NCBI GenBank assembly: GCA_013791675.1
Contig: VMTI01000154.1
Location: 1-32,571 of the forward strand
DNA: 32,571 nucleotides
From: a bacterium
Lineage (GTDB): Bacteria; CG03
Reading direction: 5' to 3'
Positions 1-32,571 of this stretch are shown in pieces (positions within the stretch are counted from its first letter, which is position 1; each line of letters starts with the position of its first letter). The notes under the pieces are model-generated. The model did no database searches and had not been told where the DNA came from. It was given only the letters and a program-made list of their open reading frames with translations. A program made the position numbers and the translations under genes.

Positions 1-75
1 CCTGCCTATCAACATTGCTATGATCCCACCTGTCGACCTTTGTTCCTTACTTAAGAAAAAAATTGCTTTTTCAAA

Positions 76-145
76 TAAAAGGGGTTATGATGTGTCTTCC
101 CTTCCCTCGCTTTTAATGTAGGGCCTCACGGGGTTCGTCTGCCAT
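76..145 (-). pseudogene. Possible decayed start of a group II intron reverse transcriptase/maturase
   Basis: On the minus strand an ATG at 145 opens MADEPREALH and meets TAA at 113-115. Reading on with one stop read as CAA and one base restored gives HQKREGREDTS. From memory, this resembles the N-terminus of group II intron-encoded maturases (M-A-x-E-P-R-E-A ... R-E-G). Nothing downstream toward base 1 keeps a reading frame, so if this is a maturase only its first ~20 codons are left. Low confidence: the match is a remembered signature over a short, broken stretch. The rest of 1-278 holds no ORF I can support. Confidence 0.25.
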
Positions 146-231
146 TCTTGCTCTTGGGCTGGCTTCTTAAAAGATGAAAAATAAAAAGACGTTATGTCAC
201 GAATAAGTCATGAAAGCCCCGGCGGAGCCGG

Positions 232-257
232 CCTGGCACCGTTTACATATTGAAAAA
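232..257. repeat. CCTGGCACC-GTTTACATATT motif, possible mobile-element end
   Basis: The string CCTGGCACCGTTTACATATT lies directly upstream of the RNase G gene, next to a small GC hairpin (CCGGC-GGA-GCCGG, about 220-231). From memory, GGTGCC(T/A)GGCACC followed by GTTTACATATT recurs near REP-associated (Y1) transposases in several environmental bacterial lineages. Only one arm is visible here, and no second copy was found in the window. It may mark the boundary between decayed mobile DNA (1-240) and the rng operon. It could equally serve as part of the promoter region; TTTACA resembles a -35 box, but no convincing -10 follows. Confidence 0.3.
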
Positions 258-278
258 AATCAGTTTTTTTGTTAGAAA

Positions 279-1697
279 ATGGGGATGCTAAGAAAAGAAA
301 CCAAAAACATTATACTTATAGAAGTCGATGCGGACGAAAAACGCGCGGCCTATCTGCGCGGTAATGATGTGCAGGAGCTTATTATAGAGCGTACGGAGGA
401 GCCTGCCAGAATAGGCGATATATATTACGGCAAAGTGTCCGGTGTCAATGACGCGATTCACGCCGCGTTTGTGGATATAGGCGTAGGCCGGAACTGTTTT
501 CTGCCTTTTTCGGATTATCCGGAAAAAATGAAGAAAGGTGACAGGGTTTTTGTGCAGATTGCGAAAGATGAAATAAAAACCAAGCCTGCCAGGCTCACAG
601 GCTACATATCCGTTCCGGGAAGGTTTCTGATATTTATGCCTAATTCTCAAAGAGGCGGAGTGTCCAAAAATATCACGGAACGCCAGGAGAGGCTCCGGCT
701 GAAAAAAACAATGGAAGATCTGAAATCCAGTTTCGGCGGGGCGTGGATATCGCGCACTCAGGCGAGCGGCAGGCCTGAGAAAGAAATAATTTCCGACGGT
801 ACATTTCTGGCGGCGGTATGGAAAGAAATAGAAATAGAAAAAAGTAAAGATATTAAAACCGGGCCGGTTTATTGCATGCAGGATTTTACTCCGAAAATTA
901 TCAGAGAGATGCTGAATGACAAAACAAATGCCGTTTATGTTGAGCCCGACGCTGAATTTGAAAAGGCCAAAATGTATTTAAAGCGTATAGCGCCGGATCA
1001 AAAGGCGGTGCTGGCCGCAAATTCCGAAAACCGCAGTTTGTTTGAGATTTACGGCGTTGAAAAAGTCATAAGGAATCTCACAAAGCCTTCTGTTTCGCTT
1101 CCTTCGGGCGGTGAGATAGTTATTCAGTCCACCGAGGCGCTCACGGCTATAGATGTAAACAGCAAGGGTTTTAAAAAGAAAGGTTCGGTCGAAAGCACAT
1201 CTTTTTTAACCAACAAAGAAGCGGCGAAGGAAATAATGAGGCAGATAAGGATCAGGAATATCGGCGGCATAATCGTCTGCGACCTCATTGACATGGAAAA
1301 GTCTTTGCACAAGCAGGAAATTTACGATATAATGAAAGAAGAGGCCTCCTTTGACAGGGCTAAAATTGATATTTTACCGCTGAACCGGCTGGGCCTTGTG
1401 GAGATAACGAGGCAGAGGCTTGAAGATAATATTCTTGAAAAGGTAAGCGTCAAGTGCTCTCATTGCGATGGAAGCGGGCGTGTGCTTTCGCCGCTGACGA
1501 TGCTTATCAGGATAAAGAGGCATTTAATGAAAAATAAAAATAATCTTCAGGGCGTGTCGGTGAATATTTTTGTGCATCCGACGGTCGCTGATATGTTTAC
1601 GGAAGAGGCCATAGACGCGCTTTCGTTGGCTACAGGCAAAAGAATAAGAATGCGCGCGGATTACAAAATTTCGGAGCAGGAATATGAAATCGAATAA
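279..1697 (+). CDS. rng: Ribonuclease G/E family endoribonuclease
   Basis: This single-strand-specific endoribonuclease of the RNase E/G family acts in rRNA maturation and mRNA turnover. At 472 aa it matches RNase G (about 490 aa) and lacks the long C-terminal scaffold of RNase E. An N-terminal S1-like domain (about residues 35-120: GDIYYGKV..AAFVDIG) is followed by the catalytic core. The two metal-binding aspartates lie in TAIDVNSKGF and GGIIVCDLIDME, and the zinc-link motif is CSHCDGSG. In the first motif Ser replaces the usual Thr/Ala before the Gly. The start is uncertain: ATG at 279 or ATG at 285, neither with a good Shine-Dalgarno. The next gene starts inside its 3' end, so it probably heads a long operon. 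Confidence 0.93.
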   Translation: MGMLRKETKNIILIEVDADEKRAAYLRGNDVQELIIERTEEPARIGDIYYGKVSGVNDAIHAAFVDIGVGRNCFLPFSDYPEKMKKGDRVFVQIAKDEIKTKPARLTGYISVPGRFLIFMPNSQRGGVSKNITERQERLRLKKTMEDLKSSFGGAWISRTQASGRPEKEIISDGTFLAAVWKEIEIEKSKDIKTGPVYCMQDFTPKIIREMLNDKTNAVYVEPDAEFEKAKMYLKRIAPDQKAVLAANSENRSLFEIYGVEKVIRNLTKPSVSLPSGGEIVIQSTEALTAIDVNSKGFKKKGSVESTSFLTNKEAAKEIMRQIRIRNIGGIIVCDLIDMEKSLHKQEIYDIMKEEASFDRAKIDILPLNRLGLVEITRQRLEDNILEKVSVKCSHCDGSGRVLSPLTMLIRIKRHLMKNKNNLQGVSVNIFVHPTVADMFTEEAIDALSLATGKRIRMRADYKISEQEYEIE

Positions 1698-2190
1698 AGC
1701 CTTTACGCTGGTTGAGCTTATGATAGTCATCAGCATCGTCGGTATGCTGGCGGCGATAGCGACGCCTAAATTCTCGGATATGGTGAGAAAAGCCCACGAA
1801 GCTGTTACAAAAAATAATCTCGGCGTGCTGAGGTCGGTTACATCCATTTATTATGCGGATCATACAGGTGTGTGGCCTTATGAGGGCACTGATGTGGCGT
1901 CTGATGTTTCAGGCGATGCTACGTTCAGTTATCTTTCCGATTTGGACGGGGGCCTCGCTCTTGTTCCAAAATATGTGAGCGAAATTCCTGCGCTGCAGAC
2001 AGGGCAGCTCATACCCATTGAGGGTAAAAACGAGGTTGCCGTCGCTGTTGACGGAGGCGCATTTGATTATGATACGAAGAGCGATTTCGGCACTACGGCC
2101 GCGTGGGTTTATATGAAGGATTTGGGAACTTGGTATATTAATAGCGGTGATGAGAAGGATACAAAAGGAGAATATATACACTCATGGTAA
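1684..2190 (+). CDS. Type IV pilin / type II secretion pseudopilin-like protein
   Basis: The protein has a class III (prepilin) signal: a six-residue basic leader MKSNKA, then FTLVELMIVISIVGMLAAIATPKF, the hydrophobic pilin helix with Glu at mature position 5. The prepilin peptidase PilD would cut before Phe. The residue before the cut is Ala, where Gly is nearly universal. The 168-aa precursor has a small C-terminal globular domain typical of PulG/PilE-like major pseudopilins. It begins 14 bp inside rng behind GGAGCAGGA, and its end overlaps the next gene by 7 bp. No pilus assembly ATPase, platform or peptidase gene lies in the window, so it may be an isolated pilin served in trans. I cannot tell pilin from pseudopilin. 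Confidence 0.85.
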   Translation: MKSNKAFTLVELMIVISIVGMLAAIATPKFSDMVRKAHEAVTKNNLGVLRSVTSIYYADHTGVWPYEGTDVASDVSGDATFSYLSDLDGGLALVPKYVSEIPALQTGQLIPIEGKNEVAVAVDGGAFDYDTKSDFGTTAAWVYMKDLGTWYINSGDEKDTKGEYIHSW

Positions 2191-3527
2191 AAGAAACAGC
2201 GTACATTATTTCCGGAGATAAATATTTTACTGAAAAGCTTACGGGGATTCTTCAAGACAATTACATTGTGACAGTTTTTGATTCCCCGGAAGGCTCGATT
2301 GATGAAATTCTGAAAAAAAAGCCGGATGTTATTGTCAGCGAGATAATTTTTTCTTCTATAGACGGCATTAATTTTGCCGCGGGCTTAAAAGAAAAATGCC
2401 TGGAATCGCCGCTGATTATGCTCACAAAACTGCATCCCACGCCTAAAGTCGCCGAGCTTCTGGAAATAGCGGGCTGTTTCAACAGAGATTTAAGCGATGA
2501 GCTGCTTCTTGATAAAATCAAAAGTTTGTCCGGCTGGAAAAAGCGCAAAGTTTTTCCGCCGCTGCTACCCATAATAACGGAAGGCAACATAGGAATGGCG
2601 GTCAAACAGCTTCTGAACGATGTGTATGAGGAAAAAAAGAACGAGTGCCTCGCCAAAATAGGCGCAAAAGATTTTTCAAGGGCGCTGGAAATAGTGACGT
2701 TTCTCCGAAGAGTTTTTCCCACCGACCTTAGGACGCAGGGGCTGATAAGGGAAATTGTCAATTCAAAAGAGGCGATAGAGCCGAAAACGGTCCAGACCTC
2801 TTTTTCGGCCTCCCGCGACGAGATAAATAAGGTGTCACGAGCGGCCCGCGGCGCCGGTGAAGCCGGAAATTTAGCCGGTATGCTGGAAGGCGCGAAAAAG
2901 CTGCTGCTTATGGAAGATGTAAAAAACGGAATAAGGCTTCTGCGTGAAATTGTTGTTTTTTCTGAAGAAAACCCCTATCTCGCGGAGAGGATTGTGATAG
3001 AGAAGGAAGGCTCGCCGGCGTCTGTTTTGGATATTCTGTGCGCGGCGTCTGTTTTTCTGAGTTTTTTCATATATCCGTATGTTTTTGCCGGCGCCGGCAT
3101 TTTTTTCGGTATCGCGGCGTTTGTTATGAAAAAGGAAAGAAAAGCCTCCACTTTTGCCATACCGGCGGCGCTTGTCATAATAGCGCTGAATTTTTTTCAT
3201 TTTCCTCTTCTTTCAGATATGGTCGCAAAGTGGCAGGATAAAGCTGCGGCGAAAAAGATTTTTAGCGTTAGCCCTCAAATTTTCATACCCGGCAAAGAAA
3301 CTCTCACCATAAAATATAGAGTGAGCAAAATTTCCCCTGTCATCATTACGGCGTCGTCAGCCAGGCAGCATGCCGAGATTCTTAACAATAAAGAACACAG
3401 TACCGGGGTTTTTGAGATACCGTGGAACGGCAAAACAGATGACGGGGCATTTATGAAAAATAATTTTAACCTTAGACTGAATATAGACGGTAAAACCCTA
3501 ACGGAAAAAATTTATATAGGCGACTGA
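2184..3527 (+). CDS. Membrane protein: pseudo-receiver, helical linker, two TM helices, FlgD-like C-terminus
   Basis: I do not recognise a named family for this 447-aa protein. Residues 1-120 look like a response-regulator receiver fold, but the phospho-acceptor position has Glu (PDVIVSEIIFSSIDG, E53), and the usual Lys-Pro near the end is FNRDL. It is therefore probably not phosphorylated. A helical, TPR-like stretch follows (about 130-270). Two hydrophobic segments come next (about 283-315 and 322-345). A C-terminal beta-rich domain ends VFEIPWNGKTDDGAFMKNNFNLRLNID, resembling the FlgD/Ig-like fold (WDGkdd-G----G-Y). It starts inside the pilin gene, and its TGA overlaps the ATG of the HAMP gene (TGATG), so the three are translationally coupled. 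A role in controlling or anchoring the pilin is an inference from position. Confidence 0.75.
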   Translation: MVKETAYIISGDKYFTEKLTGILQDNYIVTVFDSPEGSIDEILKKKPDVIVSEIIFSSIDGINFAAGLKEKCLESPLIMLTKLHPTPKVAELLEIAGCFNRDLSDELLLDKIKSLSGWKKRKVFPPLLPIITEGNIGMAVKQLLNDVYEEKKNECLAKIGAKDFSRALEIVTFLRRVFPTDLRTQGLIREIVNSKEAIEPKTVQTSFSASRDEINKVSRAARGAGEAGNLAGMLEGAKKLLLMEDVKNGIRLLREIVVFSEENPYLAERIVIEKEGSPASVLDILCAASVFLSFFIYPYVFAGAGIFFGIAAFVMKKERKASTFAIPAALVIIALNFFHFPLLSDMVAKWQDKAAAKKIFSVSPQIFIPGKETLTIKYRVSKISPVIITASSARQHAEILNNKEHSTGVFEIPWNGKTDDGAFMKNNFNLRLNIDGKTLTEKIYIGD

Positions 3528-4114
3528 TGCCTTTATACGAGAGAAAGCATTTTTTAACGCACAAGAATTATCAGCTCAGGTACACGGCCTATATCATAGC
3601 GGCCATGATAAGCGTGGCCGCGGCGATCTCGGTTTTGACTTTCACCATGGTGTATCCTCTCCTTTCGTCCAGGCTTTCAAACGCTGTCACGAAATCTATT
3701 TCAATGGATGTGGCGCGGGGGCTTCTTCTGCCGTATTGGGCTGGCGTCATAGCGCTTATTGTTATAGCGGCGGCGGCAGGGATTCTTTTTTCGCATAGAA
3801 TTGTCGGGCCCGTAAACAGAATGGCGGCGCTTGTTAGCCTTATGGATGAAGGTGATATTTCAAAACGTCTGGTTCTCAGGGAAAAGGACGAGTTTTTGCC
3901 GCTTGCCGGCGCCATTAACAGGCTTTTGGAAAATTTTTCGGGAACTGTCAAAATTTCCCGCGACAATTCCCGACGTATCGGGGCCGAGCTGGAAGATCTT
4001 GAAAAAATGCTCAAAAGCAAAAATGCTTTTGAAACCGATATAGAGGATAAAATTTCATCAATAACCGCGAAGAAAGAAGCCATATACAAAGAGCTTGCCA
4101 AATACAAATCCTGA
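3527..4114 (+). CDS. Two-TM HAMP-domain protein without an output domain
   Basis: This is a 195-aa inner-membrane protein. TM1 is at about 18-45 and TM2 at about 67-90, with only some 20 residues outside the membrane between them. A HAMP domain follows (SHRIVGPVNRMAALVSLMDEGDISKRLVLREKDEFLPLAGAINRLLENF). The C-terminal 55 residues are charged and predicted coiled coil. No kinase, cyclase, phosphatase or methyl-accepting domain follows the HAMP, so any signal must pass to a separate protein. The coupled upstream pseudo-receiver protein is the natural candidate (inference). The ATG overlaps the preceding stop. Confidence 0.8.
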   Translation: MPLYERKHFLTHKNYQLRYTAYIIAAMISVAAAISVLTFTMVYPLLSSRLSNAVTKSISMDVARGLLLPYWAGVIALIVIAAAAGILFSHRIVGPVNRMAALVSLMDEGDISKRLVLREKDEFLPLAGAINRLLENFSGTVKISRDNSRRIGAELEDLEKMLKSKNAFETDIEDKISSITAKKEAIYKELAKYKS

Positions 4115-4121
4115 AAATCTT

Positions 4122-4922
4122 ATGAGTAAAAAACGGCGCTCAGCCTCTCAGCGGAGAACGAAAATAGGCGTTTTTGACTCCGGCATCGGCGGACTGACGG
4201 TTTATAAAGAGCTTAGAAAAAAATATCCTTTCTGCGATTTTATTTATTTCGCGGATACGGCGCATGTGCCTTACGGCGATAAATCGGAGAAAACCATTAT
4301 TTTGTACACCAAAAAAATTGTTTCTTTTCTACTTCGTAAAAAAGCGGATTTGATAGTGTGCGCGTGCAACACGGCTTCGGCTGTGGCGCTTAAGAGCCTT
4401 TCTGCGAATTGCCCCGTTCCCATTCATGGTGTTATTGACGCGGCTGTCCGGGAAGCGGCGGTTTTTTCACGGGTGGCTGTGATAGGGACAAAGCTCACGA
4501 TTAAAAGCGGCGTGTACGAAAAAAAGCTTAAAAAAATGAATGGAAAAATAAAAGTGAAATCCCTTGCCGCGCCTCTTTTTGTTCCTCTTGTTGAAGAGGG
4601 CTGGGCGGGGACGGATGTTTCTGGAAGAGTCGTGAAAATATATCTTGCTCCCGTAAAGCTCATGTGCCCGGAGGCGCTTATACTGGGCTGTACGCATTAT
4701 CCGGTGCTTAGAAAAGAAATATCCGATTATATGGGCGGGGATGTGCGTCTTGTGGATTCAAGTTCGGTAGTAGGCGCGATAGCGCTCAGCGTCTCTATGC
4801 GCCGAGGCAGGGGAAAAAGTTCTTTTTATGTCAGCGACGACCCCGGGCATTTCGTTCGCACGGCAAAAAAAATAATGAAAGTATCCGCGGGGAGAGCGAA
4901 ACTGTGTACAGAATTTTTGTAA
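4122..4922 (+). CDS. murI: Glutamate racemase
   Basis: A PLP-independent racemase making D-glutamate for peptidoglycan. Family motifs are complete: GVFDSGIGGLTV, DTAHVPYGDKS, the first catalytic cysteine in CACNTASA, and the second in LILGCTHYP. The ORF track begins at a TTG (4095) inside the previous gene. The ATG at 4122, 8 bp after the preceding TGA, gives 266 aa, closer to the usual length and to the first conserved strand, so I prefer it, although no clear Shine-Dalgarno supports either. Its 3' end overlaps queD by 19 bp. Confidence 0.94.
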   Translation: MSKKRRSASQRRTKIGVFDSGIGGLTVYKELRKKYPFCDFIYFADTAHVPYGDKSEKTIILYTKKIVSFLLRKKADLIVCACNTASAVALKSLSANCPVPIHGVIDAAVREAAVFSRVAVIGTKLTIKSGVYEKKLKKMNGKIKVKSLAAPLFVPLVEEGWAGTDVSGRVVKIYLAPVKLMCPEALILGCTHYPVLRKEISDYMGGDVRLVDSSSVVGAIALSVSMRRGRGKSSFYVSDDPGHFVRTAKKIMKVSAGRAKLCTEFL

Positions 4923-5269
4923 AGGGAAGTTTTTCTTCCGCGCATTACCTCAGGAATTATAAGGGTAAGTGCGAAAATCTGCATGGCCACAACTGGGGTG
5001 TAACGGCCGAGGTGTCTTCTCTCAAACTCAAAAACGGGATGGTTATGGATTTTGGGGAATTGAAAAAAATGCTGATGGAAGTGATAGAGCCGCTTGACCA
5101 TATTCTTCTCAATGAGCTGCGGGATTTCAAGAAGGATAATCCCACTTCCGAAAACATAGCGCGTTATATTTTCAAAAAGCTGTCCCGGCTTCTTCAGCGC
5201 GGAACACATCTTGAAGAGATAAAAATTTCGGAGACGGAAAATAATATAGCCTCTTATTCCCGTAGATGA
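4904..5269 (+). CDS. queD: 6-carboxy-5,6,7,8-tetrahydropterin synthase
   Basis: Converts dihydroneopterin triphosphate to 6-carboxytetrahydropterin, the first dedicated step toward preQ0 and queuosine. The 121-aa protein shows the zinc histidines (SSAHYL and HGHNW), the catalytic Cys in GKCENLHGHNW, GMVMDFGELKKML, LDHILLNEL, PTSENIARYIF and the late ISETENN segment. Start is GTG at 4904, inside the end of murI, with GGGGAG about 10 bp upstream. The stop overlaps the queC ATG (ATGA). With queC and queE immediately downstream, assignment to QueD rather than a BH4-type PTPS is secure. Confidence 0.93.
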   Translation: MYRIFVKGSFSSAHYLRNYKGKCENLHGHNWGVTAEVSSLKLKNGMVMDFGELKKMLMEVIEPLDHILLNELRDFKKDNPTSENIARYIFKKLSRLLQRGTHLEEIKISETENNIASYSRR

Positions 5270-5970
5270 AAAAGCGCAAAGCGGCCGTGCTTCTTTCCGG
5301 CGGCCTTGATTCGTCCACTATTCTTTTCTGGGCGATAGCTCACGGTTATGAAACGCACTGCCTCATTTTTTCATATAATCAGAGGCATAGCGGAGAAATC
5401 AAAAAGGCCGTAAAAATAGCGGAAGGCGCCCGCAGGCCGTACACGATAATTGATATAAAACTGCCGTGGGGAGGGTCAAGCCTTCTTGGGCAGGGAGGAA
5501 GTATTCCCCGCGGGAAATTACAGGGAAATAAAATACCCTCAACTTATGTCCCCGGTAGAAACACTATATTTATTTCGTACGCCCTGTCTTTTTGCGAGGC
5601 CATGAAAATGAATTTTATTTTTATAGGCGCCAACGCCGTGGATTTTTCCGGTTATCCCGACTGCCGCCCGAGTTACTACAGGGAGTTTGGCAAACTTTTG
5701 AAACAGGCGTCGCTGGGGAAAGTCCGCATCAAAACTCCGCTTCTGAAAAAAAGCAAAAAAGAAATTGTGCTGCTCGCCCGCCTGCTCAAGGTGCCTCTTG
5801 AACACACATGGTCTTGCTACGAGGGCGCCCGCCGGCCCTGCGGGGTGTGTGATTCCTGCCTTCTCAGGGAGAAAGGTTTCCGAGAGGCTGGAATAGAAGA
5901 TCCCGCTCTCAGGGAAACATTAAAAAGTAACCGTACGCCGTCGGCGTACCAAAAAAGAAAGGGGAAATAA
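5266..5970 (+). CDS. queC: 7-cyano-7-deazaguanine synthase
   Basis: An ATP-dependent amide-to-nitrile ligase that converts 7-carboxy-7-deazaguanine to preQ0. The PP-loop is LLSGGLDSST near the N-terminus, and STYVPGRNTIF and GANAVDFSGYPDCR are family hallmarks. The four-cysteine zinc site is near the C-terminus (TWSCYEGARRPCGVCDSC). Length 234 aa is normal. It is coupled to queD by ATGA and lies 10 bp before queE. Confidence 0.95.
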   Translation: MKKRKAAVLLSGGLDSSTILFWAIAHGYETHCLIFSYNQRHSGEIKKAVKIAEGARRPYTIIDIKLPWGGSSLLGQGGSIPRGKLQGNKIPSTYVPGRNTIFISYALSFCEAMKMNFIFIGANAVDFSGYPDCRPSYYREFGKLLKQASLGKVRIKTPLLKKSKKEIVLLARLLKVPLEHTWSCYEGARRPCGVCDSCLLREKGFREAGIEDPALRETLKSNRTPSAYQKRKGK

Positions 5971-5980
5971 ATAAAGCGGC

Positions 5981-6646
5981 ATGCCCACTTCTATTAATAA
6001 AAAAACCTGCGCATTAAAAGGCAAAATCTCGGAAATATTTTTTTCAATTCAGGGCGAAGGTATCTACTGCGGAATTCCGTGCTGGTTTGTGAGATTTTCC
6101 GGCTGTGATAAAAATTGCCCGTACTGCGACACGCTTTACGCCAAAACAGGCGGCTCTTTTATGACGAGCGAAAATGTGCTCAGGCGCATTAAGGGCAACG
6201 CCCCGGTTGTTATAACAGGCGGCGAGCCCTCGCTTCAGGGCGAATTCCTTTCGGCTCTTCTTACGAAACTTAAAGGCAGAAAGGTATTCTTAGAGACATC
6301 GGGTTCAATGCAGCTTTCGGACGCCGGCGCTTTTGAGCACATTTCTTTTCACGCGGAACTTCCTCTATCATCGGACGACAGGAAATTTATAAGAGACATA
6401 AGCGTTCGGGCGTTTACGCTGAAAATTGTTGTCACCTCCGCCGCAAAATTCAAAGATATTCTGAGCGCGGCGCGTTATCTCGGCAAATTCGTCAATTCGT
6501 CTATTGTGCTTCAGCCGGTGAGCATAGGGAAAAAAATTGACAAGGCGGCTCTCGGCAAGGCCGTTCTTTTTGCCGGACGCCTTCAAAGTGTTTACAAAAA
6601 AGTGCGGATGCTCCCGCAGATTCATAAACTCCTTGATTTAAAATAA
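5981..6646 (+). CDS. queE: 7-carboxy-7-deazaguanine synthase (radical SAM)
   Basis: Rearranges 6-carboxytetrahydropterin to 7-carboxy-7-deazaguanine with S-adenosylmethionine. The cluster motif is CX3CX2C (GCDKNCPYCDT), with the SAM-contacting VVITGGEPSLQ. The N-terminal EIFFSIQGEGIYCGIPCWFVRF and C-terminal MLPQIHKLLDLK are typical of QueE. The 221-aa length fits. The operon queD-C-E gives preQ0; GTP cyclohydrolase, QueF and Tgt are not in the window, so the end product (queuosine in tRNA, or another deazaguanine) cannot be decided here. Confidence 0.95.
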   Translation: MPTSINKKTCALKGKISEIFFSIQGEGIYCGIPCWFVRFSGCDKNCPYCDTLYAKTGGSFMTSENVLRRIKGNAPVVITGGEPSLQGEFLSALLTKLKGRKVFLETSGSMQLSDAGAFEHISFHAELPLSSDDRKFIRDISVRAFTLKIVVTSAAKFKDILSAARYLGKFVNSSIVLQPVSIGKKIDKAALGKAVLFAGRLQSVYKKVRMLPQIHKLLDLK

Positions 6647-6701
6647 GTGAGCCTCCGCCTCTCCCCTTGCAAAAAAGCCGTTTAATTTCTAAAAATAGGT
6701 T

Positions 6702-6992
6702 ATGGAAAGGGATATAGATAAGCCGGACAGAGACGAAATCAATGTCATAATATATCTTAGAAACTGCAAAATAAAAGGGAAGATGTTTCTTCCCCCCGGC
6801 GGACGTGTGTCGGATTTCGTGAATTCGCCCATAAGACAGTTTATTCCAGTTACGGATGCGGAGATAGAATCAATAAGCGGCGATAAATGGTCTTACCGCG
6901 TCAGGTTTCTTAATCTCAACAAAAACGAAATTGCCACCATATTTCCGGCGGAAGCCTTTATAGAAGGAAAAAAAGCTGAGAGCGTTTTATAA
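6702..6992 (+). CDS. Small conserved protein of unknown function (DUF6812-like)
   Basis: A 96-aa soluble protein with no TM segment or signal peptide. The pattern of a short N-terminal strand, GKMFLPPGGRVSDFVNSPIRQFIPVTDAEIES, then a second strand pair, resembles a small beta-rich family I remember as DUF6812 (RlsDfLN ... FipvtdA). The function is unknown. It ends 32 bp before recA and may share its transcript. The 55 bp before it hold no other feature. Confidence 0.65.
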   Translation: MERDIDKPDRDEINVIIYLRNCKIKGKMFLPPGGRVSDFVNSPIRQFIPVTDAEIESISGDKWSYRVRFLNLNKNEIATIFPAEAFIEGKKAESVL

Positions 6993-7024
6993 GAAGCGCC
7001 GTGAAAATATAAAAGGAGGATAAA

Positions 7025-8050
7025 ATGTCAAAAGATGAAAAACAGAAAAGCTTAGATGTGGCTCTTGCTGAAATTGAAAAAAAATTCGGGAAGGGGGCAA
7101 TAATGCGTCTCGGCGATGAAAGATTTTTCGGCAAGGTGTCCGCTATTCCCACAAGAGCCATGTCGCTTGATATCGCGCTCGGCATAGGCGGTATTCCCTG
7201 CGGCCGTATCACCGAAATTTTCGGGCCCGAAGGCGGCGGAAAAACAACTCTCGCTCTTCAGATAATAGCCAATGTGCAGAAAGCCGGCGGCACCGCGGCT
7301 TTTGTGGATGTCGAACACGCCATGGATCCCGATTACGCGGAAAAAATAGGCGTCGACATAAAAGAGCTCCTGATTTCACAGCCGGATTCCGGAGAGCAGG
7401 CGCTGCAGATCATAGACACTTTGATAAGGACCGGCGCTATAGACGTTATTGTTCTGGATTCCGTGGCGGCGCTTGTCCCCAAGGCCGAGCTTGAAGGGGA
7501 TATAGGTTCTCCGACGGTAGGACTTCAGGCGCGGCTGATGTCGCAGAGTCTGAGGCGTCTGGCCTCAGCCATATCAAAATCCAGAACCGCCGCAATTTTC
7601 ATAAATCAGATAAGAGAGAAAATAGGAATGACTTTCGGTTTCGGCGGCACAACGACAACCCCCGGAGGCAGAGCTCTTAAATTTTATTCATCTGTCCGTC
7701 TTGACATAAGAAGAATAGGCTCCATTAAGAAGGGCAACGACATAATAGGCGCGCGTGTTAAGGTGAAAGTCGCCAAAAATAAAGTAGCTCCGCCGTTTAA
7801 GGTCTGCGAATTTGATATTTATTTTGGAAAAGGTATTGTTCCCGAATCTTCCCTGCTTGATGTGGGCACGGATCTGGGTTTAATCAAAAAAACCGGCAAC
7901 ACCTTTTTTTACGGCGACATCAAGCTGGGAATAGGCCGTGAAAGTTCCGTGGAAATGCTGGTAGAAGACCAAAAGACCACGGCCGCTCTTGAAACAGAAA
8001 TCAAAAAAATCTGTTTTCCTGAAAAGAAAAAAGAAGCCAAAAAAGATTAG
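7025..8050 (+). CDS. recA: Recombinase RecA
   Basis: The homologous-recombination ATPase and SOS co-protease. A perfect AAGGAGG (7013-7019) fixes the ATG at 7025. Walker A is GPEGGGKTT (residues 67-75; GPESSGKTT in most bacteria), the catalytic Glu is in [11 protein letters not shown], and Walker B is [10 protein letters not shown]. The L2 DNA-binding loop is [17 protein letters not shown], two residues longer than the usual FGNPETTxGGxALKF, and lacks the NPE motif. The C-terminal tail is mixed Lys/Glu rather than strongly acidic. No LexA-like box was seen upstream. Confidence 0.97.
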
Positions 8051-8064
8051 TTTTCGCGGTAACA

Positions 8065-8979
8065 ATGGATGCTGAAAGTGCGCCGAGGCATAATGTGAAA
8101 GCACCTCGCGGCGTACCGGAGGCCGTTCGGCTGCTTGATGAATACGGCGACTACTGCGCATCCGAGCGGGGGCTGTCTCCCCTTTCTGTAAAAGCCTATA
8201 CAAGGGATATCAGAGAATTTTTTGCGACGCTGGATATTCCCCTTTCGTCCATAAGCGAAAAACATATTACGGCTTTTTTAAGGGAAAAAAGAGCTTCTGT
8301 TTCCGCGCGCACTCTGGCGAGGGAAATCTGCGCTCTAAGAAGTTTCTGGAAATTTCTGGTAGAAGACGGCGTAGCCCGCCGCAATCCCGCTTCAGCTTTG
8401 CGGAGCCCCCGTCTTGAAAGTTATCTGCCGGATGTTCTCACAATTTCGGAGGTGGAGGGAGTAATATCCCGCATACCGCGCGGGAAAAAAACTTCTTTGC
8501 GGAACATCGCCGCGGTGGAAGTGCTTTACGGCGCCGGATTGAGAATAAGCGAGCTGATTGGACTTCGGGTCAAAGATGTGAATCTCCATGTGGGTTTTCT
8601 CAAATGCCTGGGTAAGAGAGGGAAAGAGAGAATTGTGCCGCTCGGCGGGAAAGCCTGTTCGGCGGTGAAAGCATTTCTTATTTTTTCACCGGCGGATGAA
8701 GGAGATTTCCTTTTTAGAAATCCGTCCGGCGGCTCTTTCAGCCGTATGGGTGTGTGGAAGATAATAAAAAAATTGTGCATTGATGCAGGTATTCAAAGGC
8801 GCGTTACACCTCACACATTCAGGCACAGTTTCGCGACGCACCTTTTGCAAAACGGCGCGGATCTGCGCATTATCCAGGAGCTGCTTGGTCACGCTCAAAT
8901 CAGCACAACACAGATTTATACGCACATTTCCACAAAGCGTTTGCGCCAGATACACCGCCGCTTTCATCCCCGGGGGTAA
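8065..8979 (+). CDS. xerD: Tyrosine recombinase, XerC/XerD type
   Basis: A 304-aa site-specific recombinase. It has an N-terminal SAM-like core-binding domain (about 20-105) and a catalytic domain with all active-site residues visible: R160 (YGAGLRISEL), K184 (CLGKRGKER), H250 and R253 (TPHTFRHSF), H276 (LLGHAQIS) and nucleophile Y285 (QIYTH). Length and sequence suit chromosome-dimer resolution at dif better than a phage integrase. No partner Xer gene, dif site or attachment site is visible, so XerC versus XerD versus a single XerH-like enzyme is open. It starts 14 bp after recA. Confidence 0.88.
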   Translation: MDAESAPRHNVKAPRGVPEAVRLLDEYGDYCASERGLSPLSVKAYTRDIREFFATLDIPLSSISEKHITAFLREKRASVSARTLAREICALRSFWKFLVEDGVARRNPASALRSPRLESYLPDVLTISEVEGVISRIPRGKKTSLRNIAAVEVLYGAGLRISELIGLRVKDVNLHVGFLKCLGKRGKERIVPLGGKACSAVKAFLIFSPADEGDFLFRNPSGGSFSRMGVWKIIKKLCIDAGIQRRVTPHTFRHSFATHLLQNGADLRIIQELLGHAQISTTQIYTHISTKRLRQIHRRFHPRG

Positions 8980-9107
8980 AAAATCTACCGGAAGTCTCCA
9001 GCGCTTGAGAGGCGCTGCAGCTGCAATGTAATTTGGAGATTAGCTGTCTTTCATTTTACTGTCAAATATGATAAAAATAAAGAAATTAAACAGACGACGG
9101 AGGTGTT

Positions 9108-9605
9108 GTGAGGTTTGCGAGGCTTTTTGTGATGATGATTTCGCTTTTTTCGTGCCGCGGTGAAGGGCCCGTTGCCGAGCTTATGACGGAGAAGGGCGTT
9201 ATAGTGTTCAAAATGTATCCCGCCACCGCTCCCGGAACCGTTAAAAATTTTATAAAGCTGTCAAAGAAAGGTTTTTACGACGGGTTGACATTTCACAGGG
9301 TCGTGAAGGATGTCATAGTGCAGGGGGGCGATCCCTCGGGCAACGGGAGCGGCGGTCCGGGCTACACTCTTCCGGCGGAAATATCATCGTCGCTCATACA
9401 TGTTCCGGGCACCGTTGCCATGGCACGGCTCGACGATAGCGTCAATCCGGATAAGAGATCAAGCGGCAGTCAGTTTTATATATGCCTTTCTTCCGCGCCG
9501 CGCCTTGACGGCAATTATACGATTTTTGGTGAAGTGACCGAGGGTTTGGACATAGCCGGGCAGATATCCCCGGGAGATAAAATTATCAGGGTGAGGTTAA
9601 AGTAA
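9108..9605 (+). CDS. Cyclophilin-type peptidyl-prolyl isomerase, predicted lipoprotein
   Basis: This protein catalyses cis-trans isomerisation of prolyl bonds. The cyclophilin core is complete: GVIVFKMYPATAPGTVKNF, FYDGLTFHRVVKDVIVQGGDP, GSGGPGYTLPAE, GTVAMAR and GSQFYICLSSAPRLDGNYTIFGEV. The first 16 residues (MRFARLFVMMISLFSC) form a short lipoprotein signal with LFSC as lipobox, so it probably acts in the periplasm attached to a membrane. Start is GTG, set by ACGGAGG five bases upstream. It ends 2 bp before lysA. Confidence 0.9.
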   Translation: MRFARLFVMMISLFSCRGEGPVAELMTEKGVIVFKMYPATAPGTVKNFIKLSKKGFYDGLTFHRVVKDVIVQGGDPSGNGSGGPGYTLPAEISSSLIHVPGTVAMARLDDSVNPDKRSSGSQFYICLSSAPRLDGNYTIFGEVTEGLDIAGQISPGDKIIRVRLK

Positions 9606-9607
9606 AA

Positions 9608-10837
9608 ATGGATTATTTCAATTACGCCGGCAATGAATTATTTGCTGAGAAAATTCCTATGAGCTTTTTGGCGGAAAAATACGGCACGCCGCTTTATGTT
9701 TATTCAAAAAAAACTCTTCTCCGTCATCTTGGAGAAATTAAAAGGGCTTTTCGTCCAACGGGCGCGCTTATATGTTTTGCTTATAAAGCCAATAATAACA
9801 TCGAATTGCTTAAACTGATGAACAAGGAAGGCATAGGAGCCGACTGTGTTTCGCTGGGTGAGCTTCTTCTCGCCCGTAAAACGGGCGTTCCCGCCCATAA
9901 AATTGTCATGAACGGTAACGGAAAAACGAACGAAGAAATAAAACTTGCCGTTAAAATGAAAATAAAAATGCTCAACGCCGACAGCGTGGAAGACCTTCTG
10001 AACATTTCAAGAATAGCCAATAGCTTGAAAGTGAAAGCCCGTATAAGCTTCCGCGTAAATCCGGAAATCAAAGTGCCGACGCACCCTCATATAGCCACCG
10101 GACTGAAAGAATCCAAATTCGGGCTTGCTTACGATGACGCTTTCAAGGCATACCAACTCGCGGCATCGCTCCCCGACGTGGATGTTTGCGGCATACACAT
10201 GCATATCGGTTCACAGATAACGGAAATTGAGCCTTTTGAGGATGCCCTGAAAAAACTTGCGGTTTTTTCAAAAAAACTTAACGGCGCGGGGATCAAGCTG
10301 AAATATATCAACGCCGGCGGCGGACTGGGCGTTAAATACCATAGTGAAATTCCGGAGTCTTTGGACAAATACGCTTCGGTTATAAAAAAATACGCTTTAA
10401 AGATTGCCCCCAAAATCATAATTGAGCCCGGCCGCATGCTTACGGCTAACACGGCTGTTCTTCTGATGCGCGTTATACTGAACAAGAATTCGGGGCGTAA
10501 AAGCTTCATAGTCGCCGACGGCGGTATGAATGATATTATGCGTCCAAGTATATACGGCGCGTATCATGAAATTCTGCCCGTGAAAATTTTTTCCGAAAGG
10601 GAAAAGAAATATTATGATATCGTTGGGCCGATTTGCGAATCGGGGGATGTTCTGGCGCGTAAACGGCTTCTCGGGAATATGTATGCGGGCGAGCTTCTTG
10701 TTTTGCGCGGCGCGGGAGCTTACGGATATTCTATGAGTTCAAATTATAATCTCCGCGCCCGTCCGGCGGAAGTGCTTGTTGACGGTGGCCGCGACGTGCT
10801 TATCAGAAAGCGCGAAGATATTCAAAAACTTATATGA
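9608..10837 (+). CDS. lysA: Diaminopimelate decarboxylase
   Basis: A PLP enzyme of the alanine-racemase fold that converts meso-diaminopimelate to L-lysine. Seen: the PLP lysine in CFAYKANNN, HIHMHIGSQI, the Gly-rich YINAGGGLGV, EPGRML, the active-site Cys in GPICESGD, and GAYGYSMSSNYNLRARPAEVLVDGG. Length 409 aa is typical. It begins 2 bp after the isomerase gene and leads into dapA and dapB, so the last and two early steps of the DAP/lysine pathway lie together, interrupted only by the hairpin element. Confidence 0.95.
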   Translation: MDYFNYAGNELFAEKIPMSFLAEKYGTPLYVYSKKTLLRHLGEIKRAFRPTGALICFAYKANNNIELLKLMNKEGIGADCVSLGELLLARKTGVPAHKIVMNGNGKTNEEIKLAVKMKIKMLNADSVEDLLNISRIANSLKVKARISFRVNPEIKVPTHPHIATGLKESKFGLAYDDAFKAYQLAASLPDVDVCGIHMHIGSQITEIEPFEDALKKLAVFSKKLNGAGIKLKYINAGGGLGVKYHSEIPESLDKYASVIKKYALKIAPKIIIEPGRMLTANTAVLLMRVILNKNSGRKSFIVADGGMNDIMRPSIYGAYHEILPVKIFSEREKKYYDIVGPICESGDVLARKRLLGNMYAGELLVLRGAGAYGYSMSSNYNLRARPAEVLVDGGRDVLIRKREDIQKLI

Positions 10838-10844
10838 GGAGTAA

Positions 10845-10926
10845 GAATGGGGTCAGGTCTTGACATTTGACATAGTCAAACGGGTGAACTTTAAATGTAT
10901 GCTGTCAAATGTCAAGACCTGACCCC
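10845..10926. repeat. REPIN/MITE-like hairpin element with 24-bp perfect arms
   Basis: The arms GGGGTCAGGTCTTGACATTTGACA (10849-10872) and its exact reverse complement (10903-10926) flank a 30-nt AT-rich spacer. The GAAT before the left arm also recurs in the partial copy at 25350-25367. There is no ORF, so any mobility must be in trans. From memory, the GGGGTCAGGTCTTGACATTTGACA motif accompanies REP-associated Y1 (RAYT) transposases in unrelated environmental bacteria. The element sits between lysA and dapA, ending 6 bp before the dapA AGGAGG, and the transcript would fold into a very stable hairpin there. Confidence 0.85.
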
Positions 10927-10942
10927 CTATTAGGAGGAAATG

Positions 10943-12001
10943 ATGGAGTTTAAAGGTGCGTGGACCGCGCTTGTTACGCCGTTTAAAAAAGACGGCAGCG
11001 TAGATTGGAAAGGTTTTGAAAAAAACGTGGATTTCCAGATGAAAGAAGGAATATCGGGGCTTCTGCCGATGGGCACGACGGGAGAGTCCCCGACGGTGAG
11101 CCATGAGGAGCACAACGCGATTAACAAAAAAATTTTTGACTATGCCGCGGGGCGCTGTGAAATTTTGGCCGGATGCGGCTCCAATTCCACGGAAGAATCA
11201 ATCAAATCCGTAAAATCGGCCGCGGAATCCGGCATTAAAGCCGCGCTAATAATAGATTGCTATTACAACGGCCCGTCGTCTTTTGAGCTCAGAACCCGGC
11301 ATTACAGCCGCATAGCCGAAATGTTTCCGGATATTGAATTTGTGCCTTATATTATACCCGGCAGGACGGGATGCGAAATGTCCGCTTATGATTTGGCGCT
11401 TCTCGGAGAAAAATATTCCAACATAAACGCTGTAAAAGAGGCGACAGGGAATATAGAAAGAATGGAGATTGAAGGAAGCATACTTCCGGAGGGTTTTGCA
11501 ATTCTTTCGGGCGATGACGGCATAACATTTGAGATGATGATTTCGCCTAAAATAAAAGCTTGTGGAGTTATATCGGTTTTAACCAATATAGTGCCAGCGG
11601 CGATAAGCAGGATGTGCCGGGCAGCTCTTGCCGGCAGATACGGCGAGGCGAAAGAAATCAACAAAAAACTGAAGCCTCTTTTTGATGTTATTACGGTCAC
11701 GTCTCTGCGCATAGAAGAGATAAAGGGCAAGCAGTATAAAGTGACGGATAAATTCCGCAACCCGGTGCCTATAAAAACGCTTATGAACGCTTTGGGAATT
11801 CCATCTGGAATCGTCAGAGCGCCGCTGGGCTCAATGACCCCGGCCGGCGTTTCGACACTCCGTTCGGCGCTTAAAAGCGTTTGGCTGCTCAGCCCGGAAA
11901 TCCTGAAACCGGTACAGGAATTTTACGGGACGGATATAGGAAAAGTGCTTACCGACGATTCCATGTGGGAGGCGCTTGCGGCGGTGGAGGAAAAAAAATG
12001 A
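10943..12001 (+). CDS. dapA: 4-hydroxy-tetrahydrodipicolinate synthase, long form
   Basis: Condenses pyruvate with aspartate semialdehyde at the entry to DAP/lysine synthesis. Seen: GTTGESPT, the active-site Tyr in VPYIIPGRTG and the Schiff-base lysine in NAVKEATGN. At about 350 aa it is some 60 residues longer than the usual 290. Extra sequence includes an altered loop after CYYNG and an extended C-terminus (SMWEALAAVEEKK). Two ATGs are adjacent (10940, 10943); AGGAGG at 10932-10937 gives spacings of 2 and 5, favouring 10943. The stop overlaps dapB (ATGA). A related aldolase of the same superfamily is possible, but the dapB/lysA context argues for DapA. Confidence 0.88.
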   Translation: MEFKGAWTALVTPFKKDGSVDWKGFEKNVDFQMKEGISGLLPMGTTGESPTVSHEEHNAINKKIFDYAAGRCEILAGCGSNSTEESIKSVKSAAESGIKAALIIDCYYNGPSSFELRTRHYSRIAEMFPDIEFVPYIIPGRTGCEMSAYDLALLGEKYSNINAVKEATGNIERMEIEGSILPEGFAILSGDDGITFEMMISPKIKACGVISVLTNIVPAAISRMCRAALAGRYGEAKEINKKLKPLFDVITVTSLRIEEIKGKQYKVTDKFRNPVPIKTLMNALGIPSGIVRAPLGSMTPAGVSTLRSALKSVWLLSPEILKPVQEFYGTDIGKVLTDDSMWEALAAVEEKK

Positions 12002-12750
12002 TAAAGGTCTGTATAGCCGGGGCATCCGGAAAAATGGGGCAAGCTGTTGCGAATGCCGTTCTCATAACGGAAGGAATAGAAATCGGCGGGCTTCTTGAAA
12101 AACCGGATTCTCCCGATATAGGAAAAATTATTAACGGGGTTGAAGTGAGGTCTGTTGCGAAGGATGCTTTATCCGGCTGTGATTGTCTTATTGATTTTAC
12201 TTCTTCCGCCGCGACGATTGAACATCTTTCGGATTTTTCCGGCGCCGCTGTGATAGGCACGACAGGTTTTACGGGAGCCCAGACGGATGAAATCAAAAAA
12301 TATGCCGAAAAATTCCCCGTGGTTTTTTCTCCGAACATGAGCAAGGGTGTTAATCTTTTTTTCTCACTCGCAGCCCGGGCGGCGGAAAAACTTAAAGATT
12401 ACGATATTGAAATAGTGGAAGCGCATCACAACAAAAAAAAGGACGCTCCGTCGGGAACGGCGCTGAGGCTGCGCGATGAGATAAAAAAAGTCCGCGAACT
12501 TCAGGATGTTTACGGACGGCATGGCTCCGCGCTCGCGCGGGGAAAGAATGAAATTGGCATACATTCGGTCAGGGCGGGCGATATTGTGGGCGAACACAGC
12601 GTGATATTCGCGGGGCCCGGGGAATGTTTTGAGATTTCCCACAGGGCTTATTCAAGGAACTGTTTTGCCGAAGGCGCCGTCACGGCGGCTTTGTGGCTTG
12701 ACGGTAAAAAGCCCGGCCTTTACGAAATGTCAGAAGTGCTGGGTTTATGA
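11998..12750 (+). CDS. dapB: 4-hydroxy-tetrahydrodipicolinate reductase
   Basis: NAD(P)H-dependent reduction of the DapA product. The nucleotide site is CIAGASGKMGQAV, followed by LIDFTSS, IGTTGF, FSPNMSKGVNLF and the catalytic signature EAHHNKKKDAPSGTA. The C-terminal HRAYSRNCFAEGAVTAALWL is standard. The track extends it upstream to a TTG-type start inside dapA; the ATG at 11998 overlapping the dapA stop gives 250 aa, the normal length, directly at the first beta strand. It is coupled by ATGA to the ankyrin gene. Confidence 0.95.
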   Translation: MIKVCIAGASGKMGQAVANAVLITEGIEIGGLLEKPDSPDIGKIINGVEVRSVAKDALSGCDCLIDFTSSAATIEHLSDFSGAAVIGTTGFTGAQTDEIKKYAEKFPVVFSPNMSKGVNLFFSLAARAAEKLKDYDIEIVEAHHNKKKDAPSGTALRLRDEIKKVRELQDVYGRHGSALARGKNEIGIHSVRAGDIVGEHSVIFAGPGECFEISHRAYSRNCFAEGAVTAALWLDGKKPGLYEMSEVLGL

Positions 12751-14009
12751 AAGATTTGCCGTGCCGCGTGGAAATCGTCCTGAACTTTCCGCGGAATGTT
12801 TTTTTTGTTTGCGCACTTTTTGCGTTTTCTTCCTGCGCGGGCCTGCGCATTCCTCTTTCCGCGATCAGGCCTTCCGGCGCCGACGAGCTTGCCGCCGCCA
12901 TTGCCGCGGGCAAAGATGTGAACGCCCGGTATCCGGGAGGGCTTTCGCCGCTCATGGAAGCTTCTTACAGAAATCTCCCTGATATAGCGGCTATCCTTCT
13001 TGATGCGGGAGCGGACATTGCCGCGAGGGATTCAGACGGCTTTACGGCACTTATGTACGCTGCCGCGGGAAACTCCCCCGCCTGCGCAGAACTTCTTATA
13101 AAAAAAGGAGCGGTAGTGTCCGCGCGGGAATATTTAACCGGGAAAACGGCGATTTTTTTCGCCGTAGAAAATAATTCAGCGCCTATGGTTAAACTTCTTC
13201 TTTTATCGCCCGAAGCTTCAGAAGATGATTTTGACGGCGGCGTCACAGCGCTTATGTATTCTTCCGCGCTCGGCGCCTTCAGCGCCTGCGAGGAGATTAT
13301 CAAAAACGGAGCTGATATAAAAAAAAGAGATGATCTCGGCAGGGACGCTCTTTTTCACGCTGTTCAAAATAACGCTATTGAAACAGCGAAGCTGCTTATA
13401 AAATCCGGCGCTGATGTTAACGCGGAATATGACCGCCGGCTGCTTCATCTTGCCGCCGCGGAAAATAATGTTGATATGATTAAACTGCTGATTGGCGCGG
13501 GCGCCGTGATAGCCATAAAAGACAAACAGGGTTTTACCCCATTTGGCGAAGCGGTAAGGGCGGGTTCACTTGAGGCCGCTTCTTTTTTTCTTGAATATGG
13601 CGTCGGGGCGAATGAAGAACAGAATGAGCTGACGCCTCTAATGATTGCCGTCAAAAACAACGACTTGAAAATGATGGCTTTGCTTGCTGAAAATATGGCT
13701 GATATTAACATTGCTTTATCCGACGGGACAACAGCTCTTTTTTACGCGGCTATGCGGGCCTCTTCCGCCGCCGCGGAATTTCTGATAAGTGTGGGCGCTG
13801 ATGTGAACGCCGCGGATTCAAAGGGCTGGACGCCGCTTATGACCGCTGTTTCGGAGAACAATTTGGATACAGCGGTTTTTCTTATAAAAACAGGAGCTGA
13901 TGTAAACGCTAAAAATGCCGAATCCCTGAACGCGCTGGAAATTGCCAAATATAAAAGAAACGATAAAATGATAGCCTGTCTTAAATCCGCCGGCGCGCGG
14001 GAATACTGA
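12747..14009 (+). CDS. Ankyrin-repeat lipoprotein
   Basis: A 420-aa protein. The N-terminal hydrophobic stretch (about 18-30) ends in a lipobox-like FSSC, so the protein is probably exported and lipid-anchored. The remainder is about ten or eleven ankyrin repeats of 33 residues with clear consensus pieces (GLSPLMEAS, GADIAARDSDGFTALMYAA, GADVNAADSKGWTPLMTAV, GADVNAKN). No enzymatic domain is present. It probably binds a protein partner in the periplasm or at the cell surface; the partner is unknown. It is coupled by ATGA to dapB, an unusual place for such a gene, and precedes mfd by 19 bp. Confidence 0.88.
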   Translation: MKDLPCRVEIVLNFPRNVFFVCALFAFSSCAGLRIPLSAIRPSGADELAAAIAAGKDVNARYPGGLSPLMEASYRNLPDIAAILLDAGADIAARDSDGFTALMYAAAGNSPACAELLIKKGAVVSAREYLTGKTAIFFAVENNSAPMVKLLLLSPEASEDDFDGGVTALMYSSALGAFSACEEIIKNGADIKKRDDLGRDALFHAVQNNAIETAKLLIKSGADVNAEYDRRLLHLAAAENNVDMIKLLIGAGAVIAIKDKQGFTPFGEAVRAGSLEAASFFLEYGVGANEEQNELTPLMIAVKNNDLKMMALLAENMADINIALSDGTTALFYAAMRASSAAAEFLISVGADVNAADSKGWTPLMTAVSENNLDTAVFLIKTGADVNAKNAESLNALEIAKYKRNDKMIACLKSAGAREY

Positions 14010-14028
14010 CGCCGGTTTCGTTTTTTGT

Positions 14029-16917
14029 ATGCCGGTAATTAAAAATATCCGGGATTTATCATCTTCCGGCCGGGCTTATTTTCTTTTGGGCCTTCTTAAA
14101 AAACATGACAGAATTCTCGCCGTGTTTGAGGATTCCGGCGAGGCTGAGGCCGTGTATAATGATATCCTTGCGTTCGGCGTAAAATCCGCCGTACTTTTTA
14201 CCGAGAATGATTCATTAAGATCCGCGGCGCTTTCATCCGTTTCCCGCGCGGGAAAAAACATTATTATCAGCGACGCCGATTCCGCGAAAACAGGGGTTCC
14301 ATCGCGGAGCGATTTCGCGAAAAGTTTCAGGGTTTCACAAGGCTGCGAACTGTCACCGCAGGATATGGTAAAAAAACTTTCCGGGATGGGTTTTGTAAAA
14401 AGCGATTTTGTTTTTGAGCGTGGTAATTTCTCTTTGCGGGGCGGCGTGCTGGACTTCTGGAATTTTTCGTGCGAACTTCCGGTCAGAATTCGTTTTGGGG
14501 TGACAACACCGGAGAATATAAATTTTTTTGATCCCGCGACTCAGCTCAGCGCGCGGAGTGTACAGGATATTGAAATTGCTCATAGCCCGAGGGGCGATGG
14601 AAACCTTTTCTCTTTTATTGCTGGAGATTACGTGACGGCGCGGCCGGAGGTTGTATCTTTTGAAGGCTGTGACAAAGCGGAATATGTTTTTTCAGCGTCG
14701 GGAGAGGACACCGGAATAAGAAGAGCGCCTGTTTACAGCGCCAGAATGGATTTTCTGATCAAAGACCTGAAAAGTTTCTCTGAAGACGAGTTTGAAATAA
14801 AAATATTTTGCGACAGCGATGACGCCCGGACATATCTTGAGGAAGAAATATCCATCCGCGGCGGTATCCCTGCTGAATATATCAAGGGTGAAATATCGGG
14901 AGGTTTTCTTTCACGGCCCGATAAATTGCTGTGTCTTAAAAGCGGCGAGATATTGGGATTCGGGGGAAGGCTCCATGCTCCGCCGGCTCCGGCGGTGCCG
15001 GAAAAATTTACGGGAGAAATGGTTTACGCAAAAGGCGATATTGTCGTTCACGAGGATTACGGTATAGGTAAATTTATAAAATTGGACGAGTTTGAAATAA
15101 AAGGCAAGCCGGTGGATTATATATCCATAGCTTATGCCGACGGCACGGCGCATATACCGGCGGAGGAATTTGCGGGGCTTCACCGCTGGACGGCGCCAAG
15201 GGGCGTGAAGCCTGTCATATCCAGGCTCGGTGACGCCGATTTTAAAATAAGAAAATCAAAAGTTTATAAAAATATTTTCAGCATGGCCCGCGAAATTATG
15301 GAAACAGGCGCCCGCCGGAAAATGATAAAAGGTGTTTCATTTAAATCTTCGGCAGCCGAAAAAGATTTTATCCTTCGTTTCCCTTATGAAGAAACCGCTG
15401 ACCAGCGCGTCGCATCACAGAGGATTTTAGCTGAGATGGAAAAGCCTGTTCCCATGGAGCATCTTCTCTGCGGCGATGTGGGATACGGGAAAACGGAGAT
15501 TGCCATGAGAGCCGCTTTCAGGAGCTGTTGGGGAGGATGCCAGGTTGTGTGCATCGTGCCCACGACGGTGCTTGCCCAGCAGCAGTATTATGTTTTCCGT
15601 GAGCGGTTCAAAGGTTTTCCCGTAGAGATAGATATGCTTTCAAGATTCAGCGCGTCACGCCGCGGGGAAGTTTTATCGCGTGTCGCTTCCGGGCGCACAG
15701 ATATACTGATTGCCACGCACTCGGCTTTTTCCAAAGACCTTGTTTTCGCGAAACTCGGGCTCGCCGTGATAGATGAGGAGCACCGGTTCGGTGTCAGGCA
15801 GAAAGAGCTGCTGAAAAACAAGTATCCTTTTGCCGATATTCTGATGATGTCGGCCACGCCCATCCCGAGGACGCTTTCAATGTCGCTTGCGGGCATCCTC
15901 TCTTTTTCCATAATAGAAAGCCCGCCTCCGGGCAGAATGCGCGTTGAAACTTTTACGGGCGCCTACAGCGAGGGGCTGCTCAAAGAAGCAGTCAGGCGCG
16001 AGATATCGCGCGGCGGGCAGATTTTTTATGTATATAACAGAATTTCGGGAATTAATAATCTGCGCGAAGAATTTGTGAAAATGTTTCCTGATCTTAGGGT
16101 GGCTCTCGCGCATGCCGGAATGCCTTCACAGAAGCTATCTTCCGTTATGAGGGCTTTTGCGAACGGAGAATACGATGTTCTTATTTCCACGGTAATAATC
16201 CAGTCGGGTCTGGATATAAGCAATGTCAATACTCTCATAATAAGGAAATCGCAGCTGCTGGGGCTTTCTCAGATGTATCAGCTCAGAGGCAGGGTAGGGC
16301 GTGGCGTTAAAAGGGCATACTGTTATTTTTTTTATGACGGCGAGGTGCAGAAGAAGTCCAAAAAACGGTTTGAATTTTTGAGTGATTATGACGCGCTTTC
16401 TTCGGGGCTGCGAATAGCCATGAGTGACCTTGAGCTGCGCGGCGCAGGAAATATTTTCGGGCCTCAGCAGCACGGTTATATTAAACAGGTGGGAGCGGAA
16501 CTTTATTTTAAACTGCTTGAAAAGGCGGTGGGCCAGCTTAAAGGAGAACCGGAGGAAGAAGAGTGCCGCATAAGTTTTTCATCAGGCGGCAGGTCCATAC
16601 CGGAAAATTATGTGTCTTCGCTTTCCGAGCGTTTTAGGCTGCTTATGAGGCTGTCAAGAATCAACAGCATTGAGCAGCTTGATATTTACGGTGAAGAAAT
16701 CCTTGACCGTTTCGGCGAGGCGCCCGAAGAGGTAAAAAAACTTATAGAATCCGTAAAACTTAAAATAGCCGCAACCGCTTCCGGCATCAGCAGTATTGAT
16801 GAAATTAATGGCGGCTTTAATCTTGTAAAAAATGGACGATGCGTTTTTTACGCATTGACGCAGGAGGATTTGATTAAGAAATTGCTGGAAGAAAAAAGCC
16901 GTATTAAAAGAGCGTAA
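14029..16917 (+). CDS. mfd: Transcription-repair coupling factor, short form
   Basis: Displaces RNA polymerase stalled at DNA lesions and recruits the UvrA excision machinery. N-terminal UvrB-homology region about 1-300 (DFVFERGNFSLRGGVLDFW), RNAP-interacting CarD-like module about 330-390 (AKGDIVVHEDYGIGKF), and SF2 translocase with Walker A GDVGYGKTE (about 482), DEEH box VIDEEHRFG, SATPIPRTL and QLRGRVGR. The C-terminal TRCF domain is present. At 962 aa it is about 150-190 residues shorter than typical Mfd, and the loss is mainly in the N-terminal part before the RNAP-interacting module. RecG-type helicases lack the CarD-like and UvrB-like parts, so Mfd is secure. Confidence 0.95.
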   Translation: MPVIKNIRDLSSSGRAYFLLGLLKKHDRILAVFEDSGEAEAVYNDILAFGVKSAVLFTENDSLRSAALSSVSRAGKNIIISDADSAKTGVPSRSDFAKSFRVSQGCELSPQDMVKKLSGMGFVKSDFVFERGNFSLRGGVLDFWNFSCELPVRIRFGVTTPENINFFDPATQLSARSVQDIEIAHSPRGDGNLFSFIAGDYVTARPEVVSFEGCDKAEYVFSASGEDTGIRRAPVYSARMDFLIKDLKSFSEDEFEIKIFCDSDDARTYLEEEISIRGGIPAEYIKGEISGGFLSRPDKLLCLKSGEILGFGGRLHAPPAPAVPEKFTGEMVYAKGDIVVHEDYGIGKFIKLDEFEIKGKPVDYISIAYADGTAHIPAEEFAGLHRWTAPRGVKPVISRLGDADFKIRKSKVYKNIFSMAREIMETGARRKMIKGVSFKSSAAEKDFILRFPYEETADQRVASQRILAEMEKPVPMEHLLCGDVGYGKTEIAMRAAFRSCWGGCQVVCIVPTTVLAQQQYYVFRERFKGFPVEIDMLSRFSASRRGEVLSRVASGRTDILIATHSAFSKDLVFAKLGLAVIDEEHRFGVRQKELLKNKYPFADILMMSATPIPRTLSMSLAGILSFSIIESPPPGRMRVETFTGAYSEGLLKEAVRREISRGGQIFYVYNRISGINNLREEFVKMFPDLRVALAHAGMPSQKLSSVMRAFANGEYDVLISTVIIQSGLDISNVNTLIIRKSQLLGLSQMYQLRGRVGRGVKRAYCYFFYDGEVQKKSKKRFEFLSDYDALSSGLRIAMSDLELRGAGNIFGPQQHGYIKQVGAELYFKLLEKAVGQLKGEPEEEECRISFSSGGRSIPENYVSSLSERFRLLMRLSRINSIEQLDIYGEEILDRFGEAPEEVKKLIESVKLKIAATASGISSIDEINGGFNLVKNGRCVFYALTQEDLIKKLLEEKSRIKRA

Positions 16918-16992
16918 TACTGAAATTCAGCGGCAAATAAGACATATAGTACAAAGCACTGCATACCAAAGCAGGTCAATAGAAAATACCAC

Positions 16993-17021
16993 TTGACAAC
17001 AAAAGACAATAAATATAGAAT
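16993..17021 (+). promoter_or_regulatory. Sigma70-like promoter of the HTH/histone-like unit
   Basis: TTGACA (16993-16998), a 17-bp spacer, then TAGAAT (17016-17021), one base from the consensus -10. The expected transcript start is about 10 bp before GGAAG and the ATG of the HTH gene, giving a short leader. The same TTGACA-17-TAGAAT pair occurs before fur. The rest of the mfd-HTH gap (16918-16992) shows only a short CTGAA/TTCAG palindrome without a T-run. Confidence 0.75.
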
Positions 17022-17038
17022 CTCATTGGAAGTAGCAT

Positions 17039-17347
17039 ATGCAGAAAGAAATAATGAATGTTCCCGAGTTGGCAGAGTATATAGGTGTCAGCGGATCAAA
17101 GATATATAAGCTGATAAGGGATAAAAAAATCCCTGCTTCAAAAATAGGCAGGCAGTATAAGTTTTCAAAACAAGTAATCGATTCGTGGCTGAAAGAAAAT
17201 ATTATTACATCTTTTTTGAATGAGCCTCTTTTTCAGCCTAAAAAAAATGTCGAAAAAGGGGGTGAGAAAAATGGCAAAGAAGAAAGCAGCGAAGAAAAAA
17301 GTTGTGAAAAAGAAAGTAGCGAAGAAAACGGTGAAGAAAGCCGTTAA
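17039..17347 (+). CDS. Excisionase/MerR-like HTH protein with acidic tail
   Basis: A 102-aa protein. Residues 1-58 form a helix-turn-helix of the excisionase/HTH_17 type (MNVPELAEYIGVSGSKIYKLIRDKKIPASKIGRQYKFSKQVIDSWLKEN), which binds DNA in excisionases and AlpA-like regulators. The tail after about residue 70 is Glu/Ser/Lys-rich (KEESSEEKSCEKESSEENGEES). That tail is the other-frame reading of the Lys-rich peptide gene starting at 17271. GGAAG precedes the ATG. No integrase or phage gene adjoins it, so it is more likely a regulator or architectural protein of this small unit than a true excisionase. An eight-A run (17240-17247) could, by +1 slippage, join the HTH to the Lys-rich frame. Confidence 0.8.
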   Translation: MQKEIMNVPELAEYIGVSGSKIYKLIRDKKIPASKIGRQYKFSKQVIDSWLKENIITSFLNEPLFQPKKNVEKGGEKNGKEESSEEKSCEKESSEENGEESR

Positions 17348-17387
17348 GAAGAAAGTCGCGAAGAAAAAAGTCGCGAAGAAAAAGTAA
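17271..17387 (+). CDS. 38-residue Lys-rich histone-H1-like peptide (overlapping frame)
   Basis: Not in the ORF track. ATG 17271 to TAA 17385-17387 encodes MAKKKAAKKKVVKKKVAKK followed by more KKAV/KKVA units: only Lys, Ala, Val and one Thr after Met. AAGGGGGTGA five bases upstream matches the full anti-Shine-Dalgarno consensus except for one base, which argues for real translation although the frame lies inside the end of the HTH gene (+1 relative). H1-like Lys/Ala repeats of this sort bind DNA non-specifically in bacterial nucleoid proteins such as Hc1/AlgP-type tails (family knowledge). Its TAA forms part of the AAGGAGG of the next gene. Alternatively it is the C-terminal part of a frameshifted HTH protein. 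Confidence 0.7.
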   Translation: MAKKKAAKKKVVKKKVAKKTVKKAVKKKVAKKKVAKKK

Positions 17388-17401
17388 GGAGGCTATCTAG
17401 T

Positions 17402-17728
17402 ATGGCTCAGAAAATTGTTAAGCTTGGTTTGAAGAGAGAAAAAAACCATCTTTATTACATCGGCAAAGACGGAAACGTTTGGGCTGCTCCGATGGCACGC
17501 GCGGGAAAAAAAGGCGGTAAAGCCAAAAAAGTCGCGGATGCCGGAGTGAAAAAAGAGAAAGGTTTTCTTTATTTTCTTGACAAAAACGGTGACGTAGCGA
17601 AAGCTGCAATGTCCCGCGGCGGCAAGAAAAAGAAAAAAGCAGCGAAAAAACCTGCAAAGAAAAAAGTCGCGAAGAAAGCGGTGAAAAAAGCCGTTAAGAA
17701 AAAAGTCGCGAAAAAAAAGAAAAAGTAA
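17402..17728 (+). CDS. Duplicated small-domain protein with histone-H1-like tail
   Basis: A 108-aa basic protein. Residues 8-37 (LGLKREKNHLYYIGKDGNVWAAP...) and 47-76 (AGVKKEKGFLYFLDKNGDVAKAA...) are a tandem repeat with 15 of 30 positions identical by eye: a predicted beta-hairpin around K(D/N)G(N/D)V, then A-M-x-R-x-G-K-K. Residues 75-108 are almost wholly Lys, Ala and Val. I remember similar xLYFIDKxGDVxxAxMxRGG proteins in other candidate-phylum and PVC-type genomes but know no function. AAGGAGG at 17386-17392 precedes the ATG. A nucleoid-associated role is inferred from the tail. A strong terminator follows within 15 bp. Confidence 0.82.
   Translation: MAQKIVKLGLKREKNHLYYIGKDGNVWAAPMARAGKKGGKAKKVADAGVKKEKGFLYFLDKNGDVAKAAMSRGGKKKKKAAKKPAKKKVAKKAVKKAVKKKVAKKKKK
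17669..17715 (+). repeat. Direct repeat coding for Lys-rich tails (second copy of 17319-17365)
   Basis: Bases 17319-17365 in the 38-residue peptide gene and 17669-17715 in the 108-aa gene match at 43 of 47 positions by eye, offset by 350 bp, and both read KKAVKKKVAKK-type sequence. Conservation of third positions and of the phase (GTGAAR AAAGCCGTTAAGAARAAAGTCGCGAA) suggests a recent duplication or gene conversion rather than convergence alone. Confidence 0.7.
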
Positions 17729-17742
17729 TAATTTTCTTTTAG

Positions 17743-17789
17743 CCGCGCCTTTCCCGACCTTGTGCCGGGATAGGCGCGGTTTTTTTTTT
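17743..17789 (+). terminator. Rho-independent terminator
   Basis: CCGCGCCT (17743-17750) pairs with AGGCGCGG (17772-17779), with an inner TCCCG/CGGGA stem, followed by a run of nine or ten T (17780-17789). It closes the HTH/histone-like unit. The minus side lacks a matching T-run, so it does not obviously serve the converging nadE gene. Confidence 0.93.
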
Positions 17790-17843
17790 ATACCTAAGAC
17801 AAGTTTTTGGTGCCGGATATCCGGAATTTTCACTGATGTTAAT

Positions 17844-18557
17844 TTATCGGGTTTTGCAGATGTCGGGGAATTTCAGTTTGTGCGCGGCGCTGTCAATTAA
17901 TTCTTTTGCTCTTTTTTTACGGTCGGGTTTCAGAGAGGCCGGTATTTTTCCCGTGTCGGCTATTTTATCCAAAACATCATAAGTTAAACCTATTTCTTTT
18001 TCGTCACTTTGTCCCGGCCACAGCCCCGCGCTCGGGACTTTTTCAATTATGTATTTAGGAATATTGAGTTTAACCGCGAGTTCTCTCACCTGAGATTTCA
18101 GAAGATCTCCCAGCGGGCTCACATCGGAGGCGCCGTCACCGTATTTTGTAAAATAGCCGAATTTCAGTTCTGTCTTGTTGGAAGTGCCGGCGACAAGATA
18201 ATTTTTGCTGTTGGCGAAATAATAAATAACCGCCATCCTGAGCCGCGCTTTCAGATTGCCGCCGGATGCTTTAGAGCTTTTAACGGCGCTTGCAAGTTTC
18301 GTAAGACGGTAAATTTCCGTGAGGTCTATTATGCGGTACGGAATTTTGAATTTGATGGCGAATTTTTTCGCGTCATCAATGTCTTTTTTGAGCGATTCGC
18401 ACGGCAGGATGAGAGCTAGAGTTTTTCCGCGTGAGGCGCGATACGCCAAAACAGCCGTCACTGCGGAATCAATCCCGCCGCTCAATCCGAGCGTGAAACC
18501 CCTGCAGTGCGAGCTTTTGAGCTTATTTTTCAAAAAATTTATTATTATTTTTTCCAT
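17844..18557 (-). CDS. nadE: NH3-dependent NAD+ synthetase
   Basis: Amidates nicotinic acid adenine dinucleotide to NAD+. The N-type PP-loop is TLGLSGGIDSAV, with NLKARLRMAVIYYFAN, VAGTSNKTELKFGYFTKYGDGASDVSPLGDLLKSQVREL and SAGLWPGQSDEKEIGLTYDVLD, all standard for the ammonia-dependent form. At 237 aa it has no glutaminase domain. The ATG is at 18557, about 50 bp from the divergent HD-GYP gene, so the two share a short promoter region rich in A/T. Confidence 0.95.
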   Translation of the reverse strand: MEKIIINFLKNKLKSSHCRGFTLGLSGGIDSAVTAVLAYRASRGKTLALILPCESLKKDIDDAKKFAIKFKIPYRIIDLTEIYRLTKLASAVKSSKASGGNLKARLRMAVIYYFANSKNYLVAGTSNKTELKFGYFTKYGDGASDVSPLGDLLKSQVRELAVKLNIPKYIIEKVPSAGLWPGQSDEKEIGLTYDVLDKIADTGKIPASLKPDRKKRAKELIDSAAHKLKFPDICKTR

Positions 18558-18605
18558 GGAGCTTTAATTTTACATTAAATTTTGCTAAAATCAAATACTG
18601 CCGGT

Positions 18606-19565
18606 ATGGCTGAGGATATGGATAAAATACTGATTGTTGAAGATAACCCCGACGGCGCTGAGGTGCTTAAGGACATATTGTCTGCTGAAGGTTACCTTTG
18701 CGATATCGCGCCCGACGGCGTTACTGCCGAGATGAAAGCCTCAATGAACGATTACGGGTTGATTCTGCTTGATATCATGCTGCCGGACAAAAGCGGTTTT
18801 GAGCTTCTGGAGAAATTTAAAAATGATTCAGCCACGTCGCTGACACCGGTTATTATGCTGACGGCTCTCAATGATACGCAGTCGCGAATAAACGGATATA
18901 ACCTTGGGTGCAATGATTTTATTTCCAAGCCCTACAATCACTATGAGCTTATGGCGAGGGTTAAAAATCATATAAGACTGAAAAACGCGCTTGCCGATCT
19001 GGAAGACACCAACAATGTGCTTTATACTCTTGCCTCGGCAATAGAAGCGAAGGACCGTTACACCCGCGGGCATTCAAACAGGGTGAGTAATTACTGTTAT
19101 AATCTTGCCAGGGAACTCGGCTGGAGTGAGTCCGAGTGCGTGGGGATAAAAAGAGCCGGCCTTTTGCATGACATAGGCAAGATAGGAGTTCCCGATTTTA
19201 TACTGACAAAAACCGCCGGCCTGACGGCGGAGGAATATCAAATAATCAAAAACCATCCCGTCCTCAGCGCCGAGATATGCTCGTCGCTGACAAAACTTAA
19301 GGATGTGATACCCACCATAAAATATCATCACGAGCGTTATGACGGAGCGGGTTATCCCGCCGGACTGGCGGGTTCCGCCATACCTTTGGGCGCGCGGATT
19401 ATGGCTGTTTGCGATTCATGGGACGCAATGACTTCGGACAGGGCATACAGAAAGAGAATAAACAAATCGGAAGTCATTAAAATTCTGGAAGCGTGCTCCG
19501 GTAAACAGTGGGACCGCGAAATCGTAAAAGCTTTTATCCGTTTTTTGAAAAATAGTCCCGAATAG
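18606..19565 (+). CDS. Response regulator with HD-GYP output domain
   Basis: A two-domain regulator of about 319 aa. The receiver (about 5-120) has the acidic pair VEDNPDG, phospho-acceptor in LLDIMLPDKSG, and SKPYN. The HD-GYP domain follows a short linker: HSNRVSNYCYNL, HDIGKIGVPDFIL, HP, and YHHERYDGAGYP, a complete metal and GYP set, so it probably hydrolyses cyclic di-GMP when phosphorylated (family knowledge). The track starts at TTG 18582; ATG 18606 is preferred and ATG 18618 is also possible. No histidine kinase adjoins it. Its 3' end overlaps the converging glycosyltransferase gene by 32 bp. Confidence 0.92.
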   Translation: MAEDMDKILIVEDNPDGAEVLKDILSAEGYLCDIAPDGVTAEMKASMNDYGLILLDIMLPDKSGFELLEKFKNDSATSLTPVIMLTALNDTQSRINGYNLGCNDFISKPYNHYELMARVKNHIRLKNALADLEDTNNVLYTLASAIEAKDRYTRGHSNRVSNYCYNLARELGWSESECVGIKRAGLLHDIGKIGVPDFILTKTAGLTAEEYQIIKNHPVLSAEICSSLTKLKDVIPTIKYHHERYDGAGYPAGLAGSAIPLGARIMAVCDSWDAMTSDRAYRKRINKSEVIKILEACSGKQWDREIVKAFIRFLKNSPE

Positions 19566-21357
19566 TTTTTTCCGCCTGAGGATTTATTCTCACAGCTTTC
19601 CTGAATTCCGAGTCTGATAATTCTTTTTTCCCGTGCGCGCGGTATATCGCACCCAGCAGCATGTGCGCGAGGTAATCGCCGCTTATGTCATAGACATATA
19701 TTGATGACCCGCATATTTTTACGGGCTTTTTTGAAAGAAAATAAGTGAATGGTTTTGTTTGGCCGAAATTGCCGAAATATATGCCCTGCAGATTGGTGGC
19801 GCTTACGGCAAAATATTCTTTCTCTGTATTTTCGGGATTGATAAACTCGTCGGCCTCGCCTACGGGCGTATTCATCATGCAGCCCTGATAGGTAATGCCG
19901 TAATATCGCGGCGAGCCTGAACCGAAATACGAAAGAATAAGCGGCGGCGAACCTTCTTTTTTCCACCACCCCGCGAACTGTTTTAATCCCTGCCCCCAGT
20001 CCAGATTTGAATCGCCGAGGTATTTTATGCCCTGACGCGGTCCGCCGAGAACAAAATTGAAATGGGATATGTAGTCAGGAAAGATACTCAGGTTTTCAAA
20101 AAGAGCAAGCGCTACCATAGCCGCCAGAGCCGGGCCTTTCAGGAGCCGCCGGGCGCGCGAGAAAAAAAGAAAAGCAAAAGGCCATAAGAATAGCGCGTGC
20201 CGTATGCCGATATTGAGATTGCTCTTCATTATAAAAATCAAAAAAGCGGCGGCGGGGAGTATAAAGAAAAGCTCGTCTCTGTTGATTTTCGCGCGGGTGG
20301 CGCTTATGATTGCCGCCATAGAAAGAACAATTCCCGCGAGAGTGCTTTTGATTATAATAGCCAGCGGGAAATAATACGGCCAGCCTCTTACGGAATACAT
20401 GCCGAGCAGATACGCGCTGTGCCCGCGCCTGGAATGGAAAAAGCTGTAAGCTACACCCTTGAGATATGTTTCAGGCAGAAAAGATATTTTTGAAGCGAGG
20501 TTTAACGCTCCGCGTACAAAAACAGGCAGAGAGTTAAGCTCGCCTCCCTTGAAAAAATTTCCGCACACGGGTTCCGCAAACATGTAGGAAAGATTGATTA
20601 TGAAAATTATTATGGGAACCTGAATTAAAAAATGCGCAAGAAATTTCTTTTTGTCTCCGGTGAAGAAAAACGCGCTCAGGTGAAAAGCCATGAAATAAAA
20701 TATGACAGTGTGTTTGGACGCCAGAGCCAGCGACCACAGGATAGATGCCGGCAGAAGATTTTTCAGATTCTGTTTCTTTGTGTATTTCCACAAAAAATAG
20801 GATGCCATTACGGAGAAGGCGACGGACCCGAAATCCGTCGTCACAAGTCTCGCGTGCGCGAGCATATTAGGGGAAAGAGCCAGCATAAAGGCAGCCATAT
20901 TGGCGGCTTTTTCACCGTAAAGTTCCTTCGCCCATCGGTGAATGATGAGTATTAGGGGGATTCCCAGAAGCAGCAGCAGCATGCGCCCGGTAAACAGAAG
21001 ACGTGCCGCGTCATTACCGTTTTTAAAAAATACCGTGTCGGCGAAAACAAAGTCTTTTCCCGGCGACCAGGTGTTTACCCGTATTTCATTTTCCGTTCTC
21101 ACCAGAGACGCTTCATCCGGAAGAACGGCTTTTGTGAAATAAGACGAAAACCCCGCGATGTATCTTAAAAGAGGCGGATGCTCAATTCCGAATCTGAAAT
21201 TGTGGAATTTGTGATAGGCCATGCCGTCGGCAAGATGCAGTGTTTCATCATAGACAGGGGATTTTTTTAACACGCTCATTCCGCCGAGCATGAGAAAAAC
21301 GGCGATGGAAATAATAAGAGGAAGAAAAGAATGTTTGGATTTTTTCGGCTTTTTCAT
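19534..21357 (-). CDS. Membrane glycosyltransferase, GT39/ArnT-PMT-like
   Basis: A 607-aa integral membrane protein with about ten to twelve TM helices. After TM1 comes YDETLHLADGMAYH, where the acidic pair matches the catalytic Asp/Glu of GT-C glycosyltransferases that use polyprenyl-phosphate sugars. IEHPPLLRYIAG next to it is also characteristic (x-HPPL). The C-terminal part is soluble, with a single TPR-like unit at the end (SDSEFRKAVRINPQA). Sugar and acceptor (protein, lipid A or glycan) cannot be told. The gene follows the EamA transporter with a 1-bp gap and is probably co-transcribed. Confidence 0.82.
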   Translation of the reverse strand: MKKPKKSKHSFLPLIISIAVFLMLGGMSVLKKSPVYDETLHLADGMAYHKFHNFRFGIEHPPLLRYIAGFSSYFTKAVLPDEASLVRTENEIRVNTWSPGKDFVFADTVFFKNGNDAARLLFTGRMLLLLLGIPLILIIHRWAKELYGEKAANMAAFMLALSPNMLAHARLVTTDFGSVAFSVMASYFLWKYTKKQNLKNLLPASILWSLALASKHTVIFYFMAFHLSAFFFTGDKKKFLAHFLIQVPIIIFIINLSYMFAEPVCGNFFKGGELNSLPVFVRGALNLASKISFLPETYLKGVAYSFFHSRRGHSAYLLGMYSVRGWPYYFPLAIIIKSTLAGIVLSMAAIISATRAKINRDELFFILPAAAFLIFIMKSNLNIGIRHALFLWPFAFLFFSRARRLLKGPALAAMVALALFENLSIFPDYISHFNFVLGGPRQGIKYLGDSNLDWGQGLKQFAGWWKKEGSPPLILSYFGSGSPRYYGITYQGCMMNTPVGEADEFINPENTEKEYFAVSATNLQGIYFGNFGQTKPFTYFLSKKPVKICGSSIYVYDISGDYLAHMLLGAIYRAHGKKELSDSEFRKAVRINPQAEKTIRDYFSKNG

Positions 21358-21358
21358 T

Positions 21359-22213
21359 TTAAGAAAAAATATAAAGCATCACGTTGCCCGCGATTATGAC
21401 GGCTGAAGCTCCCAGGCGGCGGAACCGTTCTTTTTCGCCGAACAGCAGAATGCCTCCAGCCACGGCAATCAGAACGCCGGAGCGTTTGACGGCTATCAAG
21501 TAGGATACTTTTGTCAGGGCGAGCGCCGCCATATGGGTCATAAAAAGTCCGGCGTTTAATATGCCGCAACCGGCAAGATATTTGATATCCGAGCGTTTTA
21601 TTTTGGAGCTGTTTTTAAGAAAAAAGGGTAAGGCCAGCAGCGCTACAAGAGCAGATACATAAAAAGGGTAACTTTCTATGGATGATTTTTCAAGCGCCAG
21701 TTTGTCAAAATTGGCCACAAAAGCCCACACGCCCACTGTAAGGAATGCCCATTTTACGCCTTTTTCGCCGCTTAATTTTTTGAAAGGTTCCGCCAGATTT
21801 TTACCCGCGGTTAGCATATAACATCCGAAAGCTGTCAGCAGCATCGCTGCCCCTGCGGCAGGCGAGGGGAATTCCTTCAGAAGAACGGCCGAAACGGGTA
21901 TGACAAAAAGCGGTGACATCGCAAGAATTGGCATGACGAGAGATGCTTCCGAATGTTTGAGAGCTTTTATGCTTGAATAAAAACCTATGAGATTTCCCGA
22001 TGCCGCCGCGGCCGCTATGGGCCAGAACCCCGCAGCGGGAGCGGGGAATCCTTCTTTGAGCGCCGGAATCAGAAGTATAGGCAGAGAAAAAGCGAAATAA
22101 GAAAATAGGATAACAGAGGGTTCGGATATATTATTTATGTGAAGGTAGCGCACATATAAACCAAGTATGCCGAAAATAATGGCGCACAGGCCCGCAGGAA
22201 GAAACCAATTCAT
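21359..22213 (-). CDS. EamA/DMT-family membrane transporter
   Basis: A 284-aa protein with ten predicted TM helices in two EamA-type halves (about 5-135 and 150-284). Signature stretches are IALKHSEASLVMPILAMSPLF in the first half and ALTKVSYLIAVKRSGVLIAVAGGILLFGEKE in the second. The family includes drug/metabolite and sugar-lipid (ArnE/F-like) transporters. Being directly coupled to a GT39-like enzyme, it could move a lipid-linked or small substrate for that enzyme (inference from position only). Confidence 0.85.
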   Translation of the reverse strand: MNWFLPAGLCAIIFGILGLYVRYLHINNISEPSVILFSYFAFSLPILLIPALKEGFPAPAAGFWPIAAAAASGNLIGFYSSIKALKHSEASLVMPILAMSPLFVIPVSAVLLKEFPSPAAGAAMLLTAFGCYMLTAGKNLAEPFKKLSGEKGVKWAFLTVGVWAFVANFDKLALEKSSIESYPFYVSALVALLALPFFLKNSSKIKRSDIKYLAGCGILNAGLFMTHMAALALTKVSYLIAVKRSGVLIAVAGGILLFGEKERFRRLGASAVIIAGNVMLYIFS

Positions 22214-22314
22214 TGTTAATATTACAAAAAAGAGTACGAAAGAGGAAAGCGATAGCCATGCGCCGACGCGTTATTTTTTTGCAAATTGCGGTTTATTTAT
22301 TTAAAATTAAAAAT

Positions 22315-23100
22315 ATGACGAAACAGAAAATACTTATAGTTGACGACGATAAAGACGCCAACGATATCGTAAAGAGCTGCCTGGCGGCGTCCGGATACGG
22401 CACCATATCGGCTTTTTCTGCCTCCGAGGCGATAGAATACGCCAGCGCGCTTAAGCCCGACCTTATAATTCTTGATATTAATCTGCCGGACGGGAATGGC
22501 GAGATGGTGTATGCCGCTCTGCAGGCGATGACTGAGACAAAGGGGCTGCCGGTAATTATAATATCGGGAGAGCCTCCATCCAGAGTGCAGAGGATGCAGG
22601 GTATGAAAAGTATCCCGCCGGAGGACATATTTATCAAACCGCTGGATATTCCGGAATTTCTGAAGCGCGTGAACGGTTATCTCGCGGAGAAAAAAAATCG
22701 CGCCGGGAAGAAAATCCTTATAGCGGATGATGATACGTCTATGAACGAGATAATAAAAAAGAACCTTGAGGCCGCAGGTTATGGCACGCTGTCTGTTTTC
22801 GGCGGTTACCAGGCGGTGGATTGCGCCAAAAAGAACAGGCCGGATTTAATATTGCTGGATATAAATCTCCCCGCGGGCAGCGGCGAGCTCGCTTATACCG
22901 TGCTGAAAGGCTTAAAAGAACTGAACAAGATTCCTGTGATAATTGTTTCCGGCGAAGACCCCGCCGTCATCCGCCGAATGCATATAGGAAAGTCAGTGAG
23001 CCTTCAGGATATTTTTCTGAAACCCGTGGATTTCAAAAAGCTTCTTCACAGGATAGGCCAGCGCCTTACGGAAAAAGAAACAGACAATGCCGGCGGGTAA
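22315..23100 (+). CDS. Tandem-receiver response regulator without output domain
   Basis: About 261 aa: two complete receivers in a row. Receiver 1 has VDDDKDAN, LILDINLPDGNG, IISGEPP and IKPLD; receiver 2 has IADDDTSMN, LLDINLPAGSG, IVSGEDP and LKPVD. Both keep the phospho-Asp, acidic pair and Lys. The two halves are so alike (GEM/GEL, VIIISGE/VIIVSGE) that internal duplication is likely. Nothing follows the second domain, so it may be a phosphorelay or phosphate-sink protein. The track's TTG start at 22213 is improbable; ATG 22315 lies right before the first strand, though without a clear Shine-Dalgarno. ATG 22258 is an alternative. Confidence 0.85.
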   Translation: MTKQKILIVDDDKDANDIVKSCLAASGYGTISAFSASEAIEYASALKPDLIILDINLPDGNGEMVYAALQAMTETKGLPVIIISGEPPSRVQRMQGMKSIPPEDIFIKPLDIPEFLKRVNGYLAEKKNRAGKKILIADDDTSMNEIIKKNLEAAGYGTLSVFGGYQAVDCAKKNRPDLILLDINLPAGSGELAYTVLKGLKELNKIPVIIVSGEDPAVIRRMHIGKSVSLQDIFLKPVDFKKLLHRIGQRLTEKETDNAGG

Positions 23101-23183
23101 AAGCGACGCAAGAAAGATATTGGAATCAATATCGATTTGAAAAAAGTCAAACAGGGGAAAGGGGTATAAAACTAATGAATGCC

Positions 23184-23239
23184 TTGACAGCAGTGTTTAT
23201 ATTTGTAAACATGTGTTTAGGAAACTAAACATATGTTTG
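23184..23239 (+). promoter_or_regulatory. Promoter with two tandem palindromic operators before the MNT/HEPN pair
   Basis: TTGACA (23184-23189) is followed at 16 bp by a weak -10 (TAAACA). Two palindromes overlie and follow the -10: TAAACATGTGTTTA (23206-23219) and TAAACATATGTTTG (23226-23239, with core AAACATATGTTT perfect). They are spaced exactly 20 bp start to start, two helical turns, so a dimeric repressor could sit on one DNA face. The half-sites between them also form TGTTTAG-GAAA-CTAAACA, a possible RNA hairpin. The N-terminal HTH of the following gene is the obvious candidate to bind here (inference). Upstream, 23101-23183 shows nothing else. Confidence 0.7.
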
Positions 23240-23261
23240 GTTTTCAGTAAAAGGCGGAATT

Positions 23262-23882
23262 ATGAAATTTTTTAAACCATTGGATAAAATTTTGAATCAG
23301 ACAGCGAAAGTGAGAATTCTCCGTTTCTTGATAAAAACAGGGCCAGAATGGACTGGCCGCCAAATTTCTAAAGAGATTGGAGTAAGTCCGGCAACTTGTC
23401 ATAAGGCGCTCCGGCAACTTTATAACGAAGGGCTACTTTTGTTTCGCAGTGTGGGAGCGGGACATCTTTACAAATTGAATGATGAAAATTATCTCGTGAA
23501 AAAAGTGGTCAGGCCGTTATTTGAACAAGAAGACAGCATCTATCGGCGTTTAAAGGAAATATTATTGGAGCATTTGGGAAGTTTATCGCCACGGAAATTG
23601 GTGTCCGCTGTTGTTTTCGGCAGTGTGTCAAAGAAAAACGAGAGAGCAAAAAGCGATATAGATATTCTGCTGCTTGTAAAAAAAGAAGAAGATAAAGACG
23701 AAATCGAGAAGAGAACGGCGCTTGCCGCTGCTGTAATAATCAGGGAATATGGGAATGCTCTTTCCCCGTATATTCAAACTGTTAATGAATTCATGTCCAA
23801 GAAAAAAAAGAAGCTTCCGGTAATCAAAGAAATATTGAAGAATCATTTTGTCATTGCGGGAAAAGCGTTGGAGGATTTATGA
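23262..23882 (+). CDS. Winged-helix / minimal nucleotidyltransferase (MNT) fusion
   Basis: A 206-aa protein. Residues about 8-72 form a winged HTH (AKVRILRFLIKTGPEWTGRQISKEIGVSPATCHKALRQLYNEGLL). Residues about 110-190 form a minimal nucleotidyltransferase with the GS-x10-DxD motif (FGSVSKKNERAKSDIDILLLV; G120, S121, D132, D134). In characterised HEPN/MNT toxin-antitoxin pairs, the MNT protein is the antitoxin and AMPylates the HEPN toxin (family knowledge). Here the HTH fusion would add autoregulation. AAGGCGG precedes the ATG, and the stop overlaps the HEPN start (ATGA). Base composition looks less G+C-rich than neighbouring core genes, consistent with acquisition. Confidence 0.86.
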   Translation: MKFFKPLDKILNQTAKVRILRFLIKTGPEWTGRQISKEIGVSPATCHKALRQLYNEGLLLFRSVGAGHLYKLNDENYLVKKVVRPLFEQEDSIYRRLKEILLEHLGSLSPRKLVSAVVFGSVSKKNERAKSDIDILLLVKKEEDKDEIEKRTALAAAVIIREYGNALSPYIQTVNEFMSKKKKKLPVIKEILKNHFVIAGKALEDL

Positions 23883-24289
23883 CCGCAAAAATAAAACATA
23901 CAGGGGTTGATAGAAATAGATATAAAATTTATTTGAAAAAAGCCTTGGAATTTTATCAAAGCATGATTCAGGCCGAAGACTCAAAAAACTGGAATGCCGT
24001 TGGATTAAATAGCGTCCATTGCGCGATATCTGCTTGTGATGCTGTCGTTGTTTTTCATCTTGGCATGCGTTCTGTTTCCAGTCAGCATAGAGATGCCGTA
24101 GAATTGTTGGATAGCATTTTGATAAAGGGCGCGGATCAAAAATCGGGATTGTTGAATAGGATTCTTGCTAAAAAAAACATTGTTGAGTATGAAGACAGGG
24201 ATTTTCTGGAGAAGGAAGCAAAAGAGCTTATAAAATTGACGACAAGATTTTTTGAATGGGTTAAAGAAATTATACCGGAAGGCAGGTAG
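23879..24289 (+). CDS. HEPN-domain protein (probable toxin partner)
   Basis: A 136-aa all-helical protein of the HEPN superfamily, coupled by ATGA to the MNT gene with GGAGG just upstream. The sequence GMRSVSSQHRDAVELL contains R64-x5-H70, a candidate for the Rx4-6H RNase motif of HEPN toxins. The C-terminal KKNIVEYEDRDFLEKEAKELIKLTTRFFEWV matches the closing helices where other HEPN proteins carry R-x4-Y/H. Toxicity is not shown by sequence. It could instead be a substrate-binding partner for the nucleotidyltransferase. No terminator follows; 24290-24377 holds nothing recognisable. Confidence 0.78.
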   Translation: MTAKIKHTGVDRNRYKIYLKKALEFYQSMIQAEDSKNWNAVGLNSVHCAISACDAVVVFHLGMRSVSSQHRDAVELLDSILIKGADQKSGLLNRILAKKNIVEYEDRDFLEKEAKELIKLTTRFFEWVKEIIPEGR

Positions 24290-24377
24290 CTTTATAATGT
24301 CTATAGATGCGTGAAAGCGGAACTTGCTGCCAGTTTTATGATTGCAAGAGGCGGAGCCATTTTGATATATTTATAAC

Positions 24378-25277
24378 ATGAAAATACTTGTGACAGGCGC
24401 GGCGGGTTTTATAGGGTCAAATCTCACTCTTGAATTAGAGAGGAGATTCCCGGGGTATGAAATCACAGCTGTGGATAATTTTTTTTCCGGATGCAGTGAG
24501 AATCTGAAAAACTTCAAAGGGAAATTTGAAAACAGGGATATATCAAAAGGGCCCGTTCTTTCAGGCACATACGATATAATTTTTCATGAAGCCGCCATTA
24601 CCGACCCGCGATATGATAATGACAAAGAAATGGTTCGCTCAAATATACAGGGATTCAAAAACATAATAGAACTGGCCCGCTCATCCGGCGCGAAACTGGT
24701 TTACGCCTCATCCGCAAGCATGTACGGCAACGGCCCAGCGCCTCAGCGTGAAGATCAGAAAAAAGAAATTTTAAGCGCATACGCCGACAGCAAGCTGGCG
24801 ATGGATGTGATGGCGGAAGAGCTTTTCGGAAAAATGCACATAATCGGCCTCAGATATTTTAATGTTTTCGGCCCCGGTGAGGCGCACAAGGGCCGCCCGG
24901 CGAGCATGATATACCATCTTGTCAGGCAGATGAAAAGCGGAGCGGTGCCGCGCATTTTTAAAATGGGAGAGCAGAAAAGAGACCACATTTATGTGAAAGA
25001 TGCCGTTGAGGCGACAATTCTTGCCGCGGACGCCGGTAAAAGCGGCGTTTATAATGTCGGCACCGGCCTGGGCGTGGATTTTAACGAGCTTATTGCGGAT
25101 ATAAATTCTCTGCTGGGCACATCGCTCAAACCTGAGTATATTGACAATCCCTACGAAGGCACATATCAGAATCACACGCAGGCGGATACAAAAGCCGCCG
25201 AAAAATATCTTGGCTTTAAAGCCCGGTACAGTCTCAGCGCCGGCATAAGAGACTATATTGAAAATTACGGCCTTTAA
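24378..25277 (+). CDS. hldD: NAD-dependent epimerase, ADP-glyceromanno-heptose 6-epimerase-like
   Basis: An extended short-chain dehydrogenase of 299 aa. The Rossmann motif is TGAAGFIGSNL, the catalytic triad Ser in YASSASMYG, with YADSK. The stretch GLRYFNVFGPGEAHKGRPASMIYHL and the ending YEGTYQNHTQADTKAAEKYLGF closely follow HldD (RYFNVYGPxExHKGxMASV..., FTQAD). It would supply L-glycero-D-manno-heptose for LPS core, consistent with a Gram-negative envelope. The other hld genes are not here, so a related UDP-hexose epimerase remains possible. No clear Shine-Dalgarno precedes the ATG. Confidence 0.8.
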   Translation: MKILVTGAAGFIGSNLTLELERRFPGYEITAVDNFFSGCSENLKNFKGKFENRDISKGPVLSGTYDIIFHEAAITDPRYDNDKEMVRSNIQGFKNIIELARSSGAKLVYASSASMYGNGPAPQREDQKKEILSAYADSKLAMDVMAEELFGKMHIIGLRYFNVFGPGEAHKGRPASMIYHLVRQMKSGAVPRIFKMGEQKRDHIYVKDAVEATILAADAGKSGVYNVGTGLGVDFNELIADINSLLGTSLKPEYIDNPYEGTYQNHTQADTKAAEKYLGFKARYSLSAGIRDYIENYGL

Positions 25278-25349
25278 ATATCACTGAAATTGTGCCGTAA
25301 TCAGTCACGAAAAATATCCGCCTTACTTCAATCCTGCTGCTATAAAGGG

Positions 25350-25367
25350 CAAGACCTGACCCCATTC
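25350..25367. repeat. Single arm of the REPIN-like element
   Basis: CAAGACCTGACCCCATTC is the exact reverse complement of the left end of the hairpin element at 10845-10862, including the GAAT outside the arm. No partner arm lies nearby, so this is a solo or truncated copy. It lies 18 bp upstream of the -35 of the fur promoter. The rest of 25278-25384 shows no gene. Confidence 0.75.
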
Positions 25368-25384
25368 ATAATTTTCCGCGACGG

Positions 25385-25413
25385 TTGACAATTGGGACTT
25401 AAAAATATAGAAT
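25385..25413 (+). promoter_or_regulatory. Sigma70-like promoter of fur-feoAB
   Basis: TTGACA (25385-25390), a 17-bp spacer and TAGAAT (25408-25413), identical in both boxes and spacing to the promoter at 16993. The Fur-box-like palindrome begins 5 bp after the -10, on the expected transcription start. Confidence 0.8.
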
Positions 25414-25417
25414 CCTA

Positions 25418-25436
25418 ATTGAGAATTAATCTCAAT
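25418..25436 (+). promoter_or_regulatory. Fur-box-like operator
   Basis: ATTGAGA-ATTAA-TCTCAAT has perfect 7-bp arms around five bases. It also reads as a 7-1-7 TGAGAAT-T-AATCTCA, resembling the TGATAAT-N-ATTATCA Fur consensus with one arm mismatch. Its place at the transcription start of fur itself suggests iron-dependent autorepression together with feoAB. Confidence 0.72.
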
Positions 25437-25453
25437 AAAAAATAAAGGTATTT

Positions 25454-25909
25454 ATGAACAAAGAAATAGAAAATAAATTCTGTTCTTATCTCAGAAGTAA
25501 CGGGATGAGATGCACGGCGGAGCGGAAAATTATTTTACGCGAGGTCTTTGCTATTCACCGGCATTTTGATACGGAAGATCTTTTCCGGATTGTCCACCGG
25601 AAAAAAACCGGCATTTCGCACGCTTCAGTGTACAGAACCCTTCCGCTCCTTGTAAAGGCGGGGCTTGTCAGCAGAACCGCCGTCGCCGCGGGTAAAGCCG
25701 TGTATGAACATGTTTATGGTCACCGTCATCATGACCATATGATGTGTATACGATGCGGAAAATATATAGAATTCACAAATGATAAGATTGAAAAGTTACA
25801 GTTAACAATTTGCGCTGAATATGAGTTTAAACCGACATATCACACGCTGCAAATCAAAGGTTTGTGCAGGAATTGCGCGCAGAAAGTTAAAAGGAGAAAG
25901 CAGCGATGA
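25454..25909 (+). CDS. fur: Fur-family metalloregulator
   Basis: A 151-aa Fur protein. The N-terminal winged helix reads RCTAERKIILREVFAIHRHFDTEDLFRIVHRKKTGISHASVYRTLPLLVKAGLV. The dimerisation and metal part has HRHHDHMMCIRCGKYIEF and GLCRNCAQK, with the regulatory His cluster and both CxxC pairs of the structural zinc site. AAAGG lies 5 bp before the ATG. Heading an operon with feoA and feoB, iron is the likely metal rather than zinc or peroxide sensing. Confidence 0.93.
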   Translation: MNKEIENKFCSYLRSNGMRCTAERKIILREVFAIHRHFDTEDLFRIVHRKKTGISHASVYRTLPLLVKAGLVSRTAVAAGKAVYEHVYGHRHHDHMMCIRCGKYIEFTNDKIEKLQLTICAEYEFKPTYHTLQIKGLCRNCAQKVKRRKQR

Positions 25910-26145
25910 AGAAAAATCTTATAGAAATGGAAGACGCACAGAAAGGTGTTATAAGTTCGCTTGAGGGCGGGGATTTTTTTCGAAACAAACTGAGCGCCAT
26001 GGGAATTTCCGAAGGCGCCCGGATACAAAAAATAACGGGGCATTTTATGGGAGGCCCTGTGCTTATAAAGGTCAGAAACGCGGAAATCGCCGTAGGCCGC
26101 GGCATGGCGGAAAAGATAATAGTGGAAGTTGAAGAAAGCTTATGA
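25906..26145 (+). CDS. feoA: Ferrous iron transport protein A
   Basis: A 79-aa SH3-like cytoplasmic protein that assists FeoB. The typical core is seen: LSAMGISEGARIQKITGHFMGGPVLIKVRNAEIAVGRGMAEKIIVE. ATGA overlaps join it to both fur and feoB, so stoichiometry is probably set by coupled translation. Confidence 0.92.
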   Translation: MKKNLIEMEDAQKGVISSLEGGDFFRNKLSAMGISEGARIQKITGHFMGGPVLIKVRNAEIAVGRGMAEKIIVEVEESL

Positions 26146-27848
26146 AAAAAATACTTCTCATGGGAAATCCAAATGTCGGGAAAAGCGCCGTGTTTTCACG
26201 GCTCACCGGAGTTAATGTCATTGCTTCAAATTATCCCGGAACGACAGTGGAATTTACCAGAGGATACATGTTGATAGACGGTGAAAAAGTTGAAGTTATT
26301 GATGTGCCGGGCGTTTACGGCCTTCTGGCCGCCTCCCGCGCCGAGGAAGTCGCGCTTAATATGCTTGAGGAAGGGGATGTCATACTTGATATAGTGGATT
26401 CAACGAAACTTGAAAGAAATCTTAATCTTACTCTGCAGCTGATAAAGACCGCTAAGCCCATGATTCTGGTTTTGAATATGTGGGATGAAATAAAGCACAT
26501 GGGAATTGAAATAAACAGAGAAAAGCTTGAAGAGATACTGGGATTGCCGGCCGTGGCCGTGTGCGCTTTAACGGGAGAAGGTATAAAAGCGCTTCGCAGC
26601 CGCATCAAGGAAGCCGCAGTCAGCTCTTTTGACGGGGGGGGCGAAAATGAGTGGGGAACGATAGGGGAAATTATAGAAAAAACGCAAACTCTTTCTCATC
26701 GTCATCACACACTTATGGAAACTCTAGGTGACGCAAGTGTCAGCCCTTATACGGGTATCCCAATAGCGCTTTTAACGGGTTTCGTCTCATTTAAAATTAT
26801 CAGATTCATAGGCGAGGGGCTTATCTCTTATGTTTTTGAGCCGCTTTTTGAAAAATTGTGGCTGCCGCTTATAATGAAAGTATCCGCGCTTATAGGCGCG
26901 AATACGTTGGCGGGCAAGATAATTGTGGGTGAGCTTATAGACGGAAATGTGGATTTTATTCAGTCAATGGGCGTTTTGACGACGGGGTTATACGTGCCGC
27001 TGGCAATGGTGCTGCCTTATGTCTTTTCCTTTTACCTTGTTTTGAGTTTTCTTGAGGATTCCGGATATTTGCCGAGGCTGGGAATACTTCTTGACGGGTT
27101 TATGCACAAAATAGGCCTTCATGGGTTGGCGATAATACCAATGATTTTAGGGCTGGGCTGCAATGTGCCGGCGGCGCTGTCAACGAGAATTCTGGAAACT
27201 CGCAGGGAGAGATTTATCGCCGCCACACTCATGGCGATAGCGGTTCCCTGCATGGCGCAGATAGCTATGATTGTAGGCCTTGCCGGAAAATTCGGGGCGA
27301 AGGCGCTGGCTCTTATATTCGGCACACTTTTTATTGTGTGGCTCGTTCTGGGCGTTTTGCAGAATCTTATAATCAAAGGAGATTCCCCCGAGATATTTGT
27401 TGAAATCCCGCCTTACCGCCTGCCGTATTTTAACGCGCTTTTGAAAAAAGTGCTGATGAGAATAAGGTGGTTTTTAGGTGAGGCGCTCCCTTTCGTGATG
27501 CTCGGAGTTCTGGCGGTGAATTTTCTTTACGCATTAGGCGTTATTTCATTTATAGGGCATATTTCACGTCCTGTTATAACGGGCATTATGGGTTTGCCGG
27601 AAGAGGCCGCGGCCGCTCTTGTCGTCGGATTTTTGAGAAAAGATGTGGCGGTGGGAATGCTGGCTCCTTTGGGCCTTTCAATGAAACAGCTTGTTATAAC
27701 TTCAGTGGCGCTGACCATGTATTTTCCGTGCATGGCGACTTTTGCCGTGATGATAAAAGAACTCGGATGGAAAGACATGCTGTTGTCGGCGGCTATTATG
27801 ATGGTTTCCACTATTTTTGTCGCGGGAATTCTAAATATTATTTTATGA
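26142..27848 (+). CDS. feoB: Ferrous iron transporter B
   Basis: Inner-membrane Fe2+ permease with an N-terminal G domain: G1 GNPNVGKS, G2 NYPGTTVE, G3 DVPGVYGL, G4 NMWD and G5 near CALTGEG. Two Gate modules follow, with GLGCNVPAALSTR, AVPCMAQIAM and TMYFPCMATFAV; the Cys residues match those implicated in iron passage. At 568 aa it is a compact form: the linker between G domain and membrane part is short, and it ends at the last TM helix with no C-terminal cytoplasmic extension. Confidence 0.95.
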   Translation: MKKILLMGNPNVGKSAVFSRLTGVNVIASNYPGTTVEFTRGYMLIDGEKVEVIDVPGVYGLLAASRAEEVALNMLEEGDVILDIVDSTKLERNLNLTLQLIKTAKPMILVLNMWDEIKHMGIEINREKLEEILGLPAVAVCALTGEGIKALRSRIKEAAVSSFDGGGENEWGTIGEIIEKTQTLSHRHHTLMETLGDASVSPYTGIPIALLTGFVSFKIIRFIGEGLISYVFEPLFEKLWLPLIMKVSALIGANTLAGKIIVGELIDGNVDFIQSMGVLTTGLYVPLAMVLPYVFSFYLVLSFLEDSGYLPRLGILLDGFMHKIGLHGLAIIPMILGLGCNVPAALSTRILETRRERFIAATLMAIAVPCMAQIAMIVGLAGKFGAKALALIFGTLFIVWLVLGVLQNLIIKGDSPEIFVEIPPYRLPYFNALLKKVLMRIRWFLGEALPFVMLGVLAVNFLYALGVISFIGHISRPVITGIMGLPEEAAAALVVGFLRKDVAVGMLAPLGLSMKQLVITSVALTMYFPCMATFAVMIKELGWKDMLLSAAIMMVSTIFVAGILNIIL

Positions 27849-27891
27849 GCGCAATGGCAGCAAAAACCGCGGGAAATTTTAGGGAGGAAAA

Positions 27892-28551
27892 ATGATAGAG
27901 AGCAATGTGAGAAAACTTCTTGATGAAATTCCTCCGGGCGTTGACATTGTGGCCGCCGCCAAGACACGCAGCGCCTCTGAAATTACGTGCGCTGTGAAAG
28001 CCGGAGTAAAAATTATAGGTGAAAATTACGCGCAGGAGCTGCTTGAAGTTTATGATGCGGTGAAAGAGCCCGTCCTGTGGCATTTTATAGGGCATATTCA
28101 GACGAATAAAGTCAGGCAGATAGTTGAAAAGGTTGATATGATCGAGACGCTGGATTCCATGCGCCTGGCCAGGGAAATAGATAAGAGATGCGCCGTGATA
28201 GGAAAAGTTATGCCGGTGCTGGTGGAAATAAATATCGCGCGGGAAAGCGAAAAGTCCGGCGCGCGTCCGGAAGATACTGAAGATTTTGTGAGGGCGTTGG
28301 CGGTATATAAAAACATTGAAGTGAAAGGCCTTATGACTATGGGCCCTCCCGATGCTGACGGTGAGGAGGCCCGGTCTTATTTTAGGCAGGCGCGTGTTTT
28401 ATTTGATAAAATAAAAAATCTAGCGTTAAAAGGCGCGGATATGAAATATCTTTCCATGGGGATGACATCTTCTTATATGGCCGCTGTGGAAGAAGGTGCT
28501 AATCTGGTGAGGATAGGAACGAAAATATTCGGGGAGAGAAATTATGATTGA
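27892..28551 (+). CDS. yggS: PLP homeostasis protein, YggS family
   Basis: A single-domain alanine-racemase-fold protein that binds PLP and buffers its level (family knowledge). Seen: the PLP lysine in AAAKTR, IGENYAQE, LWHFIGHIQTNKVR, VLVEINIARESEKSG, KGLMTMGPP and LSMGMTSSYMAAVEEGANLVRIGTKIFG. Length 219 aa is normal. GGGAGG lies 4 bp upstream of the ATG. It is not obviously part of the feo operon (43-bp gap) and overlaps the Nudix gene by 8 bp. Confidence 0.94.
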   Translation: MIESNVRKLLDEIPPGVDIVAAAKTRSASEITCAVKAGVKIIGENYAQELLEVYDAVKEPVLWHFIGHIQTNKVRQIVEKVDMIETLDSMRLAREIDKRCAVIGKVMPVLVEINIARESEKSGARPEDTEDFVRALAVYKNIEVKGLMTMGPPDADGEEARSYFRQARVLFDKIKNLALKGADMKYLSMGMTSSYMAAVEEGANLVRIGTKIFGERNYD

Positions 28552-29050
28552 AAAAAAAGCCGTTTTTAAATTTTGTCCCATGTGCAGGGCTATGCTGGAA
28601 GTCAAGGATATAGACGGGGCTGCCCGTCTTGTCTGCGGTGGATGCGGATGGATAAACTATCAGAATCCTGTTCCAGTGGCTGTGGCCGCGGTGCTTAATG
28701 CGCGCCGGGATGTGCTTATTACACGCAGGACTTTTGCGCCGGCCGCCGGTCAGTGGTCGCTCCCCGGCGGTTTTGTTGAATATAATGAGCATCCCGCGGA
28801 TGCCTGCCTTAGGGAGCTCAGGGAAGAAACCGGTATAAAGGGCGAGATAATCCGTCTTGCGGGCATATATAATTTCAGCAGCAGGATTCATGGTTCTCTG
28901 CTTGTCATAGGCTATGAGGTGAAGGCTTTGTCCGAAGAATTAAAACTTAATGAGGAAATCAGTGAGGCGAAATTTACTGAATACAAAGATGTGCCGTATA
29001 TAACTTTTGCCAGTCACAGAAAACTTTTAAAAGACATTTTTGAACGCTGA
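28544..29050 (+). CDS. Nudix hydrolase with N-terminal zinc ribbon
   Basis: A 168-aa protein. The zinc ribbon is CPMC..CGGCG (residues 11-35), and the Nudix fold carries the full box GGFVEYNEHPADACLRELREETGI (Gx5Ex7REUxEExGU). The arrangement resembles NudC-like or ADP-ribose/NADH pyrophosphatases and related housecleaning enzymes, though the NudC SQPWPFPxS signature is absent. The substrate is unknown. It overlaps yggS by 8 bp and converges on aroF with a 32-bp gap that has no visible terminator. Confidence 0.9.
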   Translation: MIEKKAVFKFCPMCRAMLEVKDIDGAARLVCGGCGWINYQNPVPVAVAAVLNARRDVLITRRTFAPAAGQWSLPGGFVEYNEHPADACLRELREETGIKGEIIRLAGIYNFSSRIHGSLLVIGYEVKALSEELKLNEEISEAKFTEYKDVPYITFASHRKLLKDIFER

Positions 29051-29082
29051 ACCGATAAAGGGTAAATACACCAAAAGGGGAA

Positions 29083-30096
29083 TTAGAGCGTTTTTCCGAC
29101 GGCGGCGGCTATGGGTTTTATTTTCTGCATGATGTCGGCGAAAGTTTTCTCGTCTATTGTCTGGGCGGCGTCAGAAAGCGCGTTTTTGGGGTCGTGATGC
29201 ACTTCCACTATAATTCCGTCGGCACCTGATGCCGCCGCGGCCAGGCACATTGACGGAACAAGGTCTCTTAACCCGGTGGAATGTGACGGATCTATGATGA
29301 CCGGCAGATGAGATTCTTTTTTAAGAAAAGGCACGGCGCTGATATCGAGAGTGAAGCGCGTTGACTGCGCGAAAGTGCGTATTCCTCTTTCGCACAGGAT
29401 GACATTCTGATTTCCGCCGCTGAGGACATATTCCGCCGCCATAAGAAGTTCGTTGAGTGTCGCGGACATTCCACGCTTAATCATGACTGGTGTGTTTATT
29501 TTTCCCAGCTCGCGCAGAAGATTAAAATTCTGCATATTCCGCGCTCCGACCTGAAGAATGTCGGCGTATTTGGCGACAAGTTCAATCTGTGAAATCTCCA
29601 TAACCTCTGTTATTATTTTTAGTCCGGTAAGTTTTCTCGCTTCCGCAAGATATTTGAGGCCTTCTTCGCCGAGCCCCTGAAAAGAGTATGGCGATGTGCG
29701 GGGTTTGAAAGCGCCGCCTCTTAGAAAACCCGCACCATATTTTTTTATCATCCGTGCGGTTTTAAGAAGACTCGCGCGGTTTTCAACAGAACATGGGCCG
29801 GCCATTACCGTAAATTTTCCGCCGCCTATTTTTTTGTTCCCACAGTTTATAACGCTGTCTTCGGGATGCACCTGGCGGCCGGCGAGCTTATAGGGTTTTG
29901 ATATCTGGACAATGCTTTTGACAGCGGGGTCCGCTTCAAAAAATTCTTTTAGAAGTATCGCGTTTTCGCCTATCACTCCTATTGTTGTATCCGAGGCGCC
30001 TTTTGAGTAGTGAGCTTTGAAGCCGTAAGATGTTATTTTTTTCTCAAGCCGCGTTATATCTCTTTTTGAAACATTTCTTTTTAGTATCAGTATCAT
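29083..30096 (-). CDS. aroF: 3-deoxy-7-phosphoheptulonate synthase (DAHP synthase, type I-beta)
   Basis: Condenses phosphoenolpyruvate and erythrose 4-phosphate, the first shikimate step. Residues 1-70 form a ferredoxin-like regulatory domain (ILKRNVSKRDITRLEKKI), as in the Thermotoga enzyme, where it mediates inhibition by aromatic amino acids. The barrel has MAGPCSVENRASL, FLRGGAFKPRTSPYSFQGLG, ITEVM, LQVGARNMQNF, KRGMSATLNE, ILCERGIRTF, DPSHSTGLRDLV and GIIVEVHHDPKNALSD. Length 337 aa is typical. It is last in the scpB-pheA-hisC-aroF run, 1 bp after hisC. Confidence 0.95.
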   Translation of the reverse strand: MILILKRNVSKRDITRLEKKITSYGFKAHYSKGASDTTIGVIGENAILLKEFFEADPAVKSIVQISKPYKLAGRQVHPEDSVINCGNKKIGGGKFTVMAGPCSVENRASLLKTARMIKKYGAGFLRGGAFKPRTSPYSFQGLGEEGLKYLAEARKLTGLKIITEVMEISQIELVAKYADILQVGARNMQNFNLLRELGKINTPVMIKRGMSATLNELLMAAEYVLSGGNQNVILCERGIRTFAQSTRFTLDISAVPFLKKESHLPVIIDPSHSTGLRDLVPSMCLAAAASGADGIIVEVHHDPKNALSDAAQTIDEKTFADIMQKIKPIAAAVGKTL

Positions 30097-30097
30097 T

Positions 30098-31225
30098 TTA
30101 TTTTCCTTTTGGTGCGCCTCGAAGGCGTACGGCTACTTTTTTGATTTTTTTTAGGCATTTTATGAAGAAATCATTTTCGGCGGGTTTACCCACGGTCACT
30201 CTTATGAATTCGGGCAGTTCGTATTCCGCCATTCCCCGCACTATTACGCCCAGTTTAAGCAGTGCCGTGAAAATTTTGTTTCCGTCACCCACATTCACAA
30301 GCAGAAAATTAGTCTGTGAGGGGACAAATTTCAGATTCATTTCGGTAAGATTTTTTTCCAATCGTTTTTTCTCATCCAGAATTTTTCTGCATGTGCGGGA
30401 GACATAACTATCGTCGTCAAGCGCCGCAATAGCTCCGGCCTGGGAGAGGGATGTCGTGTTAAAAGGCGGCCTGATGCGCTCAATGATTTCGCATATTTCT
30501 TCCGGCGCCACGGCAAAACCCAGTCTCATACCCGCCATGCCGTAGGTTTTTGAGAACGTGCGGAGAATTATTATTTTTTTACCGGCTTTAAAATATTTTA
30601 TGGCTGTCACATAATCTTTAGCGTCGGCAAAATCAGCATAGGCTTCGTCAAAGACAATCATGGGAGCGTTTTTATTTTTCTTCAGAATCGCGAACATTTT
30701 ATCTATTTCTTTTTTGCTGCTGTATGTGCCGGTGGGATTGCTGGGGTTGGTCACAAAAAGAAATTTGTCGCGTTTCCCTGCGGCTTCGGCCATTTTTACG
30801 AGGTCATGCGCGTAGTTTTTCATATCTACCGTTTTTGTTTCGGCGCTCATAAGATCGGCCGCCATACGGTAGCGGATGAAAGCGTGCCGGGAAACTATTA
30901 TGCGGTCGCACGGGTCCAGGAAAGCCTTTCCGAGCAGCTCTATAATTTCATCGGCGCCGTTACCCACGATAATATTTTCAGCTTTTACGCCCATTTTTTT
31001 CGCTATTTTATGTTTCAGTTCATAAGCGTTTGAATCCGGATAGCGGTTGACGGCCGCCGCATTCTGGCGTATGGCGGCGAGCACTTTTTTAGGCGGTTCA
31101 TAGGGATTTTCGTTTGACGCCAGCTTCACCACTTTTTTAAGTTTATACAGGCGTTTTATTTCGCTTATGGGCCTTCCGGCGATATAAGGTGAAAAAGAGC
31201 TAACGGCTTTTCTCGGTTTAATCAT
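30098..31225 (-). CDS. hisC: Histidinol-phosphate / aromatic aminotransferase
   Basis: A PLP-dependent class I aminotransferase of 375 aa. Seen: LASNENPYEPPKKV, RYPDSNAYELK, VGNGADEIIELL, TNPSNPTGTY, FDEAYADFAD, the PLP lysine in RTFSKTYGMAGMRLGFA, and FIRVTVGKPAEND. The track's 421-aa start lies inside pheA; ATG 31225, which overlaps the pheA stop (ATGA) and starts MIKPRKAVSSFSPYI, fits the family. HisC proteins often accept aromatic substrates. Sitting between pheA and aroF, this one probably transaminates phenylpyruvate, perhaps as well as imidazole acetol phosphate (inference). Confidence 0.92.
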   Translation of the reverse strand: MIKPRKAVSSFSPYIAGRPISEIKRLYKLKKVVKLASNENPYEPPKKVLAAIRQNAAAVNRYPDSNAYELKHKIAKKMGVKAENIIVGNGADEIIELLGKAFLDPCDRIIVSRHAFIRYRMAADLMSAETKTVDMKNYAHDLVKMAEAAGKRDKFLFVTNPSNPTGTYSSKKEIDKMFAILKKNKNAPMIVFDEAYADFADAKDYVTAIKYFKAGKKIIILRTFSKTYGMAGMRLGFAVAPEEICEIIERIRPPFNTTSLSQAGAIAALDDDSYVSRTCRKILDEKKRLEKNLTEMNLKFVPSQTNFLLVNVGDGNKIFTALLKLGVIVRGMAEYELPEFIRVTVGKPAENDFFIKCLKKIKKVAVRLRGAPKGK

Positions 31226-32301
31226 GATTTCGGCAGCCTTCCTTCGGGATAAGAACCCAGGATTTTCAGAGAGTCGCAGAACTTTGACAGTTCGGATACG
31301 ACATTCTGTATTTTTTTCTGAAGGATGTGCCCCTCGCAGTCCACAAAAAAGAAATATTCCCACGCTTTTTTCTTACTCGGCCGTGATTCTATTTTACTGA
31401 GATTTATTTTTCTTTTTTTAAAGGGGGACAGCGCGTCGTGAAGAATTCCCGGCCTGTCTTTAAGAGAAAAAAGAAAAGATGTTTTGTCTTTTCCGCTCGG
31501 CGATGGTATCGTTTTGCCCATAACAAGAAAGCGCGTGTAATTCTGAGACAGGTCTTCAATGTGCTCGTCCAGTATATTCATGCCGTATATTTCCGCGGCA
31601 AATCTTGAGGAGATCGCCGCCCCCAGAGTCGGCCATTTCGCCGCCAGTTTAACAGCCTCCGCCGTGCTGGACACCTCAATTTGTTCGGCGAACGGCAGGT
31701 TGCGTGAAATGTAATTTCTGCATTGGCCGAAAACCGAAGGATGGGAATAAAGTTTTTTTATTTTGCTTTTGTTTTTTCCGCTTGCCACAAGGCATTCTGA
31801 AATCGCCAGATATTCCTCGTTAATTATTTTAAGAGATGAATTGACGAACATATCCATTGTGTGATTCACCATTCCTTCGGTGGAATTTTCTATGGGTACA
31901 ACACCGTAATCCGCGCGCCCTGTTTCAACGGAAGAAAATACATCTCCTATGGATACAGCAGGCATATAATCGCAGAAAGAGCCGAATATTTTAACGGCCG
32001 CGTTATGCGTAAATGTGGCTTGGGGACCCAGGTATGATATGGATAGGGTTTTCTGCAGATTTCTGCACGATGATATAACTGTTCGCATCACCTCTTCCGC
32101 TATTGCCGCGTTCTCGGCGGTGAGGTTCGCGGTTATTTTTTTCAGAATCTGCTCTTCTCTTTCGGGCCGGTAAATATCCTCGCCGCGCTTTCTTTTATAT
32201 AAAGCCACTTCTCCCGCGAGGCTTATTCTTTTCAGAAGCGCCCGCGTGAGCTCGCCGTCAACTTTGTCTATTTCCCGCCGGATTTGTTCTATCTTTTTCA
32301 T
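31222..32301 (-). CDS. pheA: Bifunctional chorismate mutase / prephenate dehydratase
   Basis: A P-protein making phenylpyruvate from chorismate. The AroQ-type chorismate mutase occupies about 1-85 (IRREIDKVDGELTRALLKRISLAGEVALYKR..YRPEREEQIL). The dehydratase core is about 90-265 (YLGPQATFTHNAA, VPIENSTEGMVNHTMDMF, the catalytic Thr in SQNYTRFLV). The ACT domain is C-terminal (SFLFSLKDRPGILHDALSPFKKRKINLSKIESRPSKKKAWEYFFFVD), so phenylalanine feedback is expected. At 359 aa all three domains are present. The ATG overlaps the scpB stop (ATGA), and its own stop overlaps hisC. Confidence 0.95.
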   Translation of the reverse strand: MKKIEQIRREIDKVDGELTRALLKRISLAGEVALYKRKRGEDIYRPEREEQILKKITANLTAENAAIAEEVMRTVISSCRNLQKTLSISYLGPQATFTHNAAVKIFGSFCDYMPAVSIGDVFSSVETGRADYGVVPIENSTEGMVNHTMDMFVNSSLKIINEEYLAISECLVASGKNKSKIKKLYSHPSVFGQCRNYISRNLPFAEQIEVSSTAEAVKLAAKWPTLGAAISSRFAAEIYGMNILDEHIEDLSQNYTRFLVMGKTIPSPSGKDKTSFLFSLKDRPGILHDALSPFKKRKINLSKIESRPSKKKAWEYFFFVDCEGHILQKKIQNVVSELSKFCDSLKILGSYPEGRLPKS

Positions 32302-32571
32302 TTTTCCGTTTCTTCTCCGTAAGCTTCTTCGCCCTGTCCCTTTTCTTCCTGTATATCCGAATCTGTGTTATCATCGCCGGGCTCTTCGGTGAAAATATCT
32401 TCATTTCCGGACACTGCGTCGTCATCCTCGCCACCGAGTTCTTTCCACGACGGGATGTCTGATATGTCCCGTATGCCGAAGATGTGGTAGAAAGGGTCGT
32501 TTATTCTGATGAGCCGCGGATTCCCGGGCGTATTTTTGCGGCCGCTGTATTTTATGAGATTGTTTTTGAGA
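32298..32571 (-). CDS. scpB: Segregation and condensation protein B, C-terminal part
   Basis: Partial: 90 residues from the window edge to TGA at 32298. LKNNLIKYSGRKNTPGNPRLIRINDPFYHIFGIRDISDIPSWKEL matches the second winged helix of ScpB (xGRxxxPGRPxLY.T...FLxxFGLxSLxDLP). A roughly 45-residue acidic tail follows (GGEDDDAVSGNEDIFTEEP...), longer than usual. ScpB works with ScpA and SMC in chromosome segregation. Not in the ORF track because no start lies in the window. Its TGA overlaps the pheA ATG. Confidence 0.85.
   Translation of the reverse strand, partial: LKNNLIKYSGRKNTPGNPRLIRINDPFYHIFGIRDISDIPSWKELGGEDDDAVSGNEDIFTEEPGDDNTDSDIQEEKGQGEEAYGEETEK

Follow-up and report, generated by a model that had tools for sequence, protein, structure and literature searches.

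Judged by its sequence relatives, the 76-aa core of a 108-aa protein encoded in the window (the whole 32,571-nucleotide stretch of DNA analyzed here, contig VMTI01000154.1) is an old, widespread and unnamed protein, and the operon in which it resides is a lineage-specific elaboration. About 96% of the Elusimicrobiota genomes sampled contain the core, as a single copy, as do over half of those sampled from three other large and mostly uncultivated phyla, bacterial and archaeal, yet it is absent from the family libraries searched and lacks structural relatives. Should it package DNA or coat RNA, these lineages would have a basic chromatin or ribonucleoprotein component that is missing from the present picture. 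The HTH-linked operon provides a natural handle on its regulation. We regard the widespread core protein, rather than the three-gene module proposed in the first-pass annotation, as the interesting object.

Organization of the operon

As first described, a near-consensus promoter, three open reading frames and a strong terminator lie within 800 bp:

16993..17021, + strand: promoter TTGACA-17 bp-TAGAAT, 11 of 12 consensus bases; the block TAGAAAnTnCCnnTTGACAnCAnAAnnCAnTAnATnTAnAAT is conserved across 5 family genomes
17039..17347, + strand: HTH_17/excise-domain DNA-binding protein, 102 aa (PF12728, E 6e-14; TIGR01764, E 7e-14)
17257..17266, + strand: Shine-Dalgarno site of the Lys-peptide, AGGGGGTGAG, conserved in 6/6 family members
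17271..17387, + strand: gene of the 38-aa Lys/Ala/Val peptide (ATG at 17271, stop codon 17385-17387)
17386..17392, + strand: Shine-Dalgarno site AAGGAGG of the 108-aa gene, read in the sequence; overlaps the Lys-peptide stop codon
17402..17728, + strand: gene of the 108-aa protein, core plus H1-like tail
17402..17629, + strand: 76-aa core, two three-strand β repeats (residues 3-36 and 42-75; from repeat identity and AlphaFold)
17630..17728, + strand: H1-like Lys/Ala/Val/Pro tail of the 108-aa protein and stop codon (from sequence)
17741..17789, + strand: intrinsic terminator, 15-bp stem followed by a T-run (-28.4 kcal/mol, z -5.3 for the fold of 17741-17781)

Both the promoter hexamers and the spacer are conserved in five genomes of the window's family; a promoter scan of this kind found 3 sites versus 2.9 expected by chance. 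The Lys-peptide reading frame overlaps the 3′ end of the HTH gene out of frame, and its stop codon abuts the AGGAGG of the 108-aa gene, an arrangement in which contact between stop codon and Shine-Dalgarno site suggests that translation of the 108-aa gene may be coupled to that of the Lys-peptide. Similar AGGAGG-type sites precede other core genes. An Rfam search of the operon region returned no match above gathering scores. Elsewhere in the window, queD, queC and queE-like genes follow one another at 4904-6646 (translations, by inspection).

Repeats, selection and predicted fold of the core

The 108-aa protein had been annotated as carrying two motif copies and an H1-like tail, and this description holds: the two repeats are identical at 15 of 34 positions, a value reached by none of 100,000 shuffles. 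They follow the consensus K-V-x(3)-G-V-x-[KR]-x(2)-G-[YF]-L-Y-[FY]-[VIL]-D-K-x-G-[DN]-[VI]-x(4)-M-x-R-G (∼35 residues). Omnitrophota and the Woesearchaeota phylum also encode proteins of 37-80 residues with just one repeat, often followed by a Lys-rich tail, and from their existence the repeat is taken to be the evolutionary unit. In one Elusimicrobiota locus (L199:500-715), what appears to be an internal deletion has joined the end of repeat 1 straight to the middle of repeat 2. Strong purifying selection acts on the core gene (pairwise dN 0.006-0.10 and dS 0.27-2.0 for divergent pairs with defined dS in the window's family, the dS range leaving out one near-identical pair).

An AlphaFold2 model of the core (57 sequences, pLDDT 91.1) has six strands, three per repeat, predicted at residues 3-6, 16-20, 26-30, 42-45, 55-59 and 65-69. 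Foldseek searches with this model returned no match at E ≤ 0.001 in the PDB (best E 0.59, TM 0.26) or in BFVD, and a sequence profile search found no relatives in the PDB. When 57 core members were compared with Pfam and NCBIfam, we found scattered weak matches to unrelated families (best E 8e-4 and 2e-4, respectively); the sole Pfam WW match concerned 1/57 members (E 0.0075). The repeat motif, initially presented as part of no described system, matches none of the known families searched, with no Pfam, NCBIfam or PDB-sequence relative. Its motif strings are not printed in the literature searched, and no proteome or nucleoid study relevant to the core was found for these phyla.

Like Sso7d and Cren7, the core is small, basic, β-rich and presumably abundant, but Sso7d, the one of the two compared by profile, has neither a profile (hhalign probability 0.1%) nor a fold match to the core, which is made of tandem 35-residue repeats. 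Cold-shock domain proteins share with it a superficial likeness in their small size and in a K-G-[FY]-x-[FY] strand motif. They contain five strands, however, compared with three per repeat in the core, and the comparison with the CspA profile was negative (hhalign 0.1%). Neither the cold-shock fold nor other DNA-binding folds matched the core model.

Distribution and genomic context

Profile searches of sampled genomes with a completeness of at least 80-85% located the core in 144/150 Elusimicrobiota (∼96%; the phylum of an Endomicrobiaceae genome), 67/117 Omnitrophota, 92/119 genomes of the Woesearchaeota-containing phylum and 63/100 Neomarinimicrobiota. Within the window's phylum it is present in 13 of 16 genomes, including all 6 of high quality. 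Genomes that bear the core nearly always have one copy, which together with the Elusimicrobiota count points to housekeeping behavior. A scan of GTDB genome contigs returned at least 355 relatives, the best 80 of which come from Elusimicrobia/Endomicrobia, Neomarinimicrobiota, Omnitrophota, Woesearchaeota and a few others. We found no core in 50,697 phage records or in 72,556 plasmid records. Two IMG/VR contigs (L105 and L106), whose viral origin is putative, encode core relatives, and phrog_9154, a 70-aa PHROG without assigned function, matches one L029 repeat at 9e-6.

The core gene usually has its own promoter and an AGGAGG-type site, and its neighbors differ between lineages, which argues that it is not a pathway gene. 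Neighbor clustering revealed lineage-level synteny only (for example, folK and a dehydrogenase upstream in Omnitrophota loci), and the position of the operon between mfd and an NAD-synthase-like gene is conserved in the genus. The three genes had originally been interpreted as a self-contained unit, with a profile search and a tabulation of neighbors proposed as a check. Performed with the core, this analysis speaks against self-containment and reveals that pairing with the HTH gene is lineage-restricted. Other families of the window's phylum encode a tail-less core of 75-78 residues in a different neighborhood and without the HTH gene, an HTH neighbor is absent from every sampled Omnitrophota, Woesearchaeota and Neomarinimicrobiota locus (0/30), the H1-like tail is optional, and only one family has the 38-aa peptide.

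Possible function as an architectural nucleic-acid-binding protein

The cores are strongly basic even without the tail (mean net charge +12.7 and mean pI 10.1 for 57 cores), and the net charges of the 108-aa protein and of the Lys-peptide in the window are +34 and +22, respectively. Basic charge independent of the tail, recurrent H1-like tails, single copy, own promoters and a DNA-binding regulator together point to an abundant architectural nucleic-acid binder. We propose with moderate confidence that the core may be a basic, DNA-binding architectural protein, autoregulated through the HTH protein. DNA would be preferred over RNA as the ligand only by analogy with H1-like proteins, and nothing here distinguishes the two.

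In such a mechanism the conserved basic loops of the core (segments M-A-R-G-G-K and G-V-K-K) would bind the nucleic acid, and its flexible tail of Lys and Ala would contribute electrostatic contacts of a non-specific kind, in the manner of histone H1-like proteins. The free Lys-peptide, as a detached copy of the tail, would add polycation. The HTH protein, whose short leader has a weak Shine-Dalgarno site, would control operon expression by negative autoregulation through binding to the promoter spacer, and the two basic products would be translated from strong Shine-Dalgarno sites; weak versus strong sites would fit a low-level regulator and high-level structural proteins.

Hc1 and Hc2 from Chlamydia and AlgP likewise contain a disordered, basic tail rich in Lys, Ala and Pro, the length of which varies by short repeats, but they are devoid of a conserved β-rich core, whereas in the core family it is the tail that is optional. 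H1-like family models gave no Pfam match for the 108-aa protein or the Lys-peptide and no NCBIfam match for the 108-aa protein. Replacement of HU or of archaeal histones by the core was considered and rejected: HU is present in 14 of 16 genomes of the window's phylum with no anti-correlation to the core, and archaeal histones show no association with it (Fisher p 0.79). These results count against the architectural reading, as do the absence of any homologue with an assigned function, the negative comparison with Sso7d, cold-shock and other DNA-binding folds, and the loss of support for an HTH-tail association once relatedness is considered.

The core could instead be an RNA- or ribosome-associated protein with a role in translation, ribosome stabilization or RNA chaperoning, its tail adding RNA affinity; this is the foremost alternative, although we consider it less likely. 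Charge, size and housekeeping pattern are those of small ribosomal and ribosome-associated proteins, the near-universal, single-copy presence in Elusimicrobiota agrees with such a role, and the aromatic-rich central strand G-Y-L-Y-F would be compatible with RNA stacking. In archaeal L172 and L173, moreover, the repeat unit is located behind a HIT domain, and these HIT domains also match the decapping-enzyme family DcpS_C. However, the core is found outside ribosomal-protein operons in the loci examined, ribosomal proteins rarely have H1-type tails or a DNA-binding regulator of their own, and the cold-shock profile comparison was negative.

Further fusions place the unit behind a nitroreductase (archaeal L169 and L174) and, by inspection, join it to coiled-coil-like proteins and to a zinc-ribbon-like stretch rich in cysteine. 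The HIT and nitroreductase fusions also count against the architectural reading, as they would be more natural for a binding module of general use than for one restricted to the nucleoid. The unit might then be a WW-sized peptide- or polyanion-binding module, whose Lys tail would bind polyphosphate or other polyanions as in AlgP. In line with this, the 35-residue, three-strand unit occurs alone, paired and as a C-terminal appendix of unrelated enzymes, and there is an H1-like precedent in the bacterial protein AlgP, which is reported to organize polyphosphate granules (PMC9239181). We nevertheless judge this explanation improbable: the only WW match is the weak one noted above, most copies are stand-alone and strongly basic without enzyme linkage, and no polyphosphate gene adjoins the core in the loci listed. 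Two archaeal coiled-coil-like proteins (MAHWR..PEIK..) carry two repeat units each, which lie close to the end of L167 but in the interior of L170; the L167 protein, the one tested, has no Pfam match.

Extending the architectural reading beyond the window, we tentatively suggest that the ∼35-residue unit could define an unrecognized class of chromatin- (or RNA-) binding module common to several bacterial phyla and DPANN archaea, used alone or in tandem, with an H1-like tail in several lineages and a dedicated autoregulator in Elusimicrobia-type bacteria.

Lys-rich tails and the free Lys-peptide

Tails with at least 8 Lys/Arg residues follow the core in 31/70 Elusimicrobiota and also in some Omnitrophota and some Woesearchaeota. 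These recurrent tails, rich in Lys, Ala, Pro, Val and Thr, are found on two-repeat and single-repeat forms and in bacteria as well as archaea. Over 94 columns, the DNA of the Lys-peptide gene is 84% identical to that encoding the tail in the 108-aa gene, and the free peptide looks like a copy of the H1-like tail. Its reading frame is as originally annotated, but the 38 residues are not purely Lys/Ala/Val, as there is one Thr besides Met, Lys, Ala and Val.

We detected the free Lys-peptide only in the window's family, where the reading frame is intact in 6/6 relatives, either as 38-45 aa or as three cistrons in tandem (17-22 aa), and where it has a Shine-Dalgarno site of its own and mixed third-codon positions; on this pattern the Lys-peptide is a candidate for a real gene. 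The three tandem cistrons (22, 17 and 17 aa) lie between the HTH and core genes in L004:1260-1500 (the same locus as L016), each with its own Shine-Dalgarno site and the last two in a 75-bp unit with AGGAGG. None of 70 Elusimicrobiota loci contains a free Lys-peptide, one flagged reading frame apparently being an in-frame core tail. It is very improbable that the peptide has no gene of its own and results from frameshifting into the 3′ part of the HTH gene, which would give an HTH protein with a Lys tail: the peptide does overlap the HTH reading frame in another frame, following an A-rich stretch, but its own Shine-Dalgarno site and ATG are conserved in 6/6 relatives, and the three short cistrons in L004, with separate start, stop and AGGAGG, would be needless for a frameshift product.

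The HTH partner

The HTH protein scores above curated cut-offs (52.4 bits versus 27 for PF12728, and 51.9 versus 28.8 for TIGR01764). Of its first description as an excisionase-type HTH protein, the HTH_17/excise domain stands and the excisionase role does not, this being a superfamily name only: the operon contains no recombinase, there is no integrase in it or adjoining it, and the window's only tyrosine recombinase is 8 kb away (8065-8979, XerD-like by inspection). That the three genes are a mobile-element remnant of excisionase and cargo is hardly credible despite the matches to 'excisionase' profiles, as integrase and phage genes are absent from the operon and its immediate surroundings, the core is missing from the phage and plasmid records searched and near-universal in one phylum, and the position next to mfd and the NAD-synthase-like gene is conserved in the genus.

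HTH and core genes do co-occur in relatives, as the proposal of a common unit implied. An HTH protein of the same subfamily (E about 1e-32 or better) is encoded 25-280 bp upstream of the core in 38/70 sampled Elusimicrobiota loci, and the pair is present in 6/7 genomes of the window's family, G006 being without both. From this co-occurrence, the HTH gene is a specific partner of the core in these two groups, Elusimicrobiota and the window's family. We do not argue for horizontal transfer of the HTH-core operon from one group to the other: a quick tree groups both, but in an AU test a single clade for the window's phylum is not rejected (p 0.74). In Elusimicrobiota, the HTH gene is associated with the presence of a tail (Fisher p 3e-6), an association that is unsupported once relatedness is considered by pairing independent lineages.

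The HTH start is ∼11-18 nt from the expected transcript start and its Shine-Dalgarno site is weak. The last ∼22 residues of the protein are acidic (..EESSEEKSCEKESSEENGEESR) and overprinted on the Lys-peptide frame; given this overlap in another frame, the acidic C terminus is, as read from the codons, a by-product of Lys/Ala/Val codons. In Candidatus Endomicrobiellum glyptotermitis (L044:3853-3950), a decayed HTH remnant (METRYRFFKGIVGGWLFNDRIITEKKCESSEP) is located upstream of an intact core gene, so that, judged from this locus, the regulator is dispensable there and the core retained.

BldC-type and HTH_17 regulators (TIGR01764, PF12728) resemble the HTH protein in being short, with a single wHTH domain of the excise/MerR-like class, but no BldC chain matched it by sequence in the PDB, and the HTH protein described here is linked with a single partner gene. 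The DNA targets of BldC are direct repeats (PMC5859096). In L005 (954-1086), and in this locus only, four direct copies of the element GACAAAAGAAAGCAAA precede the HTH gene, the last of which spans the -35 hexamer and the spacer. These copies are a candidate operator, and the conserved spacer together with the fourfold GACAAAAGAAAGCAAA matches what an operator should look like for an HTH protein that binds direct repeats, such as BldC.
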